The notes beneath the pieces are model-generated. The model was not told the origin of the DNA. It did not search any database and worked only from the letters and a program-made list of their open reading frames with translations. A program made the translations under genes and the position numbers. Source: Arenimonas maotaiensis (GTDB lineage Bacteria > Pseudomonadota > Gammaproteobacteria > Xanthomonadales > Xanthomonadaceae). Taken from it: a stretch of DNA of 64,000 bases. The stretch is taken from the NCBI RefSeq assembly GCF_014638745.1, contig NZ_BMFO01000003.1:1-64000 (forward strand). The letters are read 5' to 3'. This document shows, in pieces, positions 1-64,000 of this stretch (the first letter of the stretch is position 1; every line of letters starts with the position of its first letter).

Positions 1-44
1 CATCGCTTCGCCTGAGCCGTAACAATCTCGCTGATGGGGTCTAA
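1..44 (+). other. Possible 3' end of an upstream cassette ORF (partial)
   Basis: One forward frame is open from base 3 to a TAA at 42-44 that lies inside the R'' box of the following attC site. Cassette genes commonly stop in or just before attC, so this may be the tail of the preceding cassette gene. Only about 13 codons are visible and the other two frames also stop nearby, so no product can be named. Confidence 0.25.
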
Positions 45-128
45 CTAATCATCCAAGCGGACAGCCGCCCCGTTACTTGGTATTCTGAGCCTGTTCGCGG
101 CGGCAGCCGCTTAATTCAATCGTTAGGC
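39..128 (+). other. attC recombination site (about 90 bp)
   Basis: R'' box GTCTAAC (39-45) and R' box GTTAGGC (122-128) both match the attC core consensus. Inside them, AAGCGGACAGCCGCC (from base 55) is the imperfect reverse complement of GGCGGCAGCCGCTT near 98-111. The unpaired extra base in one arm matches the extrahelical base that IntI recognises in folded attC. The central loop is long and non-palindromic, giving a 90-bp site. Confidence 0.8.
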
Positions 129-143
129 CTCGGAGGTAGCTTC

Positions 144-566
144 ATGCTTGCTCGTGAATACGGGATCATGTGTCGGTCGGACGATGAGAAGATTCTGGTT
201 CGAAACGTCAACACGTTTCTTGCCGGTATCGGCTACCGCAAGATGTACAAGAGCATTCCTCGCGGCATTCGCAACCCCGATAGCACTGAGCCACAGCCGC
301 GCTACTCTCACTACTACAACCAATTCCTCAAAGAGCATCCCCGCTGGTACTTTGACCTGTACCCCAACGTGGATCTCGATGGCCGCGCGCGATTTCCGCA
401 CAACCTTGAGTGCGGCTGGACTTTGTTTGTGAACAAAGTCGCGGCTGAAAATAACACCACATCAGATGATCAGGCGTTAGAGACATTTTTCACAGAGTTG
501 TCGCGTGGCACCGGCTTTGAGATAACGGTTCTCCATACTTATGCGTCAGGCGAGAACAGAAAATAG
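144..566 (+). CDS. Integron cassette protein of unknown function
   Basis: A 140-residue protein, the only gene of a complete integron cassette. A good ribosome-binding site (GGAGGT) at 131-136 precedes the ATG by a suitable distance, and the stop lies 6 bases before the R'' box of attC, the usual cassette arrangement. The protein is soluble, with no signal peptide or membrane segment. It is rich in Tyr, Arg and Asn, including a YSHYYNQF stretch near residue 55 and WYFDLYP near residue 69. I recognise no family. Cassette genes often code for stress, toxin-antitoxin or defence functions, but nothing here shows which. The base composition is less GC-biased than in neighbouring chromosomal genes, consistent with acquisition by transfer. 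Real-gene confidence is high because of the cassette context; function is unknown. Confidence 0.75.
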   Translation: MLAREYGIMCRSDDEKILVRNVNTFLAGIGYRKMYKSIPRGIRNPDSTEPQPRYSHYYNQFLKEHPRWYFDLYPNVDLDGRARFPHNLECGWTLFVNKVAAENNTTSDDQALETFFTELSRGTGFEITVLHTYASGENRK

Positions 567-572
567 GCCGAG

Positions 573-632
573 GCCTAACAATTCATTCAAGCCGAACCCG
601 CTTCGCGGGTCGGCTTAACTCAGGCGTTTGGC
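573..632 (+). other. attC recombination site (60 bp), array-terminal
   Basis: R'' box GCCTAAC (573-579) matches the consensus. The stem AAGCCGAACCCG (589-600) pairs with CGGGTCGGCTT (605-615) around a CTTCG-like loop, with one extrahelical base. The R' box reads GTTTGGC (626-632), one base off GTTRRRY. Bases after the G/TT cut belong to whatever lies downstream, so the mismatch fits a site at the end of the array, next to chromosomal or secondary-site DNA. Confidence 0.8.
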
Positions 633-656
633 ACGAACGATACGCAAGGTGATTTT

Positions 657-1019
657 ATGACGCGTAGACTCGTTTTTCTTGCCTTATGTTTCGTTGCCGG
701 ACTGGCGCCGGCCACCGCAGTCACGGCCAAAGAAAGCAATTCAGGCATTACCATCCGGACGGAACAGTATCCGCGGCCGCCGTATTCGGAAGCCAAATAC
801 TTCATCTACGAGAAAGCCGGCACAACCGTCTGCGCCAAGCTTCAGGTGTGCAACAAGTACGACGAGTGCCAATCCAGCTATCGCCGCGGCAGCTACAAAG
901 CCGCCACCGGCCGGAAGACCGGCGAACCCTACGGCACGTCGCTTGCTGTGCCCATCGCGCCAAGCGAGCTGGGCAAGCATGTGTGCCTGGTGCGCTACAA
1001 ACTCGTCGGAACCCGATAA
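657..1019 (+). CDS. Small secreted protein of unknown function
   Basis: A 120-residue protein with a clear Sec signal peptide: MTRR, then a hydrophobic core, and a likely cut after ATAVTA near residue 24. The mature part is about 96 residues and contains four cysteines (within CAKLQVC, DEC and HVC) that could form two disulfides in the periplasm. A weak AAGGTG element precedes the ATG. The gene begins 25 bases after the terminal attC. No further attC follows its stop, so it could be an end cassette that lost its site, or the first chromosomal gene beyond the integron. I do not recognise the family. Confidence 0.6.
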   Translation: MTRRLVFLALCFVAGLAPATAVTAKESNSGITIRTEQYPRPPYSEAKYFIYEKAGTTVCAKLQVCNKYDECQSSYRRGSYKAATGRKTGEPYGTSLAVPIAPSELGKHVCLVRYKLVGTR

Positions 1020-1103
1020 TCCGCTCAAGCCAAAGCAATTTTGTGGCGCAGTTTACTTTCGACCAACCTTGCCACGCAAACCGTCTCCGTGTCTAATGCG
1101 GAA

Positions 1104-2366
1104 ATGACCAATCAAGCCATTCCAACCCGCCGCCGCTTCATTCATTCCACCGCCACGCTGGGCGCGCTGAGCGCATTGCCCTGGGGCCGCGCCGCGGCCA
1201 CCGACTGCCGAACGGCGGATGGCCCGTGGATTCCCGACGAGGAGTTTCTTGCCGAACTGCCGCGCATCATGCAGGCCTTCGCGGTGCCGGGCGTGGGCAT
1301 CGCGGTGGTGGAAGACGGCAAGCTGGCCTGGAGCCGCGGTTTCGGCGTTCGCCACGCGCTCACCGGCGCGCCGGTGGACGAACGCACGGTGTTCGAGGAT
1401 GCCTCGCTGAGCAAGCCGGTGTTCGCCTATCTGGTGATGCGGCTGGCGGACCTGGGCCGGATCGACCTGGACCGGCCGCTGGTGCGCTACCGCCGGCCCG
1501 ATTACCTGGCCGCGCATGAATGGATCGGGTTGATCACCGCGCGCGACGTGCTACGCCACACCACCGGCCTGCCGAACTGGCGCGCCAAGCCGGCCACCGA
1601 GAAGCTGGTGCCGGCGGTCAAGCCCGGCACCCGCATCGACTACTCCGGCGAAGCCATCTTCTGGCTGCAGCTGGCGGTGGAATCGATCACCGGCCAAAGC
1701 CTGGATCAGGCCATGCAGGAACACCTGTTCGGCCCGGCCGGCATGGCCGACAGCAGCTACACCTGGAACACGGACCTGGCGGCACGCTCGGTATACGGCC
1801 ACCGCGCGCACGACCAAGCCGGCGACGGCATGCCGCCGCAGATGTTCCGCGAACAATGGACGCTGGCGCAGCAGGTGGCCGATGCCTGGGGCAAACCGCT
1901 GTCGGCATGGAAATATGAGGACGCCGAACGCGCCCTACCGCAGGTGATGGCCAAGGCTCCGCCCGGGCTGGTGACCTGGCCGGGCGACATCGTGGCCAAC
2001 GCCGCCGCCAGCCTGCGCACCACGGTGCAGGACTACGCCCGCTTCCTAGCGCTGATGACCGAACGCCGGCCGCGCGCGACCTGGGAGATCTCCGACTCCG
2101 CGCGGCAGGCCATGCTCACGCCGCAGATCAAACTGCCCGGCCGCTGGACCGAAAAAGGCCTGGGCTGGAACATGGAACCGACCCGCGACGGCCCGCTGTT
2201 CTACCACTCGGGCAGCAACGGCGGCATCTTCAAGAACTTCGCGGTGGGCGATGCCAAGCGCCGGCGCGCGCTGGTAGTGCTGACCAACGGCGGCAGCGGC
2301 GGCTACGTGTACCGGCGCGTGGTGCGCGCAGCCACCGGCGTTGATTTGCTGTCGTACGATCTGTAA
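1104..2366 (+). CDS. Tat-exported serine hydrolase, beta-lactamase / class C-like family
   Basis: A 420-residue member of the serine beta-lactamase-like superfamily (class C, EstB and DD-peptidase relatives). The nucleophile motif SLSK is at Ser101-Lys104, HTTGLP follows near 152-157, a Tyr-Ser-Gly sits at 180-182 where relatives have YxN, and HSGSNGG near the C-terminus fits the third (HxG) motif. The ATG at 1104 is chosen because it places TRRRFI, a twin-arginine signal, near the N-terminus followed by a hydrophobic stretch and an AAA cleavage region. A TTG start at 1041 would only add unconvincing residues. The substrate is not predictable: many such proteins are esterases or peptidases, not drug-hydrolysing lactamases. 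It stands alone on the plus strand, with a lipoprotein gene 70 bases downstream. Confidence 0.85.
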   Translation: MTNQAIPTRRRFIHSTATLGALSALPWGRAAATDCRTADGPWIPDEEFLAELPRIMQAFAVPGVGIAVVEDGKLAWSRGFGVRHALTGAPVDERTVFEDASLSKPVFAYLVMRLADLGRIDLDRPLVRYRRPDYLAAHEWIGLITARDVLRHTTGLPNWRAKPATEKLVPAVKPGTRIDYSGEAIFWLQLAVESITGQSLDQAMQEHLFGPAGMADSSYTWNTDLAARSVYGHRAHDQAGDGMPPQMFREQWTLAQQVADAWGKPLSAWKYEDAERALPQVMAKAPPGLVTWPGDIVANAAASLRTTVQDYARFLALMTERRPRATWEISDSARQAMLTPQIKLPGRWTEKGLGWNMEPTRDGPLFYHSGSNGGIFKNFAVGDAKRRRALVVLTNGGSGGYVYRRVVRAATGVDLLSYDL

Positions 2367-2436
2367 ACGAACGGCGGGGGTTTGGGTTTACACTGGCCTC
2401 GTCCGTGGCACCGCCACCCGCCCCGAGGACCGAACC

Positions 2437-2838
2437 ATGAAATACGCACTCGCCGCCGTGATTCTGCTGTTATCGGCCTGCCAGAAACCGCCGCAGGCGC
2501 CCGCCTCGTTCGCGGAGCGCGTAGCCGCCGCCGAAGCGCAGGAGAACTCGCCCACCGGCGTGCTGTACATCGGCGCGGTGGTCAAGGAACACGGCGAGCG
2601 GCTGGAGTCCTTCATCGGCAAGTGCTACGGGCAAAGCGGCCTGGACAAGGACTCGTTCCAACTGGTGGCCGACATCGCGGCCGACGGCCAATTCGGCAAC
2701 GTGGTGGTGCGGCCGGAAACCGTCCCGGCCCGCTGCTACGCCGGCAAGATCGACGCGTTGCGCACCAGCGCGCCGCGCCCGGTCGGCTACGGCGAAAAGC
2801 CGTTTCCGCTGTTCATCAACGTCAATTTCAACCGATAA
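2437..2838 (+). CDS. Putative lipoprotein of unknown function
   Basis: A 133-residue protein with a lipobox: the signal segment ends in LLLSAC with the cysteine near residue 16, so it should be lipidated and anchored in the envelope. GAGGA about 8 bases before the ATG supports this start; the open frame extends further upstream but without signal-peptide character. The mature domain contains YIGAVVKEHGERLESFIGKCYG and later FPLFINVNF, a short alpha/beta pattern. Two non-lipobox cysteines (GKCYG and PARCY) could form a disulfide. I do not recognise the family. Confidence 0.75.
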   Translation: MKYALAAVILLLSACQKPPQAPASFAERVAAAEAQENSPTGVLYIGAVVKEHGERLESFIGKCYGQSGLDKDSFQLVADIAADGQFGNVVVRPETVPARCYAGKIDALRTSAPRPVGYGEKPFPLFINVNFNR

Positions 2839-2868
2839 CGCGCCGCGCGCAGGCGCACGGAGACCCGC

Positions 2869-3276
2869 ATGATCAAGCAAGTAGCCGGCGTCACGATTCA
2901 ACCCAAGCACCGGGCTTCCTGCCATTGCGGCGCCGTGGTGCTGGAACTGGACCTGCCGGACGGCATCGTCGATCCGCGCCGCTGCGACTGTTCCATCTGC
3001 CGGCGCAAGGGCGCGGTGGTGGCTTCGGTGCCGCTCGCCGGCATCCGCATCGTACAAGGCGAGGAACACCTGACGCTGTACCGATTCAACACGCACACCG
3101 CCAAGCACTACTTCTGCGCGCGCTGCGGCATCTATACCCACCACCAGCGGCGCTCGAATCCGCAGCAATACGGCTACAACGTCGGCTGCCTGGAGGGCAT
3201 CAACCCGCTGGCCATTCCCGACGTGCCGACCAACGACGGCGTGAACCACCCGGCCGACCGGCCGAAGCCCGGCTGA
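2869..3276 (+). CDS. GFA-fold zinc protein (CENP-V/GFA family)
   Basis: A 135-residue protein of the family named after glutathione-dependent formaldehyde-activating enzyme. The zinc ligands are visible: CHCG near residue 18, CDCSIC near residue 42, and CARCG near residue 83. HYFCARCGIYTHHQRR with a following NVGCLEG is typical of the group. Most members are not demonstrated formaldehyde enzymes, so glutathione-conjugate handling is only the family suggestion. The gene lies 30 bases after the lipoprotein gene and 62 bases before a second GFA-type gene, so the two may be co-transcribed. The two proteins are only distantly similar outside the zinc motifs, so this is not a recent duplication. 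Confidence 0.9.
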   Translation: MIKQVAGVTIQPKHRASCHCGAVVLELDLPDGIVDPRRCDCSICRRKGAVVASVPLAGIRIVQGEEHLTLYRFNTHTAKHYFCARCGIYTHHQRRSNPQQYGYNVGCLEGINPLAIPDVPTNDGVNHPADRPKPG

Positions 3277-3338
3277 GCCGACCATCGAGAGGAGCCTGTG
3301 CATGATTCCATCGCCGGATTTTCGGACCGGAACGCGCC

Positions 3339-3740
3339 ATGGACCGTGACGGCGGCTGCCTGTGCGGGGCGATACGGTATCGGCTAAGCGGTACGTTCGT
3401 CGATGCCGGTTTCTGCCATTGCCGGCTGTGCCAAAAATCCAGCGGCGCGCCGCTTATGGCCTGGCTGACATTGCCCGCCGGCGGATTCGAATACCTGCAG
3501 GGCGAGGCCTCGATCTTCCATTCCAGCGAAAGCCACCAACGGGAGTTCTGTTCCCGCTGCGGCACCCAATTGGCGTTCAGGTTGAAGCAGCACGCGACTA
3601 CGGTCGATGTCACCCTCTGCTCGCTCGACGACAGTTCCGCGGTCGCGCCGCAGTACCATATCTGGTGCCGGAGCAAGGTCGGCTGGCTGCATATCGGCGA
3701 CACGCTGCCGCAATTCCCGGACGCCGGGCCGGATGCGTGA
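3339..3740 (+). CDS. GFA-fold zinc protein (CENP-V/GFA family), second copy
   Basis: A 133-residue protein with the GFA zinc pattern: CLCG at residues 7-10, CHCRLC near 27-32 and CSRCG near 72-76. The C-terminal YHIWCRSKVGWL resembles the HIWTxSKxxW segment common in family members. The ATG at 3339 has no obvious ribosome-binding site. A strong one (GAGAGGAG, about 3286-3293) instead serves an ATG at 3302 in another frame. That short frame ends at TGA 3347-3349, just inside this gene. The overlap could couple translation of this gene to a 15-codon leader peptide. A one-base frameshift at the N-terminus is the other explanation. Confidence 0.88.
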   Translation: MDRDGGCLCGAIRYRLSGTFVDAGFCHCRLCQKSSGAPLMAWLTLPAGGFEYLQGEASIFHSSESHQREFCSRCGTQLAFRLKQHATTVDVTLCSLDDSSAVAPQYHIWCRSKVGWLHIGDTLPQFPDAGPDA

Positions 3741-3742
3741 AT

Positions 3743-3766
3743 GGGGACGGAGGTACCTCCGTCCCC
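3743..3766. repeat. 24-bp perfect palindrome, REP-like
   Basis: GGGGACGGAGGT is followed directly by its exact reverse complement, giving 12-bp arms without a loop, immediately after the stop of the second GFA gene. There is no T-run, so it is not a typical terminator. Palindromes beginning GGGGACGG are common as repetitive extragenic elements and around REP-associated transposases in gammaproteobacteria. No second copy was noticed in this window. Confidence 0.55.
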
Positions 3767-3814
3767 GATGTGTCGCTATACTGGCCGAAGACGCGGATTC
3801 ATTAAGGGGATGCG

Positions 3815-4303
3815 ATGCGCAGGGGAATTCTCATATCGGCCGTGGCGGCCGCGGGTCTGGCGTCGGCGTTCGCCGCGCAGGCGCAGAGCGGATTCGAGTA
3901 TCTGGGCAGCCGGCAGTTCAGCTGCCGCTTGGACACGCCGCATGCCGAAGCCCATTTCGTGCAATTCGCGTTCGGGCCGGGCAACACCGTCACCGGCAAG
4001 ATGGGCATCGCGGTCTGGCTGGACGGCACGCCCTACACCCAAGTCTACGACGTGACCGGACGCACCGACCGCTTTGGCGAGAACACCTATAAGGTCTATA
4101 TCGAAAACTACACGCGGGTGTCCTCGGACGCGCTGCCGGGCGACTATTTCTGGCATTACCGCAGCCTGGACGAATTCACCCTGTATACCGCGAACGGCAA
4201 CCGGCTGACCGGCCGGCACACCACCGTCAGCCCGTCGACCGCCAACAACGCTTCGACGCGCGCCACCTACGATTCCACCTGCAGCGAGCACAATCGGGGT
4301 TGA
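3815..4303 (+). CDS. Secreted protein of unknown function
   Basis: A 162-residue protein with a Sec signal peptide (MRRGILISAVAAAGLASA, cut near AQA-Q at residue 24). An AAGGGG element 6 bases before the ATG supports the start. The mature part is rich in aromatic residues and Thr (DYFWHYRSLDEFTLYTANGN), which suggests a small beta-barrel or sandwich. Two cysteines, one near the start of the mature chain (FSCRL) and one near the C-terminus (STCSEH), could close a disulfide. No family was recognised. It stands alone, after the palindrome at 3743-3766. Confidence 0.7.
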   Translation: MRRGILISAVAAAGLASAFAAQAQSGFEYLGSRQFSCRLDTPHAEAHFVQFAFGPGNTVTGKMGIAVWLDGTPYTQVYDVTGRTDRFGENTYKVYIENYTRVSSDALPGDYFWHYRSLDEFTLYTANGNRLTGRHTTVSPSTANNASTRATYDSTCSEHNRG

Positions 4304-4376
4304 TCGTGCCGGAACCCGGATGCGGACATCGGCCGCCGGATAGCACATTCCACCCCGCCATCGAAGGAGAGTCTGC

Positions 4377-4799
4377 ATGAACGCATCGCCCACGTGGTTC
4401 AAAGCCGTTTCCGTCCTTGCCCTGCTCTGGAACCTGCTCGGGTGCCTGGCCTTCGCGGCCGACCTGCGGCTGACGCCCGACGATCTGGCCAAACTGCCCG
4501 AGGCGCAGCAAGCGCTGTATGCCGCGCGCCCGGCCTGGGCGCTGGCCGCCACCGCCACGGCGGTGCTGGGCGGCGCACTGGGTTGTCTCGGCCTGCTGTT
4601 CGGCAAACGCTGGGCGCAGGCCCTGCTTTGGCTGTCGCTGCTCGGCATCGTGGCGCAGGACATCGGCTTGTTCCTGCTGGTCGACGGCGCCCGCCTGGCC
4701 GGCCCGGCCGCGGTGGTGATGCAGTCCATCGTACTGCTGGTCGGCATCGGCCTGGTGGCGCTCGCCCGCCGGGCGGCTGCCAAGGGTTGGCTGGCCTAA
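4377..4799 (+). CDS. Small four-helix inner-membrane protein
   Basis: A 140-residue protein with four hydrophobic segments (about residues 8-28, 52-74, 80-100 and 110-132) and few charges in between. GAAGGAGAG at 4363-4371 is a strong ribosome-binding site before the ATG. Similar small proteins are often labelled sugar transporter-like by automatic annotation, without experimental support; I see no motif that would define a substrate. The next gene, a photolyase relative, starts 37 bases downstream and may share the transcript. Confidence 0.65.
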   Translation: MNASPTWFKAVSVLALLWNLLGCLAFAADLRLTPDDLAKLPEAQQALYAARPAWALAATATAVLGGALGCLGLLFGKRWAQALLWLSLLGIVAQDIGLFLLVDGARLAGPAAVVMQSIVLLVGIGLVALARRAAAKGWLA

Positions 4800-4836
4800 C
4801 CGCCGGCGTTCACGCCCGCGCCACCGGCCATGGCCG

Positions 4837-6366
4837 ATGATGGCGCGCATGGCCGTCCAACTCGTCTGGTTCAAGCGCGATCTGCGCACGCACGACCACC
4901 TGCCGCTGTGCGAGGCCGCGCGGCGCGGCCCGGTGCTGCCGCTGTACATCGTGGAACCGGATTACTGGCGCGGCGCGGACGCCGGCGCCCGGCACTGGCA
5001 GGTGTTGCGCGAATCGCTGCTGGAACTGCGCGATGCCCTGCATGAACTCGGCCTGCCGTTGATCGTCCGTCGCGGCGAGGCGGTGGCCGTGCTCGAGCGG
5101 CTACGCCGCGAGCTCGACGTCGCGGCGCTGTGGTCGCACGAAGAGACCGGCAACGGCTTCACCTATGCCCGCGATTTACGCGTCGCCGGCTGGGCAAAGG
5201 CTAACGGCATCGCTTGGACCGAGATTCCGCAGTTCGGCGTGGTGCGCCGGCTGAAGCGCCGCGACGGCTGGGTGACGCAGTGGGAAGCGCATATGAACCG
5301 GCCGGTGCAAGCCCTGCCCGAGCGCATCGCCGCCGCGCCGGACTGCGCCTCGGACCCCCTGCCGGACGCCGCCGACCTGGGCCTGGCCGACGACGGCTGC
5401 ACGCACCGGCAACGCGGCGGCCGCCGGCTGGGCCTGAAATACCTGGACAGCTTCTTCGCCGAACGCGGGCTGGAATACCACTACCGGATGAGCAGCCCGA
5501 ACACCGCGCCGCAGGCCTGCTCGCGGCTGTCGGTGCCGCTGTCTGTGGGCGCGCTGTCGATGCGCGAGGTGCTGCAACGCACCGCCTGGGAACGCGAACG
5601 GGCGCGCGGCACGCCGCGCCTGCGGGCGTTCACCGCGTTCGAGGCGCGCCTGCACTGGCACTGCCATTTCATCCAGAAGTTCGAATCCGAGCCCGAACTG
5701 GAATTCCGCAACATGAACCGCGGCTTCGACGGCATGCGCGAGGCCGAATTCGACGCCGCGCGCTTCAACGCCTGGGCCGAGGGCCGCACCGGCCTGCCGT
5801 TCGTGGACGCCTGCATGCGTCGGCTGCAGGCCACCGGCTGGATCAACTTCCGCATGCGCGCCATGCTGGTGTCGGTGGCGGCCTACCAGTTCTGGCTGCA
5901 TTGGCCGGCGGTGGCGCAGCATCTGGCGCGGCTGTTCACCGACTACGAGCCGGGCATCCACTACCCGCAGGTGCAGATGCAAAGCGGCACCACCGGCATC
6001 AACATCCCGCGCATCTACAATCCGGTCAAGCAATCGCAGGACCAGGATCCGGACGGCGGCTTCATCCGCACCTGGCTGCCGGAACTGCGCGGCCTGCCGG
6101 CCGCCGCCATCCACACGCCTTGGCGGCTGGACGCGGCCACGCTGAAACGCCACGGCGTGGTGTTGGACGGCAACTATCCGCGGCCGCCGGTGGAACCGGA
6201 ATCCGCCGCGCGCGAGGCCAAACGCCGCTACACCGAATGGCGCAACCGCCTGCAGACGCGCGAGCTCGGCCGCGTGGTACTGGACAAGCACGGCAGCCGC
6301 AAGAAGGCGCCGATGCGCCGACCGGCCGCGAAGAAACCGGCACCGCAAGGCGACCTGTTCGGCTGA
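4837..6366 (+). CDS. Cryptochrome/photolyase-family FAD protein
   Basis: A 509-residue member of the DNA photolyase/cryptochrome family. The N-terminal alpha/beta antenna domain begins with VQLVWFKRDLRTHDH. The C-terminal FAD-binding domain carries the hallmark TGLPFVDACMRRLQATGW near residue 325 and the segment INFRMRAMLVSVAAYQFWLHW. Photolyases repair UV-induced pyrimidine dimers with blue light; cryptochromes use the same fold for signalling, and sequence alone does not settle which applies. The tail is basic (RKKAPMRRPAAKK). Three in-frame ATGs (4837, 4840, 4849) are possible and none has a clear ribosome-binding site; 4849 would give the most typical N-terminus. The acetyltransferase gene follows after 53 bases. 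Confidence 0.92.
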   Translation: MMARMAVQLVWFKRDLRTHDHLPLCEAARRGPVLPLYIVEPDYWRGADAGARHWQVLRESLLELRDALHELGLPLIVRRGEAVAVLERLRRELDVAALWSHEETGNGFTYARDLRVAGWAKANGIAWTEIPQFGVVRRLKRRDGWVTQWEAHMNRPVQALPERIAAAPDCASDPLPDAADLGLADDGCTHRQRGGRRLGLKYLDSFFAERGLEYHYRMSSPNTAPQACSRLSVPLSVGALSMREVLQRTAWERERARGTPRLRAFTAFEARLHWHCHFIQKFESEPELEFRNMNRGFDGMREAEFDAARFNAWAEGRTGLPFVDACMRRLQATGWINFRMRAMLVSVAAYQFWLHWPAVAQHLARLFTDYEPGIHYPQVQMQSGTTGINIPRIYNPVKQSQDQDPDGGFIRTWLPELRGLPAAAIHTPWRLDAATLKRHGVVLDGNYPRPPVEPESAAREAKRRYTEWRNRLQTRELGRVVLDKHGSRKKAPMRRPAAKKPAPQGDLFG

Positions 6367-6419
6367 CGCGGGCCGCGCGGCGGTATCCTATAGCGACGAT
6401 TTCCCGCACGGAGCGCCGC

Positions 6420-6896
6420 ATGCGCCAACTCGACTTCCGCTGGGCGCGCCTGCCCGAACTCACCGCGCTGGATTGGCACGCGGTCATCGCCGCGCGCGAA
6501 CGCGTGTTCGTGGTCGAGCAGAACTGCCCGTACCAGGACGCCGACGAACTCGATTTGGCGTCCTGGCATCTGATCGGCACCGTCGACGGCGCGGTGGCGG
6601 CCTATCTGCGCGTGGTCGATCCCGGCCGCAAATCGGTGCACGAAGGCCGGTACTACGCCGAGCCGTCGATCGGCCGGGTGCTGACCGCGCCCGGTTTCCG
6701 CGGCCACGGCTTGGGCTTGGCGCTGATGCGCGAAGGCATCGCCGGCTGTGCGCGCCTGTTCCCCGGCCAGGGCATCCGCATCAGCGCGCAGTCGTATCTG
6801 CTCGATTTCTACACCGGCTTGGGGTTCGCGGTGGTCGGCGAAGAATACCTGGAAGACGGCATTCCGCACCACGAGATGCTGCGTCCGGGGCGCTGA
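6420..6896 (+). CDS. elaA: ElaA-type GNAT N-acetyltransferase
   Basis: A 158-residue protein matching the ElaA branch of the GNAT superfamily. RERVFVVEQNCPYQDADELD near residue 25 is the conserved ElaA segment. The acetyl-CoA loop is RVLTAPGFRGHGLGLALM, with the R/Q-x-x-G-x-G/A pattern as RGHGLG, near residue 100. The C-terminal FYTGLGFAVVGEEYLEDGIPHHEM is also typical. The cellular substrate of ElaA is not known. The start is supported by GGAGCG 7 bases upstream. The gene runs convergently into the 2OG oxygenase at 6900 with a 3-base gap. Confidence 0.92.
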   Translation: MRQLDFRWARLPELTALDWHAVIAARERVFVVEQNCPYQDADELDLASWHLIGTVDGAVAAYLRVVDPGRKSVHEGRYYAEPSIGRVLTAPGFRGHGLGLALMREGIAGCARLFPGQGIRISAQSYLLDFYTGLGFAVVGEEYLEDGIPHHEMLRPGR

Positions 6897-6899
6897 GGT

Positions 6900-7601
6900 T
6901 TATTTCGCCAGGAACCAGCCGGTCACCGCCAGGCGGTCGGCGCCGGCCCAGGGCGACACCAGACTGACCGTATGCGCCTGCGGCACGCGGAACAGCGACA
7001 GCGTGTTCCAGTACGGCACGAAGGTGTCGACCAGGCGTTTGTGTTGGTCGTGGAACTGCAGCAGGCCGCCCCAGTCGCTGTCCCAGTCCTTGCTCAGGTT
7101 GATGACGAAGGCGCAGACGCGGCCCTCGTTCACCTCCTGGTCCTCATGCCGGGTCAGGAACTGGCCGGCGCGGTAGCGCGTGCCCTGCGCGGTCACCGTG
7201 TTGATGCCCGGCTCGCCGGTCAGCCGGCGCGCGAACACCAGGAATTCGGGCGAATTCAGGAACTCCAGCACGCCGTGCAGCAGGTTGGGCGTCCAACCTT
7301 CCTTCACCGCACGAACGATCATGTAGCTGTCGTAAGAGAACTGGAAGCCGTCGCGCGCGGCGACATAGGCTTTTTCCAACAGCGCCCGGCGTTCGGCATC
7401 GCTCATCGCCGCGTAGGTGGCGGCGTCGACGGTGCGCGAGGTGCCGGTCGAGCGTTCGGCCAAGGCCCACGGGGTGTCTTCGCGCAGGCAGCGGTGGATG
7501 GCCTCGGCGGCATCAAGCTGCAGGAAATCGGGGATCTGCACGCGCGTGCGCTGCACCAGCTGCTGGCGGTGGCGGTTCAGGTCGAGGGCGTCGTTGATCA
7601 T
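6900..7601 (-). CDS. 2OG-Fe(II) oxygenase, prolyl-hydroxylase-like
   Basis: A 233-residue iron/2-oxoglutarate dioxygenase. The metal triad is readable as His152-x-Asp154 (in RHEDQE) and His210, and Arg223 is the likely 2-oxoglutarate-binding residue (ADRLAVTGW). GGLLQF around residue 179 and RVPQAHTVSLV fit the double-stranded beta-helix of prolyl 4-hydroxylase-like enzymes. The target protein or small molecule is unknown. It starts 13 bases after the end of ggt on the same strand, so the two are probably co-transcribed. It is the first of three 2OG oxygenases in this window; the three are not close relatives. Confidence 0.88.
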   Translation of the reverse strand: MINDALDLNRHRQQLVQRTRVQIPDFLQLDAAEAIHRCLREDTPWALAERSTGTSRTVDAATYAAMSDAERRALLEKAYVAARDGFQFSYDSYMIVRAVKEGWTPNLLHGVLEFLNSPEFLVFARRLTGEPGINTVTAQGTRYRAGQFLTRHEDQEVNEGRVCAFVINLSKDWDSDWGGLLQFHDQHKRLVDTFVPYWNTLSLFRVPQAHTVSLVSPWAGADRLAVTGWFLAK

Positions 7602-7614
7602 CGGCGTTCGGAAC

Positions 7615-9321
7615 TCAGTAGCCGGCGGCTTGGCCGTCCTTGCGGCTTTCGCTGGCGCCGATGTAGCCGCCCTGGGGATTGACCATGATCGCCTGGTAGC
7701 CGCCGTACGGACCGTCGGCGAAGCGCACCGAGTGACCCTTGCGCATCAGCGCGCGCACGGTGGCATACGGGAAGCCGGTTTCCAGGTCGAGCTCGCCGCC
7801 GTCGCTCATGGCCGTGGCCTGGCCGGCCGGATCGGTGCTGCCGTCGTGCTGGATGCGCGGCGCGTCGCCGGCTTCCTGCAGGTTCATGCCGAAGTCGACC
7901 AGGTTGATGACGATCTGCGCGTGGCCCTGCGGCTGCATGGCGCCGCCCATCACGCCGTAGCTGAGCCAGGGCTTGCCGTCCTTGGTGACGAAAGCCGGGA
8001 TGATGGTGTGGAACGGACGCTTGCCGGGCGCGAAGCTGTTCGGGTGGCCCTTCTTCAGCACGAACTGCTCGCCGCGGTCTTGGAAGATGAAGCCCAGGCC
8101 CGGCGCGGCCATGCCGCTACCCATGCCGCGGTAGTTGGATTGGATCAGCGACACCATCATGCCGTCCTTGTCGGCCACGGTCAGGTAGATGGTGTCGCCC
8201 TCGTTCAGTTCGGGGATGATGCCGGGTTCGGCCGCCTTCATCGCCTTGTCCATCGAAATCAGTTTGCCGCGCTCGCGCGCGTACTCCTTGGAAATCAGGC
8301 GCTCGACCGGCGTGCGGTAGAAATCCGGATCGGCGTAGGACGCGGCGCGGTCGGCGAAAGCCAGCTTCTTGGCTTCGGCGAACAGGTGCACGTGCTCGGG
8401 GCTACCGAAGCCGTAGGATTTCAGGTCGTAGGGTTCCAGCAGGTTCAGGATCTGCAACGCGGCGATGCCCTGGCCGTTCGGCGGCAGTTCCCAGACGTCG
8501 TAGCCGCGGTAGTTGGTGCTGACCGGGGAGACCCACTCGCCGCGGTGCGCGGCCAGGTCCTCGTAGCGCAGGAAGCCGTCGTTGGCGCGGAAGTAGGCGT
8601 CGATGGTACGCGCGATGGCGCCTTTATAGAACGCGTCGCGGCCCTCGCGGCCGATGGTCTCCAAGGTGCGCGCCAGGTTCGGGTTGCGCCAGGTCTCGCC
8701 CTTGCGCGGGGCGCGGCCGTTCATGGTGAATTGTTCGCGGAAGCCCGGCCACTTCGACAGCGTCGGCACGCTGCGGTCCCAGTAATAGGCGATGACCTCG
8801 TGCACCGGATGACCGTTGCGGGCGTAGGCCACCGCCGGCGCCAGGTTCTGCGCCATGCTGCGGCGGCCGAATTTGGCGTGCAGCGCGAACCAGGCGTCGA
8901 CCGTACCCGGCACCGTGACCGGCAGCGGGCCGTGCGCCGGGATATCGCTCAGGCCGCGGCGTTCGAATTCCTCCAAGGTCAGCGCCTTCGGCGAACGGCC
9001 TGAGCCGTTGTAACCGTGCAGACGCTTGCTTTTCGGATCCCAGACGATGGCGAACAGGTCGCCGCCGATGCCGTTGCCGGTCGGTTCCATCAGGCCGAGC
9101 GCGGCGTTGGCGGCGATGGCGGCGTCGACCGCGCTGCCGCCGTCCTTCAGCACGTCGAGCGCGATCTGGGTCGCCAGCGGATGCGAGGTCGCGGCCATCG
9201 CGTGCGGCGCCATCACCTCGGAGCGGGTGGCGAAACCGGCACCGGTGACGCGGTCGGCGGCAGTGGCGGACAGGGCGGAAACGGCGGCGAGCAGGGCGGC
9301 GGACAGACGCAGGACAGACAT
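7615..9321 (-). CDS. ggt: Gamma-glutamyltransferase (glutathione hydrolase) precursor
   Basis: A 568-residue periplasmic enzyme that transfers or hydrolyses the gamma-glutamyl group of glutathione. MSVLRLSAALLAAVSALSATA is a Sec signal peptide, so the ATG at 9321 is the start although the frame stays open to 9696. The large-subunit region contains SAVDAAIAANAALGLMEPTGNGIGGDLF. The self-cleavage threonine is probably the Thr of GDTIYLTVADKDG near residue 370; cutting there makes the mature small subunit, whose N-terminal Thr is the nucleophile. The usual TTH is replaced by TIY, as in some Ggt relatives. NSFAPGKRPFHTIIPAF and YGVMGGAMQPQGHAQ are further family segments. It starts back-to-back with the oxygenase gene at 9434 across 112 bases. 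Confidence 0.93.
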   Translation of the reverse strand: MSVLRLSAALLAAVSALSATAADRVTGAGFATRSEVMAPHAMAATSHPLATQIALDVLKDGGSAVDAAIAANAALGLMEPTGNGIGGDLFAIVWDPKSKRLHGYNGSGRSPKALTLEEFERRGLSDIPAHGPLPVTVPGTVDAWFALHAKFGRRSMAQNLAPAVAYARNGHPVHEVIAYYWDRSVPTLSKWPGFREQFTMNGRAPRKGETWRNPNLARTLETIGREGRDAFYKGAIARTIDAYFRANDGFLRYEDLAAHRGEWVSPVSTNYRGYDVWELPPNGQGIAALQILNLLEPYDLKSYGFGSPEHVHLFAEAKKLAFADRAASYADPDFYRTPVERLISKEYARERGKLISMDKAMKAAEPGIIPELNEGDTIYLTVADKDGMMVSLIQSNYRGMGSGMAAPGLGFIFQDRGEQFVLKKGHPNSFAPGKRPFHTIIPAFVTKDGKPWLSYGVMGGAMQPQGHAQIVINLVDFGMNLQEAGDAPRIQHDGSTDPAGQATAMSDGGELDLETGFPYATVRALMRKGHSVRFADGPYGGYQAIMVNPQGGYIGASESRKDGQAAGY

Positions 9322-9433
9322 GGAGCGATCCTCGGCGGGTACGGGTGGGCAATCACCGAAGTGTACGCCAAGCCGGCACGGATCCGCGGATTTTTGGCAG
9401 AATGGAGGACATCCCCGCCCGCGAATGTGACCC

Positions 9434-10078
9434 ATGGCCCAGATCAATCCGCTGTTCAGCGTCCCGTTCGGGCTCGAGCGTCTGCCGGACTGCGACGGCC
9501 TCAATCGCGAGCTGCGCGAGCTGTTCATCCGGCGCGAGGCGCAGGGTGCGCGCTTCGCCAACCCGAATCCGTACACGCCGCGCAACAAGGAGCTGTTCGA
9601 GAGCAACTTCGACCTGTTCACCTGGCCGGACGCGCCGGTCGCGCGCCTGCGCGAATTCTGCCTGTCGAACCTGGCGCGGCTGGTGGCCGAGATCAACGGC
9701 TACGACGCCGCGCGCATGGCACGCCTGCAGATCGTCACCGACGCCTGGTTCCACATCACCCGGCGCGGCGGCTTCTTCGGCGTGCACAACCATCCGATGG
9801 CGTCCTGGTCGGGCGTGTACTGCATCAGCCCCGGCGTACACGACCCCGACCAGACCGACAGCGGCCGGCTCAGCTTCATCAATCCGTTCGCGCAGATGTA
9901 CCTGGATGCCGGCAACGCGCAGCAGCAGTTCCCCTACCAGCTCGGCAACTACGCCTTCGACCTGCAACCGGGCCAGCTGGTGCTGTTCCCGTCCTGGGTA
10001 CAACACCAGGTGATGCCGTTCTACGGCGAGGGCGAGCGCATCACCGTGGCCTTCAACTGCGCGATGAGCCTGCGCTGA
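9434..10078 (+). CDS. 2OG-Fe(II) oxygenase of the TIGR02466 type
   Basis: A 214-residue protein with the conserved block GGFFGVHNHPMASWSGVYC, in which His118 and His120 are the likely first metal-site residues. GQLVLFPSWVQHQVMPF carries the distal His, and GERITVAFN the 2-oxoglutarate-binding Arg. These segments match the group of bacterial and phage proteins usually called putative 2OG-Fe(II) oxygenase (TIGR02466). The N-terminal NPLFSVPFGLERLPD is also typical. The substrate is unknown. The GIY-YIG gene follows after 3 bases, so the two are likely translated from one message. Confidence 0.88.
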   Translation: MAQINPLFSVPFGLERLPDCDGLNRELRELFIRREAQGARFANPNPYTPRNKELFESNFDLFTWPDAPVARLREFCLSNLARLVAEINGYDAARMARLQIVTDAWFHITRRGGFFGVHNHPMASWSGVYCISPGVHDPDQTDSGRLSFINPFAQMYLDAGNAQQQFPYQLGNYAFDLQPGQLVLFPSWVQHQVMPFYGEGERITVAFNCAMSLR

Positions 10079-10081
10079 GGC

Positions 10082-10357
10082 ATGCCCGCCGCACGATCTG
10101 ACGCCGCCTGGGTGCTGTATCTGCTGGAATGCCGCCGAGGCGAAAGCACGGTGTACTACGCCGGCATCAGCAACGACCTGCCGCGCCGGCTGCAGGCGCA
10201 CCGCAACGGCAAGGGCGCGCGCTTCACCCGCGCGCATCCACCACTGGCGCTGGTGGCCACGCGCGCTTATCCGGACCGCTCCAGCGCCTCGAAAGCCGAA
10301 GCGGCGCTGAAGAAACTGCCGCGCGCGCGCAAGCCGGCGTTCTTCGCCGCCGATTGA
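10082..10357 (+). CDS. Small GIY-YIG nuclease-domain protein
   Basis: A 91-residue single-domain protein of the GIY-YIG (UvrC-N/YhbQ-like) superfamily. [12 protein letters not shown] corresponds to the GIY strand and [17 protein letters not shown] to the YIG strand with its catalytic Arg (LPRRL). [15 protein letters not shown] is the conserved turn and KAEAALKKL holds the Glu-containing helix. The family cuts or remodels DNA ends, but standalone members are poorly characterised. It directly follows the TIGR02466 oxygenase gene, with a weak start context. Confidence 0.9.
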
Positions 10358-10408
10358 CCGGCCACCACAAGATACGGCAGGATGCGGCATACGCCATGGG
10401 GAACGCCG

Positions 10409-10963
10409 ATGCACACCGAACGCAGCTTGGACGAACAACGCGCCGAATTCAGCCGTAACCGCTTCCTGGCCATGCCCTTGGCCGGCCTGCTGGTCTGGAC
10501 CCTGCTGCTGATACCGGGCTTTCTGCTGCCGACGCCGTCGGCGATGCTGGCGCTGTTCATCGGCACCGGCTGCATCGCCTATGTCGGCATGGGCCTGTCG
10601 AAGCTGACCGGCGAGGACTTCCTCGACAAGAGCCGCCCCAAGAACGCGTTCCAGTCGCTGTTCTTCCACGGCATGGGGCAGGCCATCCTGGTCTACGCCA
10701 TCGTCATTCCGCTGGCCATCCTGGAGCCGCGCGCGGCGCCGATGGGCGTCGGCATCCTGGCCGGCCTGATGTGGGTGCCGATGTCCTGGATCATCCGGCA
10801 CCCGATCGGCTGGTGGCATGCCGGCGTGCGCACGGCGGCCCTGTGCGCGGGCTGGTTCCTGTGGCCGGACCGGCAGTACGTGGTGGCGCCGTTGATCGTG
10901 ATCGCCTGCTACCTGTTCACCATTCCGGTGCTGGAGCGGCGCTGGCGCCGGGCCAATGCCTGA
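10409..10963 (+). CDS. Multi-helix membrane protein, DUF7010-like
   Basis: A 184-residue integral membrane protein with about six hydrophobic segments, beginning with a soluble MHTERSLDEQRAEFSRNRF. FLDKSRPKNAFQSLFFHGMGQAILVYAI and PMSWIIRHPIGWWHAGVRT resemble proteins annotated as DUF7010; the function of that family is unknown. The ATG at 10409 is preferred to an upstream one at 10382, which would add only a short unconvincing extension. Its last 8 bases overlap the start of the next membrane-protein gene, so the two are translationally coupled. Confidence 0.7.
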   Translation: MHTERSLDEQRAEFSRNRFLAMPLAGLLVWTLLLIPGFLLPTPSAMLALFIGTGCIAYVGMGLSKLTGEDFLDKSRPKNAFQSLFFHGMGQAILVYAIVIPLAILEPRAAPMGVGILAGLMWVPMSWIIRHPIGWWHAGVRTAALCAGWFLWPDRQYVVAPLIVIACYLFTIPVLERRWRRANA

Positions 10964-11579
10964 GGCCGCCACGCACCGGTTGCTGGCTATCGGCAGCGTG
11001 CTGACGCTGCTGTTGCTGGCCATCTCCGGCCTGCAACCGTACGACCGCGCGACCTGGGTGATGGAAACCCTGCCGGTGATGCTCGTGTTGCCGGTGCTGT
11101 GGGCCAGCGCGCGGCGCTTCCCGCTGACGCCGCTGCTGTACGCACTGATCTTCCTGCATTGCGCGGTGCTGATCGCCGGCGGCGCCTACACCTACGCGCG
11201 CGTGCCGTTGGGCGACTGGCTGCAGGATGCGTTCACGCTGGCGCGCAACCCGTACGACAAGATCGGTCATTTCTTCCAAGGCCTGGTGCCGGCCGTGGCC
11301 GCGCGCGAGATCTTCCTGCGCCGCCGCGTGGTCAACGGCCGCGCTTGGCTGGCGTTCCTGTGCGTGTGCGTGGTGATGACGGTCAGCGCCGGCTACGAAT
11401 TGCTGGAATGGGCGGCGGCGGTGGCCATGGGCCAAAGCGCCGACGAATTCCTCGGCCTGCAGGGCGATGAATGGGACGCGCAGTCCGACATGTTAACCGC
11501 CTTCATCGGCGCGTTGACGGCGCTGGCGACGCTGACCGCGTGGCACGACCGGCAGTTGGCCCGCCTGCCACGCGGCTGA
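10956..11579 (+). CDS. yjdF: DUF2238 inner-membrane protein YjdF
   Basis: A 207-residue membrane protein of the DUF2238 family. NPYDKIGHFFQGLVPAVAAREI near residue 105 and SAGYELLEWAAAV and GDEWDAQSDML near residues 147-180 are the conserved loops. They are rich in acidic and His residues that could bind metal, but the role of the family is not known. Five to six membrane segments are predicted by eye. It overlaps the upstream DUF7010-like gene by 8 bases and converges on copA with a 6-base gap. Confidence 0.88.
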   Translation: MPEAATHRLLAIGSVLTLLLLAISGLQPYDRATWVMETLPVMLVLPVLWASARRFPLTPLLYALIFLHCAVLIAGGAYTYARVPLGDWLQDAFTLARNPYDKIGHFFQGLVPAVAAREIFLRRRVVNGRAWLAFLCVCVVMTVSAGYELLEWAAAVAMGQSADEFLGLQGDEWDAQSDMLTAFIGALTALATLTAWHDRQLARLPRG

Positions 11580-11585
11580 GCGGAC

Positions 11586-13769
11586 TCAGGGCTTCCAGCG
11601 TTTCAGCAGCAAGGCGTTGCCGACCACGCTGACGCTGCTGAACGCCATCGCCGCGCCGGCCACCACCGGGCTGAGCAGGCCGAACGCCGCCAACGGAATG
11701 CCGACGACGTTGTAGGCGAAGGCCCAGAACAGGTTCTGCAGGATCTTGCGGTAGGTGCGGCGCGAGATGTCGATGGCGTCGGCCACCAGCGCCGGATCGG
11801 CGCGCATCAGGGTGATGTCGGCGGCGTGCATGGCCACGTCGGTACCCGAGCCCATCGCGATGCCGACATCGGCCGAGGCCAGCGCCGGCGCGTCGTTGAT
11901 GCCGTCGCCGACCATGGCCACGACGTGGCCCTGCGCTTTCAGCGCCGCGATCTGCGCCGCTTTGTCGGCCGGCAACACCTCGTAGCGCACCGTGTCGATG
12001 CCCAGTTCGGCGGCGGCGGCCTGCGCGGCGCCGCGGCCGTCGCCGGTGATCATCACCGTGGTGATGCCGAGCGCGCGCAGCTTGGCCACGGCCGATGGCG
12101 CGGAATCCCGCACACGGTCGCCGAACGCCATCAGCGCCAGGGCCGTACTGCCGTCGGCCTCGGCCAACCACGAGACCGTGCGTCCGGCATCGGCATGCCG
12201 CTCCGCGGCCAGCGCCAGCGCGTCCGGCAAGCGCACGCCCTGTTCGCGCATCAACCGTGCGCTGCCCAACCAGTAACGCCGGCCGTCGATGCAGCCGGTG
12301 AGGCCGCGGCCGGGCAAGGCCTGCACCGACTCGGCACGACCGGCTGCCGCGCCGCGTTCCGACGCCGCCTGCAACAGCGCGCGCGCCAGCGGGTGTTCGC
12401 TGCCGGCCTGCAGCGCCGCGGCGATGCGCATCGCCGCATCCGCATCCGCGTTATCAGCGGCGGCTTCGAACGCGAGGAGGCGGAAACTGGCTTCGGTCAG
12501 CGTACCGGTCTTGTCGAAGGCGACCGCGCCGATGCGGTGCGCCTGTTCGAGCGCTTCGGCGTCCTTGATCAAAATGCCGCGGCCGGCGGCGACGCCGGTG
12601 CCGGCGATGAGCGCGGTCGGCGTGGCCAGACCCAAGGCGCAGGGGCAGGCGATGACCAGCACCGCCACGGCGTTGATCACCGCCTGCGTCACGTCGGCGG
12701 CGAGCCACCACCAGCCCAGGAAGGTCAGTACGGCGAGCGCCAGCACCGCCGGCACGAACACGGCGCTGATGCGGTCGACGGTCTTCTGGATCGGCGCTTT
12801 CGCCGCCTGCGCGCTTTCCACCAGGTGGATGATGCGGGCCAGCGCAGTTTCGGCGCCAACGGCGTCGGTGCGCACCAGCAGCAGACCTTCGGCGTTGATG
12901 GCGCCGCCGGTCACCCTGTCGCCGGGCGCTTTCGGCACCGGCCGGCTTTCGCCGGTGAGCAGGGACTCGTCGGCGTGGCTGTCGCCTTCCAGCACCGTGC
13001 CGTCCACCGGCAGGCGTTCGCCGGGGCGGACCACCACCTGATCGCCGACGGCGACGGCCTCGATGGCGACCTCTTCGTCCTGCCCGTTACGGCGCCGACG
13101 CGCGGTCTCCGGGCGCAGGCGATGCAAGGCGCGGATGGCCTCGCCGGTGCGTTGCTTGGCGCGCGCCTCCAGCCATTTGCCCAACAGCACCAGGCTGATC
13201 ACCGCCGCGGAGGTTTCGAAATACAGGTGCGCGGCATCCGGCATGGCCAGCAGCTGATACACGCTCAGGCCGTAACCGGCGCTGGTGCCCAATGCCACCA
13301 GCACGTCCATGTTGGCGCTACCGGCCCGCAGCGCGCGCCAGCCGGCGACGTAGAAGCGCGCGCCCAGCCAGAACTGCACCGGCGTGGCCAAGGCCAGCTG
13401 CAGCAGGCCCGGCAACATCAGGTGCCCGCCGGACAGATCGACCAGCATCGCCACCACCATCGGCAGGGACAACAGCGAGGCCAAAACCCAGGGCCGCCAA
13501 TCGGCCGGCGGCGGCGCTTCACCGCGGGCTTGCGCCGGGGTTTCGAGCTGCGCGCCGTAGCCGGACGCGACCACCGCCGCGACCAAGGCCGCGTCCGATC
13601 CGGCCGCGCCGGTGACCGTGGCTTTTTCGGTGGCCAGGTTCACGCTCACCGAGGTGACGCCGGGCACCGCCATCAGGGCTTTTTCGATATGCGCGACGCA
13701 GCTGGCGCAGGTCATGCCGCTCACGGCCAAGGTGGTGACCGCCGCATCAATCGATGGCTTGCCGTTCAC
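11586..13769 (-). CDS. copA: Copper-exporting P1B-type ATPase
   Basis: A 727-residue P-type ATPase that pumps Cu(I) out of the cytoplasm. One N-terminal heavy-metal domain is present (GMTCASC, Cys21 and Cys24). The transmembrane metal site is Cys375-Pro-Cys377 ([11 protein letters not shown]). It is followed by the phosphorylation motif DKTGTLT, the nucleotide-binding SEHPLA, and [40 protein letters not shown] near the C-terminus carries the MxxSS signature of copper-type pumps. The start codon overlaps the stop of copZ by 4 bases (ATGA), so translation is coupled. Expression is expected from the CueR-type promoter at 14034-14064. Confidence 0.96.
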
Positions 13770-13990
13770 GGGCCAGACTCCGGCGAGGACGGGACGACCG
13801 GCCGGGCCTGATAGCCGATGCGCGCCAGTGCCGCGGACAGTTCGGCGGCATTGCGCGAACCGTCCACCGACACGGTGCCGGCGGCGAGCTCGACGCGGAC
13901 CTCGGCCCCGGCGTCCAACTCATGGACGGCCTGGTTGATTCGGGCGACGCAACGGCCGCAGTGCATGCCTTCCACGCGGAGCGTGATCAT
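13766..13990 (-). CDS. copZ: Copper chaperone, HMA-domain protein
   Basis: A 74-residue single heavy-metal-associated domain. [14 protein letters not shown] gives the CxxC metal site at Cys11 and Cys14. The protein has the beta-alpha-beta pattern of CopZ/Atx1 chaperones, which hand Cu(I) to the ATPase. AAAGGAGG just upstream is a near-perfect ribosome-binding site. It is the first gene of the copZ-copA operon, overlaps copA by 4 bases and is divergent from cueR. The 13-residue tail after the domain ([11 protein letters not shown]) is likely disordered. Confidence 0.93.
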
Positions 13991-14033
13991 GGCTTTGTCC
14001 TCCTTTCTCGTCCGGCCGGATAGCCGTCACGGC

Positions 14034-14064
14034 ATCATCGGCCTTGCCATCGTGGCAAGGTCAA
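14034..14064 (-). promoter_or_regulatory. CueR/MerR-type promoter of copZ-copA
   Basis: On the minus strand, TTGACC (14064-14059) and GATGAT (14039-14034) are separated by exactly 19 bp, the over-long spacer typical of MerR-family promoters. Within it lies a perfect dyad, CCTTGCCA-CGA-TGGCAAGG (14042-14060). This is the layout of known CueR sites: copper-bound activator untwists the spacer. It lies 44 bases before the copZ start and faces cueR. Confidence 0.88.
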
Positions 14065-14177
14065 GCGGGATTTTCCCGACGCGCCGGCGCGGTGCGGAAG
14101 CGTTCAGCAACGCCGGACTTGACACCGCAGGCGCCGGCCGGTGCACCATAGGCCCGAAAGGCGACCGGAGACACGCG

Positions 14178-14588
14178 ATGAACATCGGCCAAGCGGCCAA
14201 GGCCGCGGGCGTATCGGCCAAGATGATACGCCACTACGAGCGCATCGGCCTGTTGCCGGAAGCCGGACGCAGCGTCGCCGGTTACCGGCTGTACGGCACG
14301 CAGGACATCGCCACCCTGCGCTTCATCCGGCAATCGCGCGAGCTCGGCTTTTCCCTGAGCCGGATCGGCAGCCTGCTCGGCCTGCGCGACAACCGCGGCC
14401 GCAAGAGCTGCGACGTCCGGCGCCTGGCCGAGGAGCACCTGGCCGACATCGGCCGCAAACTGGCCGAATTGCAGGCCATGCAGGACGCCCTGCGGACGCT
14501 GGTGCAGGCCTGCCACGGGGATGACGCGCCCGACTGCGCGATTTTGGACGGACTGCAGAACCCGGATGCCCTGCCGCGCCGGAGCTGA
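14178..14588 (+). CDS. cueR: MerR-family copper-responsive regulator
   Basis: A 136-residue MerR-type activator. The N-terminal winged helix (MNIGQAAKAAGVSAKMIRHY) is followed by GYRLYGTQDIATLRFI and a long dimer helix. The metal loop is Cys112-x7-Cys120 (ACHGDDAPDC), the same numbering as the Cu(I) site of E. coli CueR. The start at 14178 gives the canonical N-terminus. It is divergent from copZ-copA and the dyad operator lies between them. Silver or gold may also be sensed, as in other CueR proteins. Confidence 0.94.
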   Translation: MNIGQAAKAAGVSAKMIRHYERIGLLPEAGRSVAGYRLYGTQDIATLRFIRQSRELGFSLSRIGSLLGLRDNRGRKSCDVRRLAEEHLADIGRKLAELQAMQDALRTLVQACHGDDAPDCAILDGLQNPDALPRRS

Positions 14589-14690
14589 GCGTCACGTATT
14601 AATCCGGCAAATACCTTAAGGCGGGCATGCAACGCGGGCATTAACAGCCGGCCGCGCGCAAAGCCGCGCGGGGCTTGGCCTGCGCCGGCC

Positions 14691-14699
14691 TGTTATAAT
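14691..14699 (+). promoter_or_regulatory. Extended -10 promoter element
   Basis: TG-T-TATAAT, a perfect extended -10 (TGnTATAAT), lies 29 bases before the start of the oxidoreductase gene. No convincing -35 hexamer is seen, as is common with extended -10 promoters. Confidence 0.65.
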
Positions 14700-14727
14700 T
14701 TCGAGTCTTTACTCAACCGGCTTTGCC

Positions 14728-17700
14728 ATGTCCCCGATCGCCCCGCACACCGCCAGTCTCGACCTGGATTACACCCTCGACCACAAATACAGCCGCGAGC
14801 AGGGCCGCATCTACCTGTCCGGCGTACAGGCCTTGGTGCGCCTGCCGCTGATGCAGCAGATGCGCGACCGCGCCGCCGGCCAGCACACCGCCGGCTTCAT
14901 CTCCGGCTACCGCGGCAGTCCGCTGGGCGGCTTCGACCTGGAGCTGTGGAAGGCCAAGAAGCATCTGGCGGCCTCGGATGTGGTGTTCACCCCCGGCCTG
15001 AACGAAGACCTGGGCGCGACCATGGTGTGGGGCACGCAGCAGACCAACCTGTTCCAGGGCGCCAAGTACGACGGCGTGTTCGCCATGTGGTACGGCAAGG
15101 GCCCGGGCGTGGACCGCTGCGGCGACGTGTTCAAGCACGGCAACGCCGCCGGCACCTCGCCGCTGGGCGGCGTGCTGGCGCTGGCCGCCGACGACCACGC
15201 CTGCCGCAGCTCGACGCTGCCGCACGGCTCGGAGCTGGAGTTCGTGTCGGCGATGATGCCGGTGCTGAACCCGGCCGGCGTGCAGGACATCCTCGACATG
15301 GGCCTGCTCGGCTGGGCCATGAGCCGCTATACCGGGCGCTGGGTCGGCTTCAAGACCATCGCCGAGACGGTGGAGTCCTCGGCTTCGGTCAACGTCGATC
15401 CGCACCAGCTCGACATCGTCATCCCGACCGACTTCGCGATGCCGGCCGGCGGCCTGAACATCCGCTGGCCGGATCCGCCGCTGGACCAGGAGATGCGCCT
15501 GCACCAGTACGCGGTCGACGCCGCGCAGGCGTTCGCGCGCGCCAACCGCATCGACCGCACGGTGATCGACTCGCCGAAGGCGCGCCTGGGCATCGTCACC
15601 ACCGGCAAGAGCTACCTGGACGTGCTGCAGGCGCTGGAGAACCTGGGCATCGACGCCGCCATGGCTTCCGAAATCGGCATCCGCGTGTACAAGGTCGGCA
15701 TGACCTGGCCGCTGGAGCCGATCGGCATCCGCGAATTCGCGCGCGGCCTGGAGGACATCATCGTGGTCGAGGAGAAGCGCAGCTTCATCGAATCGCAGAT
15801 GAAGGAATACATGTTCAACTGGGACGTGCGTCCGCACGTGGTCGGCAAGTACGACGAAGCCGGCGAATGGATCCTGCCCAGCACGCACGAGCTGACCCCG
15901 GCGCGCATCGCGCGGGTGATCGCCAAGCGCTTGGGCCGCTTCTTCCGCTCCGACGCCATCGACGACCGCCTGACCTTCCTCGCCGCCAAGGAGAAGGAGC
16001 TGGCGCAGCCGCGCGCCGAGTTCCCGCGCGCCGCGCACTACTGCTCGGGCTGCCCGCACAACACCTCCACCACCGTCATCGAGGGCTCGCGGGCGCTCGG
16101 CGGCATCGGCTGCCATTACATGGTGACCTGGATGGACCGCAAGACCGACACCTTCACCCAGATGGGCGGCGAAGGCGTGACCTGGTGCGGCCAGGCGCCG
16201 TTCACCGATGAAAAGCACGTGTTCCAGAACCTGGGCGACGGCACCTATTTCCATTCCGGCAGCCTGGCCATCCGCCAGGCGGTGGCGGCCAAGGTCAACA
16301 TCACCTACAAGATCCTGTACAACGACGCGGTGGCGATGACCGGCGGTCAGCCGGTGGACGGCACGCTGAGCGTGCCCGACATCGCCAAGCAGGTGCGCAG
16401 CGAAGGCGTGCGGACCATCGTGGTGCTGAGCGACGACATTGAGAAGTGGTCGGACCGCTCGATCTTCCCGGACGGCGTCGAGTTCTTCGACCGCGACGAA
16501 CTGGACAGCGTATCCAAGCGCCTGCGCGAAACGCCGGGCACCACGGTCATCATCTACGACCAGACCTGCGCGGCCGAGAAGCGCCGCCGCCGCAAGCGCG
16601 GCAAGATGCCGGATCCGGCCAAGCGCACGGTGATCAACCCGGCCGTGTGCGAAGGCTGCGGCGACTGCGGCGAAGCCTCGAACTGCGTCTCGATCCTGCC
16701 GCTGGAGACCGAATTCGGCCGCAAGCGCGAGATCGACCAGAGCAACTGCAACAAGGACTTCAGCTGCGTCAAGGGCTTCTGCCCGAGCTTCGTCACCGTC
16801 ACCGGCGGCGGGCTGAAGAAGCGCAAACCGAACGCCGCGATGGATTTTGACGCCCTGCCCGATCCGGTGTTCAAGACCGGCCTGGAACAGCCCTGGAACA
16901 TCCTGGTGACCGGCATCGGCGGCACCGGCGTGGTCACCATCGGCGCCCTGCTCGGCATGGCCGCGCATCTGGAGAACAAGGGCGGCAGCGTGCTTGACCA
17001 GACCGGTCTGGCGCAGAAGGGCGGCGCGGTCACCACCCACGTGCGCATTGCACGCGACCCCTCAGACATCCACGCCGTGCGCATCGCCGCCGGCGAGGCC
17101 GACCTGGTGCTGGGTTGCGACATGGTGGTGGTCAACGACTACTGGGCGCTGTCCAAGATCCGCGCCGAGCGCAGCCATGTGGTGCTGAACGACTACCAGG
17201 CCATGCCCGGCACCTTCACCCGCAAGCCGGACATGCAGTTCCCGGCCAACGACATCGTGGCCGCGGTGCGCACCGCGCTCGACGGCCGCGAGCCGCTGCA
17301 GCTGGCCGGCACCGAGCTGGCACTGGCGCTGATGGGCGACGCCATCGCCACCAACCTGCTGATGCTCGGCTACGCCTGGCAGCAGGGTCTGGTGCCGCTG
17401 TCGCTGGAGTCGATCCTGCGCGCCATCGAGCTCAACGGCGCCGCGGTGGAGATGAACAAGAAGGCCTTCGCCTGGGGCCGCATGGCGGCGCACGATCCGG
17501 CCGCGGTGCAGGCCGCCGCGGGCTTCGGCGGCGGCGCCAAGGCCGTCGATTTTCTGGACGACGCGCACGCCGCCACCGAACTGGCGTTCGTCGGCGAAGG
17601 CAGGCTCAGCCGCTCGTTGCAGGACACCGTGGCGCTGCGCGCCAAGTTCCTGACCGAATACCAGGACGCGGCGTACGCCCGGCGCTACACCGACTTCGTG

Positions 17701-18240
17701 GCCGAGGTGCGCGCCGAAGAGGCCAGGCACACGCCGGACTACACCGGCGTCAGCGAGGCCGTGGCCAAGTACCTGTTCAAGCTGATGGCCTACAAGGACG
17801 AGTACGAGGTGGCGCGCCTGTACAGCAGCCCGGCGTTCCGCAGGCAGATCGAAGACACCTTCGAGGGCGACATCAAACTGCACCTGAACCTGGCGCCGCC
17901 GCTGTTCGCGAAAAAAGACGCCGACGGCCATCTGCTGAAGCGCGAGTTCGGCGCCTGGGCGCTGCCGCTGGTGCGCGGCCTGCGCCACCTGAAGTTCCTG
18001 CGCGGCACCGCGTTCGACGTGTTCGGCAAGACCGAAGAGCGCCGGATGGAACGCGCGCTGATCGCCGACTACATGCGCGACGTGCGCGCGGTGCTGGTCA
18101 AGCTGAGCGTGGCCAACCATGCCGACGCGGTGCGCTTCGCGCGCCTGCCCGAGCACATCCGCGGCTTCGGCCACGTCAAGGAACGGCACGTCGCCAAGGT
18201 CAAGGCGCAGTGGACGGAACTGCTGTCGAAGCTGGCCTGA
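14728..18240 (+). CDS. Indolepyruvate ferredoxin oxidoreductase family protein (fused)
   Basis: A 1170-residue fusion of the alpha and beta parts of indolepyruvate:ferredoxin oxidoreductase, which oxidatively decarboxylates aryl- or 2-oxoacids to acyl-CoA using thiamine diphosphate and Fe-S clusters. The N-terminal part has HTAGFISGYRGSPLGGFD and later CSGCPHNTST. The TPP-binding region includes GGIGCHYM and ILYNDAVAMTGGQPVDG. An iron-sulfur segment near residues 640-695 reads CEGCGDCGEASNC and CNKDFSCVKGFC. The gamma domain starts near residue 725 with GIGGTGVVTIGALLGMAA. The in vivo substrate of these long fused forms in aerobic proteobacteria is uncertain; aromatic or branched-chain oxoacids are likely. 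It is monocistronic, with a promoter before it and a terminator after it. Confidence 0.93.
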   Translation: MSPIAPHTASLDLDYTLDHKYSREQGRIYLSGVQALVRLPLMQQMRDRAAGQHTAGFISGYRGSPLGGFDLELWKAKKHLAASDVVFTPGLNEDLGATMVWGTQQTNLFQGAKYDGVFAMWYGKGPGVDRCGDVFKHGNAAGTSPLGGVLALAADDHACRSSTLPHGSELEFVSAMMPVLNPAGVQDILDMGLLGWAMSRYTGRWVGFKTIAETVESSASVNVDPHQLDIVIPTDFAMPAGGLNIRWPDPPLDQEMRLHQYAVDAAQAFARANRIDRTVIDSPKARLGIVTTGKSYLDVLQALENLGIDAAMASEIGIRVYKVGMTWPLEPIGIREFARGLEDIIVVEEKRSFIESQMKEYMFNWDVRPHVVGKYDEAGEWILPSTHELTPARIARVIAKRLGRFFRSDAIDDRLTFLAAKEKELAQPRAEFPRAAHYCSGCPHNTSTTVIEGSRALGGIGCHYMVTWMDRKTDTFTQMGGEGVTWCGQAPFTDEKHVFQNLGDGTYFHSGSLAIRQAVAAKVNITYKILYNDAVAMTGGQPVDGTLSVPDIAKQVRSEGVRTIVVLSDDIEKWSDRSIFPDGVEFFDRDELDSVSKRLRETPGTTVIIYDQTCAAEKRRRRKRGKMPDPAKRTVINPAVCEGCGDCGEASNCVSILPLETEFGRKREIDQSNCNKDFSCVKGFCPSFVTVTGGGLKKRKPNAAMDFDALPDPVFKTGLEQPWNILVTGIGGTGVVTIGALLGMAAHLENKGGSVLDQTGLAQKGGAVTTHVRIARDPSDIHAVRIAAGEADLVLGCDMVVVNDYWALSKIRAERSHVVLNDYQAMPGTFTRKPDMQFPANDIVAAVRTALDGREPLQLAGTELALALMGDAIATNLLMLGYAWQQGLVPLSLESILRAIELNGAAVEMNKKAFAWGRMAAHDPAAVQAAAGFGGGAKAVDFLDDAHAATELAFVGEGRLSRSLQDTVALRAKFLTEYQDAAYARRYTDFVAEVRAEEARHTPDYTGVSEAVAKYLFKLMAYKDEYEVARLYSSPAFRRQIEDTFEGDIKLHLNLAPPLFAKKDADGHLLKREFGAWALPLVRGLRHLKFLRGTAFDVFGKTEERRMERALIADYMRDVRAVLVKLSVANHADAVRFARLPEHIRGFGHVKERHVAKVKAQWTELLSKLA

Positions 18241-18260
18241 TCATCGCCCACCCACGCTGT

Positions 18261-18291
18261 ACGGAAAGCGCCCTGCCGGGCGCTTTTCCGT
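18261..18291 (+). terminator. Rho-independent terminator after the oxidoreductase gene
   Basis: ACGGAAAGCGCCC (18261-18273) pairs with GGGCGCTTTTCCGT (18278-18291) around a TGCC loop, with one bulged T. It lies 20 bases after the stop. A run of T within the 3' arm gives the usual weak RNA-DNA hybrid. Confidence 0.8.
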
Positions 18292-18353
18292 TTCGGGACC
18301 GGGCAAAATGCTATAGTCGAAACTTCCGACCGCCAACGCACGAGACATAGGGG

Positions 18354-21278
18354 ATGTCGAACCGCACACCGGAACCCGCCGCCGAGCATGCCGCCGTCCT
18401 GTTGGACAAACTGGTCCGGTTGGCCGAATGCGGCAGTTCACAGGACATCCTGACGCTGCTGGCGGCCGAAGTGCGGCAGAACGGGCAGTATGCCGCCGCG
18501 CGCCTGCTGGTGCGCGACGACGAAGGGCGCTTCATGCCCTGCCACGACCACGACCCGCCGCCGGCATTGGACTGGCTGACGGCCCTGCCGGATCCGCCCG
18601 GCGTGGCCGCCCGCGACGACGGCCGCGAACTGGTGGTCAGCCTGAGCCGCACGCGGCCGACCCTGCTGTGGGCGGCCTTGCGCGAACCGGCCGAGCGCGC
18701 CGCGTTCCTGGTGCCACTGAGCGTGCTGCTGCACGCCGCCGGCCGGCAGCTCGAGCACGCCTACGCCTTCGAATCGCTGCAGGCCGCGCTGACCCGGCAG
18801 GAGCATTCCGAGCGCCTGCAGCGCGCGCTGTTCGACATCGCCGACCTGGCCGGCGCCGACCTGGCGATGTCCGACATGCTGCGCCGCATCCACGCCATCG
18901 TCGGCACGCTGATGTACGCCGAGAACTTCTTCATCGTCCGGCACTATCCGGAAAGCGGCTGGATCCGTTTCCTGTACTACGTCGACGCGGTCGACGACGA
19001 CCCGCCGGCGCCGGATTTCGAGATCCCGATGCGGGCGGTCGAACACAGCCTGACCTGGCACCTGCTGCACGGCGGGCGCGCGCTGATGGGCAGCAGCGAG
19101 GACCTGCGCCACAAGATCGAAGGCCCGGTGAAGGTGATCGGGCCCGACAGCTTCGACTGGCTCGGCGTGCCGATGCTGCGCGAAGGCCGGGTCGAAGGCG
19201 GTCTGGTGGTGCAGCGCTACGAGCCCGGCACGCGCTTCACCGAAGAGGACCGGGCGGTGCTGGAATTCGTCGGCAGCCACATCCTGACCGCGCTCGAACG
19301 CAGGGAAAGTAAAGACGCGCTGGAGAACCGCGTGCGCGTGCGCACCGCCGAGCTGGCCCAGGCCAATGCGGTGCTGACCGACGAGATCGAAGAGCGCGAG
19401 CGCGCCGAGAAGCTGCAGGCCGCGCTGTTCCAGATCGCCCAGCTGGCCGGCGCCGACATCGACCAGGACGCGTTCTACCGGCGCGTGCACGCCGTGGTCG
19501 GCGAGCTGGTGGACGCGCGCAATTTCTTCATCGCGCTGCTGTCGGAGGACGGCGCCCAGCTGGAATTCCCGTACTACGTGGACGAAACCGGCGGCGAAGC
19601 GCTGCGCACGCGCCCGCTCGGCCGCGGCTTCAGCGAATACGTAATCCGCAGCCGGAACCCGCTGCGCGGCACCAAGACCGAACTGCAGGGCCTGATCGAT
19701 TCCGGCGAGGTGGTGCCGGTGGCCAATGGCCTGCCGTCCGAGCACTGGCTGGGCGTGCCGCTGTTCGTCGGCGAGGAGGTCATCGGCTTGATCGTGGTGC
19801 AGAGCTATACCGCCGACACCGCCTACGAGCCGGCCGACCAGGAGCTGCTCGGCTTCGTCGCCTCGCAGATCGCCAACAGCCTGGACCGCCGGCGCCAGGC
19901 CGAACTGCTGCGGCGCGCCAACGCCGACCTGGAACGGCGCGTGGAGGAGCGCACGCGCGAGCTGCGCGAGGAGATCCGCATGCGCGAAAGCATGCAGGAG
20001 CAGCTCAAGCACCAGGTGATGCACGACGCGCTGACCGGACTGCCCAACCGCGGCTACCTGCGCGACCGGCTGGAACGCCTGCTGGCGCGGCTGAAGCGCG
20101 AGCCCGGCCACCGTTTCGCGCTGCTGTACCTGGACGTCGACCGCTTCAAGGTCATCAACGACAGCCTGGGCCATCTGTCCGGCGACGAGGTGCTGAAGGA
20201 GGTCTCGCGCCGGCTGCTGGTCTGCCTGCGCGCGCAGGACATCGCCGCGCGCCTGTCCGGCGACGAGTTCTGCATCCTGCTCGAGGAGATCGACGTGCCG
20301 ACCGCGGTGCGCGTGGCCGAACGCGTGATCAAGACCGTGGCCGAACCGGTGCGCGTGGCCGGCAAGACCCTGGAGCCCTCGATCAGCATCGGCATCGCCG
20401 TGTCCAACGCCGAGTACCACACCGCCGACGAGGTGCTGCGCGACGCCGACATGGCGCTGTACCGCGCCAAGGAGACCGGCCGCCACCGCGTGGTGCTGTT
20501 CGACGAATGCCTGCAGAAACGCGCGGTGGACGTGCTGCTGCTGGAAAGCGAACTGCGCACGGCGCTGGCCGAGGACCAGTTCCTGCCGTATTTCCAGCCG
20601 ATCGTACGGCTCGACAGCGGCGCCGTGGTCGGCTACGAGGCGCTGCTGCGCTGGCAGCATCCCACGCGCGGGCTGCTCGGCCCCGGCGAATTCCTGAGCG
20701 TGGCCGAGGAATGCGGCCTGATCGAGGCCATCGACTGGCGCATGTTCGAGCTCAGCTGCAAGCAGGCCGCCGTGCTGTGCGCGGGCGGCGGCCACATCAA
20801 CATCAACGTCTCGGCCCGCCACCTGCGCCGGCCGGACCTGCACGAGCGGCTGATGGAGCTGCTGCGCGCCAACGGCCTGAACGGCTCGCAGCTGATGGTG
20901 GAAGTGACCGAGGGCATGCTGCTGGAGCAGCCGGAGCTGGTGCGCGCCACGCTGGAGAAGCTGGCCGCCGACGGCGTGCACGCCGCGCTCGACGACTTCG
21001 GCACCGGCTATTCCTCGCTGAGCTACCTGCACACCTTCCCGCTGCGGGTACTGAAGCTGGACCGCAGCTTCGTGACCGAACTGGACCGCGACGGCCGCGG
21101 CAACAGCACGGCGGTGGTGACCGCGGTGGTGCAGCTGGCGCGCGCGCTGGGCATGGAAGTCATCGCCGAGGGCATCGAAACCGAATACCAGCGCGACGCG
21201 ATCACCGCCATGGGCTGCTGGCTGGGCCAGGGCTATCTGCTGGCGCGGCCGGCGCCGATGGCGCACTGGCTGAAATGA
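18354..21278 (+). CDS. GAF-GAF-GGDEF-EAL cyclic-di-GMP protein
   Basis: A 974-residue cytoplasmic signalling protein. It has two GAF sensor modules (about residues 150-315 and 345-510; AENFFIVRHYPESGWIRFLYYVD and RNFFIALLSEDGAQLEFPYYVD are parallel segments). Each is followed by an alpha-helical linker. Then comes a diguanylate-cyclase domain with SGDEF at 635-639 and an inhibitory I-site RAQD just upstream. The last part is a phosphodiesterase domain with EAL at 762-764, INVSARHLRRPDL, DDFGTGYSSL and AEGIET. All key residues of both catalytic domains appear present, so it may make or destroy c-di-GMP. The first Gly of GGDEF is Ser, which is tolerated in active enzymes. The GAF ligand is unknown. 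It is monocistronic. Confidence 0.94.
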   Translation: MSNRTPEPAAEHAAVLLDKLVRLAECGSSQDILTLLAAEVRQNGQYAAARLLVRDDEGRFMPCHDHDPPPALDWLTALPDPPGVAARDDGRELVVSLSRTRPTLLWAALREPAERAAFLVPLSVLLHAAGRQLEHAYAFESLQAALTRQEHSERLQRALFDIADLAGADLAMSDMLRRIHAIVGTLMYAENFFIVRHYPESGWIRFLYYVDAVDDDPPAPDFEIPMRAVEHSLTWHLLHGGRALMGSSEDLRHKIEGPVKVIGPDSFDWLGVPMLREGRVEGGLVVQRYEPGTRFTEEDRAVLEFVGSHILTALERRESKDALENRVRVRTAELAQANAVLTDEIEERERAEKLQAALFQIAQLAGADIDQDAFYRRVHAVVGELVDARNFFIALLSEDGAQLEFPYYVDETGGEALRTRPLGRGFSEYVIRSRNPLRGTKTELQGLIDSGEVVPVANGLPSEHWLGVPLFVGEEVIGLIVVQSYTADTAYEPADQELLGFVASQIANSLDRRRQAELLRRANADLERRVEERTRELREEIRMRESMQEQLKHQVMHDALTGLPNRGYLRDRLERLLARLKREPGHRFALLYLDVDRFKVINDSLGHLSGDEVLKEVSRRLLVCLRAQDIAARLSGDEFCILLEEIDVPTAVRVAERVIKTVAEPVRVAGKTLEPSISIGIAVSNAEYHTADEVLRDADMALYRAKETGRHRVVLFDECLQKRAVDVLLLESELRTALAEDQFLPYFQPIVRLDSGAVVGYEALLRWQHPTRGLLGPGEFLSVAEECGLIEAIDWRMFELSCKQAAVLCAGGGHININVSARHLRRPDLHERLMELLRANGLNGSQLMVEVTEGMLLEQPELVRATLEKLAADGVHAALDDFGTGYSSLSYLHTFPLRVLKLDRSFVTELDRDGRGNSTAVVTAVVQLARALGMEVIAEGIETEYQRDAITAMGCWLGQGYLLARPAPMAHWLK

Positions 21279-21279
21279 A

Positions 21280-21305
21280 ATAGGGTGCGCTATAGCACAC
21301 CCTAT
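21280..21305. terminator. Bidirectional stem-loop between convergent genes
   Basis: ATAGGGTG (21280-21287) pairs with CACCCTAT (21298-21305), and the loop contains the self-complementary GCTATAGC. It begins just after the GGDEF-EAL stop and lies before the end of the convergent gene at 21311. No long T-run follows, so the terminator role is inferred from position. Confidence 0.5.
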
Positions 21306-21310
21306 GAAAT

Positions 21311-21655
21311 TTAAACTCCATGCATTAGGCGGATTGATACTGCAAAAAGCGGAAGAAACATAACCAGTGCAATAACCGCCAAACATCCTGAGCCTTTACC
21401 CCGATTACTGCTATAGCTTTCACGCTCATGTCGAGGACGGTCTTGAAGCCATTTCATATGGCAAGACTGACAAAAAAATTTGGTTTTTCCATTGCGCCAT
21501 GCCTCTGATGTCCGATCACTGTGCATGGAGAAAGAACGGCATCGTGCACATTTAAAAGATTTTTGAGGCGGCTTTCTTTTCGGAATCAACTTGGTCAGGA
21601 TTGAAAAACCAACAAATACAACCACTACGATTCCGAAAATCATTTCAGGGCTCAT
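21311..21655 (-). CDS. Small membrane protein with zinc-ribbon-like loop
   Basis: A 114-residue protein of unusual layout. An N-terminal membrane helix (IFGIVVVVFVGFSILTKL, residues 6-23) is followed by a basic linker, then four cysteines in CARC...CQSC spacing (about residues 36-70) that look like a zinc ribbon. A second membrane helix (CLAVIALVMFLPLFAVSI) lies near the C-terminus. I do not recognise the family. The gene and its 5' flank are visibly richer in A and T than the neighbours, suggesting acquired DNA. It is convergent with the GGDEF-EAL gene; its upstream region (21656-21755) is AT-rich and may hold its promoter. Confidence 0.65.
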   Translation of the reverse strand: MSPEMIFGIVVVVFVGFSILTKLIPKRKPPQKSFKCARCRSFSMHSDRTSEAWRNGKTKFFCQSCHMKWLQDRPRHERESYSSNRGKGSGCLAVIALVMFLPLFAVSIRLMHGV

Positions 21656-21755
21656 AAGCGAACCTACTTATACCTAACGGATATTGAGATATGAATAGGT
21701 CATTTAATCCTCTCAATCGCCTCGGGTCTATAAGAGTATTTCTTGGGTCCAAGCG

Positions 21756-21785
21756 CAAAAACGCCCCCCGATCGGGGGCGTTTTC
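21756..21785 (-). terminator. Terminator of the folE transcript
   Basis: AAAAACGCCCCC and GGGGGCGTTTT form a strong hairpin around a CGATC loop, with A- and T-runs on either side, so it can work in both directions. It lies about 25 bases after the folE stop and upstream of the small membrane-protein gene. Confidence 0.85.
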
Positions 21786-21808
21786 GTTACGACGGACTCA
21801 GCGGCGCT

Positions 21809-22408
21809 TTACTTGATGCCCACGCACTGCAGGAATTCGGCGCGGGTGCGGGCGTCCTCGCGGAAGCTGCCCAACAGCTTGCTGGTGACCATGCTGACGC
21901 CGGTCTTGTGCACGCCGCGGGTGGTCATGCACTCGTGCTTGGCCACGATTACCACGCCCACGCCCTTGGGCTTGAGCACGTTCTGGATGCAGTTGGCGAT
22001 CTGCGCGGTCATCTTCTCCTGCACCTGCAGGCGCTTGGCGTAGGCTTCCACCACCCGCGCCAGCTTGCTGATGCCGACCACACGGCCGTTCGGGATGTAG
22101 CCCACGTGCGCCACGCCGATGATCGGCGCCATGTGGTGCTCGCAGTGCGATTCGAACTCGATGTCGCGCAGGATCACCATCTCGTCGTAGCCTTCCACTT
22201 CCTCGAAGGTGCGCTTCAGGTAGTCCTCCGGCTTCATGGCGTAGCCGCCGAACCATTCCTTGTAGGCCTTGGCCACGCGCTTGGGCGTATCGATCAGGCC
22301 TTCGCGCGCGGGGTTGTCGCCGGCCCAGCGCAGCAGCAGGCGGATGGCGTCTTCGGCCTGGGCCTGGCTGACGGCGGGCGTTTTGGCGGCGGTTTTCTTG
22401 GCGGCCAT
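21809..22408 (-). CDS. folE: GTP cyclohydrolase I
   Basis: A 199-residue enzyme that converts GTP to 7,8-dihydroneopterin triphosphate, the first step to folate and tetrahydropterin. [16 protein letters not shown] carries the zinc ligands Cys and His, and [11 protein letters not shown] supplies the third ligand Cys and the active-site region. [23 protein letters not shown] is the most conserved helix-turn. The Ala/Lys-rich first 12 residues are probably disordered. Tetrahydropterin is also the cofactor of PhhA, encoded at 29334. The MFS gene ends 14 bases upstream on the same strand. Confidence 0.96.
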
Positions 22409-22422
22409 GGCTGGCTCCTCGG

Positions 22423-23688
22423 TTAAGTCGTTTCAGTATGCGCCTGCGGCCGTGAAGGCCGCATCCACAGGGTGATCAGGTACACCGCCACGAGCGCGGC
22501 GCCCAGCAGCAGCGCGGCCAGCAGGAACGGCGCGCCGGGCAGATGCAGCGGCCCGTGCGCGGCGATGCCGAACGCGAACAGATGGGTGAACAGCAGCGGC
22601 GCGGCGATGCCGGCCAGGCTGTTCATCGAGGCCACCGCGCCCTGCAGGCGGCCCTGTTCGTCGGCGTGCACCTGGCGGGTGATGATGGCCTGCACCGACG
22701 GGCCGGCCAGGCCCCACAGCGCCATCAGCGGAAACGCCGGCAAGGTCAGCAGGCCGCTCGGCGCCAGACCCAGCCAGGCGAAGCCGAGCAGGCCGCAGGC
22801 GAAGCCGACCAGCGCCGCGCGGCGTTCGCCGATCTTCGGCACCAGGCGGCGGATCAGCAAGGCCTGCACCAACACGTTGCACACGCCCACGCCGGCCAGC
22901 ACCAGGCCCACCTGCTGCGGATTCCAGCCGTAGCGGTAACCGCCGTACAGCACGAACACGCTGGGCAGCACGAAGTGCGCGAACTGGCTGAGCAGCACCA
23001 CGCCGAGCAGGCCGAGCACCGAGCGGTAATGGCGCAACAGCAGCAGCGCGCCGACGGGGTTGGCGCGGCGGAGGTCGAAACGCGGACTGCGTTTCTCCGG
23101 CGGAAGCGATTCCGGCAACACCAGCAGGCCATACAGGAAATTGAGCATCGCCAGGCCGGAGGCGATCCAGAACGGCAGGCGCAGGTCGATGCCGCCGAGC
23201 AGGCCGCCCAGCGCCGGACCGATGACGAAGCCGACGCCGAACGCCGCGCCGAGCAGGCCGAAGGCGGCGGCGCGCTTTTCCGGCGGGGTCACGTCGGCCA
23301 GGTAGGCGTTGGCGGTGCTGAAACTGGCCGAGGTCAACGCCGAGACCACGCGGCCGATGAAGAACATCGGCAGGGTCTGCGCCAGCGCCATGAACGCGAA
23401 GTCGACCGCCAACCCGAAACAGGAGATCAGGATCACCCGGCGCCGGCCGAAGCGGTCGGACAGCGCGCCCAGCACCGGCGCGGCCAGGAACTGGATGGCC
23501 GAGAACGCCAGGCTGAACCAGCCGGACACGATCGCGGCGCGCCCGAAATCGAAGCCGCCGACGTGCATGATCAGGTTCGGCAGCACCGGGATGATCAGGC
23601 CAAAGGCCAATACGTCGATCAGCACGGTGAAGAACACGAAGATCAGGGCCGCGCGGCGGGCCGGCGCGGCGGTGGCGGTATCGGTCAT
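22423..23688 (-). CDS. MFS transporter, TCR/Tet family
   Basis: A 421-residue protein with 12 hydrophobic segments. [17 protein letters not shown] in helix 1 and [16 protein letters not shown] in the 2-3 loop match the tetracycline-resistance (TetA) branch of drug:proton antiporters. [43 protein letters not shown] contains the antiporter motif of helix 5. Chromosomal members without a linked TetR are common, and the substrate should not be assumed to be tetracycline. No regulator gene is adjacent. It precedes folE in the same direction with 14 bases between them and lies 9 bases after the L,D-transpeptidase gene is taken into account on the other side. Confidence 0.88.
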
Positions 23689-23697
23689 CCGGCGTCC

Positions 23698-24753
23698 TTA
23701 ACGGGTCGGTCCGTCGAAGTGGCTGTCGTCGCTCTCGTCGGACAGCACGGTCATGCCCTTGCCGTCGTTGGCGCGGCTCAGGTGTTCGTCGGTCAGCAGC
23801 AGGGTGCTGCCGGGCTTGAGCTCGCGGTACACCCGCTTGGCGAAATCGACCGGCAATGCGATGCGTGCCACCGCCTCGTAATCCAGGCCCTTGGCCGGCG
23901 AACCGGCGGGGGCGTCGCTGCCCGGCAGCGGAATCGCCAGCCAATTCAGCGCCGGCAGATCCGGCACCAGCCGGCTGGGCGTGCCGGCGTCGCCGTCCAG
24001 CACCACGTACGCCTGATTGCCGAACGGCGCGTCGCCGACGATGCCGATCTTGGCGCGCCCGATCTCGATGCCGTTGCGCAGCACGATCACACGCTGGTCC
24101 TTGGTGCTGACCAACACGGTCATCGGGCCGAACTCGGATTTCTCCGGCTGCCAGCGGTAGGCCTCGAACAGCGACAGGTTGGGCACCTGCACCGGACGGC
24201 CCTTGGCGTCCATGGGCTGCACCAGCACTTTCGGGTCGACCACGTTCTCCGGCACCGCCTCGGCGTCGCGCGTCACCACCACGGTCATGCCCAGGCTGGT
24301 CTCGGCGAACAGGCGCCGGGCGAAGCCGTCCGGCATGCGGATGCAGCCGTGCGAAGCCGGGTAGCCGGGATCGCGGCCGCTATGCAGGGCCACGCCGTCC
24401 CAGGTCAGCCGTTGCATGTAAGGCATCGGCGCGTCGTCGTACAGGTTGGACTTGTGGTCCTTGTTCTTCTGCAGGATGGTGAACACGCCGGTCGGCGTTT
24501 CGTGGCCCTTTTTGCCGGTGCTGACGCTGGTGACGCCGACGCGCACGCCGTTGCGGTACAGGTAGGCCTTCTGCTGCGCGATGCTGACCACCAGCAGCAT
24601 CGGGCCTTCCGGCGCGGCCTCGGCGTACCAGATCCACTCGCCGGGCTTAATCGCCTCGATCGGCGTGCCGACCGGCAGCGATTCCTTGGCGCCCTGCGCA
24701 TGCGCGCTGCCGAAGACGGCGGACAGCATGGCGGCGAGCAGAATGCGGCGCAT
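23698..24753 (-). CDS. Periplasmic L,D-transpeptidase (YkuD domain)
   Basis: A 351-residue exported enzyme of the L,D-transpeptidase family, which makes 3-3 peptidoglycan crosslinks or attaches proteins to the wall. MRRILLAAMLSAVFGSAHAQ is the signal peptide, which fixes the start at 24753 although the frame remains open far upstream. The catalytic region is HSGRDPGYPASHGCIRMP with His124 and nucleophile Cys137. The domain starts near LLVVSIAQQKAYLYRNG (residue 53). The C-terminal 170 residues include a second stretch with a similar beginning (MTVLVSTKDQRVIVLRNG) but no catalytic Cys, so it may be a degenerate repeat. It follows the rlmI-type gene after 5 bases and likely shares its transcript. 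Confidence 0.92.
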   Translation of the reverse strand: MRRILLAAMLSAVFGSAHAQGAKESLPVGTPIEAIKPGEWIWYAEAAPEGPMLLVVSIAQQKAYLYRNGVRVGVTSVSTGKKGHETPTGVFTILQKNKDHKSNLYDDAPMPYMQRLTWDGVALHSGRDPGYPASHGCIRMPDGFARRLFAETSLGMTVVVTRDAEAVPENVVDPKVLVQPMDAKGRPVQVPNLSLFEAYRWQPEKSEFGPMTVLVSTKDQRVIVLRNGIEIGRAKIGIVGDAPFGNQAYVVLDGDAGTPSRLVPDLPALNWLAIPLPGSDAPAGSPAKGLDYEAVARIALPVDFAKRVYRELKPGSTLLLTDEHLSRANDGKGMTVLSDESDDSHFDGPTR

Positions 24754-24758
24754 GGCGG

Positions 24759-25931
24759 TCAGAACACCCGGCAGAACACGGCCTTCAGGTAACGGCTTTC
24801 CTTGACATGCGCCATCACCGGATGGTCGGCGCCGGCGCCGGCCACTTTCAGGATCTGCACCTGGCGGCCGGCGAAGAACGCGGCGCGGCGGATCATGTCG
24901 AGGAACTCCTCTTCGCCGACCAGGCCGGTGCACGAGCAGGTCAGCAGGATGCCGCCGGGCTTGACCACCGACATCGCCAGCTTGTTCATGTCGTTGTACT
25001 TCTTCAGCGCCGAAATGACCTGCTCGCGGTCGCGGGTCAGCTTGGCCGGATCCAGGATCACCACGTCCCACTCGTCGCCGCGGGCGGCGGCGTCGCGCAG
25101 GTACGGGAACAGGTCGGACTGGGTGAACTTGACCTTGGCGTCGTTGAGGTAGGCGTTCTTGCGCGCGATCTCCAGGATCTCCTCGTCGAGATCGATGCCG
25201 GTGACCTCGGAGGCGCCGCCGCGGGCCTTGGCGTAGATCGCGAAGCCGCCGGAGTTGCAGCAGATGTCGAGCACGGTCTTGCCTTCGCACAGACGCGCCA
25301 GGTATTCGCGGTTGTCGCGCTGGTCGGCGAAGAAGCCGGTCTTGTGGCCCGAACCGGGGCTGGCGCGGAACTTCAGGCCGTATTCGGTGATCACGCTCGG
25401 CTCGGGCGCCTCCGGCGCGCGGAAGTCGAAGCTTTCCTGCTTCTGCACGTGCTCTTCGGCGAAGGCGTAGAACCGGCAGCCGGGGAACTGCGCGCGCAGT
25501 GCCGAGTAGATCCACTCGCGGTGGCGGAACGCGCCGGCCGAGAAGAACTCGACCACCAGCAGGTCGCCGTAGCGGTCCACCACCAGGCCGGACAGGCCGT
25601 CGCCTTCGGAATGCACCACGCGCCAGCCGTCGGAGACGCTGTCGAGCTTCAGCACCTCGCGGCGCAACGACACCGCCTCGGCGATGCGGCGATGGAAGAA
25701 ATCCTCGTCGACCGCTTCCTCGAAGTCTTCGGTCAGCACCCGCAGGGCGATGCGCGAATGGCCGTTGTAGAAGCCGCGGCCGACCCAGTGCTCGGTGGCG
25801 TCGACGATGTCGACGATGCTGCCGGGGCGCGGCTTGACCTCGGGCTTTTCCACCATTTTCTGGAAAATCCAGGGATGGTTGGACTTGCGCTCGATCTTCA
25901 GGCGCACTACGGGCAGTTGTTGGGAATTCAT
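24759..25931 (-). CDS. rlmI: Class I SAM rRNA methyltransferase, RlmI type
   Basis: A 390-residue protein with an N-terminal PUA domain (KSNHPWIFQKMVEK) and a C-terminal Rossmann methyltransferase. TVLDICCNSGGFAIYAKARGG is the SAM-binding motif, VTGIDLDEEILEIARKNAYLN follows, and GILLTCSCTGLV carries the catalytic Cys. The family makes 5-methylcytidine in 23S rRNA (C1962 in E. coli). Motif IV reads DPAKL where DPPKF is common. It is the first gene of a leftward unit that continues into the L,D-transpeptidase. No clear ribosome-binding site is seen. A structured intergenic region lies upstream. Confidence 0.9.
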   Translation of the reverse strand: MNSQQLPVVRLKIERKSNHPWIFQKMVEKPEVKPRPGSIVDIVDATEHWVGRGFYNGHSRIALRVLTEDFEEAVDEDFFHRRIAEAVSLRREVLKLDSVSDGWRVVHSEGDGLSGLVVDRYGDLLVVEFFSAGAFRHREWIYSALRAQFPGCRFYAFAEEHVQKQESFDFRAPEAPEPSVITEYGLKFRASPGSGHKTGFFADQRDNREYLARLCEGKTVLDICCNSGGFAIYAKARGGASEVTGIDLDEEILEIARKNAYLNDAKVKFTQSDLFPYLRDAAARGDEWDVVILDPAKLTRDREQVISALKKYNDMNKLAMSVVKPGGILLTCSCTGLVGEEEFLDMIRRAAFFAGRQVQILKVAGAGADHPVMAHVKESRYLKAVFCRVF

Positions 25932-25986
25932 GGGCGTATTGTAAGCCCAAACGGCGCGGGGCCGGCGGCGGTGCGCCTAAAGAGTC

Positions 25987-26090
25987 CGTGAGGGGGGCCG
26001 GCTAGGGGGGTGCCAACCGCCCCTCACGTTCTCAGGGGAAAGACCAGTGGGGGACGACCGACCGCTTTCAGTTAGCCGGCCACCCCCCAC
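25987..26090. other. Intergenic region with two strong stem-loops
   Basis: CGTGAGGGG (25987-25995) pairs with CCCCTCACG (26020-26028), and GTGGGGG (26047-26053) pairs with CCCCCAC (26084-26090). The whole stretch 25950-26120 is full of G- and C-runs and has no open frame of interest. Neither stem is followed by a T-run. It lies between the 3' end of the response-regulator gene and the start of rlmI, both read leftward. It could be a leader structure of rlmI, a small RNA or an extragenic repeat. Confidence 0.4.
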
Positions 26091-26178
26091 GTAGGGGACT
26101 GGAGGCACCGCGCGCGATGCCATGGACCCACTGTACGCAGGTTCATGGAGATGTGTGGTAACCGTGTGTAACGGAGGC

Positions 26179-26889
26179 CTACCAGGCGTCGGGATTGAAC
26201 AGATAGCCCTTGCCGCGCACGGTCTTGATGCGCTGCGCCGCCAGCTCGGCGCCGCCCAGACGCTTGCGCAGGCGCACGATCAGCATGTCGATCGAGCGGT
26301 CGATGCCGTCGTGGCGGATGCCGCGCTGGAGCTCGAACAGCATGTCGCGGCTGACCGGCCGGCCGGCGTTGGCCGCCAGGTGCCAGAGCGCGTCGAATTC
26401 GGCGGACGTCAGCGGCATGGCGACGCCGTCGAGCGTGGCGCGCCGCGCCGAGGGATCGATGTGCAGGCTGCCGAAATGCAGGGGCTGCAGGCGGCTGGCC
26501 GCGGCCTTGTCACCGCTCTGCGCGCGGCGCAGGTGCGCGCGCAGGTGCGCCACCACCACCGGCGGCGCCACCGGTTTGGTCAGGTACTCGTCGGCGCCCA
26601 GCTCCAAGCCGAGGATGCGGTCGGTGTCCTCGTCCATGCCGGTCAGCATCATGATCACGCCGTCGTAGCGCGAACGCACGGCCTGGCAGATGGCGAAACC
26701 GTCCTTGTGCGGCAGGCGCGCGTCGAGGATCACCGCATCGCAGCCGAGCCCGAGGATGGCGGTTTCGGCCTCGGCGCCGTCACCGCAGACGTGCACATGG
26801 TAGTGCTCGCGCTCCAGATGGCGCTTGAGCAGCGTGGCGAATTCGGCATTGTCGTCGACAATCAGTACGCTCGCCTGTTTCATTCTCAT
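26179..26889 (-). CDS. OmpR/PhoB-type response regulator
   Basis: A 236-residue two-component regulator. The receiver has the acidic pair Asp12-Asp13, phospho-acceptor Asp56 (AVILDARLPHKDG), a Thr in MMLTGMDE and Lys in YLTKPV. The C-terminal winged-helix domain includes LTSAEFDALWHLAANAGRPVSRDMLF and RIKTVRGKGYLF. ATGs at 26889 and 26883 are both plausible; GGAG lies 4 bases before the first. It follows the Hpt-like gene by 10 bases and its ribosome-binding site touches that gene's stop. No histidine kinase is adjacent, so phosphate may come through the Hpt-like protein from a kinase elsewhere. Confidence 0.92.
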   Translation of the reverse strand: MRMKQASVLIVDDNAEFATLLKRHLEREHYHVHVCGDGAEAETAILGLGCDAVILDARLPHKDGFAICQAVRSRYDGVIMMLTGMDEDTDRILGLELGADEYLTKPVAPPVVVAHLRAHLRRAQSGDKAAASRLQPLHFGSLHIDPSARRATLDGVAMPLTSAEFDALWHLAANAGRPVSRDMLFELQRGIRHDGIDRSIDMLIVRLRKRLGGAELAAQRIKTVRGKGYLFNPDAW

Positions 26890-26899
26890 AATTCTCCGG

Positions 26900-27253
26900 T
26901 TATCCCCCCCGGCTGCGCAGAACGGCATCGATTTCGTCCTGCAGCGTATCCAGCGCACAGAGTACCTCGGCGAAGCCCTCGCCGGCTAGTCCACCGGCGC
27001 GCAGATGCCGTTCCTGCTCGGCCATACGCGCAGCCGCTTCCGGGTCACACAGCAGTGCGGCGCAGCCGCGGATCGCATGCAGGGCCTCCCAATCCGGCGC
27101 AGGGCCGCGCAGGGCCGGCAACAGGCGCGCGAGCAGGCTGCGGGTCAGCGCCAGGCCTTCGGCCGTTTCCTCGCCATCGCCGAAGGCCTCGCGGGCGCGG
27201 GCCATGTCCAGCACCGCGCCGGGCGCGCGGTTTTCCATCGGATTTTCACGCAT
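26900..27253 (-). CDS. Hpt-like phosphotransfer protein
   Basis: A 117-residue all-helical protein resembling a histidine phosphotransfer domain. VLDMARAREAFGDGEE matches the first Hpt helix, and DWEALHAIRGCAALL matches the active-site helix with His59. The Lys that normally follows (HxxKG) is replaced by Arg (HAIRG), a conservative change. It should relay phosphate between a kinase receiver and the downstream OmpR-type regulator, whose gene begins 10 bases later. The ATG at 27253 is chosen; an upstream extension to 27298 is possible but adds an unrelated basic stretch. Confidence 0.7.
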   Translation of the reverse strand: MRENPMENRAPGAVLDMARAREAFGDGEETAEGLALTRSLLARLLPALRGPAPDWEALHAIRGCAALLCDPEAAARMAEQERHLRAGGLAGEGFAEVLCALDTLQDEIDAVLRSRGG

Positions 27254-27302
27254 CGTCCACTCCCGCCGGATGACAAGCCGGCCGCACTGCCCTATCATAG
27301 CC

Positions 27303-27396
27303 GGCGAAGGGGAGTAGCTCCCGCTATCGCATCGTCAGCACGGGGTTGCAACGCCCCCGGTTCGATAGGCAGATTCCTGTCAGCAAGACCTTCGCC
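27303..27396 (+). ncRNA. yybP-ykoY manganese riboswitch
   Basis: The closing helix is GGCGAAGG (27303-27310) with CCTTCGCC (27389-27396). Next to it are the two signature pieces of the class: GGGGAGTAGC at 27309-27318 and GCAAGACC at 27383-27390. Between them GGGGTTGCAACGCCCC can form an inner stem. The class binds Mn2+ and is known upstream of alx/terC and mntP genes. A further hairpin, CCCCGGTTTTCCGGGG (27400-27415), lies between it and the alx start and may be the expression switch. Confidence 0.88.
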
Positions 27397-27447
27397 AAGC
27401 CCCGGTTTTCCGGGGCCCGTATGCATTTGGCAACCCAAGGAGCTGAC

Positions 27448-28431
27448 ATGTTAAGCATCGCCACCCCCACCATGTGGGCGGTCTTCATCGTATTCGTCAT
27501 CATCGCCCTGGCCGTCGACTTGCTGGTGCTGAAAGCCAACGGCCCGCACAAGGTCTCCACCCGCGAAGCCCTGCTCTGGAGCCTGGCCTGGATCGCCTTG
27601 GCCGCCGCGTTCAACGCCGGCCTGTGGTGGTATCTCAAGGAATCCGGCAATCCGGACGCCAACCGCATCGGTCTGGAGTTCCTGACCGGCTATCTGGTCG
27701 AGAAGGCGCTGGCGGTCGACAACATCTTCGTGTTCCTGATGATCTTCAGCTACTTCGCGGTGCCGGCGCCCTCGCAGCAGCGCGTGCTGATCTACGGCGT
27801 GCTCGGCGCCATCGTGCTGCGCGCCGTGATGATCTTCGTCGGCGCGGCGCTGATCCAGAAATTCCACTGGATCCTGTACCTGTTCGGCCTGTTCCTGCTG
27901 GTTACCGGCGGCAAGATGCTGTGGGCCGCCGGCCAGGAGCCGGACCTGGAGAAGAACCCGGTGCTGCGCTGGATCACCAACCACCTGCCGCTGACCCGCC
28001 AATACGCCGGCGAGGCCTTCACCCTGCGCGAAGACGGCATCAGGAAGTACACGCCGCTGTTCGTGGTGATGGTGATGGTGGCGTTCACCGACGTCATCTT
28101 CGCGGTCGACTCGATCCCGGCCATCTTCGCCATCACCACCGACCCGTTCATCGTGTTGACCTCGAACGTGTTCGCGGTGCTGGGCCTGCGCGCGCTGTAC
28201 TTCCTGCTGGCCGGCATGGCCGAGAAGTTCCACCTGCTGGCCTACGGCCTGGCGCTGGTGCTGATGTTCATCGGCGTGAAGATGCTGATCGTGGACTTCT
28301 ACAAGATTCCGGTCGGCGTCTCGCTCGGCGTGGTGGCGGCCCTGATCGCCTCGGCCATGGCGTTCAGCCTGGTGTTCAAGCCCAAGCCCAGAAAAGCGGC
28401 GGTCGGCGAAGAGTACCTGCTCAAGGACTAA
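27448..28431 (+). CDS. alx: TerC/Alx-family membrane protein (Mn2+ export)
   Basis: A 327-residue integral membrane protein of the TerC family, Alx branch. EKALAVDNIFVFLMIFSYF and VMVAFTDVIFAVDSIPAIFAI carry the conserved acidic pairs in membrane helices that bind the metal. DPFIVLTSNVFAVLGLRALYFLL is also diagnostic. Alx relatives export manganese, and the gene is preceded by a yybP-ykoY riboswitch, which supports that role. The ATG at 27448 follows AAGGAG by 6 bases; longer in-frame starts would lie inside the riboswitch. A strong hairpin follows at 28443. Confidence 0.93.
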   Translation: MLSIATPTMWAVFIVFVIIALAVDLLVLKANGPHKVSTREALLWSLAWIALAAAFNAGLWWYLKESGNPDANRIGLEFLTGYLVEKALAVDNIFVFLMIFSYFAVPAPSQQRVLIYGVLGAIVLRAVMIFVGAALIQKFHWILYLFGLFLLVTGGKMLWAAGQEPDLEKNPVLRWITNHLPLTRQYAGEAFTLREDGIRKYTPLFVVMVMVAFTDVIFAVDSIPAIFAITTDPFIVLTSNVFAVLGLRALYFLLAGMAEKFHLLAYGLALVLMFIGVKMLIVDFYKIPVGVSLGVVAALIASAMAFSLVFKPKPRKAAVGEEYLLKD

Positions 28432-28442
28432 GCCCGGCCCTT

Positions 28443-28466
28443 GGCGGGCCGGATCGCCGGCCCGCC
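28443..28466 (+). terminator. Hairpin after alx
   Basis: GGCGGGCCGG and CCGGCCCGCC form a perfect 10-bp stem around ATCG, 11 bases after the alx stop. TTGCGCTTTGT follows, a poor T-run, so termination is plausible but not certain. Confidence 0.6.
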
Positions 28467-28501
28467 TTGCGCTTTGTCCATCGGCCCCCATCTTGGAAAT
28501 C

Positions 28502-29269
28502 ATGGACGCCGAAACCCTGTACGCCAGCCAGCAAGCCGCCTATATGGGCCGGCTACGCGCCAACTTCAGCCGGGCGCTGACCGTGACCCTGGCCTGGGTG
28601 GCGCTGCTTGGCGCGGTGTTCTTCGCCCAAGACCGCCTGTTCGACACCCAAGCCCTGGCCATCGCGCCCCAGCGCGCGGACGGCCTGCTCGGCGTATTGA
28701 CCGCGCCGCTGCTGCATGGCGACTTCGGCCACCTGAGCGCGAACGCGTTCGCCATTCTGGTGCTCGGCAGCATCGCCGGCAGCCTGTATCCCCGCGCCAG
28801 CCTGCGCGCCTGGCCGGTGGTATGGCTCGGTTCGGGCCTCGGCACCTGGTTCATCAGTATGGGCGGCCACCACATCGGCGCCAGCGGCATCACCGTCGGC
28901 CTGATGTTCTTCCTGATCGCCCAAGGCCTGCGCCGGCGCGACCGCAGCGCGCTGACCGGCCTGCTGTTGGCGATGTTCTTCTTCGGCGGCATGGTGTTCT
29001 CGGTGCTGCCGCAGCAACAGGGCGTGTCCTGGGAATACCACCTGTCGGGCGCGGTGTTCGGCCTGATCACCGGCTTGGCCTTCGCCGGGCTGGACGAACG
29101 CGCGCCGAAACGCCTGTACAGCTGGGATCTGGAGCCGGAGCAAGACACGCCGGCGATGGAGGCCGAACTCGACCTGCCCGCACCGCGCGACGTGCCGGTG
29201 CTCTGGCACCGTCCGCCGCCGCCCGAAGGCGGTAAGATCCTGCCGTTCCGGCGTCCGCCACCGTCTTGA
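28502..29269 (+). CDS. Rhomboid intramembrane serine protease
   Basis: A 255-residue membrane protease. The catalytic dyad is Ser128 in HHIGASGITVGLMF and His180 in WEYHLSGAVFGLITG. LLHGDFGHLSANAFAI (near residue 70) is the conserved histidine/asparagine loop of helix 2. Six membrane helices are expected. The hydrophilic C-terminal tail (residues 205-255) is Pro-rich and ends in PFRRPPPS. It cuts substrates within their membrane segments; the targets are unknown. The ATG at 28502 is chosen over a TTG at 28493. Confidence 0.92.
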   Translation: MDAETLYASQQAAYMGRLRANFSRALTVTLAWVALLGAVFFAQDRLFDTQALAIAPQRADGLLGVLTAPLLHGDFGHLSANAFAILVLGSIAGSLYPRASLRAWPVVWLGSGLGTWFISMGGHHIGASGITVGLMFFLIAQGLRRRDRSALTGLLLAMFFFGGMVFSVLPQQQGVSWEYHLSGAVFGLITGLAFAGLDERAPKRLYSWDLEPEQDTPAMEAELDLPAPRDVPVLWHRPPPPEGGKILPFRRPPPS

Positions 29270-29333
29270 TCCGGATCACGCCGACGGCCGGCCGGCGCGG
29301 TAAAATGCCGGAACCGCACCGCCAGGCACCGCC

Positions 29334-30221
29334 ATGACCACTCCCCAGCGCGTTGAACATCTGCAGACCGACAAAGGCTCGGTTCCGGTCTACACCACCG
29401 CCGTGGTCGAACAGCCGTGGCAAAACTATTCGGAGACCGACCACGCCGTCTGGCGCACGCTGTTCCGCCGCCAGCAGGCGCAGCTGGGCGAACAGGCCTG
29501 CCGCGAATTCCTGGACGCCACCGCGGCGATGGGCATGTCGGACGCCGCCATCCCGAAGTTCAGCGAACTCAACACCGTGCTGCAGGCCGCCACCGGCTGG
29601 ACCCTGGTCGGCGTCGAAGGCCTGCTGCCGGAACTGGATTTCTTCGAACATCTGGCCAACCGCCGCTTCCCGGTGACCTGGTGGATCCGCCGACCGGAGC
29701 AGCTCGACTACCTGTCCGAGCCGGACCTGTTCCACGACTTGTATGGCCACGTGCCGCTGCTGATGAATCCGGTGTTCGCCGACTACATGCAGGCCTACGG
29801 CCGCGGCGGCCTGCGCGCGCACGCCATCGGCCCGGAGGCGCTGGCGCAACTGACCCGGCTGTACTGGTACACGGTCGAGTTCGGCCTGATCGACACCGCC
29901 GAGGGCCTGCGCATCTACGGCGCCGGCATCCTGAGCTCGAAGGGCGAGTGCGACTACAGCCTGAACTCGCCGGCGCCCAACCGCATCGGCTTCGACCTGA
30001 AGCGGGTGATGAACACCCGCTACCGCATCGACACCTACCAGAAGACCTACTTCGTGATCGACGGCTTCCGACAGCTGTTCGACGCCACCTTCGCCGATTT
30101 CGGCCCGATCTACGCCGACATCGCCGGCCGCGACGCGGTGCCGGCCGGCGCGGTGCTGGCGACCGACCAGGTGTTCCACCGCGGCAGCGGCGAGGGCTGG
30201 CTGGCCGACGGCGACATCTGA
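29334..30221 (+). CDS. phhA: Phenylalanine 4-monooxygenase
   Basis: A 295-residue iron- and tetrahydropterin-dependent hydroxylase that turns phenylalanine into tyrosine. The iron ligands are His134 and His139 in FHDLYGHVPLL and Glu182 in YTVEFGL. GAGILSSKGECDYSL and TYFVIDGFRQLFDAT are conserved in bacterial PhhA. It is monomeric-type, without the ACT regulatory domain of animal enzymes. TAAAAT at 29301-29306 is a likely -10. No pterin-carbinolamine dehydratase gene (phhB) is adjacent. It is convergent with a GGDEF gene across a short hexamer repeat. Confidence 0.96.
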   Translation: MTTPQRVEHLQTDKGSVPVYTTAVVEQPWQNYSETDHAVWRTLFRRQQAQLGEQACREFLDATAAMGMSDAAIPKFSELNTVLQAATGWTLVGVEGLLPELDFFEHLANRRFPVTWWIRRPEQLDYLSEPDLFHDLYGHVPLLMNPVFADYMQAYGRGGLRAHAIGPEALAQLTRLYWYTVEFGLIDTAEGLRIYGAGILSSKGECDYSLNSPAPNRIGFDLKRVMNTRYRIDTYQKTYFVIDGFRQLFDATFADFGPIYADIAGRDAVPAGAVLATDQVFHRGSGEGWLADGDI

Positions 30222-30225
30222 GGCA

Positions 30226-30250
30226 GCTCAGGCTCAGGCTCAGGCTCAGG
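30226..30250. repeat. Short tandem hexamer repeat (GGCTCA)
   Basis: The hexamer GGCTCA is repeated about four times in the gap between phhA and the convergent GGDEF gene, and it runs into the GGDEF stop codon (30246-30248). On the minus strand the unit reads TGAGCC, so each unit carries an in-frame TGA and changes in copy number would not alter the protein. Confidence 0.7.
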
Positions 30251-31871
30251 CGCAGACGCGGTCGCGGCCCTCGTCCTTGGCCTGATACAGCTTCTGGTCG
30301 GCGCGCTTGAACAGCGCGTCCAGGTCGGCGTCGCCGGCGTGCCATTGCACTACGCCGATCGACACCGTGAGGCCGAGCTCGCCGCCGTTTGCGAGCGGCA
30401 ACGACAGGCCGGCGACCGTGCGGCGGATGCGCTCGGCCACCATCGCGGCGTCGGCGATGCCGGTATGCGGCAACAGCGCGGCGAACTCCTCGCCGCCGGT
30501 GCGCGCGAACAGGTCGTGCGGACGAAGCTGCTGCAGGCAGGTCCGGGTCAGCAGCTTCAGGGCCTCGTCACCGATGTCGTGGCCGTACTCGTCGTTGATG
30601 CGCTTGAAGTGGTCGATGTCGAGCATCAGCAGCGACAGCGGATCCTCGATCCGGCGGGCGCGCGACAGCTCGCGTTCGCCGAACAGGTAGAAGTGGCGGC
30701 GGTTGAAGGCGCCGGTCAGTACGTCGGTATGCGCCTGATGCTCCATTTCACGCACATGACGCACGCGCTCGGCACGGGCCGCGGCCTTTTGCACCTGCAG
30801 TTGAGCCAGAATCCAGCTGAGCACCGCCAGCAGCAATACGATCAACGCCAACCCGATCTGACCGCCCGGTTGCGCCAACACGGTGTAACGGCGCCAGCTG
30901 ATTTCCGGCATGTAAACGGCCATGATGCCGTGCCAGTGGAATTGGCTGCTGTGCGTACCGTCTTTGAGTTGGGTTTTATCGTATTCCATGGCGGCATGGA
31001 AGGGATCGAACTGACGGAACAGGTAAAGACCGTCATGGGTACGGATTTCGCCGCGTGGCTGCGTCCGCATCGTGTGCCATATATCCGGCTGCTGTACCGC
31101 CAGGCTACGCTCGGGATGCCCCAACATCCAACCCCATTCGTTATCGGGCTCGACGTCCGAGACCCAATAGCCGCCAAAATTGAGCAGCATGCCGCGCACC
31201 GGCTTGTACAGGCCCATCGAAGTCTTGAATTCGGCGAGGAATTCGCTAGGATCATGGTTCATCACCAAGATGCCGCGCGGAATACCGGCGTTATCGGTCA
31301 CCTTGATCGCCAGCCGCTGGGTCGGCCGATGCGGCTGTTCAAGGCGCCCGTTTTCGATATTGAGGTCCAGCGGTGCGGCATAGACCTCGCCCGGCGACAA
31401 GCGTAGGGCTTCTTTGAAGTAGTAGCGGTCGTTTTTGTTCTGCAGTTCGGCGGCCGGCACCGATTGGGTACGGCCACCCCGGTGATTGATTCGAATCAGC
31501 TCGTTACCCTCCAAATCGAGGATGCGAATCTGATCGTAGTGCTGGTAGGTCTTGGCGGCCTTAAGCAAAAAGGCCTCGACCTCGGCGCGGTCGGCGGCGC
31601 TACCGGTCGTCATGTACTGCCGGATGCTCGGCACCAGCACCTGCATGCGGATATCGCTGTACAGCTCGCGGTAACGCTGTTGGATCAGGCGCTCGTTGAC
31701 ATCGGAGAAACCCTGCAGGCGCTCGACCAGGATGCGTTCGCGCGACTCCACGTTCTTTCGGTACGCCGGCCAGGCCAGCGCCAAAAAGACGGCCAAGCTG
31801 GCCAGAAAGTACAGCATGAACCGATACATCACCACGGAGACATCCGGTTTGCCTGAAGGCTTGTCGACCAT
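30246..31871 (-). CDS. Membrane-bound GGDEF diguanylate cyclase with periplasmic sensor
   Basis: A 541-residue protein. A first membrane helix (residues 15-35, YRFMLYFLASLAVFLALAW) is followed by a periplasmic sensor of about 270 residues with a dCACHE-like pattern (IRILDLEGNELIRINHRGG). A second helix (IGLALIVLLLAVLSWILA) leads to a coiled coil and the cyclase domain. The active site GGEEF is at 459-463 and the inhibitory I-site RPHD lies 9 residues upstream. LMLDIDHFKRINDEYGHDIGD is complete, so it should make c-di-GMP. The ATG at 31871 gives a sensible N-terminus; 10 codons more are open upstream. It is monocistronic and convergent with phhA. Confidence 0.93.
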   Translation of the reverse strand: MVDKPSGKPDVSVVMYRFMLYFLASLAVFLALAWPAYRKNVESRERILVERLQGFSDVNERLIQQRYRELYSDIRMQVLVPSIRQYMTTGSAADRAEVEAFLLKAAKTYQHYDQIRILDLEGNELIRINHRGGRTQSVPAAELQNKNDRYYFKEALRLSPGEVYAAPLDLNIENGRLEQPHRPTQRLAIKVTDNAGIPRGILVMNHDPSEFLAEFKTSMGLYKPVRGMLLNFGGYWVSDVEPDNEWGWMLGHPERSLAVQQPDIWHTMRTQPRGEIRTHDGLYLFRQFDPFHAAMEYDKTQLKDGTHSSQFHWHGIMAVYMPEISWRRYTVLAQPGGQIGLALIVLLLAVLSWILAQLQVQKAAARAERVRHVREMEHQAHTDVLTGAFNRRHFYLFGERELSRARRIEDPLSLLMLDIDHFKRINDEYGHDIGDEALKLLTRTCLQQLRPHDLFARTGGEEFAALLPHTGIADAAMVAERIRRTVAGLSLPLANGGELGLTVSIGVVQWHAGDADLDALFKRADQKLYQAKDEGRDRVCA

Positions 31872-31944
31872 TCCCGCCCCCTCAGCGCTTGGATGCCACA
31901 AGTAGCTGCATTGTAAGTCGCGGCTAGGCGCTTTGGAATAGGAA

Positions 31945-33180
31945 TCAGCCCGAAAGCCAGGCGGTCAGCGCCACCACGGCCAGCATCACCGCCATCGCGC
32001 CGCCGAAGCGCAGGCCGAAGTCGCGGCCGCCGGAGGCCCAGGCGATGCCGGTCTTGACCGAAGCACTGACCGCCATCACGCCGAGGAAAGCCCAGTGTCC
32101 GCGCGTTCCGTCCAGATCACCGGATTGCACCAGCTGGGCGATGCCGACCAAAGACGCCTGCAGTTCGGCGCTGGCCGCGAACAGGGTCATCGCCACCGCC
32201 CACTCCGGGCCGAGCGCGCGGCTGAGCACCGCGCTCAGCAGCAGAATCAGGGCGATGGCGGCGACCAGCGCCAAGGCATGGCGGATGCGGAACATGCGGC
32301 GTTGCGCCACCGGCGACTCCGGAACCTGTGCCGGCGCGCCGCGCAGGCCGAACGCGCTCAGCAGCAACAGGGCGGAAAACGCGGCCGCCAGCTCGAAACG
32401 GATGGCCTGCAGGTATTCCGGCGCCATGGCCAACAACACCGGCACGAACAAGCTGACCGACGCGGCATTGGCCAGCAGCGCCGCGGCCAGCGCCGGCGAA
32501 GTCAGGCCCGGTGCGGTGCGCGCCAGCTGCGCCGAGCTCAACGTGGCGGCGGTGGACGACACATAGCCCGAGAAGAAGCCGGCCAGCGGCAGACCCCAGC
32601 GGTTGCCGACCAGGCGCAGCGCGATGTGGGCGATGGCGCCGACCAGCATCACCAGCACCACCAGGCGCCAGAGCTTGGCCGGATTGAGCACGCCGTACGG
32701 ATCGACGGCCGCATCCGGCAGCAGCGGCAGCACGATCAGGGCGCTGGCCAGCAGCACGATGCCGTCGTGCACCTCGCGCTCGCTGAGCACCTCTTTGGTG
32801 AAACGATGCAGCGGCGTCTTGGCGTACAGCAGGCCCGCGCACAACGCGCCCAGGCCGGCCGCCAACGCCGCATCGGTGACCGCCAGCGAACCCAGCAGCG
32901 CGCTCAGCATCAGCGCGATCTCGCCGGTCAGGCCGGGGTCGTGCTGCGAGGAGCGCCAATACGCCACCGCGACCAGCGCCACCAGCATCGCCAACAGCAT
33001 CAGGAACGCGCCCATGCCCAGGCTGGTGGCCAATACCGCGGCCATCGCGGTCAGGGCGTGCGTGCGCACCCCGGCGAAGGTCTCGGCATGCGCGCGCTCG
33101 CGCACGGTGCCGATCATCAGGCCGACGCCGAGCGCGGTCATCAGCGCCGGCAACAGGGGATAATCGGAAAAAGCGTCCAT
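31945..33180 (-). CDS. MgtC/SapB-DUF4010 membrane protein
   Basis: A 411-residue membrane protein with about 12 hydrophobic segments. The N-terminal third resembles MgtC/SapB ([14 protein letters not shown] and [16 protein letters not shown]). The remainder fits DUF4010 ([21 protein letters not shown], and later [15 protein letters not shown]). Such proteins are usually labelled magnesium transport related, but their transport activity has not been shown. It is divergent from fbp across 61 bases that contain a TACAAT (-10-like) at 33210-33215 facing fbp. Confidence 0.88.
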
Positions 33181-33241
33181 CAGGCCTCCGCCCGCGATCC
33201 ATCAGGCATTACAATACGGCAAATCCCCGGAGATTTCGCGC

Positions 33242-34255
33242 ATGAAACCGACCGCCCTCTCGCGCCATCTGATCGAGGCGCAGCATCAAGGCCATATCAA
33301 CGCCGACCTGCGTCTGCTGCTGGAAGTGGTGGCGCGCGCCTGCAAGAGCATCGCCACCGCGGTCGGCAAGGGCGCGCTCGGCGGCGTGCTGGGCGACGCC
33401 GGCACCGGCAACGTGCAGGGCGAGGCGCAGAAGAAACTGGACGTGCTCAGCAACGAGATCCTGCTCGAGGCCAACGAATGGGGCGGCCACCTGGCCGGCC
33501 TGGCCTCGGAGGAGATGGACCACGCGCACGCCATTCCGAACAACTACCCGCGCGGCAACTATCTGCTGCTGTTCGATCCGCTGGACGGCAGCTCCAACAT
33601 CGACGTCAACGTCTCGGTCGGCACCATCTTCTCGGTGCTGCGCTGCCCGGACGGCGTGACCGAGCCGCGCGACGAACACTTCCTGCAGCCGGGCACCGAA
33701 CAGGTCGCCGCCGGCTATTGCGTGTACGGTCCGAGCACCATGCTGGTGCTGAGTTTCGGCCGCGGCACGCATGCCTTCACCCTGGACCGCGAACAGGGCA
33801 GCTTCATCCTGACCCGCGCCGACATCCGCATTCCCGAAGAGACCCAGGAATTCGCCATCAACATGTCGAACCAACGGCACTGGGAAGCGCCGATGCAGGC
33901 CTACATCGACGAGCTGCTGGCCGGCAAAACCGGCCCGCGCGGCAAGGACTTCAACATGCGCTGGGTCGCCAGCATGGTGGCCGACGTGCACCGCATCCTG
34001 ACCCGCGGCGGTGTGTTCATGTATCCGGTGGACGCCAAATGCCGCGACAAGGGCGGCCGCCTGCGCCTGATGTACGAGGCCAATCCGATGGCCTTCATCG
34101 TCGAGCAGGCCGGCGGCGCCTGCAGCACCGGCCGCGGCCGCATGCTGGAGGTCACGCCCGAAGCGCTCCACCAGCGCGTGCCGGTGTTCCTCGGCTCGAA
34201 GAACGAGGTGGCGCAGGCCGAACGCCACCATCGCGAGCACGACGCCCGGGCATGA
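33242..34255 (+). CDS. fbp: Fructose-1,6-bisphosphatase class 1
   Basis: A 337-residue gluconeogenic enzyme that removes the 1-phosphate from fructose 1,6-bisphosphate. LASEEMD and [25 protein letters not shown] carry the metal-binding acidic residues. [37 protein letters not shown] is the substrate-binding region. The length fits the class 1 family. Its stop overlaps the start of the next gene by 4 bases (ATGA), so the 2OG oxygenase at 34252 is translated together with it. A TACAAT box upstream is the probable -10. Confidence 0.96.
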
Positions 34256-34947
34256 CCGCCGGCGATTTCATCGGCGTGTATCCCGGCCTGCTGGCGCCGG
34301 AACGCTGCCGTGAGATCACCGAGCGCTTCGATGCCAGCGGCCTGGCCACGGCCGGCCGCGTCGGCGGTGGCGTGCTGCCGGAACTCAAGCACAGCCGCGA
34401 CATCCAGCTCAACCAGCACGCGGACTGGCTGGCGGTCGAGAAGGAACTGAACACCGCCATGTTCCGCGCCCTGTTGGCTTATGCGCGCGAATATCCGTAC
34501 GCGCTGATCGCGCCGCTGCTGCTGCAGCGGCAGTTGCCGGACGGCACGGTCACCCGCTACGGCCACGACGATATCCGCGCGCTCGACGACCGCGCGCTGG
34601 CCGAGCTGCTGCGCGCGGTGTTCCGACCCGGTCCGGTCAACCTGCAACGCTACGAAGCGGATGAAGGCGGCTATCCGTACTGGCACAGCGAGCATTACCC
34701 GCGCGACGAGGACAGCCTGCACCGCGTGCTGCTGTGGACGGTGTACCTGAACGACGGCTTCGGCGCCGGCGAAACCGAATTCGTGCACCAGAACCGGAAA
34801 ATCGCGCCGCGCGCCGGCAGTTTCCTGATCGCGCCGGCCGGTTTCACCCACACCCATCGCGGCAATCGGCCGACCGGCGGCGCCAAATACATCGGCACCA
34901 GCTGGATCCTGTTCCAGCGCGCGGAAACCCTGTACGGCCGACGCTGA
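34252..34947 (+). CDS. 2OG-Fe(II) oxygenase, coupled to fbp
   Basis: A 231-residue protein with a double-stranded beta-helix pattern. [24 protein letters not shown] supplies the first iron ligands (HSE). [11 protein letters not shown] and [23 protein letters not shown] supply the distal His and the basic residue for 2-oxoglutarate. This resembles prolyl-4-hydroxylase alpha-subunit-like proteins of bacteria. It overlaps fbp by 4 bases and is followed by cls after 1 base, so the three are probably one operon with no obvious pathway link. The substrate is unknown. Confidence 0.85.
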
Positions 34948-34948
34948 C

Positions 34949-36382
34949 ATGGACGCCCTGGCCGCCGGCTGGCAGCATCTGCAGGCGATCTGGCCGAACC
35001 TCTCGTTCGTGCTCGGCACGCTGTGGCTGGCGTACATCGCCCTGCTCGGCGGCTGGATCCTGCTGCAGAAACGCGAACCGATCGCGACCCTGAGCTGGCT
35101 GCTGTCGCTGGCGCTGCTGCCGGTGGTCGGCTTTCTGATCTACCACTTCCTGGGCCCGACCCGCATCCGCCGCCAGACCCTGAAACGCAGCCGCGCCAAG
35201 GCCGGCCTGTCGCCACCGGGGCAAAACGCGGCGGCGGCCGGGGCCAGCGCGCTGATGCGGCTGAACGCGGCCAGCTCGGGCTTCGCGCCGGCCAGCGCCG
35301 AGCGCGTCGATTGGCTGGTCGACGGCGCGGCCACCTATGCCGCGCTGGAAGCCGCAATCGACGGCGCGGCGCACCACATCCACCTCGAGTACTACATCTT
35401 CGAGCCGGACCGCACGGGCATGCGCATCCGCGACGCGCTGACGCGCGCCGCCGCGCGTGGCGTGGCCGTGCGCCTGCTGCTTGACCGGCTCGGCTCGAAA
35501 CGGATCGACGACGCGTTTCTGACTCCGCTCAGGGCAGCCGGGGCGCAGGTGCTGTTCTTCCATCCGTTCCGCTTCAAGCACATCTGGCGGCCGCAGATCA
35601 ACATCCGCTCGCACCGCAAGATCGTGGTGGTCGACGGCACCGCCGGCTTCACCGGCGGCATCAACATCACCGACGAGGAGAACGAGGCGCTGCGCGCCGA
35701 CGCCTACGTCGACCTGCACCTGCGCATCGAAGGCGATGCCGTGCGCTGGCTGCAGCTGGCCTTCGTCTCGGATTGGCTGTATGCCGGCGGCAGTGTGCCG
35801 GCCGACCCGGCGCACTTCCCGTCGCCGCCGGAAGCGGCCGGTCCGATTCCGGCGCAGGTGCTGGCGGCCGGCCCCGACACGCCCTGGGAGCCGATCCACC
35901 GCGCGCAGGTGGCGGCCATCAACGGCGCCGAAAGACGCGTGCTGCTGGTGACCCCGTATTTCGTGCCGAGCGAAGCGGCGCTGATGGCGCTGACCTCGGC
36001 CGCGCTGCGCGGCGTGGATACCGCGCTGGTGGTGCCGCGCCGCAGCGACAACGCGGTGGTCACCTTGGCCGCGCGCTCCTACTTCGACGCCCTGACCGAC
36101 GCCGGCGTGCGCGTGTATGAATACCCGCGCATGTTGCATACCAAGGCGCTGCTGGTCGATGACGGCACGGTGATCGTCGGCAGTTCGAATTTCGACCACC
36201 GCAGCTTCCGGCTGAACTTCGAGCTGTCGCTGTTGCTCGAGCATGCCGGCAGCGCCGATGCGCTGGCGCGCGTGCTGTACGGCTACCTCAACGCCTCCGC
36301 GCGCTTCGACCCGAAGGCGCCGGTGCCGCTGGCCAAGCGTCTGGCGCAGGCGCTCGCGCGGCTGTTTTCGCCCTTGCTATAA
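34949..36382 (+). CDS. cls: Cardiolipin synthase (phospholipase D superfamily)
   Basis: A 477-residue membrane-associated enzyme that joins phosphatidyl groups to form cardiolipin. Two N-terminal membrane helices (PLDc_[21 protein letters not shown] and [23 protein letters not shown]) precede two HKD motifs: [17 protein letters not shown] near residue 220 and [21 protein letters not shown] near residue 400. [20 protein letters not shown] is also conserved. The stop contains part of an extended -10 for the next gene. It follows the oxygenase gene by one base. Confidence 0.92.
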
Positions 36383-36383
36383 T
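36375..36383 (+). promoter_or_regulatory. Extended -10 promoter before 36409
   Basis: TG-C-TATAAT overlaps the last codons of cls and lies 25 bases before the ATG of the small membrane-protein gene. It suggests that the 36409-pdxJ pair has its own start besides read-through from cls. Confidence 0.6.
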
Positions 36384-36408
36384 CGCCGCAACCGCTCCGG
36401 AGTCCGCC

Positions 36409-36675
36409 ATGTACCTGCTCTATTTCGCGCTCAGCCTCGGCTGTCTGGTCGCCGCCTTCATCGCCGAAGTGGGCGTCGGCGGCGTCGGTTTCCTGCTGCT
36501 GATGACCGCGCTGTTCGGCCTGATGGGCGCATGGAACCTGATCCGCACCAAGGTCGAAGGCCAACGCCGGCCGGAACGCCACATCATCAGCGCCGAGGAG
36601 CTGCGCCAGCTGCGCGAGCAGGCCGAACAGGCCAAGGCGCGCAAAGCCGCGGAAAAAGACGGCGGCGAAGCATGA
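36409..36675 (+). CDS. Small membrane protein with cytoplasmic coiled coil
   Basis: An 88-residue protein. Two short hydrophobic helices ([19 protein letters not shown] and [21 protein letters not shown]) form a hairpin. A basic, charged tail with heptad character ([28 protein letters not shown]) follows. No family was recognised. GGAG is 8 bases before the ATG. Its stop overlaps the pdxJ start by 4 bases, so the two are coupled. Confidence 0.75.
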
Positions 36676-37424
36676 CCGCGCTCAGCGTCAACGTCAACAA
36701 GATCGCGGTGCTGCGCAACTCGCGCGGCGGCGACGAGCCTTCGGTGCTGCGCGCGGCGGCCTGCGCCATCGATGCCGGCGCGCATGGCATCACCGTGCAT
36801 CCGCGCCCTGACCAGCGCCATATCCGCCCCGACGACGTCGATGCGCTGGCGGATCTGTGCCGGCAACGCGACGTCGAATACAACATCGAAGGCAATCCGT
36901 TCGCGCCCGCGCGCGGCGAGTATCCCGGCTTGATGGAACTGATCCGGCGCACGCGCCCAGCGCAGGCCACCCTGGTTCCCGATGGCGACGGGCAGATCAC
37001 CTCCGACCACGGTTTCGACCTGGCCGCCGATGCCGGACGGCTGGCGCCTTATGTCGCGCAATTGAAGCAGTGGGGCGTGCGCGTCTCGGTATTCATGGAT
37101 GCCGGCACCACGGATCTCGCCGCGGCCAAGGCGCTCGGCATCGACCGCATCGAGCTGTACACCGGCCCGTACGCCGAGGCCTTCGCGGCCGGCGATGCGG
37201 CCGAGGCCTTGGCGCATTGCCGGCATACCGCGCAACAGGCGCAGGCGCTGGGCATCGGCGTCAATGCCGGACACGACCTCAGCCAAGCCAATCTCGCTAC
37301 CTTCCTGGCCGGCGTGCCGGACGTGCTGGAAGTCTCCATCGGCCATGCGCTGATCGGCGAAGCCCTGTACGACGGGCTCGACGCCACCATGCGGAATTAT
37401 CTGGCCATCTGCCGCGGCGCCTGA
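36672..37424 (+). CDS. pdxJ: Pyridoxine 5'-phosphate synthase
   Basis: A 250-residue TIM-barrel enzyme that condenses 1-deoxyxylulose 5-phosphate with 3-amino-2-oxopropyl phosphate to make pyridoxine 5'-phosphate. [17 protein letters not shown] is the N-terminal signature, [22 protein letters not shown] carries the catalytic His, and [17 protein letters not shown] and [16 protein letters not shown] close the active site. The start overlaps the preceding gene's stop (ATGA). It is usually monocistronic or next to recO in other bacteria; no recO is here. Confidence 0.96.
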
Positions 37425-37488
37425 GCCGCGTTGCCGCGCACCCCCGCGCGCCCTATTCTCGGGCCATCGAAATCCGGGAGTTGCCGCG

Positions 37489-37923
37489 ATGACGCTCATG
37501 ACCGCCCTGCTGCTCACCGTATCCGCCGGCAGCGCCGCGCCGCCGATTCCGGCGGCGGTCGAGGAAAAAATCCGGTGGCTGCGGCAATGCGAGCGGGCGA
37601 TATCGGCCAACCGCGATGACCGCAAGGCCTTGGCCGAACTGTTGCCCAAAGACAGCCTCAACGCCGCCAAAAACCGCGAGGCCTTGGCCGCACGCGAGGA
37701 TTTTCTGGCCCGCCATGCGGCCTGGCGCGAGCTGTTGCAGCTGCGTTACGGCACCGGACGCGTGCTGGAATGGTTGCCGGAGACGCCGGCCGCATCGCCG
37801 CAGGCCGGCAACAAACGATACGATGAAGCGGCATTGAACGCCCGCATCGTCGGCAGCGAGCGGCTCAGCAACAACTGCATCTTCGACATACCGGCGTTCG
37901 ACGCGGCGTTCAAGGCGCCCTGA
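37489..37923 (+). CDS. Small exported protein of unknown function
   Basis: A 144-residue protein with a short signal peptide (MTLMTALLLTVSAGSAAPP, cut near residue 17). The mature part is mainly helical and charged (RKALAELLPKDSLNAAKNREALAAREDFLARHAAWRELLQLRYG). Two cysteines (RQCER and NNCIFD) could pair. A GGGAG element 8 bases upstream supports the start. No family was recognised. It is convergent with the mutarotase gene, 12 bases apart. Confidence 0.65.
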   Translation: MTLMTALLLTVSAGSAAPPIPAAVEEKIRWLRQCERAISANRDDRKALAELLPKDSLNAAKNREALAAREDFLARHAAWRELLQLRYGTGRVLEWLPETPAASPQAGNKRYDEAALNARIVGSERLSNNCIFDIPAFDAAFKAP

Positions 37924-37935
37924 CCGGCGCGGAAT

Positions 37936-38739
37936 TCAGACCGGTGACAGGCGTTGCCAGCCCTGCCAATGACCGCCGGCCGGCACCGCGACCGGCACGA
38001 CGGCCGACGCCGCCTCGACGCACAACATCCGCCGCCAATCGTCCGCCGGCATATCGGTGAACGCGGCGGCCAATTGCGGGCCCGGACACCAGACCACGGT
38101 ATCGGCGAACCCGCCCTGCGCGATGTCCAACGCGGTTCCGTCGCCGTAATCCAGGCGCAAGGGCGATGGTGCGCCGGCGAATACCCGGTCGACTTCATCG
38201 GTCACGCGCAGCGCGCCGTCCAGCCGCTTGAACGCGCTGCCGTCGGCGGCGTCTTCGTATTCGCGGCCCTGCAGGCCATGCACGGCGCAGGCGGTCACCT
38301 CCGGCACACGCAGATAGGTATGCAAGGCACCGGTGAAGGCAAACGGCGCTTCGCCGCGGTTGCCGACATCCAAGGCGATCGACAGGCCGCCGGCATCCAG
38401 CACCACGGTCTGCACCAGCTCGAACGCATGCGGCCAGAGCGCGCGGGTGGTGTCGTCATCGCCGATGGCGAGGATCAATGCCGATTCGGTACGCGCCCGC
38501 AACCGCCAAGGCAAAGTACGCACCAGGCCATGCTTGGGCAAGCTACCGCGGCCGGAGAACTGCGGAAAGCAGACCGGTACGCCGCCGCGCAGGGCGCGGC
38601 CAGGCTGTAGAATCGGGTTCGGCGGGGTATACAGGCGCTCGCGGCCATCGGCTGTGCGCCAGGACAGCACCTGTCCGCCGTATTCGGACACGGAAACGGT
38701 GCCGAAGGCGTTATGCAGAGTGTGGGTATCGGGTGTCAT
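37936..38739 (-). CDS. yeaD: D-hexose-6-phosphate mutarotase (YeaD-like)
   Basis: A 267-residue beta-sandwich protein of the aldose-1-epimerase superfamily, hexose-6-phosphate mutarotase branch. RGGVPVCFPQFSGRGSLPKHGLVRTLPW carries the conserved Arg and His, FTGALHTYLRV the second catalytic region, and DTVVWCPGP the acidic loop. YeaD-type proteins interconvert anomers of glucose 6-phosphate. A tRNA-Arg gene lies 9 bases upstream of its start on the same strand. Confidence 0.92.
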   Translation of the reverse strand: MTPDTHTLHNAFGTVSVSEYGGQVLSWRTADGRERLYTPPNPILQPGRALRGGVPVCFPQFSGRGSLPKHGLVRTLPWRLRARTESALILAIGDDDTTRALWPHAFELVQTVVLDAGGLSIALDVGNRGEAPFAFTGALHTYLRVPEVTACAVHGLQGREYEDAADGSAFKRLDGALRVTDEVDRVFAGAPSPLRLDYGDGTALDIAQGGFADTVVWCPGPQLAAAFTDMPADDWRRMLCVEAASAVVPVAVPAGGHWQGWQRLSPV

Positions 38740-38748
38740 GGCGGAGAT

Positions 38749-38825
38749 TGGCGCGCCCGGAGGGATTCGAACCCCCGACCAATGGCTTCGGAAGCCACTA
38801 CTCTATCCGGCTGAGCTACGGGCGC
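38749..38825 (-). tRNA. tRNA-Arg (anticodon CCG)
   Basis: Read on the minus strand, GCGCCCG pairs with CGGGCGC to close the acceptor stem. The anticodon loop TTCCGAA sits between GTGGC and GCCAT, giving anticodon CCG (codon CGG, Arg). The T-loop GGTTCGAATCC is present and the 3' CCA is encoded. This tRNA is a frequent integration target for islands, but no repeat of its 3' end or integrase gene is nearby. Confidence 0.95.
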
Positions 38826-38858
38826 AACAGGCTCCATTTTAGCAGATTGGCCGGGGGA

Positions 38859-40430
38859 TTACTGCCGCAACAGGGCATGCACGCGCAGGCCGCCGCAGTT
38901 GGCGATGCGGACCGCGCCGCCCAAGGCCAGAACCCGATCGCGGATGGAGTGGAAGCCGGCGCGGATCGCGGTTTCGTACACGCCGATGCCGTCGTCGCGG
39001 ATATCCAGCACCAGCACGATGCCGCGGCGGTTTACGCCCCGCCGGCCGACACGCAGGCGCACGCCGACCCGCCGGCAACGGGCGTATTTGACCGCGTTGT
39101 TGACCGATTCCTGCACGATACGGTAGGCCGCCAGCGCCGTGGCCGGCTGCAATTCGTTCAGCAGCATGCCGTTGCCCTGCAGCTCGACCTGGTAGCGGAT
39201 GCCGGCCAATTCGCACAACTGCGACGGCGAGCCGTAGACCAGCGATTCGTACAGGCCGATCTGGTTCAACTCGTTCGGACTCAGCGCGTTCACCACCGAA
39301 CCCAAGGACTGGCGCATGCGCGCGCCCAGGCGTTCGAGCGCGGCGATGTCGGGGTTGACCGCGGACTCCGCCAGCCGCAGCTGCATCGCGGTCAGCAGCT
39401 GGCCGAGCTCGTCGTGCAGCTCGTGCGCGATGCGCTTGCGTTCCAGCTCCTCCAGCTCGATGTTGCGCCGGCTCGATTCGGCCAGGGCCGACAGGGCTTC
39501 CTGCAGCGTGTTCTTGTCGGCCTGCAGCGCCGCTTCATTGCTCCGCAGTTCGTCGATGCTGGCGCCGAACAGCAGCGCCATCGCGGCCATAACCGCCATC
39601 ACCAGCTGCAGCACCACCGGATCATCGGCGCTGCCGTGCAGATGGTCGTCGATGCCGATCAGCGTGCTGACCAGGAGCATCGACAACGCCGTGCCGCGCC
39701 AGCCGTGGCGGAAGGAAAACACCACCACCAGCACCAGCAGGCATCGGCGCAGATAGCGATCGACGCCCTGCCCGGCGAAGAGCGCCATCGGCACCGACAG
39801 CAGCAACGCGATCGGCAGCAGCCAGACCAAACCGGCACGCAGGATTTTCGCCGTACCGGGCCGGTTCATCAAGCCGGTCAACCACAACATGCCGGGCATG
39901 ATCAGGATGATGCCGAGGAAGGCGCCCATGAAATGGTTGATGCCGTAATGCGCCAGCGCCGGCAGCGTAGGCGCTTGGGTTTGGACGGCGGCGGCGTGAC
40001 GGACGTCATCGCCGGACGGATGCCGGACGCCAAGCAGATCCGTCAGCATGACCAAGAGGGCGGTCAAGACGGCGGCCAGCAGCAGGTCGAGGATCCGCAC
40101 CGGCTTCACCATGGCGTCAAGGCCCATGCGGCGGGCGAGGAGCGCGCCGAGGAGCGCCGGCAAGGGCTCCAGGACCGCGCTTGGCAGATGCGGCCCGATA
40201 CCGCCGGCGGCGCCGGCGTCATCGAGCAGGCATGCCGCGGCGACGGCGGCGCAAAACCATGGCCAGTCACGGCCCGGCCTGGACCAGAACACCGCGAACA
40301 GCACGCCGACGCCGACGTACCAATGGCGGAAGCCGATCTGCAGGCAGAGCCAATAACCCGCCATCAACAGCAGGCAGGCCATGGCGGTTTGCAACGGACG
40401 GGAGCTCGCCGCGGGCGCGGTGGCAGACAT
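38859..40430 (-). CDS. NarL-type sensor histidine kinase with membrane sensor
   Basis: A 523-residue kinase. About eight hydrophobic segments in residues 15-290 form a MASE1-like membrane sensor. A coiled coil leads to the HisKA_3 dimerisation helix IAHELHDELGQLLTAMQLRL, with phospho-His at 339. The ATPase domain contains AAYRIVQESVNNAVKYARCRRV (N-box) and LDIRDDGIGV (D-box) and ends with FHSIRDRVLALGG. The ATG at 40430 is preferred; the frame is open further upstream into the divergent regulator. It is divergent from the LuxR-type regulator at 40542, its likely partner. Confidence 0.88.
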   Translation of the reverse strand: MSATAPAASSRPLQTAMACLLLMAGYWLCLQIGFRHWYVGVGVLFAVFWSRPGRDWPWFCAAVAAACLLDDAGAAGGIGPHLPSAVLEPLPALLGALLARRMGLDAMVKPVRILDLLLAAVLTALLVMLTDLLGVRHPSGDDVRHAAAVQTQAPTLPALAHYGINHFMGAFLGIILIMPGMLWLTGLMNRPGTAKILRAGLVWLLPIALLLSVPMALFAGQGVDRYLRRCLLVLVVVFSFRHGWRGTALSMLLVSTLIGIDDHLHGSADDPVVLQLVMAVMAAMALLFGASIDELRSNEAALQADKNTLQEALSALAESSRRNIELEELERKRIAHELHDELGQLLTAMQLRLAESAVNPDIAALERLGARMRQSLGSVVNALSPNELNQIGLYESLVYGSPSQLCELAGIRYQVELQGNGMLLNELQPATALAAYRIVQESVNNAVKYARCRRVGVRLRVGRRGVNRRGIVLVLDIRDDGIGVYETAIRAGFHSIRDRVLALGGAVRIANCGGLRVHALLRQ

Positions 40431-40541
40431 CGGATTCACGCCGGGAAAACGAAGGGATGCCACGCAGTCTAGCCTGAAAGCGCACGGCCGTGACCGGAAT
40501 TTTCCGCGCGGCGCGCGGCAAGCCGCGCTACCATAGGCGGC

Positions 40542-41147
40542 ATGATCCGCATCGTGCTCCTGGATGACCACGCCATCGTCCGCGAAGGCATCAAACGCCT
40601 GCTCGAGAACGAGCCGGACATGACCGTGTGCGCCGAATGCGGAACGGTCAACCAGGCCCTGAGCCACCTGCAGCGCTTCGGCCCGGACGTGCTGGTGGTC
40701 GACATCAGCCTGGCCGAGGGCAACAGCTTTTCACTGGTCGAAAACCTGGCCAAGGCCGGCATCGGGGTCAAGGTGCTGATGCTCAGCATGCACGACAGTC
40801 CGGCCTTCGTCGGCAAATCGCTGTCGCTCGGCGCCGCCGGTTATGTGACCAAGGCCGCCGCCGCCAAGGAACTGGTCTCGGCCCTGCGCCGCATCATGGC
40901 CGGCGACACCTACGTGTCGAGCGACATCCGTCGGCCGGCGCCTTCGGTCGCGCCGAAACTGACCCAGCGCGAGTCCGATACGCTCAAGCTCCTGCTGCAG
41001 GGGCTGTCGGCCAAGACCATCGCCGCGCGCCTGGGCATCAACGACAAGACCATGTACGGCCATCGCGCCAACATCATGCTGAAGCTGCAGGCGCGCGATC
41101 TGACCGACCTGCAGGAAAAGGCGGTGCGCCTGGGTCTGCTGGATTGA
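40542..41147 (+). CDS. NarL/LuxR-type response regulator
   Basis: A 201-residue regulator. The receiver has the acidic pair Asp8-Asp9, phospho-acceptor Asp54 (LVVDISLAEG), Ser in LMLSMHDS and Lys in GYVTKAAA. The C-terminal LuxR helix-turn-helix reads LTQRESDTLKLLLQGLSAKTIAARLGINDKTMYGHRANIMLKL. It is divergent from the kinase at 38859 across 111 bases. The closely following frame at 41148 begins one base after its stop and may belong to the same transcript. Confidence 0.93.
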   Translation: MIRIVLLDDHAIVREGIKRLLENEPDMTVCAECGTVNQALSHLQRFGPDVLVVDISLAEGNSFSLVENLAKAGIGVKVLMLSMHDSPAFVGKSLSLGAAGYVTKAAAAKELVSALRRIMAGDTYVSSDIRRPAPSVAPKLTQRESDTLKLLLQGLSAKTIAARLGINDKTMYGHRANIMLKLQARDLTDLQEKAVRLGLLD

Positions 41148-41501
41148 GTGCCATCCGCAGACCCTAAGAAAAGTTCCTATATCCGCAGACGCAGCGCATC
41201 TCTAGAATTCCGGATAGTCCATCCTCCGGAAACAGTCATAGCACCCCGCGCCAGCCTTGTGGTTTCGATCATCGACCATCCGCAGCTGGCCGAGCGGCCG
41301 GAAATGGTCAAATCGGCGTTGGCGGTGCTGTTCGGACCGGAACGGGCCGCCGCCTTCATCGACCGCTTGGGTGAAAAGGAGCCGGCCGAGGTCACATCGG
41401 GACGGCTGCGCAGCGACACCGCCATCCTGGCGCGCACCCTGCGTGCGCAGGGCTTCCGTGTCGAGGTATCGGAGCGCGGCGCGGTGGCGGGCCCGGGCTA
41501 G
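41148..41501 (+). CDS. Hypothetical protein after the response regulator
   Basis: A 117-codon frame beginning with GTG directly after the regulator's stop codon. The first 35 residues are basic and low in pattern; the rest (from LVVSIIDHPQLAERPEMV) alternates helix and strand like a small alpha/beta domain and ends with RTLRAQGFRVEVSERG. A second GTG near 41261 would start just at that domain and may be the true start. No family was recognised. It overlaps the convergent RCC1-like gene by 4 bases. Confidence 0.45.
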   Translation: MPSADPKKSSYIRRRSASLEFRIVHPPETVIAPRASLVVSIIDHPQLAERPEMVKSALAVLFGPERAAAFIDRLGEKEPAEVTSGRLRSDTAILARTLRAQGFRVEVSERGAVAGPG

Positions 41502-42715
41502 TCGATCCGGGCGACGGGAACCGGAACCCAAGGCCGGTCCGGATTTTTTTCGCCGATCAGCTTGGCTTTGTTGCTGCCCCAACAGTAGATTTTCAGGCTG
41601 CGGCCGAGCGCACAGGTGCTCCACTCGTTGGGCGCGATTTCCAGCGCCGGCTCCGGAAGGGTCACCGGCCGCGGACGGGTGACCGCCGGATAGCGGCGGG
41701 TGTCCTGCCCCGCGCCGCCGAATTCGTTGTAACCCCAGCAAGACACCCGGCCGCCGGAATCCAAGGCGCAGGTATGGCTGGCGATGGCCAGCTGCACGAT
41801 ATCGGCCAACCCCGGCACGCGCGCCGGCCGGAGGCGGCGGTCGTCCTCGTACGGGTGTTCCGGGCCGTTGCCCAATTGGCCTTGGCCGTTCCAGCCCCAG
41901 CAATACACCCGCCGGCTCGCGCCGATGGCGCAGGTATGCATGTAGCCAGCGGCCACGCGGGTGATTTTTTCCGGAAGATGGCGGACTTTCACCGGCGCCA
42001 TCCGGTCGATGGTCGAGCCGTCGCCCAACGCGCCGTTGGCATTGAAGCCCCAGCAATACACGGCGCCGGAAACGCCGACGGCGCAGCCATGATGGACGCG
42101 GAACGACAAGTGGCTGGCGGGTTCCGGCAGCGGCATGCGTTGCGGCGTGCGCAGCACCTTGAACTCGCGCGAGCGCAGCCGGCTGTTGCTGCGGCCGACG
42201 GTTCCCCAGCAATACACCGCGCCGTCGCGGATCAGGGCGCAGCTGCCGTCGTAACCGGAAGCGATGCGTACCGCCCTGCCGATGCCCGGCACCGGCTGCG
42301 GCCTGACGATGGTGTTGGTATAGGAGCCGCCGTCGCCCATCTGCCCCATGCTGGCATCGCCCCAACACCAGATACGGGCATCGTCGGCGACACCGCAGGT
42401 ATGGCCGTTGCCGCCGGAAAGCATCCGGAAGGCGCGTGACAGACGTACCCGCTGCGCCGGCGGAATGGCCAGGATCGGGTCGGCGATGATCTGGTCCCAG
42501 GTATTGTTGCCCCAGCAGACCATGGCGCCGCCGCGGCTGCGGTAGCACAGATGGTTGGTACCGGGGTTGAGGTACCGGGTGGCCGGTTCGAGCATGGCAT
42601 GCGACGTGGCGGCGGACGCGGGTCGGCCGCCATCCGGCCGGTGAAGCCAAGCCGACAGGAATACCCCCAGAAAAACGGCCAATGCCGCCAGAATCAGGAT
42701 GGCCGCGCGTTTCAT
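41498..42715 (-). CDS. RCC1-like seven-repeat propeller, membrane-anchored or exported
   Basis: A 405-residue protein. After an N-terminal hydrophobic segment (residues 4-21, AAILILAALAVFLGVFLS), seven RCC1-type repeats follow. Each has a conserved pair of cysteines in the pattern C-x9-C-W-G: for example CALIRDGAVYCWG, CAVGVSGAVYCWG and CALDSGGRVSCWG. Seven repeats fit one closed seven-bladed propeller with a disulfide per blade, so it should work outside the cytoplasm. Eukaryotic RCC1 is a nucleotide exchange factor, but bacterial versions are of unknown role. Its ATG overlaps the stop of the upstream kinase gene (ATGA), so both are made together. It may sense or bind a ligand for that kinase. 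Confidence 0.88.
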   Translation of the reverse strand: MKRAAILILAALAVFLGVFLSAWLHRPDGGRPASAATSHAMLEPATRYLNPGTNHLCYRSRGGAMVCWGNNTWDQIIADPILAIPPAQRVRLSRAFRMLSGGNGHTCGVADDARIWCWGDASMGQMGDGGSYTNTIVRPQPVPGIGRAVRIASGYDGSCALIRDGAVYCWGTVGRSNSRLRSREFKVLRTPQRMPLPEPASHLSFRVHHGCAVGVSGAVYCWGFNANGALGDGSTIDRMAPVKVRHLPEKITRVAAGYMHTCAIGASRRVYCWGWNGQGQLGNGPEHPYEDDRRLRPARVPGLADIVQLAIASHTCALDSGGRVSCWGYNEFGGAGQDTRRYPAVTRPRPVTLPEPALEIAPNEWSTCALGRSLKIYCWGSNKAKLIGEKNPDRPWVPVPVARID

Positions 42716-44295
42716 CGGGCGGGCATCCGGAAATGGAAGGCCATCTTCTTGAATTCCGGACACAGGCAATGATGGAAGCGGCCGCCCAGATCGGCGCCGG
42801 TCGCCATCAGGTTCTTCAGGCCCATCGAATCGACGCGGCGGAAATCGTAGTAATTCGCGGTGTCGCTGTCGCTGATGGAAATCACCACATAGCTGCCACC
42901 ACTGTTTTGCCGGGCCAACAGCTGGATGCGGCAACGCCCGGCGCGGCTATGGCGCAGCAGATTGGTCACCGATTCCTGACAGAAGCGGTAGATGAAGCGC
43001 CAGTGCACGGCGTCCAACTCGTGCCAGGCCGGCGAATGCGGGCTGACCAGAAGCCGGTAGTCGATGCCCGACGCCTTCAGCAGCATCGCGATGCGGCCGA
43101 CGGCCAGCTCGGCGTGGATGGCGCCGAAATCGATGTGCTCGTCGGCCAGCTTGTTCAGTACCGCGCGCATGCGTTTTTCCGCGTACTCCAGCATTTCGGA
43201 AGCCTTGCCGGCCGCCTCCAGCGCGCCGGGATCCTGCGTCCGACCCTGAAGCACGCGCATGTACAGGTTGGCGGCGACCAGGCCCTGGCCGACGTCGTCG
43301 TGCAGGCTGCGGATGATGCCGTTCACGTATTCGGCGTTGCGCGCCTCCAGCGACAGCTCCAGCTCCTGCAGGTTGCGGATCAGGTTGCCTTCGCGCTGGG
43401 CCGACTGCAGCAGGCTGCGTTCCGAGGCGCGCATGCGCTCGGCGTAGATGGCCGTGAACAGGCAGCTGACGGTGAACAGCAGCAGGTACATGGCATTGGC
43501 ATGCCAGGTGTTGAGCGACCAGCCGTTGTGGGCCGCGGAAAACAGCACGATGCACATGAAACTGACCGCGATGGCCGGCATCCGGCCGTAACGGAACGAG
43601 AAATACACCGAACCGAGCAGGAACAGGACCAGGAACAGGAAGACCACCGACAGGTTTCCGGACAGGTCGAACAGCCGGTACATCAGCGCCAGAACCGCGA
43701 GCGGCAACAGCGCCATGACGAGGGTGGCGGCCGCGCGCCCGGGAATGACGCGCGGCCGCGCCCTCGCGAATACCGCATAGATGCCGAACAGCAGGGCCGT
43801 GGTGACATAGACGTTGAGCCGCGCGAAAGCGGCGCTGACCAGATAGGATGGTTCGCCGCCGGCCGACAGGTATTCGGCGAGCACGACGGCGGCGCCGGTA
43901 CCGGCCGACAGGGCGGCCAGCACCGTGCCCAGCGCGAGCGGTGCGCGTTCGATCCGGCTGCCGATACGGTCGATGTACGCGCGCAACAGCCAGGCGCAGG
44001 AATAGGTTGCCGCAACGCCCGCGCCATGCACGAACAGCGTCTCCGGATTGAAGGCGCCGACATAGGGAAACAGGCGCTCGTACGGATTCAGCGCGACCAG
44101 CGCCAGCTCCAGCAACGCGACGACCGGGTAATACGCCGGCCGCAGGTTGAATACCGCATAGACACGCAGGCCGAACAGCACGCTGACATAGACGCCCTCG
44201 ATGTTCAGCGCCATGAACAACGGCAAGCTGGCGAGGGCCAGGGCCGGCCAAAGCCAGATCGGATGGGAGGCCGTCACGGCCCGGATTTTTTCCAT
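42712..44295 (-). CDS. Membrane sensor histidine kinase with degenerate ATPase D-box
   Basis: A 527-residue kinase with about eight hydrophobic segments (residues 14-285), then a coiled coil and the HisKA_3 motif RSLHDDVGQGLVAANLYM with His332. The ATPase domain keeps the N-box (FCQESVTNLLRHS) and G-box (MGLKNLMATGADLGG). The D-box, usually DNGxG, reads ISDSDTANYYDF, so nucleotide binding may be altered. The start is uncertain: ATGs at 44319, 44313 and 44295 are in frame, and 44295 follows GGAATG. It is divergent from the regulator at 44381 and overlaps the RCC1-like gene downstream. Confidence 0.85.
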   Translation of the reverse strand: MEKIRAVTASHPIWLWPALALASLPLFMALNIEGVYVSVLFGLRVYAVFNLRPAYYPVVALLELALVALNPYERLFPYVGAFNPETLFVHGAGVAATYSCAWLLRAYIDRIGSRIERAPLALGTVLAALSAGTGAAVVLAEYLSAGGEPSYLVSAAFARLNVYVTTALLFGIYAVFARARPRVIPGRAAATLVMALLPLAVLALMYRLFDLSGNLSVVFLFLVLFLLGSVYFSFRYGRMPAIAVSFMCIVLFSAAHNGWSLNTWHANAMYLLLFTVSCLFTAIYAERMRASERSLLQSAQREGNLIRNLQELELSLEARNAEYVNGIIRSLHDDVGQGLVAANLYMRVLQGRTQDPGALEAAGKASEMLEYAEKRMRAVLNKLADEHIDFGAIHAELAVGRIAMLLKASGIDYRLLVSPHSPAWHELDAVHWRFIYRFCQESVTNLLRHSRAGRCRIQLLARQNSGGSYVVISISDSDTANYYDFRRVDSMGLKNLMATGADLGGRFHHCLCPEFKKMAFHFRMPAR

Positions 44296-44380
44296 ATCAA
44301 TACATTCCAGCATCTGCATGGAATCGGCTATAAGAATTTTTCTAATACCAAAACTCGCAGGTCTACCGCATCATGGCGCG

Positions 44381-44977
44381 ATGAGCCTCATTACGCTACT
44401 GGAAGACCACTCGATTGTCCGCGATGGATTGCGATACCTGTTGGAACAGGAAGGCCATCGGATCGAAGCGGAGTTCGGCGACCCGGACGATCTGTTCCGG
44501 CGTATAGGCGAACTCCGGTCAGACATCCTGATCACCGACCTGGATTTCGCCAACTACAAATTCACCGCGATACTGGAACATCCGGCCCGCATCACCGAAC
44601 GCTTCCGGACCATCGTGCTGTCGATGCACACCGGGCCGAACGTGGTGCGCCAGGCCATCCGCCAGGGCATCGCGGCCTACGTCAGCAAGGGCCGCGGCGC
44701 GCAGGAGCTGCTGTCGGCCGTGCAGGCGGTGGAGCGCGGCCAGCCCTATTTCTGCGACGAGGCGCGCAAGGCGGCCGACAGCCACAGCCCGCACATCACC
44801 CCGCGCGAGCGCGAGGTGCTGGAACTGCTGGTCGCCGGACTAAGTCCGAAGGATGTCGCCAAAAAACTCGGCATCTCCGACAAGACGGTGTACGTGCACC
44901 GCATCAAACTGCTGCAGAAGTTCAAAGCGCGCTCGGTGTTCGAGCTGCAAAGCCGGGCCCGCGAACTGGGCATATGA
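44381..44977 (+). CDS. NarL/LuxR-type response regulator
   Basis: A 198-residue regulator. The receiver has Glu8-Asp9, phospho-acceptor Asp53 (ILITDLDF), Ser in IVLSMHTG and Lys in AYVSKGRG. The LuxR domain reads ITPREREVLELLVAGLSPKDVAKKLGISDKTVYVHRIKLLQKF. It is divergent from the kinase gene at 42712 (85-base gap), its likely partner. Only four residues of the output domain end follow LQSRARELGI before a strong bidirectional terminator. Its architecture and length match the AT-rich gene at 45185. Confidence 0.92.
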   Translation: MSLITLLEDHSIVRDGLRYLLEQEGHRIEAEFGDPDDLFRRIGELRSDILITDLDFANYKFTAILEHPARITERFRTIVLSMHTGPNVVRQAIRQGIAAYVSKGRGAQELLSAVQAVERGQPYFCDEARKAADSHSPHITPREREVLELLVAGLSPKDVAKKLGISDKTVYVHRIKLLQKFKARSVFELQSRARELGI

Positions 44978-45002
44978 AAAAGCCCCGCTTGACGGGGCTT
45001 TT
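44976..45002. terminator. Bidirectional terminator
   Basis: AAAAAGCCCCG and CGGGGCTTTTT form a strong hairpin around CTTGA, with A- and T-runs on both sides. It overlaps the stop of the response-regulator gene. It also lies 8 bases beyond the stop codon of the rpoH remnant on the minus strand, so it was probably the original rpoH terminator. Confidence 0.88.
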
Positions 45003-45009
45003 TGATGAA

Positions 45010-45078
45010 TCAGGCCGCCAACAGCGCCTTCATTTCCTTCAACCAATTGGCCTCGAACTGGTGGATACGCTCGGCCGA
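45010..45078 (-). pseudogene. Remnant of the rpoH 3' end (22 codons)
   Basis: Read on the minus strand, these bases code for SAERIHQFEANWLKEMKALLAA and a stop. The intact rpoH ends in a 22-residue segment that matches it at 17 positions (differences: H/R, F/L, W/A, E/K, L/F). No start or other sigma-factor sequence remains. The remnant keeps the stop codon and lies next to a strong terminator, so it marks where rpoH once ended. The AT-rich gene lies between it and the current rpoH. Confidence 0.85.
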
Positions 45079-45130
45079 CCATGGGTTACTTTTTGTTACT
45101 TAATTTAAACCGAACCTAGAAAAAATCCAA

Positions 45131-45146
45131 TATTAATCGATTAATA
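45131..45146. promoter_or_regulatory. 16-bp palindrome upstream of the AT-rich gene
   Basis: TATTAATCGATTAATA is perfectly self-complementary and lies 38 bases before the ATG at 45185. Its position suits an operator for a dimeric regulator, possibly the gene's own product. Further CGATT motifs follow at about 45160-45176. Confidence 0.4.
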
Positions 45147-45184
45147 AAGCGAACAAAATTCGATTTATTTTCGATTAAATTTAA

Positions 45185-45775
45185 ATGATAAAGATATGTA
45201 TTTTTGCAGAAAAATTTAAATGTGAAATAAAATCTATACTTTCAAATAATCGTGAAATCACGATAATTCATGAGGATCAAAGCCCTTGCTTTTCATCGCT
45301 TTCGCTTTCACATTCCTCCGATTATATTTTATTATTCGAAGCATATTCGGATTCTTTCCTTGAAAAGGATTTTCAAGTTTTGAAAGAGACTTTGAGCAGC
45401 AACATCAATCTTAAGGCTGTCATTATCTATGACCAGATTAATAATCTGTTTATTAAAAAATTGCTTGATGCTGGAGTTTTTGGATTTGTTGAATATAGTC
45501 AAATCAATAACAAATTGATCTCTGCGTTACATCGTGTCTTTTGCGGATACTATTATCTTAACAATGACTTGAAATCAGCTGTTTTCAAAAAAAGACGAGC
45601 ACTTAATTATGTAGAATCGCAAGTTTTAAAATTGCTTTTAGATGGTGAAAATGCCCAGCAAATTTCCCATAAAATCAATATCGAAATTAAAGACACTTAC
45701 ATTATTCGTGCGCGCTTAATGGAAATATTTGAGTCAAATAATTTAAATGAACTGAAAAATAAAGTAACTAATTAA
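45185..45775 (+). CDS. LuxR-type protein with degenerate receiver, AT-rich
   Basis: A 196-residue protein with the length and layout of a NarL-type regulator. The C-terminal part (ALNYVESQVLKLLLDGENAQQISHKINIEIKDTYIIRARLMEIF) aligns with LuxR helix-turn-helix domains. The N-terminal part aligns with receivers, but the key residues are missing. The phospho-acceptor Asp is replaced by Glu52 (ILLFEAYSD), the acidic pair is reduced, the Ser/Thr is Tyr (VIIYDQ), and the Lys is Tyr (FVEYSQ). It is therefore probably not switched by phosphorylation; Glu may mimic the active state. Codon use is extremely AT-biased, unlike all neighbours, and no ribosome-binding site of usual form is seen. It lies inside the insert between the two rpoH ends. 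What it controls is unknown. Confidence 0.8.
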   Translation: MIKICIFAEKFKCEIKSILSNNREITIIHEDQSPCFSSLSLSHSSDYILLFEAYSDSFLEKDFQVLKETLSSNINLKAVIIYDQINNLFIKKLLDAGVFGFVEYSQINNKLISALHRVFCGYYYLNNDLKSAVFKKRRALNYVESQVLKLLLDGENAQQISHKINIEIKDTYIIRARLMEIFESNNLNELKNKVTN

Positions 45776-45788
45776 TCAAACTGCTGTA

Positions 45789-46667
45789 TCAAGCAGCAAA
45801 GAGCGCCTTCATCTTCTTCAACGCGTTGGCCTCGAGCTGGCGGATGCGCTCGGCGGAGACGCCGTATTCCTCGGCCAACTCGTGCAGCGTGGCCTTGTTT
45901 TCGGCCAGGAAACGCTTCTGCAGGATCTCGCGCGAACGCGGATCGAGGCCGGCCAGACCGTCGCGCAACAGCTCCAGCTGGCTGTCTTCGTGGCTCTCGC
46001 GCTCGTAGGCGGCGGCCGGATCGGCATTGACCGCGACCAGATAGGCCGACGGCGACGGCGGCGCATGGTCGTCGTCGTCGTCATCCGGCGCGTCGAAGGC
46101 GACATCGCGGCCGGACAGGCGCGATTCCATCTCCAGCACCTCGCGTTCGGACACATTCAGGTCCTTGGCCACGGCCGAGACTTCGGCGGCGTTCAGCCAG
46201 CCCAGGCGCTTCTTCGATTTGCGCAGGTTGAAGAACAGCTTGCGCTGGGCCTTGGTGGTGGCCACCTTCACGATGCGCCAGTTGCGCAGGATGAATTCGT
46301 GCATCTCGGCGCGCACCCAGTGCACGGCGAAGCTGACCAGGCGCACGCCCTGGTCGGGGTCGAAGCGCTTGACCGCCTTCATCAGGCCGATGTTGCCTTC
46401 CTGGATCAGATCGCCCATGCCCAGGCCGTAACCTTGGTAGCCGCGGGCCACGTGCACCACGAAGCGCAGGTGCGCCATCACCAGATGGCGGGCGGCGTCG
46501 AGGTCGTCGTTGTCGCGGTAGGCGCGCGCCAGCTTCTGCTCGTCCTCGACCGACAGCACCGGCACGCGGCTGACCGCGTTGATGTAGGCGTCCAAGGAAC
46601 CGAGGGCGCTGGGAATCGGCAGATTGTGGCTGATCAGGGCTTGGCTGGTCATGGCGTTCTCGTTCAT
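45789..46667 (-). CDS. rpoH: RNA polymerase heat-shock sigma factor (sigma-32)
   Basis: A 292-residue sigma-70-family factor. LGMGDLIQEGNIGLMKAVKRFDP is region 2.2, VSFAVHWVRAEMHEFILRNWRIVKVATTKAQRKLFFNLRK covers regions 2.3-2.4 and ends with the RpoH box (QRKLFFNLR). The C-terminal helix-turn-helix reads TLHELAEEYGVSAERIRQLEANALKKMK. An Asp-rich linker near residue 195 is unusual. A CIRCE-type repeat lies 9 bases before the ATG. The normal terminator appears to be separated from this gene by the AT-rich insert; only a weak CTGCT/AGCAG hairpin follows the stop. Confidence 0.96.
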   Translation of the reverse strand: MNENAMTSQALISHNLPIPSALGSLDAYINAVSRVPVLSVEDEQKLARAYRDNDDLDAARHLVMAHLRFVVHVARGYQGYGLGMGDLIQEGNIGLMKAVKRFDPDQGVRLVSFAVHWVRAEMHEFILRNWRIVKVATTKAQRKLFFNLRKSKKRLGWLNAAEVSAVAKDLNVSEREVLEMESRLSGRDVAFDAPDDDDDDHAPPSPSAYLVAVNADPAAAYERESHEDSQLELLRDGLAGLDPRSREILQKRFLAENKATLHELAEEYGVSAERIRQLEANALKKMKALFAA

Positions 46668-46676
46668 GGGTTTAGT

Positions 46677-46703
46677 CTAGCACTCTAGCGATTAGAGTGC
46701 TAA
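46677..46703 (-). promoter_or_regulatory. CIRCE-like operator before rpoH
   Basis: CTAGCACTC-N9-GAGTGCTAA on the plus strand differs from the CIRCE consensus (TTAGCACTC-N9-GAGTGCTAA) at one base. CIRCE is the site of HrcA, a heat-shock repressor. It lies in the 5' leader of rpoH, 9 bases before the start codon, so HrcA binding would block transcription, and the RNA hairpin could cover the start. A TATAAT on the minus strand (46765-46760) is a likely -10 about 57 bases upstream of the repeat. Confidence 0.82.
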
Positions 46704-46775
46704 TCGGCCCGGAAAGTTCCCCGAGATCGGCTTTGATGACCTGGAACAAGAAATATTCAATTATAAATCAATGAA

Positions 46776-47456
46776 TTATGGAATACGCCAATCTATCGCC
46801 GGCTGGCCGCGGCCCTGCAAGTAGCGGTTGGCGGCGGAAAAATGGCCACAGCCCAGAAAGCCCCGGTGCGCCGACAGCGGCGAGGGATGCGGCGCGCGCA
46901 GGATGCAGTGGCGGTTGCGATCGATTTTGACGCCCTTGGCCTGGGCGTAGGCGCCCCAGAGCATGAACACCAGTCCTTCACGGCGGTCCGACAGCGCCCG
47001 GATGGCGGCGTCGGTGAATTCTTCCCAGCCCTTGCCTTGATGCGAGCCGGCTTTGCCGGCTTCCACGGTCAACACGGCATTGAGCAGCAGTACGCCGCGG
47101 TCGGCCCAAGGCGTGAGGTTGCCGGTGGCCGGCATCGGCAAGCCCAGATCGCGCGCCTGTTCCTTGAAGATGTTCTGCAGCGAGGGCGGCGGCGGCACGC
47201 CGTCCGGCACCGAGAAACTCAGGCCATGTGCCTGGCCCGGGCCGTGGTACGGATCCTGGCCGAGGATGACCACCCGCACCGCCTCGAACGGGGTGTGGTT
47301 GAAGGCGTTGAAGATGAGCGGACCGGGCGGATAGACCGCTTTGCCCTTGGCCTTCTCGGCGCGCAGGAACGCGGCCAAGGCCTGCATTGGCTCGGACGCC
47401 AAGAGGCCGCCGAGATGCGGCTGCCAGGAGTCGGACAAGCGACCGTCGACGCTCAT
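46776..47456 (-). CDS. ung: Uracil-DNA glycosylase
   Basis: A 226-residue family-1 enzyme that removes uracil from DNA as the first step of base-excision repair. VVILGQDPYHGPGQAHGLSFS contains the catalytic Asp68. GVLLLNAVLTVEAGKAGSH is the uracil-recognition strand, and APHPSPLSAHRGF is the DNA-intercalating loop with the catalytic His. The start ATG overlaps the stop of the dual-receiver gene (ATGA), so it is the last gene of the ftsE-ftsX unit. The intergenic region after it carries the rpoH promoter. Confidence 0.97.
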   Translation of the reverse strand: MSVDGRLSDSWQPHLGGLLASEPMQALAAFLRAEKAKGKAVYPPGPLIFNAFNHTPFEAVRVVILGQDPYHGPGQAHGLSFSVPDGVPPPPSLQNIFKEQARDLGLPMPATGNLTPWADRGVLLLNAVLTVEAGKAGSHQGKGWEEFTDAAIRALSDRREGLVFMLWGAYAQAKGVKIDRNRHCILRAPHPSPLSAHRGFLGCGHFSAANRYLQGRGQPAIDWRIP

Positions 47457-48277
47457 GCGCCGCGCTGGCGGTTCCGGCGGCCCATGCGCAGCTGGAACAG
47501 CAGTTTGGTGATCAGCAGGCGCTCTTCGATCGGTTTCTGCACCAGGTCGTTGGCGCCGAGCTGGATCAGCTGGCTCTGGTTGGCCGGGTCGGCGTCGCCG
47601 GTCATCACCACGATCGGCAGGCGGTTCTTGCCCAGGCCACGCTCCTCGCGCACGATGCGCAACAGGTCCATGCCGGTCAGATCGCCTTTCAGGTAGACGT
47701 CGCTCAGGATGATGTCGGGCAGGCCGTCGCCGTGATCGAGCAGGGCGACCGCATCCTCGACGCAGACCGCATGTCGCACGCCGAGGCCGTGCTTCTTCAT
47801 CATGCGCGACGTGGCGGCGGCGACGACCTTGCTGTCCTCGACGTACAGCACCTCGCCGCTGACTTCCTCATCGGGCGCCAGATAGCCTTTGACGAACGCG
47901 GCCAGCGCGTCCATGCCCCAGGTCTTGTCGAAATAGTCGGTGACGTGCGGGCTCAGGCTGCGCTGTTCCAGACGCGACTGCACATCGCCCGACACCGCGA
48001 TGACCGGGAAATACGATTGCGTGCTCTGCTCGCGCGCGAAACGCGCCAATTCGTCGCCGTCCATGTCCGGCAGCACCAGGGCGGTGACCAGCAAATGCAC
48101 CGGCTGCGAAACCAGCACCGTCTTGGCCTGTTCGCCGCTCTCGCATTCGGTGACCACGGCGTCCGGCAAGGTCTTGGCCATCAGGCCGAGCAGCACCTTG
48201 CGTACCAGCTTGGAGCCGTCCACCACCACCAGGTGGGGATGTTGCAGGTCGAGCGGCAGGAACGCCAGCGCGCTCAC
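47453..48277 (-). CDS. Response regulator with two receivers, first lacking its Asp
   Basis: A 274-residue protein made of two receiver domains and no output domain. Receiver 1 (residues about 14-135) has LVVVDGSK and a Lys in YFDKTWG, but the phospho-acceptor position holds Ala66 (LLVTALVLPDMDG). Receiver 2 (about 148-270) is complete: VLYVEDSKVV, Asp in IILSDVYL, Thr in VVMTGDAD and Lys in LVQKPIEE. The GTG start overlaps the stop of ftsX (GTGA), and its own stop overlaps ung. Being locked into the ftsEX operon suggests a link to cell division or envelope signalling, but the partner kinase is unknown. Confidence 0.85.
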   Translation of the reverse strand: MSALAFLPLDLQHPHLVVVDGSKLVRKVLLGLMAKTLPDAVVTECESGEQAKTVLVSQPVHLLVTALVLPDMDGDELARFAREQSTQSYFPVIAVSGDVQSRLEQRSLSPHVTDYFDKTWGMDALAAFVKGYLAPDEEVSGEVLYVEDSKVVAAATSRMMKKHGLGVRHAVCVEDAVALLDHGDGLPDIILSDVYLKGDLTGMDLLRIVREERGLGKNRLPIVVMTGDADPANQSQLIQLGANDLVQKPIEERLLITKLLFQLRMGRRNRQRGA

Positions 48278-49200
48278 AGATCCACCGGGCGGGTCAGGCG
48301 CAGATAGTGGCCGACCGCCAGATACGCGCCAAGCACGCCGAGTCCGACGGCGCCGGCGACCACCGCGGCCGGCGACCAGAGCGGTACCGGCGCGAAGCGG
48401 AAGCCGCTGCCGTAACTGCCGATCAGCGCGAGCAGGCTGGGCTGGATATAGGCCGCGGCGGCGATCAGGATGGCCAAGGCCAACACGCCGGCCGACAGGC
48501 CCAACAGGCCGCCGGCGTACAGGAACGGACGGCGGATGTAGCCGTCGCTGGCTCCGAGCTGCTGCAGCACGGCGATTTCGGTTTCGCGCGTGGCGATGTC
48601 GAGGCGGATGTTGTTGGCCACGGCCAGCACCGCGCCGAGCGCGAACACCGCGCCGAGCAGGATCAACAAGCGCGAACCGAAACCGAGCCATGCCTGCAGG
48701 CGGCGTTGCCAGACGCCGTCATGCTGCACGAACTCGACATCCGGCAGCTGCTGCAGGCGCGCCACCAGCGCGCGCTCGTCGCCGTCGGCCGGCTCCACCA
48801 CCAGCACCGGCGGCAACGGATTTTCGCCCAAAATCGACACCGCGTTGGCCAGTTCGCTGCTGGCGCGGAATTCCTTCAGGCCCTGCTCCGGGGTCTTGAC
48901 CCGCACGGCGGCGACCGCGGCATCGGTGCGCAGGCCGTCGGCCAGGCGCTCGGCCTGCGCCACGGCGGCGTCCGGCAACAGGAACACATGGATGGCGCGC
49001 GAGGCCTGCACCCGCGACGCGAGTTGTTCCATCTGCAGCAAGGACCACGCCAGCGCCAGCGGCAACGCCAAGGCGATGGCCATCACCCCGAGCGACAGGC
49101 CGCTGGAGAACGGCCGGCGGGCCAGCCGGCCGAAGCTGGCGGCGAACGCGGCGGCGTGCTGCGCGCGCCAGGCGGCGAAGCGGGAGTAGGACTCACTCAT
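48274..49200 (-). CDS. ftsX: Cell-division permease FtsX
   Basis: A 308-residue inner-membrane protein, partner of the ATPase FtsE. The first helix (ALALPLALAWSLL, about residues 40-60) is followed by a periplasmic domain of about 110 residues and three C-terminal helices. DIATRETEIAVLQQLGASDGYIRRPFLYAGGLLGLSAG is the typical cytoplasmic coupling loop. FtsEX controls peptidoglycan hydrolases at the division site. It overlaps ftsE by 8 bases upstream and the receiver gene downstream. Confidence 0.95.
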   Translation of the reverse strand: MSESYSRFAAWRAQHAAAFAASFGRLARRPFSSGLSLGVMAIALALPLALAWSLLQMEQLASRVQASRAIHVFLLPDAAVAQAERLADGLRTDAAVAAVRVKTPEQGLKEFRASSELANAVSILGENPLPPVLVVEPADGDERALVARLQQLPDVEFVQHDGVWQRRLQAWLGFGSRLLILLGAVFALGAVLAVANNIRLDIATRETEIAVLQQLGASDGYIRRPFLYAGGLLGLSAGVLALAILIAAAAYIQPSLLALIGSYGSGFRFAPVPLWSPAAVVAGAVGLGVLGAYLAVGHYLRLTRPVDL

Positions 49201-49885
49201 CGGCCAACTCCTCGGGCGAGATGTCGTCCATCAGCCGGCCTTTGTCGATGACCAGCACGCGCTTCTTCATGCGCTTCACCAAGGCCAGGTCGTGGCTGGC
49301 GATGACCACCGCCGTGCCCTGCCGGCACAGGCCGACCAGCTGGTTCATGATGTCGGCCGCCAAGGACGGATCGAGATTGCCGGTCGGTTCGTCGGCCAGC
49401 AACAGGGCCGGCTGCAGGGCCATGGCGCGGGCGATGCCGACGCGCTGTTGCTCGCCGGTGGAAATGTCGGTGGAACGGTGGCCGGCGCGTTCGGCCAAGC
49501 CGAGGCTGTCGAGCGCATGCCGGACCCGACGTTGGATTTCGGCCGGCGCCAAGCCGGCGATCAGCAGCGGCAGGGCGACGTTGTCGGCCACGGTGCGGTC
49601 AAGCAGCAGGCAGTGGTCCTGATGCACCACGCCGAGCCGGCGGCGGTGCAGCGCGACCTGCTTGCCGCGCACGCGTTCGAGGTTCTTGCCGTCGAACCAG
49701 ACCGAACCGGCGCTGGGCCGCTCGGACAGGTGCGCCAGCTTCAGCAGCGTGCTCTTGCCGGCGCCGGAGTGGCCGGTGATGAACACCATCTCGCCGGCCT
49801 GCACGGAAAAACTCAGATCGTCCAGGGCCCGGTGGCCGCCCGGATAGGTTTTGCCGACGCCGTCGAAGCGCAGAAGAGTCATCAC
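49193..49885 (-). CDS. ftsE: Cell-division ATP-binding protein FtsE
   Basis: A 230-residue ABC ATPase. Walker A is GHSGAGKST at 38-46 and Walker B is LLLADEPTGNLD; the H-loop is IASHDL. The signature reads ISTGEQQR where most FtsE have LSGGEQQR. VHQDHCLLLDRTVADNVALPL matches the Q-loop region. It starts at 49885 or 49882 (two ATGs), and the ftsX gene overlaps its end. It drives FtsX in activating wall hydrolases. Confidence 0.95.
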   Translation of the reverse strand: MMTLLRFDGVGKTYPGGHRALDDLSFSVQAGEMVFITGHSGAGKSTLLKLAHLSERPSAGSVWFDGKNLERVRGKQVALHRRRLGVVHQDHCLLLDRTVADNVALPLLIAGLAPAEIQRRVRHALDSLGLAERAGHRSTDISTGEQQRVGIARAMALQPALLLADEPTGNLDPSLAADIMNQLVGLCRQGTAVVIASHDLALVKRMKKRVLVIDKGRLMDDISPEELADE

Positions 49886-49921
49886 GCCTTCCCTGAAAGA
49901 ACTCCCCCCTAGTGTGCCGTA

Positions 49922-51544
49922 TTACCGCGTCGGATTCGAGGGGGTGAACAGCGATTTGATACGCGCGCCCAGACGACGCAGCACCGAGGGTTTTTCATGC
50001 GGCGTGACGGCCGGCGCGGCGGTGGCCGGCGCCGCGGTGTCGATCGGCTTGCGCCGGCGGCGGCGCGGTTTGCGCGCGGATTCGGCGGCGGGCACGCCGG
50101 CATCGGCCGGCATGGCCGATTCGGGGCGTTCGCCGCGGGGGTTTTCGCCGCGCGGCTTATCGGAACGTGGCTTATCGGCGCGTGGGCGGTCGGAACGGGG
50201 CCGGTCGCCACGCGGGCGCTCGCCGCTGCGTCCGCCGCGGCCGGAACCGGACTTGCCGCCGCGGCGCTCGTCTTCGGCGGCCTTGGCCTCGCGGGCCTCG
50301 CGGAAGATGGCGCTGACGCTTTCGCCCTCGTCTTCGCCGGCAACGCGCTCACGCGGCGCGCGCGGCACCGGCACCAGCAGCTCCTTCTCGATCTGCGCCA
50401 CCGGCAGCTTCTGCTCGATGTAGGACTCGATGTCGGGCAACGACATGGCGTAGCGTTCGCAGGCGAAGCTGATCGCGTCGCCCTCGGCGCCCAGGCGCGC
50501 GGTGCGGCCGATGCGGTGCACGTAGTCCTCGGCATCGAACGGCAGGTCGTAATTGTAGACGTGCGAGACCCCGTCGATGTGCAGGCCGCGGGCGGCCACG
50601 TCGGTGGCCACCAGGATGTCGAGCTGGCCCTTCTGGAAGCGGGCGAGAAGCGTTTCGCGCTTCTTCTGCGGCACGTCGCCCGAGAGCACGCCGACGCGGA
50701 AGCCGGCGCGCTCGAGCGCCTTGGCCACGCGCTCGACCCAGACCTTGGTGTTCACGAACACCATGGTGCGGTGGCCCTCGCTGCGGGTCAGCAGGCCGAT
50801 CAGCAGCGGGATCTTCTCTTCGTCGGCCGGGAAGTAGACCACCTGGCGCACCTTGGCGGCGGTGATGAACTCGGTCTCGACCACGAGCTTCTCGGGATCG
50901 TTCATGTGCTCGTAGGCCAGCTCCAGCACGCGCTGGCTGAGCGTGGCCGAGAACAGCAGGGTCTGGCGCTCGGTACGGATCGGCATGCGCCGCAGCAGGA
51001 AGCGGATGTCCTTGATGAAGCCCAGGTCGAACATGCGGTCGGCCTCGTCGAGCACGCAGATCTCGCAGGCGTGCAGGGACACGACCTTGTGCTGCTTGAC
51101 GTAGTCGATCAGGCGGCCCGGGGTGGCGATGATCACGTCGACGCCCTGCTGCAGCAGTTCGCGCTGCTTGTCGTAATCGACGCCGCCGTAGACCAGGGCG
51201 AAGCGCAGGCCCAGGTCGGAACCGAACTTCACCGCGTCCTTGTGGATCTGGATGGCCAGTTCGCGGGTCGGCGCCAGGATCAGCGCGCGGGGGTCCTCGG
51301 GCTTGCGCTCGGCTAGGGCAGGACGGGTCAGCAGGCGGTTGATCAACGCCACCAGGAAGGCCAGGGTCTTGCCGGTACCGGTCTGGGCCTGGCCGGCGAC
51401 GTCGCGCCCGGCGAGGGCGATCGGCAGGGTCAGGGCCTGGATGGGGGTGCAACGCGAGAAGCCGGCGGACTCGAGGCCCTGGAGCAGCACGGGGGTGATG
51501 TCGAAATTCGAAAAAGGTATATCGGTCAGTGCTTTATCTGTCAT
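49922..51544 (-). CDS. rhlB: DEAD-box RNA helicase RhlB
   Basis: A 540-residue helicase. [12 protein letters not shown] is motif I, APTRELA motif Ia, [13 protein letters not shown] motif II (DEAD), LLFSATLS motif III and [12 protein letters not shown] motif VI. The core ends near residue 420. The long C-terminal extension is disordered and built of short repeats such as PRGDRP, PRSDRP, PRADKP and PRSDKP, which should bind RNA or RNase E. RhlB unwinds RNA for the degradosome. The ATG at 51544 is preferred to an upstream frame extension. The rhlB / trxA-rho arrangement is characteristic of the order. Confidence 0.95.
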
Positions 51545-51707
51545 TTTTGGGATTCCGCGGCGCCTCGGCCGCTTGCAATACGCCCCCGCTCGGCGCACAC
51601 TGCGCAGGATATTCGGGCGATTTCGGGATGGATTTTCGTTTCAGCGCCCCCATTCTACCCTAAAGCCCGTACCCGCACGGTTCCGCGCCATTTTCAAGGA
51701 GTATTTC

Positions 51708-52034
51708 GTGAGCGATAAAGTCCACCACGTCACCGACGCCAGCTTCGACGCCGACGTCCTGAAGTCATCCACCCCGGTCCTGGTCGACTTCTGGGCCGAG
51801 TGGTGCGGCCCCTGCAAGATGATCGGCCCGCTGGTCGACGAGCTCGCCGACAGCCACGCCGGCAAGGTCAAGGTGGTCAAGATCAACATCGACCACAACC
51901 CCGGCACCCCGCGCCAGTTCGCCGTGCGCGGCATTCCGACCCTGATGCTGTTCAAGGACGGCAAGGTCCAGGCCACCCAGGTCGGCGCCGTCGGCAAGGC
52001 GCAATTGGCCGCGTTCGTCGATTCCAACATCTGA
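51708..52034 (+). CDS. trxA: Thioredoxin
   Basis: A 108-residue thioredoxin. [14 protein letters not shown] carries the redox pair Cys-Gly-Pro-Cys near residues 33-36, and [12 protein letters not shown] contains the conserved cis-Pro. GTG at 51708 is the start, preceded by AAGGAG at a correct distance. It is divergent from rhlB and followed by its own hairpin terminator, then rho, a conserved order in this group of bacteria. It reduces disulfides in ribonucleotide reductase and other proteins. Confidence 0.96.
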
Positions 52035-52045
52035 TTGCCTGAACG

Positions 52046-52068
52046 TCCGGCGGCGCAAAGCCGCCGGA
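52046..52068 (+). terminator. Hairpin after trxA
   Basis: TCCGGCGGC and GCCGCCGGA form a 9-bp stem around GCAAA, 12 bases after the trxA stop. No T-run follows, so it may attenuate or protect the 3' end more than terminate fully. Confidence 0.55.
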
Positions 52069-52181
52069 TGCTTGCCCCGCAAGGGCTTAAGTGCTACTTT
52101 AATGCCGAACGCGCGTTCCGCGCCCCGGCTTTACGCATCCCCATCCCCTTCTCTCCCGCTCGCACTCGCGAGGAATCCCCT

Positions 52182-53864
52182 GTGTCAGAATCCGAAAACG
52201 AAAGCGGCGACGCCGTCGCCAAGAAAGTCCGTAAACCCCGCCTGAGCAAAACCGCCAAGCCCGCCGCCGACGCGCCGGCCGAAGTGGTCGTGCACGTCGA
52301 TCCGGAGCCGGCCGCGCCGCAGCGCGCCGAACGCGCGGAAGCGGCCGAGCGGACCCCGGCGCCGAACGCGCAAGGCGAAGCCCCAGCCGGCCAGGACGGT
52401 GAAGGCCAGCCGCAAGGCGGCCAGGAACAGCGCCCGCGCCACGGCCATCAGCACAACAACCGCCGCGACCGTTTCCAGCACCGCAACGAGCGCAACCGCG
52501 ACCGCTTCCAGCACCGCAACGACCGCCAAGGCGGCGACGAGGGCGAGGGCGAACCGCGTCAGGCCTACCAACCGCCGCAGCTGCCGCCGGACTTCCCGAA
52601 CTACTCGTTGACCGAACTCAAGCGCATGCCGATGCATAAGCTGCTGGAGATGGCCGAGCAGCTCAACCTGCACGAAGGCGTGGCGCGCATGCGCCGCCAG
52701 GACGTGACCTTCCAATTGCTGAAGGTGCTGACCCGCCATCCGGCCGGCGTCGCCGCCGAAGGCGTGCTGGAGATCCTGCCGGACGGTTACGGCTTCCTGC
52801 GCTCGGCCGATGCCAGCTACCTGGCCGGCCCGGACGACGTGTACATCTCGCCGAGCCAGATCCGCCGCTTCAACCTGCGCACCGGCGACCACATCACCGG
52901 CCGCATCCGCAACCCGAAGGACGGCGAGCGCTACGTGGCGCTGAACGTGCTCGATACCATCAACGGCGAGCCGCTGGAACACTCCAAGAACAAGGTGCTG
53001 TTCGAGAACCTGACGCCGCTGTTCCCGCGCCGCCGGTTCGTGCTCGAGCGCGGCAACGGCTCGACCGAGGACATCACCGGCCGGATCATGGACCTGATGG
53101 CGCCGCAGGGCAAAGGCCAGCGCGCGCTGATCGTGTCGCCGCCGAAGGCCGGCAAGACCATGATGATGCAGAACATCGCGCAGGCCATCATCAACAACCA
53201 CCCGGAAGTCCACCTGATCGTGCTGCTGATCGACGAGCGCCCCGAGGAAGTGACCGAGATGCAGCGCACCGTGCGCGGCGAAGTCATCTCTTCGACCTTC
53301 GACGAGCCGGCCGCGCGCCACGTGCAGGTCGCCGAAATGGTGATCGAGCGCGCCAAGCGCCTGGTCGAGCACAAGAAGGACGTGGTGATCATGCTCGACT
53401 CGATCACCCGTCTGGCGCGCGCCTACAACATGGTGGTGCCGAGCTCCGGCAAGGTGCTGTCGGGCGGCGTCGACGCCAACGCCCTGCACCGCCCCAAGCG
53501 CTTCTTCGGCGCCGCGCGCAACGTCGAGGAAGGCGGCTCGCTGACCATCATCGCCACCGCGCTAATCGACACCGGCTCGAAGATGGACGAGGTGATCTAC
53601 GAGGAATTCAAGGGCACCGGCAACTCGGAGGTCCATCTGGACCGCCGCATCGCCGAGAAGCGCGTGTTCCCGGCGATCAACATCAACCGTTCGGGCACCC
53701 GCCGCGAGGATCTGCTGATCGATCCGGACATGCTGCAGAAGATCTGGATCCTGCGCAAGCTCATCCACCCGATGGACGAGATCGCCGCGATGGAGTTCAT
53801 GCTCGACAAGATGAAGACCACCAAATCCAACGACGAATTCTTCAGCGCGATGAAACGCGGCTGA
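52182..53864 (+). CDS. rho: Transcription termination factor Rho
   Basis: A 560-residue hexameric RNA helicase that ends transcription. GTG at 52182 with GAGGA upstream is the likely start. The first 150 residues are a low-complexity extension rich in Ala, Glu, Arg, His and Asn, containing near-identical blocks DRFQHRNER and DRFQHRNDR. The RNA-binding domain starts at [20 protein letters not shown], which is standard Rho. Walker A reads [12 protein letters not shown], followed by [14 protein letters not shown] and [21 protein letters not shown]. Long N-terminal extensions occur in Rho of several GC-rich lineages and can add RNA-binding or condensation behaviour. Confidence 0.97.
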
Positions 53865-53889
53865 TGCGGAAAACGGAGATACGTATACG

Positions 53890-54438
53890 ATGACCCCGAA
53901 CCAAGCCCCCCGCCTGAACGCGCTGCAGGCGCTGATCTTCAGCTCGCGCTGGCTGCAGCTGCCGCTGTACCTCGGCCTGATTGTGGCCCAAGGCGTGTAC
54001 GTGGTGCTGTTCATCAAGGAGCTGATCCACCTGGTGCACGGCGCCACCAGCTTGAGCGAGCAGGACATCATGCTGCTGGTGCTGGGCCTGATCGACGTGG
54101 TGATGATCTCCAACCTGTTGGTGATGGTGATCGTCGGCGGCTACGAGACCTTCGTCTCGCGCCTGAACCTGCAGGGCCATCCGGACCAGCCGGAATGGCT
54201 GAGCCACGTCAACGCCAGCGTGCTGAAGGTGAAGCTGGCAATGGCCATCATCGGCATCAGCTCGATCCACCTGCTGAAGACCTTCATCGCCATCGGCAAC
54301 CTCGGCGGGCCGGGCTCGACCTATACCGAAGCCGGCGTGATGTGGCAGACCATCATCCACGTCATCTTCATCCTGTCGGCCATCGGCATCGCCTACACCG
54401 ACAAGTTGATGGGCGCGACGGCCACCAAGAAGCACTGA
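53890..54438 (+). CDS. yqhA: UPF0114 inner-membrane protein YqhA
   Basis: A 182-residue membrane protein of the YqhA/TIGR00645 family. [22 protein letters not shown] near the N-terminus, [25 protein letters not shown] in the middle and [19 protein letters not shown] later are the conserved helices. Four membrane segments are expected. The function is unknown. It follows rho by 25 bases and ends at a strong terminator, so it is probably co-transcribed with rho. Confidence 0.93.
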
Positions 54439-54442
54439 AGCC

Positions 54443-54467
54443 AAACCCCGCTCCGGCGGGGTTTTTT
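54443..54467 (+). terminator. Rho-independent terminator after yqhA
   Basis: AACCCCGC and GCGGGGTT form a stem around TCCG, followed directly by a T-run. It lies 5 bases after the yqhA stop. Confidence 0.9.
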
Positions 54468-54569
54468 CATCGGGGCGATTAACGCCGGCTGACCGGTTCC
54501 GCCGGAAAAGCGTTGCCTGCCGCGGAAATCAATGCTAATCATGGGCCACCCGCATCCATGAGCCCGCCC

Positions 54570-56435
54570 ATGACCCGACTCCGTCTGCTGTCCGTCCTGC
54601 TCGCCCTGTCCGTCGCCGCCGGCGCACAGGCCAAGGAAACCCCGAGCCACCTGACGCCGTTCGCCAACGAGGCCGCCTTCCAGGACTATCTGGCCAAGGT
54701 ACGCAAGGCCGAGCAGAAGCGGCAGGCCGAACAGGAGCGCAAGTGGCGGCGCGAACGCGCCAAACAGGGCCAAATGATCTATCCGGCCCCGATGAGCCCG
54801 CCACCGCCGCCACCGCCGGCTCCGCCGGCCGCCGCGGAAGCCGCGGCACCGGCAAGCGACGCCATCACCAACGTGCAGACCGCCGGCGTCGAGGAGGGCG
54901 GCATCGTCAAGAAGCTCGGCGACTATCTGATCGTGCTGCGCCGCGGCCGCCTGTTCACCATCAAGGCCGGCCCCGACGAATTGCGCCCCGTCGACAGCAT
55001 CGACGCCTTCGGCCCCGGCATCGATCCGGGCGGCGCCTGGTACGACGAGATGCTGATCAGCGGCCGCACCGTGCTGGTGATCGGCTACAGCTACGCGCGC
55101 GGCGGCACCGAAGTCGGCCTGTTCCATGTCGACGACGCCGGCCGGCTCAGCTACCGCAACACCTATCATCTGCGCAGCAACGATTATTATTCCTCGCGCA
55201 ATTACGCCAGCCGATTGGTCGGCAAACAGCTGGTGTTCTACTCGCCGATGCGTCTGGGCGTAATGGGCGATGCACCGATGCTGCCGGCGGTACGGCATTG
55301 GCGCGACGGCGGCGGCGAATTCAAACGCATCCTGCCGGCGACCCGCATCTACGGTTCCGGCCAGGAACTGCAAGCCTACGACGCCACCCTGCATACGGTG
55401 ACGGTCTGCGACATCCGCGACGGCGCCGAGCTCGACTGCCGCGCCACCGCCGTGCTCGGCAGCAGCGGCCGGGTGTTCTATGTCGCGGCCGATACCGTCT
55501 ATGTCTGGTTGGCGCCGGTTCGCACGCCGCGTTGGCGCGGCGCACCGATCGGCGATAGCGCATTGCTGCGCATGCCGCTGGGCGGCGGCGAACCGCAGGC
55601 CTTGCGCGTGGCCGGTGCGCCGATCGACCAGATGTCGTTCCTGGAACGCGACGGCCACATCAACGTATTGGTCGGCCGCGATGCCGGCGGCGAAGGCATG
55701 TGGCGCTCGGACGGCAAGACCGGCCCGATCGCCCTGTTCCGCGCGCCGTTGCGCCTGTTCGGCGGCGCCCAGGCGAGCTCCGCGCCGGAACACTACCGGC
55801 CGTTGCCGGGCGTGGGCGGCTGGAGCCTGCAGAACCGCTTCGTCGGCGATTGGCTGCTGTACGGCAACCCGTATAGCGACGCGCCGGCGTATGCGGTGGC
55901 GTACGCCCGCACGGGCCAACCGGTGGCGCTCGACCTCGGCCATCGCAGCGAACGCATCGAAGCCCTGGGCGGCGATGCGCTGATCGTCGGCAACCGCGGC
56001 GGTGACCTGGTGTTCTCCTCGATCCGCCTGGACGGCACCGCGACCGCGATGACCGGTTACATCGAACGCAACGCCGCGCAGAGCGAAAGCCGCACGCACG
56101 GTTTCTTCTACCAGCCCAAGGGCGTGCGCGAAGGCATCCTCGGCCTGCCGATGCTGACCGGCGGCGACGGCCGCGGCGGCGCGGCGGTGAAATACCTGCG
56201 CAACCGCGACCTGCGGCTGGGCGACCTCGGCCAGCTGGCGGCCTCGCCGCAAGGCCGACTGGACGACGGCTGCCGCGCCAGCTGCGTGGATTGGTACGGC
56301 AACGCGCGCCCGATCTTCGTCGGCGAACGCGTGTATGCGCTGATGGGCTATGAACTGGTCGAAGGCCGCATCATTGACGGCGCGGTGACCGAACGGCGAC
56401 GGGTGGACTACTCGCCACGCGGCAACGGCCGCTGA
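54570..56435 (+). CDS. Secreted beta-propeller protein (PF09826-like)
   Basis: A 621-residue exported protein. MTRLRLLSVLLALSVAAGAQA is the signal peptide. A charged, helical stretch follows (DYLAKVRKAEQKRQAEQERKWRRER), then a Pro-rich hinge (MSPPPPPPPAPP). The rest is a beta-propeller whose start, TNVQTAGVEEGGIVKKLGDYLIVL, matches the signature of the beta_propel family (usually NVQVAGVDEADIVKTDGDYIY). RPLPGVGGWSLQNRFVGDWLLYGNP and later YVRNRD-like strands continue it. The role of the family is unknown. The ATG at 54570 is chosen for the signal; one at 54558 would add four residues. It has its own terminator downstream. Confidence 0.85.
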   Translation: MTRLRLLSVLLALSVAAGAQAKETPSHLTPFANEAAFQDYLAKVRKAEQKRQAEQERKWRRERAKQGQMIYPAPMSPPPPPPPAPPAAAEAAAPASDAITNVQTAGVEEGGIVKKLGDYLIVLRRGRLFTIKAGPDELRPVDSIDAFGPGIDPGGAWYDEMLISGRTVLVIGYSYARGGTEVGLFHVDDAGRLSYRNTYHLRSNDYYSSRNYASRLVGKQLVFYSPMRLGVMGDAPMLPAVRHWRDGGGEFKRILPATRIYGSGQELQAYDATLHTVTVCDIRDGAELDCRATAVLGSSGRVFYVAADTVYVWLAPVRTPRWRGAPIGDSALLRMPLGGGEPQALRVAGAPIDQMSFLERDGHINVLVGRDAGGEGMWRSDGKTGPIALFRAPLRLFGGAQASSAPEHYRPLPGVGGWSLQNRFVGDWLLYGNPYSDAPAYAVAYARTGQPVALDLGHRSERIEALGGDALIVGNRGGDLVFSSIRLDGTATAMTGYIERNAAQSESRTHGFFYQPKGVREGILGLPMLTGGDGRGGAAVKYLRNRDLRLGDLGQLAASPQGRLDDGCRASCVDWYGNARPIFVGERVYALMGYELVEGRIIDGAVTERRRVDYSPRGNGR

Positions 56436-56442
56436 GCCTGAA

Positions 56443-56476
56443 ATGAAAAACCCCGCATCCGCGGGGTTTTTCATTT
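56443..56476. terminator. Bidirectional terminator
   Basis: A perfect 14-bp stem (56443-56456 with 61-74 of the same line, 56461-56474) around ATCC, containing AAAAACCCC and GGGGTTTTT. It serves the beta-propeller gene and the convergent gene at 56497. Confidence 0.9.
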
Positions 56477-56496
56477 GTGCGGATCGCATCCCGGAT

Positions 56497-57294
56497 CTAC
56501 TGCAACTCCAACCCGCCTTGGCTCACATACACGGTCTTGGCGCGCACGGCGTCGGTCAGCCAGTCGGCCGCATCGGCCTGTACTTTCTCCTGGCGGCGCC
56601 AGGGCAACGTGTTGTTGGCCTGCACGAACTCGACGCGGGTCAGGAAATGATCGCGGCCCTGCAGCAGCGCCAAGGCGTTCTTGTTGGCCCAAGCCAACGC
56701 CGCCGGCGCGAACTGCTGCTTGCCGAGGTTCAGGGCGCGGTTCAGCAACTTGCCGTTCTGCGGACCGTACAGGTACAGACTTTCGAGCACCGCCTCGGCG
56801 CCGGAATCGGTCTTGCGCAGGGCGATGTAGGCCTCGGCGCTAATCGGCATGGCGGCCAAGGCCGGGTCGGCGGGCAATATGGCCGGGCAGATGACGTCGC
56901 CGCGCGGGGCGGCATCGGCTTGCCGGCAATAGGCCTGCTCGTCCGGGCCGGCGCCGCGGGCCGCGGGCTGCACGCCCTGCGGGAAGAATTCGACGCGTTT
57001 GAGCGTGTAGGTGCGCTCTTCCAGGCTGGGGCGCATCAGGGTCAGGCTGAACTCGACCCGGAGCGTCTTGCCGCCGGACGGCGGATTGAAGCGCCAGGAC
57101 TCGACCAGATTGCCGAGGCTTTGGTCGATGGCCGGCGCGCCGGCGGGTTGCATGGTATAGGTCAGCACCTGGCCGGCGGCGGAAACCTCCATGCTGCCGG
57201 TGACGCGGCGGCTGTATTCGGTCTGGGCCGAGGCGGCGGCGGTGACGGCGGTCAGCAACAGGCCGAAAGCCGCTCTCCGGATGGACGTCTGCAT
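56497..57294 (-). CDS. Secreted protein with TonB-C-like N-terminal fold
   Basis: A 265-residue protein with a signal peptide (MQTSIRRAAFGLLLTAVTAAASA). The first mature segment, GSMEVSAAGQVLTYTMQPAGAPAIDQSLGNLVESWRFNPP, resembles the C-terminal domain of TonB-like proteins, in which a strand pair leads to a helix and WRFxP. The remainder (helical, QQFAPAALAWANKNALALLQGRDHF) is not recognised. Two Cys (YCRQ and VICP) may pair. It is probably periplasmic. It ends 21 bases from the terminator shared with the beta-propeller gene and is divergent from the antiporter gene. Confidence 0.7.
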   Translation of the reverse strand: MQTSIRRAAFGLLLTAVTAAASAQTEYSRRVTGSMEVSAAGQVLTYTMQPAGAPAIDQSLGNLVESWRFNPPSGGKTLRVEFSLTLMRPSLEERTYTLKRVEFFPQGVQPAARGAGPDEQAYCRQADAAPRGDVICPAILPADPALAAMPISAEAYIALRKTDSGAEAVLESLYLYGPQNGKLLNRALNLGKQQFAPAALAWANKNALALLQGRDHFLTRVEFVQANNTLPWRRQEKVQADAADWLTDAVRAKTVYVSQGGLELQ

Positions 57295-57425
57295 CGTGTT
57301 TTCCCCTGGATTTTCGTTCTCGTTATGGTGCGCGGTCCGGCGGGCCGTCGCGCGATTTCACTTTAGCAGAAATGGCGGCGGCGTTTATACTGGAACCGGC
57401 CGCCGGATGCGGCGGAGAATACTGA

Positions 57426-59219
57426 ATGGCGCATTCCGGCCTGATCGACCTGCTGTGGTTCCTGTTGGCCTCGGTGCTGGCGGTGCCGCTGTTCCGCCGC
57501 CTGGGGCTGAGCGCGGTGTTGGGCTACCTGTTCGTCGGGCTGGTGCTGGGGCCGTTCGGGTTGCGGGTGATCTCCAGTCCGGAAAGCATGCTGACCATCT
57601 CCGAATTCGGCGTGATGATGATGCTGTTCGTGATCGGCCTGGAACTGTCGCCGACCAAACTCTGGCAGATGCGGCAGCGGATTTTCGTGGCCGGCAGCCT
57701 GCAGGTGGGCTTGAGTGCGCTGGGCCTGTTCGCCGTATTGCGCCTGTTCGACCTGTCCTGGCAGAGCGCGCTGATCCTGGCCGTCGGCCTGGCGCTGTCC
57801 TCGACCGCCGTGGTGCTGCAGCTGCTCGCTGAACGCAAGGAGCTGGCGGAGCCGCACGGCAAATCGGCGTTCGGCATCCTGCTGTTCCAGGACATCGTGG
57901 CGATTCCCCTGCTGGCGGCGATTCCCCTGCTCGGCCAAAGCCGCGCCAGCGGCGGCGGCTTCACCGGCACGATGGTGCTGGAAGCAATCGGCGTGCTGTT
58001 GCTGGTGGTGTTGCTGGGCCGATTCGCCATGCGCCGGCTGTTCCGTGCCGTGGCCTGGACCCAGATGCGCGAGATCTTCACCGCCACCGCGCTGCTGCTG
58101 GTGATCGGCACCGGTTGGCTGCTGCACTCGGTCGGGCTGTCGATGGGTCTCGGCGCGTTCCTGGCGGGCGTGCTGACCGCCGATTCGGAATTCCGGCACG
58201 AGATCGAAGCGCAGGTCGATCCGTTCAAGGGCCTGCTGCTCGGCCTGTTCTTCATCTCGGTCGGTATGACCATCAATCTGCCGGTGATCGCCGGCGAGCC
58301 CGGGCTGATCCTGGGCGGCGTCGCCGCCTTATTGGCGATCAAAGCGCTGGTGCTGTACGCGCTCGGCCTGCGGCAGGCCGGCATCGGCAGGCGGCAGGCG
58401 CTGCTGCTGGCCGGCAGCATGGCGCTCGGCGGCGAATTCGCCTTCGTGGTGTTCGCCGATTCGGTCAAATACGGCCTGATCGAAACCGTCTGGCGCGACC
58501 GTCTGGTGGCCGTGGTCGGCATCAGCATCGCCTTGACCCCGTTCATCCTGATCGGTTTGCAGGCGCTGTTCAAGCGCAACCCGGAGCCGGAGGCGGCGGA
58601 ACCGGCATATGACGCCATCGAGGATTCGCATCCGCGCGTGGTCATCGCCGGCTTCGGCCGCATGGGCCAGATCGTGGGACGCATGCTGAGCGCGCGCCGC
58701 ATCCCGTTCATCGCGCTGGAAAGCAGCGTCGACCAGGTCGCGATGTCGCGCAAATTCGGCAGCATGATCTACTTCGGCGATCCGAGCCGGCTGGAGGTGC
58801 TGCGGTCGGCGCATGTGGCGCAGGCCGAACTGCTGATCATCGCCGCCGACAATCCGGAAGTGAACCTGAAGATCGCGCGTCTGGCGCGGCGGCATTTCCC
58901 GCACCTGCGGGTGATCGCGCGCGCGCGCAACCGCCAGCACGCCTTCCGGCTGATGGACCTGAACGTGGCCGCCATCCGCGAGACCCTGTACTCGAGCGTG
59001 GAAATCGGCAAGATGGCGTTCATCGGCCTGGGCATGCCGCAGGACGAGGCCGAACGCTCGGCCAAGCTGTTCCTGGAGCACGACGAGCACATACTGGCCG
59101 AACAGTATCTGGTGCATGACAACGAAGCCGCCCTGGTGGCCAGCACCGAAGAGGCCTATCGGGAGCTGGAAGCGCTGTTCGACGCCGACCGCAAGAACCG
59201 CGACGGCGCTCAGCCCTGA
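57426..59219 (+). CDS. CPA2-type cation:proton antiporter with RCK domain (Kef-like)
   Basis: A 597-residue protein. The N-terminal 385 residues are a 12-13-helix antiporter domain (SAVLGYLFVGLVLGPFGLRVI, FGVMMMLFVIGLELSPTKLW, QDIVAIPLLAAIPLL). A cytoplasmic RCK/TrkA-N domain follows: VVIAGFGRMGQIVGRMLSARRIPFIALE, with the GxGxxG nucleotide motif, then GDPSRLEVL and AADNPEVNLKIARLARRHFP. The architecture matches KefB/KefC potassium efflux systems, which glutathione adducts open. TATACT at 57386-57391 is a likely -10. It overlaps the convergent ankyrin gene by 10 bases. Confidence 0.93.
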   Translation: MAHSGLIDLLWFLLASVLAVPLFRRLGLSAVLGYLFVGLVLGPFGLRVISSPESMLTISEFGVMMMLFVIGLELSPTKLWQMRQRIFVAGSLQVGLSALGLFAVLRLFDLSWQSALILAVGLALSSTAVVLQLLAERKELAEPHGKSAFGILLFQDIVAIPLLAAIPLLGQSRASGGGFTGTMVLEAIGVLLLVVLLGRFAMRRLFRAVAWTQMREIFTATALLLVIGTGWLLHSVGLSMGLGAFLAGVLTADSEFRHEIEAQVDPFKGLLLGLFFISVGMTINLPVIAGEPGLILGGVAALLAIKALVLYALGLRQAGIGRRQALLLAGSMALGGEFAFVVFADSVKYGLIETVWRDRLVAVVGISIALTPFILIGLQALFKRNPEPEAAEPAYDAIEDSHPRVVIAGFGRMGQIVGRMLSARRIPFIALESSVDQVAMSRKFGSMIYFGDPSRLEVLRSAHVAQAELLIIAADNPEVNLKIARLARRHFPHLRVIARARNRQHAFRLMDLNVAAIRETLYSSVEIGKMAFIGLGMPQDEAERSAKLFLEHDEHILAEQYLVHDNEAALVASTEEAYRELEALFDADRKNRDGAQP

Positions 59220-62200
59220 TCTTTCTTGACCAGCAGGCTGGCGATGTCGACGCGCTCGGGGCGGTCCTGCAACAGGTTCGCGGTTTCCGAAAAGCCGCCC
59301 ATCACCGCGAAATCGTAAGCGCTGCGGCCGAGGTTGTCGCGCCGGCTGCGGTCGGCGCCGGCAGCCAGCAGACGGCCGACCAGACGGCCGTAGCCGCGGG
59401 CGGCGGCATGGTGCAGCGGGGTGAAACCGCGCGCGTCCGGGGCGTCCACCGCCGGTGATGCCTGTAGCAGGCGATCCAGCGCCGACAGCGCCAGATCCTC
59501 CTTCAGCGTCTGGCCCTTCTGCAGGCCGGCGCCGCACAGCAGATGCATCGGCGTCTGGCCGTATTTGTCGACGGCATCGACCGCGGCGCCGGCGCGGATC
59601 AGGCTGTCGACCAACACCACCGACTCCAGCCGCGCGCGTTCCGACGCCAGATATCCGCAGCAGGCGTGCAGGGCGTTTTGGCCTTGGCCGTCGACGGCGC
59701 CGATGTCGGCGCCGTGCTCCAGCAACAGGGCGACCGGTTCGGGATCGCCGCCGACGCAGGCCAGGTTCAAGGGCGGGAATCCGGCGACGGCCTGGTTGAC
59801 TTCGATGCCGTGCGCCAGCAACGCGCGCAGGACTTCGCCGTGCATCTGGCTGAGTGCGGCCCACAACGGCGTCACGCCGCCGCGCGCGGGCTTGCCGGCG
59901 TCGGCGCCGTTGGCCAGCAACAGGGCCACGGTATCCAGCCGGCCTTGGCCACAGGCGTGGATCAACGCGGTCGAACCCTTGGCATCGACGCCGTCGACCG
60001 GCACGCCGAGCGCAAGCAACCTGGCGACGGCATCGTGGTCGCCGGCGGCGGCCGCGGCCGACAGGTCGCCGCCGTGCAGACGGCGGCCGGGCAGCGGCCA
60101 GCGCGGCCAAGACAGCCAACGCGCGGCCTCGGCGTGGGCATTGATCAGAGCCGAGCCGAGCGGCGTCTGGCCGTCGCCGGCCCGGCGCTCGGCATCGGCA
60201 CCGGCCGCGAGCAGCGTCTTCAACAAACCGGTATTGCCCGATTGCGCGGCGAAATGCAGGGCGGTCAATCCGGCCGCATCCGGCGCATTGGCGTCGGCGC
60301 CGAGCGCCAACAGCGCATCGCACAGGCGTTGCCAACCCAGGCGCACGGCGGTGACCAGCGGCGGCGCCATGCCGCCTTCGGCCGCGGCGAAGGCATCGGC
60401 GCCCTGGGCCAGCAACTGCAAGGCGAACTGCTCATCGGCGCGGCGGCCGAAATCGTTGTGCAGGCAGCAATCCAGATAGGCCGCCAACGTACCGTTACCG
60501 CTGACCGTCTCGCCTGCGGCCAGACAATGCGACAGCAACGTGGACGGATTCTGTGCACCCTGCAACAGGCGGCGGTAGACGTCGCGGCCATGCGCGTCGC
60601 GGCTGAACAGATGCGCGCCCTGGCGGCGCAGCCAGGCCAGCACGTCGCGGCGATCCTGCTGGCAGAACAGGAAGTACAGCTCGGCCAGCTCCGGGCCGCC
60701 CGGCGCCAAGCCGGCCTGCAGCAGATCGGCGGCGGCGGCGAAATCGGCGTCGGACAGCACATGGAACAACTGCTGGCTGCCGGTCACCCGGTGCTCGCGT
60801 TCGGGCTCGCGCGCCAGGTGCTCGGGCAGCGCGTAATCGGGATCGATGCAGGCCACCGCCGACCAACGGCCGTTGGCCAGGGCGTGATCGAGCGCGGTCT
60901 TGCCATCCTGGTCGGTCGCCTGCGCGTTGAGCCGCGGCGATTGCTGCAGACGCTTCAACACGTCGACTTCGCCGGCCTTGGCGGCCAGCATGTGGGCGCT
61001 CAAGCCGGCATCGTCCTGCAGGTTGATCTGCGCGCCGAGTTCGAGCAGCACCGCGACCACCTCGACCAGACCGGCTTCGGCCGCGACCATCAGCGCCGTG
61101 CGGCCGCCGCTGCCACGGGCGTCGATCTTGGCCTTGTGCTTGTGCAGCAGCCGGATGCCGATCTCGTCGTCTTCGGCACCGGCGGCGGCGATGATCACCG
61201 GCTGTGCGTCGGCCGGATCGGTCTTGGCCTTGCGCTCCAGCATGTAGCGCGCCACGCGCCAGTTGGCGGCCTGGCAGGCCAGGGCCAGCGGCGTGAAGCC
61301 GTCGCGGTTGACCGCCTCGATGTCGGCGCCGGCGTCCAGCAGCAGCGCCGCGACCGCGGCATCGGTGCTGCGCATGGCGTGGTGCAACGGCGTGTTGCCG
61401 TCGCGGTCGACGACCTCGGTACGGGCGCCGTTGGCCAGCAGCATGGTCACCGCTTCCGGCCGGCCGTGCCAGCTGTCGCGGGTGGCGCTGAGCAGGGCGT
61501 TCAAGCCGCCGTGGAAGGCGTTGACGTCGACCCCGTGCGCAATCAGTCCGCGCAGCAGACGCAAGTCTCCCAAGGTCGCGGCGATCATCATCAGGCTACG
61601 CTGGTCCTTGGCGCCGCCGGCCGGCAGTTGATGGGGATTGGCGCCTTGCTCGAGCGCGTCCAGCGCGATATCGACCTGACCGTCGTGCACCGCCTGCAAC
61701 AGGCGCAGATCGGGATCCAAGGCCAACACCGGCGTGGCGCGGCCGGTTGTCGGGGCGGATGCTGGCGTTTCGGCCAAGCGCGGCAAGGGCAAGGCCGAGG
61801 CGACGCCATGCCAGAGCGCGGCAAGCACCACGTACGCGCACAGCCACAGACGGAAATCGGCGGCCCAGAACGCCCAGCCGGCCGCCTGCAGCACCGCCGG
61901 CGCGGCCAAGGCCAACAACACGCCGCCGGCCAGGGCCGAAGACCAGAAACGGAATGCCGCACCGCTGGAATCGAGCGCGGGCCAACCTTGGCGCCAATCG
62001 CGCTGCCACTGCGCCCAATTCGGCCAAACGCGCTGCAGGCCAATCACCAATAAGCCGGCGGCCAGCGCCAACGTCAGCGCCGACCACAGGCTCTGGGTCT
62101 GCTGCACGGCGCGGATCGGCCAAAGCAACAGACCGCCGACGGCGAGCTGCAGCACGAACCAGGCGGCGGCGACGGCGCCGAAGGACTGCACGGAATCCAA

Positions 62201-62299
62201 CAGGCGCCAACGGCCGCGGCGCACGACGGCCTTCGCCAGCTCGGCCAACACGGCCTGCAGCAACGCCAGCTGCGCGGCCGCGAACAGGAACTCAACCAT
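59210..62299 (-). CDS. Large membrane-anchored ankyrin-repeat protein
   Basis: A 1029-residue protein. The first 165 residues contain about five hydrophobic helices (for example AALWFVLQLAVGGLLLWPI and ALAGGVLLALAAPAVLQAAGW), so it is anchored in the inner membrane. From residue about 210 a long array of ankyrin repeats follows, with good copies such as DGNTPLHHAMRSTDAAVAALLLDAGADIEA and GLTALHFAAQSGNTGLLKTLLAAGADAE, interrupted by a less regular stretch near residues 470-620. The final repeats (GFTPLHHAAARGYGRLVGRLLAAGAD) are near-consensus. Such arrays bind proteins; the partner is unknown. The ATG at 62299 overlaps the stop of ycgL by 8 bases, so it is coupled to it. Confidence 0.88.
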   Translation of the reverse strand: MVEFLFAAAQLALLQAVLAELAKAVVRRGRWRLLDSVQSFGAVAAAWFVLQLAVGGLLLWPIRAVQQTQSLWSALTLALAAGLLVIGLQRVWPNWAQWQRDWRQGWPALDSSGAAFRFWSSALAGGVLLALAAPAVLQAAGWAFWAADFRLWLCAYVVLAALWHGVASALPLPRLAETPASAPTTGRATPVLALDPDLRLLQAVHDGQVDIALDALEQGANPHQLPAGGAKDQRSLMMIAATLGDLRLLRGLIAHGVDVNAFHGGLNALLSATRDSWHGRPEAVTMLLANGARTEVVDRDGNTPLHHAMRSTDAAVAALLLDAGADIEAVNRDGFTPLALACQAANWRVARYMLERKAKTDPADAQPVIIAAAGAEDDEIGIRLLHKHKAKIDARGSGGRTALMVAAEAGLVEVVAVLLELGAQINLQDDAGLSAHMLAAKAGEVDVLKRLQQSPRLNAQATDQDGKTALDHALANGRWSAVACIDPDYALPEHLAREPEREHRVTGSQQLFHVLSDADFAAAADLLQAGLAPGGPELAELYFLFCQQDRRDVLAWLRRQGAHLFSRDAHGRDVYRRLLQGAQNPSTLLSHCLAAGETVSGNGTLAAYLDCCLHNDFGRRADEQFALQLLAQGADAFAAAEGGMAPPLVTAVRLGWQRLCDALLALGADANAPDAAGLTALHFAAQSGNTGLLKTLLAAGADAERRAGDGQTPLGSALINAHAEAARWLSWPRWPLPGRRLHGGDLSAAAAAGDHDAVARLLALGVPVDGVDAKGSTALIHACGQGRLDTVALLLANGADAGKPARGGVTPLWAALSQMHGEVLRALLAHGIEVNQAVAGFPPLNLACVGGDPEPVALLLEHGADIGAVDGQGQNALHACCGYLASERARLESVVLVDSLIRAGAAVDAVDKYGQTPMHLLCGAGLQKGQTLKEDLALSALDRLLQASPAVDAPDARGFTPLHHAAARGYGRLVGRLLAAGADRSRRDNLGRSAYDFAVMGGFSETANLLQDRPERVDIASLLVKKDQG

Positions 62300-62561
62300 C
62301 GCCGACGCCTCCGGCCACCAGCGGATCGAGCACGGTGGGGGGGAATTGCAGATGGAAGCCGCGTTCGGCCAGATTGCGCGCGAGCACGGCGGCATCGACC
62401 CGGGCCAGGCGGCGGCCGGTCGTCAACTCGAATTCAAGCACGAACTGCCAGGGTTTCAAGGGTGCTTGCACCGCCTCGGGCACGGCTCCGAAAGCGTCAC
62501 GTGCCGGCACATACAGGTAGGTATCCGGTTTGCGCAGGGATTTGTAGACGAACACGGGCAT
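62292..62561 (-). CDS. ycgL: YcgL-domain protein
   Basis: An 89-residue protein of the YcgL family. VYKSLRKPDTYLYVPARDAFGAVPEAV and GFHLQFPPTVLDPLV are the conserved ends of the domain, an alpha/beta fold of unknown function. It is upstream of and overlaps the large ankyrin gene by 8 bases. In many gammaproteobacteria ycgL lies near rnd, which is not visible here. It is divergent from the S9 peptidase gene, 100 bases apart. Confidence 0.9.
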   Translation of the reverse strand: MPVFVYKSLRKPDTYLYVPARDAFGAVPEAVQAPLKPWQFVLEFELTTGRRLARVDAAVLARNLAERGFHLQFPPTVLDPLVAGGVGDG

Positions 62562-62661
62562 ACGCGGTCCAAGGCCTTTGCGTCATTGTCACCCACATCG
62601 CCGTTTCAGGAAAGGCCTATTTGTTGTTAGGCTATGGGGGTTTACCGTCGAGGAATCCCGC

Positions 62662-64000
62662 ATGTCCGCACGTCTTCCGCTTCTGCTTTCGGCCGCCCTG
62701 TTGGCGGCGTCCGCGTCCGCGCAAACCCCGATCACGCTCGACCAGGCGATGGCCCATCCGGACTGGATCGGCACGCCGGTGGAATCGGCTTGGTGGAGCG
62801 CCGACTCGCGTAGCGTCCTGTACCGCCAGAAGCTGGCCGGCAGTCCGGTGCGCGGCATGTTCCGCATCGATCCGGCCGGCGGCGCGGGCGAACGCGTGGA
62901 CCAGAGTGCCTGGGCCGACGTCGACGAAGCCGCGCAGCGCTTCGACCGCGAACGCCGGCGCGCGGTGTTCGTGCGCCAGGGTGACGTGTTCCTGCGCGAG
63001 CTCGGCACCGGCAGGCTGCAGCAGCTGACCCGCAGCGCCGAGAACGAATCGGCCGCGATGTTCGCCAGTGACGCCCGGCGCGTGCTGTTCCGTCGCGGCA
63101 ACGACTGGTTCGCCTGGAACACCAACGGCCTGATCGAACCGGTGCTGCAGCTGAAGACCGAGAACGATCCGGACAAGGCGCCGCCGGCCAACGCCGCCAC
63201 CGCGCACGAACTGCGCCTGATCGCCACGCTGGCGCGCCAGAAGGCCGAACGCGAGGCGCTGAAGGCCGACCGCGAGGCGCGGCGCACCGGCGACGGCAGC
63301 GGCGCCGCGTTGCCGGTGTATCTCGGCAACAAGGTGACGGTCGAAGCGAGTTCGCTGTCGCCGGACGGCCGCTACGCGCTGGTGGTGACCGCCGAGAAAG
63401 GCGCCGACGAAGGCCGCACCGGCAAGATGCCGCTGTACGTGACCGAAAGCGGCTTCGAGGAGTTCGAGGACGTGCGCACGCGCGTCGGCCGCAATCCGCC
63501 GCTGCCCCACAAAGTCTGGCTGGTGGACGTGGCCGCCCGCTCCGTGCGCGAACTGGACGTTTCCGCTCTGCCCGGCATCAAGACCGACCCGCTGGCCGAC
63601 CTGCGCAAGGCGCAGAAGCTGGAAGCGCTGAAAGGCAACCGCGCGGTACGCGCCGATGTACCGGCGGTGTGGAGCGACGACGGCTCGCAGGTGGCGTTGA
63701 TGCTGCGCGCGGTCGACAACAAGGACCGCTGGCTGGTCGGCGTCGACTTCGCCGCCGGCACGCTGCAGGTGCGCCACCGCCTGACCGACCCGGCCTGGAT
63801 CAACTGGAGCTTCAACGAATTCGGCTTCCTGCCCGACAACCGCTTCTGGTTCCTGTCCGAACAGAGCGGCTACAGCCATCTGTATCTCGGCGACGGCAAG
63901 ACCGCCAAAGCGCTGACCGCCGGCAACTACGAAGCCAGCTCGGTGCAATGGAACGCCGACGGCAGCCAGGCCTATTTCCTGTGCAACCGCGCCTGGCCGG
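62662..64000 (+). CDS. S9 / DPP-IV-type prolyl peptidase, N-terminal part
   Basis: The frame is open from ATG 62662 to the window edge (446 codons visible). MSARLPLLLSAALLAASASA is a signal peptide, so the enzyme is periplasmic or secreted, and GAGGAA lies 8 bases before the start. The visible part is the N-terminal beta-propeller of dipeptidyl-peptidase-IV-like enzymes: SADSRSVLYRQ, ASSLSPDGRYALVV, VPAVWSDDGSQVALMLRAVDNKDRW, LSEQSGYSHLYL. The catalytic hydrolase domain with the Ser-Asp-His triad must lie beyond the window, so activity cannot be confirmed. The gene is cut by the window edge only. Confidence 0.85.
   Translation, partial: MSARLPLLLSAALLAASASAQTPITLDQAMAHPDWIGTPVESAWWSADSRSVLYRQKLAGSPVRGMFRIDPAGGAGERVDQSAWADVDEAAQRFDRERRRAVFVRQGDVFLRELGTGRLQQLTRSAENESAAMFASDARRVLFRRGNDWFAWNTNGLIEPVLQLKTENDPDKAPPANAATAHELRLIATLARQKAEREALKADREARRTGDGSGAALPVYLGNKVTVEASSLSPDGRYALVVTAEKGADEGRTGKMPLYVTESGFEEFEDVRTRVGRNPPLPHKVWLVDVAARSVRELDVSALPGIKTDPLADLRKAQKLEALKGNRAVRADVPAVWSDDGSQVALMLRAVDNKDRWLVGVDFAAGTLQVRHRLTDPAWINWSFNEFGFLPDNRFWFLSEQSGYSHLYLGDGKTAKALTAGNYEASSVQWNADGSQAYFLCNRAWP

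Follow-up and report, generated by a model that had tools for sequence, protein, structure and literature searches.

A NarL/LuxR-type regulator with a degenerate receiver pocket in an AT-rich segment at the rpoH end of Arenimonas maotaiensis

The gene at 45185-45775 (+) in a 64,000-nucleotide stretch of the Arenimonas maotaiensis genome (contig NZ_BMFO01000003.1, positions 1 to 64,000; hereafter the window) encodes a NarL/LuxR-type regulator of 196 amino acids whose former phosphorylation pocket now reads Ala8, Glu9, Glu52, Tyr82 and Tyr104. The explanation that accounts best for this gene, and to which we give about an even chance, is that it is an imported pseudo-receiver regulator under constraint to keep its fold, which recombined in at the end of rpoH and which would be independent of phosphorylation if expressed. 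The explanation builds on the loss of the pocket, the hydrophobic pattern of the protein, a duplication of the rpoH end and the foreign composition of the segment, together with a predicted fold, and from these we infer a donor, expression, DNA binding and a partner.

Residue changes and profile matches

The frame begins at an ATG, and it is unlikely to be a product of chance: in 5000 random sequences of matching neighbour frequencies, the longest stop-free run had a median of 64 codons, a 99th percentile of 121 and a maximum of 210, as against the 196 codons of this frame. Alignment of the product with 15 NarL-type relatives, taken from the same genome and from sister genomes, reveals that the conserved NarL/FixJ pocket of two acids, Asp, Ser/Thr and Lys has been lost. 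The phospho-acceptor position, which is Asp in all 15 relatives, is occupied by Glu52, while Tyr82 stands at the switch Ser/Thr position (Ser in 15 of 15) and Tyr104 at that of the conserved Lys (Lys in 15 of 15). The first acid of the pocket has become Ala8 and the second is still acidic as Glu9, an assignment that assumes a correct ungapped start of the alignment; Phe101, three residues before the conserved Lys position, is a retained aromatic. A preliminary description of this DNA had named a LuxR-type regulator with Glu52 in place of the phospho-acceptor Asp, and Tyr in place of both the switch residue and the Lys, and the alignment bears out each of these replacements. On these residues, the receiver should not be phosphorylatable.

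The resemblance of the protein to NarL-type regulators is weak by profile and firm when judged by pairwise search and by the fold predicted for its receiver half. The profile search suggested in the preliminary description for both domains returned no Pfam match to the receiver model PF00072 at E<=1, and the helix-turn-helix (HTH) model GerE was matched only below threshold, at 15.2 bits against a cut-off of 23.5. The best NCBIfam model is EvgA (36.4 bits; cut-off 251), EvgA is also the best sequence match in the PDB (E 3.5e-7), and the RcsA model gives a weak match of 17.4 bits over residues 114-169. Pairwise search against three sister-genome regulators yields E values of 7e-18, 5e-17 and 2e-16.

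Predicted fold and structural constraint

The AlphaFold2 model, computed from a four-sequence alignment (mean pLDDT 81.6, pTM 0.75), has five strands together with the helices of a receiver, and after these come the HTH helices. Its least certain part is residues 31-40, where helix 2 is expected (block mean pLDDT 58), and the predicted HTH helices at residues 141-196 score 84-92 per ten-residue block. Glu52 lies near the end of predicted strand 3 (E47-53), as expected for the phospho-acceptor position. In a VIA-align comparison, which spans mainly residues 1-135 and barely covers the HTH half, the receiver half is aligned with the RcsB receiver (6zil) with a Z of 17.8 and an rmsd of 1.9 over 128 residues, and the receiver fold on which the preliminary description depended is thus predicted. 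Foldseek ranks full-length regulators of the NarL family first, among them LiaR, RcsB, VraR and EvgA, and places VpsT and CsgD under the canonical NarL proteins; TM-scores over the full length reach no more than about 0.4 to 0.6, with large rmsd, and these structures therefore do not match the model in how the two domains are placed relative to each other. By sequence and model, the protein would be a pseudo-receiver in the sense of a receiver fold without the phospho-Asp and other catalytic residues, whereas the authors of PMC12632262 and PMC4395418 define pseudo-receivers as proteins recognised by a receiver profile, and Pfam PF00072 does not recognise this one.

Conservation was counted against 14 of the 15 relatives, with a distant paralogue (row L005) excluded. 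The relatives have 44 near-invariant columns, at 43 of which the protein has a residue, and it keeps the near-invariant one at 6 of 22 positions in the receiver, the single position in the linker and 10 of 20 in the HTH. Asp170 (for Thr) and Ile174 (for His), both in the predicted recognition helix, are among the ten altered HTH residues. This erosion of the HTH, with its sub-threshold GerE match and changed recognition-helix residues, counts against the favoured explanation. The hydrophobic pattern has fared differently, as 49 of 55 hydrophobic columns are still hydrophobic and only 16 of 74 polar columns have turned hydrophobic. When a sister gene was drifted neutrally, stop-free, to the same identity as the protein, 49 of 55 was reached in 3 of 3000 runs (means 37.1 to 40.5), and on average 25.4 to 30.9 polar columns became hydrophobic versus the 16 observed. 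These runs consist of a first batch (0 of 500) and five settings of 500 runs each (0, 2, 0, 1 and 0), the first setting being a repeat of the first batch with a different seed. Because the hydrophobic core is kept beyond nearly all neutral runs, the protein most likely evolved while its fold mattered, in the present host or in the donor, and the kept core may reflect selection in the donor rather than in the present host. Homologues with a normal Asp had been named in the preliminary description as the sign of a decaying copy; all 15 homologues have the Asp, while the kept core speaks against simple decay. Its further suggestion that Glu52 might be conserved in a family has gained no support, no relative with Glu52 having been found.

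Composition of the insert and the duplicated rpoH end

The GC content of 45081-45790 is 28.9%, in a surrounding region that is mostly 64-71%, and falls to ~20% in the leader of the segment (45079-45184). The regulator gene has a third-position GC of 0.28; rpoH has 0.89, and the two regulator genes nearby have 0.82 and 0.89. Elsewhere in the 64 kb, 150-nt intervals drop below 45% GC only at 21351-21750 (minimum 37%) and at 46651-46800 (minimum 43%). The AT-rich, foreign-looking setting beside an intact NarL-type pair and rpoH, as first described, is therefore confirmed. The former of the two other islands holds a 114-aa ORF (21311-21655, minus strand; minimum 37% GC in 150 nt) which, as read by eye, has a hydrophobic stretch near both ends and a CxxC...CxxC zinc-ribbon-like middle, and for which PHROG gave nothing at E<=0.1 and NCBIfam nothing convincing.

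To the left of the insert lies a NarL-type response regulator with an intact pocket (44381-44977, +), divergent from a HisKA_3 histidine kinase (42712-44319, -) that is presumably its partner. To the right, and convergent with the insert's regulator gene, lies an intact rpoH of the sigma-32 type (45789-46667, -), whose last codons, TTT GCT GCT TGA, look AT-adapted. The window contains two divergent HisKA_3 kinase/NarL-type regulator pairs within ~6 kb, the other being 38859-40592 (-) with 40542-41147 (+), and both pairs have relatives in sister genomes.

The insert is flanked by a direct repeat of the rpoH 3' end, 76 nt long and 80% identical (61 of 76 matches; at most 38 in 200 shuffles). The left copy (45003-45078, -) reads RIHQFEANWLKEMKALLAA-stop, and between it and the 44381 regulator lies a GC-rich terminator-like hairpin (44974-45006) with 14-nt arms that are 93% complementary. 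The right copy (45782-45857, -) forms the present end of rpoH and is overlapped by a weak terminator-like hairpin, the only one in the stretch where 1.1 are expected by chance. Over the outer 22 nt, matches to the rpoH ends of three sister loci (L029 to L031) number 18, 18 and 16 for the left copy and 13, 13 and 14 for the right, whereas over the inner 54 nt it is the right copy that is closer, with 46, 46 and 46 matches versus 41, 43 and 43. Nine further genomes gave a left copy closer in 7 and tied in 2 over the outer stretch, and a right copy closer in 8 over the inner stretch, the left being closer in 1 (L032, 42 vs 41). Such a pattern is the expected residue of an insertion at the rpoH end, and the right copy is the working tail of rpoH, while the left has the look of the native tail, displaced together with its terminator; subsequent decay of this left copy might alone account for its lower inner likeness to the sisters.

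Repeats of the rpoH end thus surround the insert in the way looked for at the target end of an integrative element. The insert itself carries a single long ORF, with no integrase, transposase or phage genes, and its product has no PHROG match; a search of the insert against its own genome gave no second match. A possible terminal inverted repeat, GTTACTTT, falls within one of the 21 inverted pairs of the AT-rich stretch and was for this reason not counted as the terminal repeat of a mobile element.

Three promoter-like sites were found where 2.6 are expected, all of them within the ORF and none upstream of its ATG, and no ribosome-binding site before the ATG is recognisable by eye. The leader carries a perfect 16-bp palindrome (45131-45146) and the window's only four TCGATTWA words, a candidate operator by sequence, both elements of which were picked after inspection. 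The palindrome is modest, being reached in 55 of 2000 random leaders, and the repetition of 6-mers and 7-mers in the leader does not rise above chance, being matched or exceeded in 1419 and 1150 of 2000 random leaders, respectively. The 12-bp core of the palindrome occurs once in the whole genome, which at such a base composition is no surprise. That the gene works in its present host is, in our estimate, close to a coin toss.

Relatives and the search for a donor

Among 61 genomes (the host's own included), the protein is matched best, at 26-30% identity, by regulators that lie next to rpoH in the sister genomes G024, G013 and G001, to which the three E values above belong in this order. These regulators lie on the same side of rpoH and in the same orientation toward it as the insert's gene, at a distance of ~170 bp in G024 and ~3.3 kb in G013 and G001; unlike that gene, they have an intact pocket, native GC and, in each case, a divergent histidine kinase as neighbour. 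The 3' flank of rpoH varies among the sister genomes. The ~3.3-kb stretch of G013 contains open frames that, read by eye, resemble a zinc or manganese transporter, and in G024 the sequence between regulator and rpoH (L031, about 2550-2739) resembles the C-terminal end of a transporter permease of which G013 has the complete frame (L029, 4592-5419), and this suggests a deletion in G024.

A 24-row tree, from which 9 of 17 GerE proteins (from three genomes) were omitted as duplicates of rows present, places the protein in one group (88/87) with the 44381 regulator and the three from the sister genomes, while a 16-row tree groups it with those three alone (93/96). The two trees therefore disagree on the 44381 regulator, which is joined with the protein in one of them. 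Since the branch of the protein is very long (3.9 changes per site) and its composition odd, the trees are taken to support membership of the subfamily only.

Outside the host genome, no relative was found at E<=1e-13 in 398 genomes of the order and 369 of the class, or at E<=1e-9 in 398 of the phylum; these overlapping sets each count the host genome, and weaker kin may exist below the bars applied (1e-13 for order and class, 1e-9 for phylum, and 1e-6 for, e.g., the 61 genomes). A pattern search with the protein alone gave 55 matches in genome contigs and 2 in viral contigs, none confirmed as a relative. With an alignment of four proteins, 5 of 100 pattern matches in genome contigs proved to be the three sister loci and two distant matches, and none of 80 in viral contigs was confirmed. 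Plasmid (24) and phage (5) records gave partial matches only, all below 60% identity and none spanning 80% of the query. The genome sets thus held no close homologue, and the genome, plasmid, phage and viral-contig searches no low-GC donor; a literature search on Arenimonas horizontal transfer and response regulators found no related report.

Comparison with known regulators

RcsA, BglJ and WhiI are LuxR-type proteins of ~200 residues, and RcsA and BglJ are not known to have a working phospho-site. They are auxiliary NarL-type partners: RcsA and BglJ are described as each acting with RcsB (PMC5829831), and WhiI as pairing with BldM, with a hypothetical pairing of CmrT with CmrR (PMC12632262). 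In sequence, the protein resembles this group only weakly, by the RcsA-model match given above. The canonical NarL-FixJ regulators EvgA, UhpA, NarL and RcsB agree in domain order and fold with what is predicted for the protein and differ in the phosphorylation pocket that it has lost.

Aspartate-less receivers, estimated to make up ~4% of the receiver domains in all life, and pseudo-receivers, put at ~6% of bacterial receivers in one count and ~13% of prokaryotic ones in an earlier inference (all in PMC12632262), include ChxR, RitR, HP1043 and CmrT, which combine a receiver fold lacking normal phospho-acceptor chemistry with a DNA-binding output domain, as the protein studied here is predicted to do. 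These four are described as OmpR/PhoB-type regulators, unlike this NarL/LuxR-type one. Glu is the commonest substitute in such receivers, as it is the substitute here, whereas the loss of the first acid and retention of the second, if the alignment start is right, reverses the pattern reported as usual for pseudo-receivers (PMC12632262). Intrinsic dimerisation and control by amount is given there as a mode of action for phosphorylation-blind regulators, and the on/off switching of bacterial pseudo-receivers is called a mystery.

Proposed origin and mode of action

The gene would have been acquired horizontally and, though strongly diverged, be related to the rpoH-linked NarL-type response regulators of this lineage. 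Its source would be a low-GC genome with the same regulator beside its own rpoH, from which the kinship as well as the AT-adapted tail of rpoH would follow. Recombination at the rpoH end would have brought in the gene together with a low-GC rpoH 3' tail, which rpoH then took as its own, leaving the native tail and terminator displaced to the left. One possible route combines homologous exchange within rpoH at one end with illegitimate joining at the opposite end, and homology-facilitated illegitimate recombination is a process that has been described. The protein would keep its receiver and HTH fold and be unable to serve as a normal phospho-acceptor; if expressed, it would most likely act without phosphorylation, with its activity set by the amount made, either as a homodimer or as the auxiliary partner of an intact NarL-type regulator in the manner of RcsA or WhiI. 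The 44381 regulator is a candidate for such a heterodimer, as one of the two trees places it in the same subfamily, and an intact regulator next door makes this pairing a natural one to test.

Alternative explanations

The main rival, a real if minority prospect in our judgement, is that the import is silent or dying: the gene would have worked in an AT-rich donor, have come in by accident with the rpoH tail and now be expressed little or not at all, with decay setting in. The sub-threshold Pfam scores of receiver and HTH alike would be in keeping with this, as would the altered DNA-reading residues, the ATG with no promoter-like site upstream and the failure to find any relative in the order, class and phylum sets at the bars given above; the unbroken frame of 196 codons argues the other way, and so does the hydrophobic core, for which selection in the donor is a possible source. 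Origin within the genome, through a local tandem duplication of regulator and rpoH 3' end followed by drift of the second copy to AT-richness in place, would yield the observed order of 44381 regulator, rpoH tail, second regulator and rpoH tail, and it agrees with the tree in which the two regulators are joined. We nonetheless think it improbable, as it leaves unexplained 710 bp at 28.9% GC and a still poorer leader amid GC-rich surroundings, in a window with only two other intervals below 45% GC.

The two remaining alternatives concern how the protein works. A constitutively active regulator with Glu52 as a built-in phosphomimetic is suggested by the prevalence of Glu at this position in aspartate-less receivers, where it is the commonest residue at 26% (PMC4395418), and by reports that Glu mimics phosphorylation in some regulators, 'perhaps' through contacts to the conserved Thr/Ser and Lys (PMC12632262). 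Here, the Ser/Thr and Lys expected to bind Glu are both Tyr, and for this reason the phosphomimetic is quite unlikely; the natural Glu of ChxR, moreover, is reported to be dispensable for DNA binding (PMC4395418). The 'permanently active' reading of the preliminary description is weakened accordingly. A receiver turned ligand or redox sensor, comparable to VpsT (c-di-GMP) or RitR (redox), is very unlikely in our estimate: VpsT and CsgD do appear among the fold matches and the receiver is the most altered part of the protein, with 6 of its 22 near-invariant residues identical, but canonical NarL proteins outrank both of these matches and no ligand-binding motif was noticed by eye.

Conclusions

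Phosphorylation-blind regulators are a known kind, and the interest of the imported pseudo-receiver proposed here lies in its route of arrival and the extent of its divergence. At this locus, a sigma-factor gene appears to have received a new tail and terminator through the import of a single gene, with the old tail remaining as a readable scar. This mode of arrival has no place in the preliminary description. The pseudo-receiver now beside an intact NarL-type regulator and kinase provides a natural set for testing control through a partner. A bolder extension of this proposal, which we consider a long shot, is that a regulator moved between species with an rpoH tail, came to lie beside its own counterpart and now acts on the resident two-component system as a phosphorylation-blind partner, either co-activating or dominant-negative, with the leader palindrome as a possible operator. 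If true, it would show a canonical response regulator in the course of becoming an RcsA-like auxiliary one.
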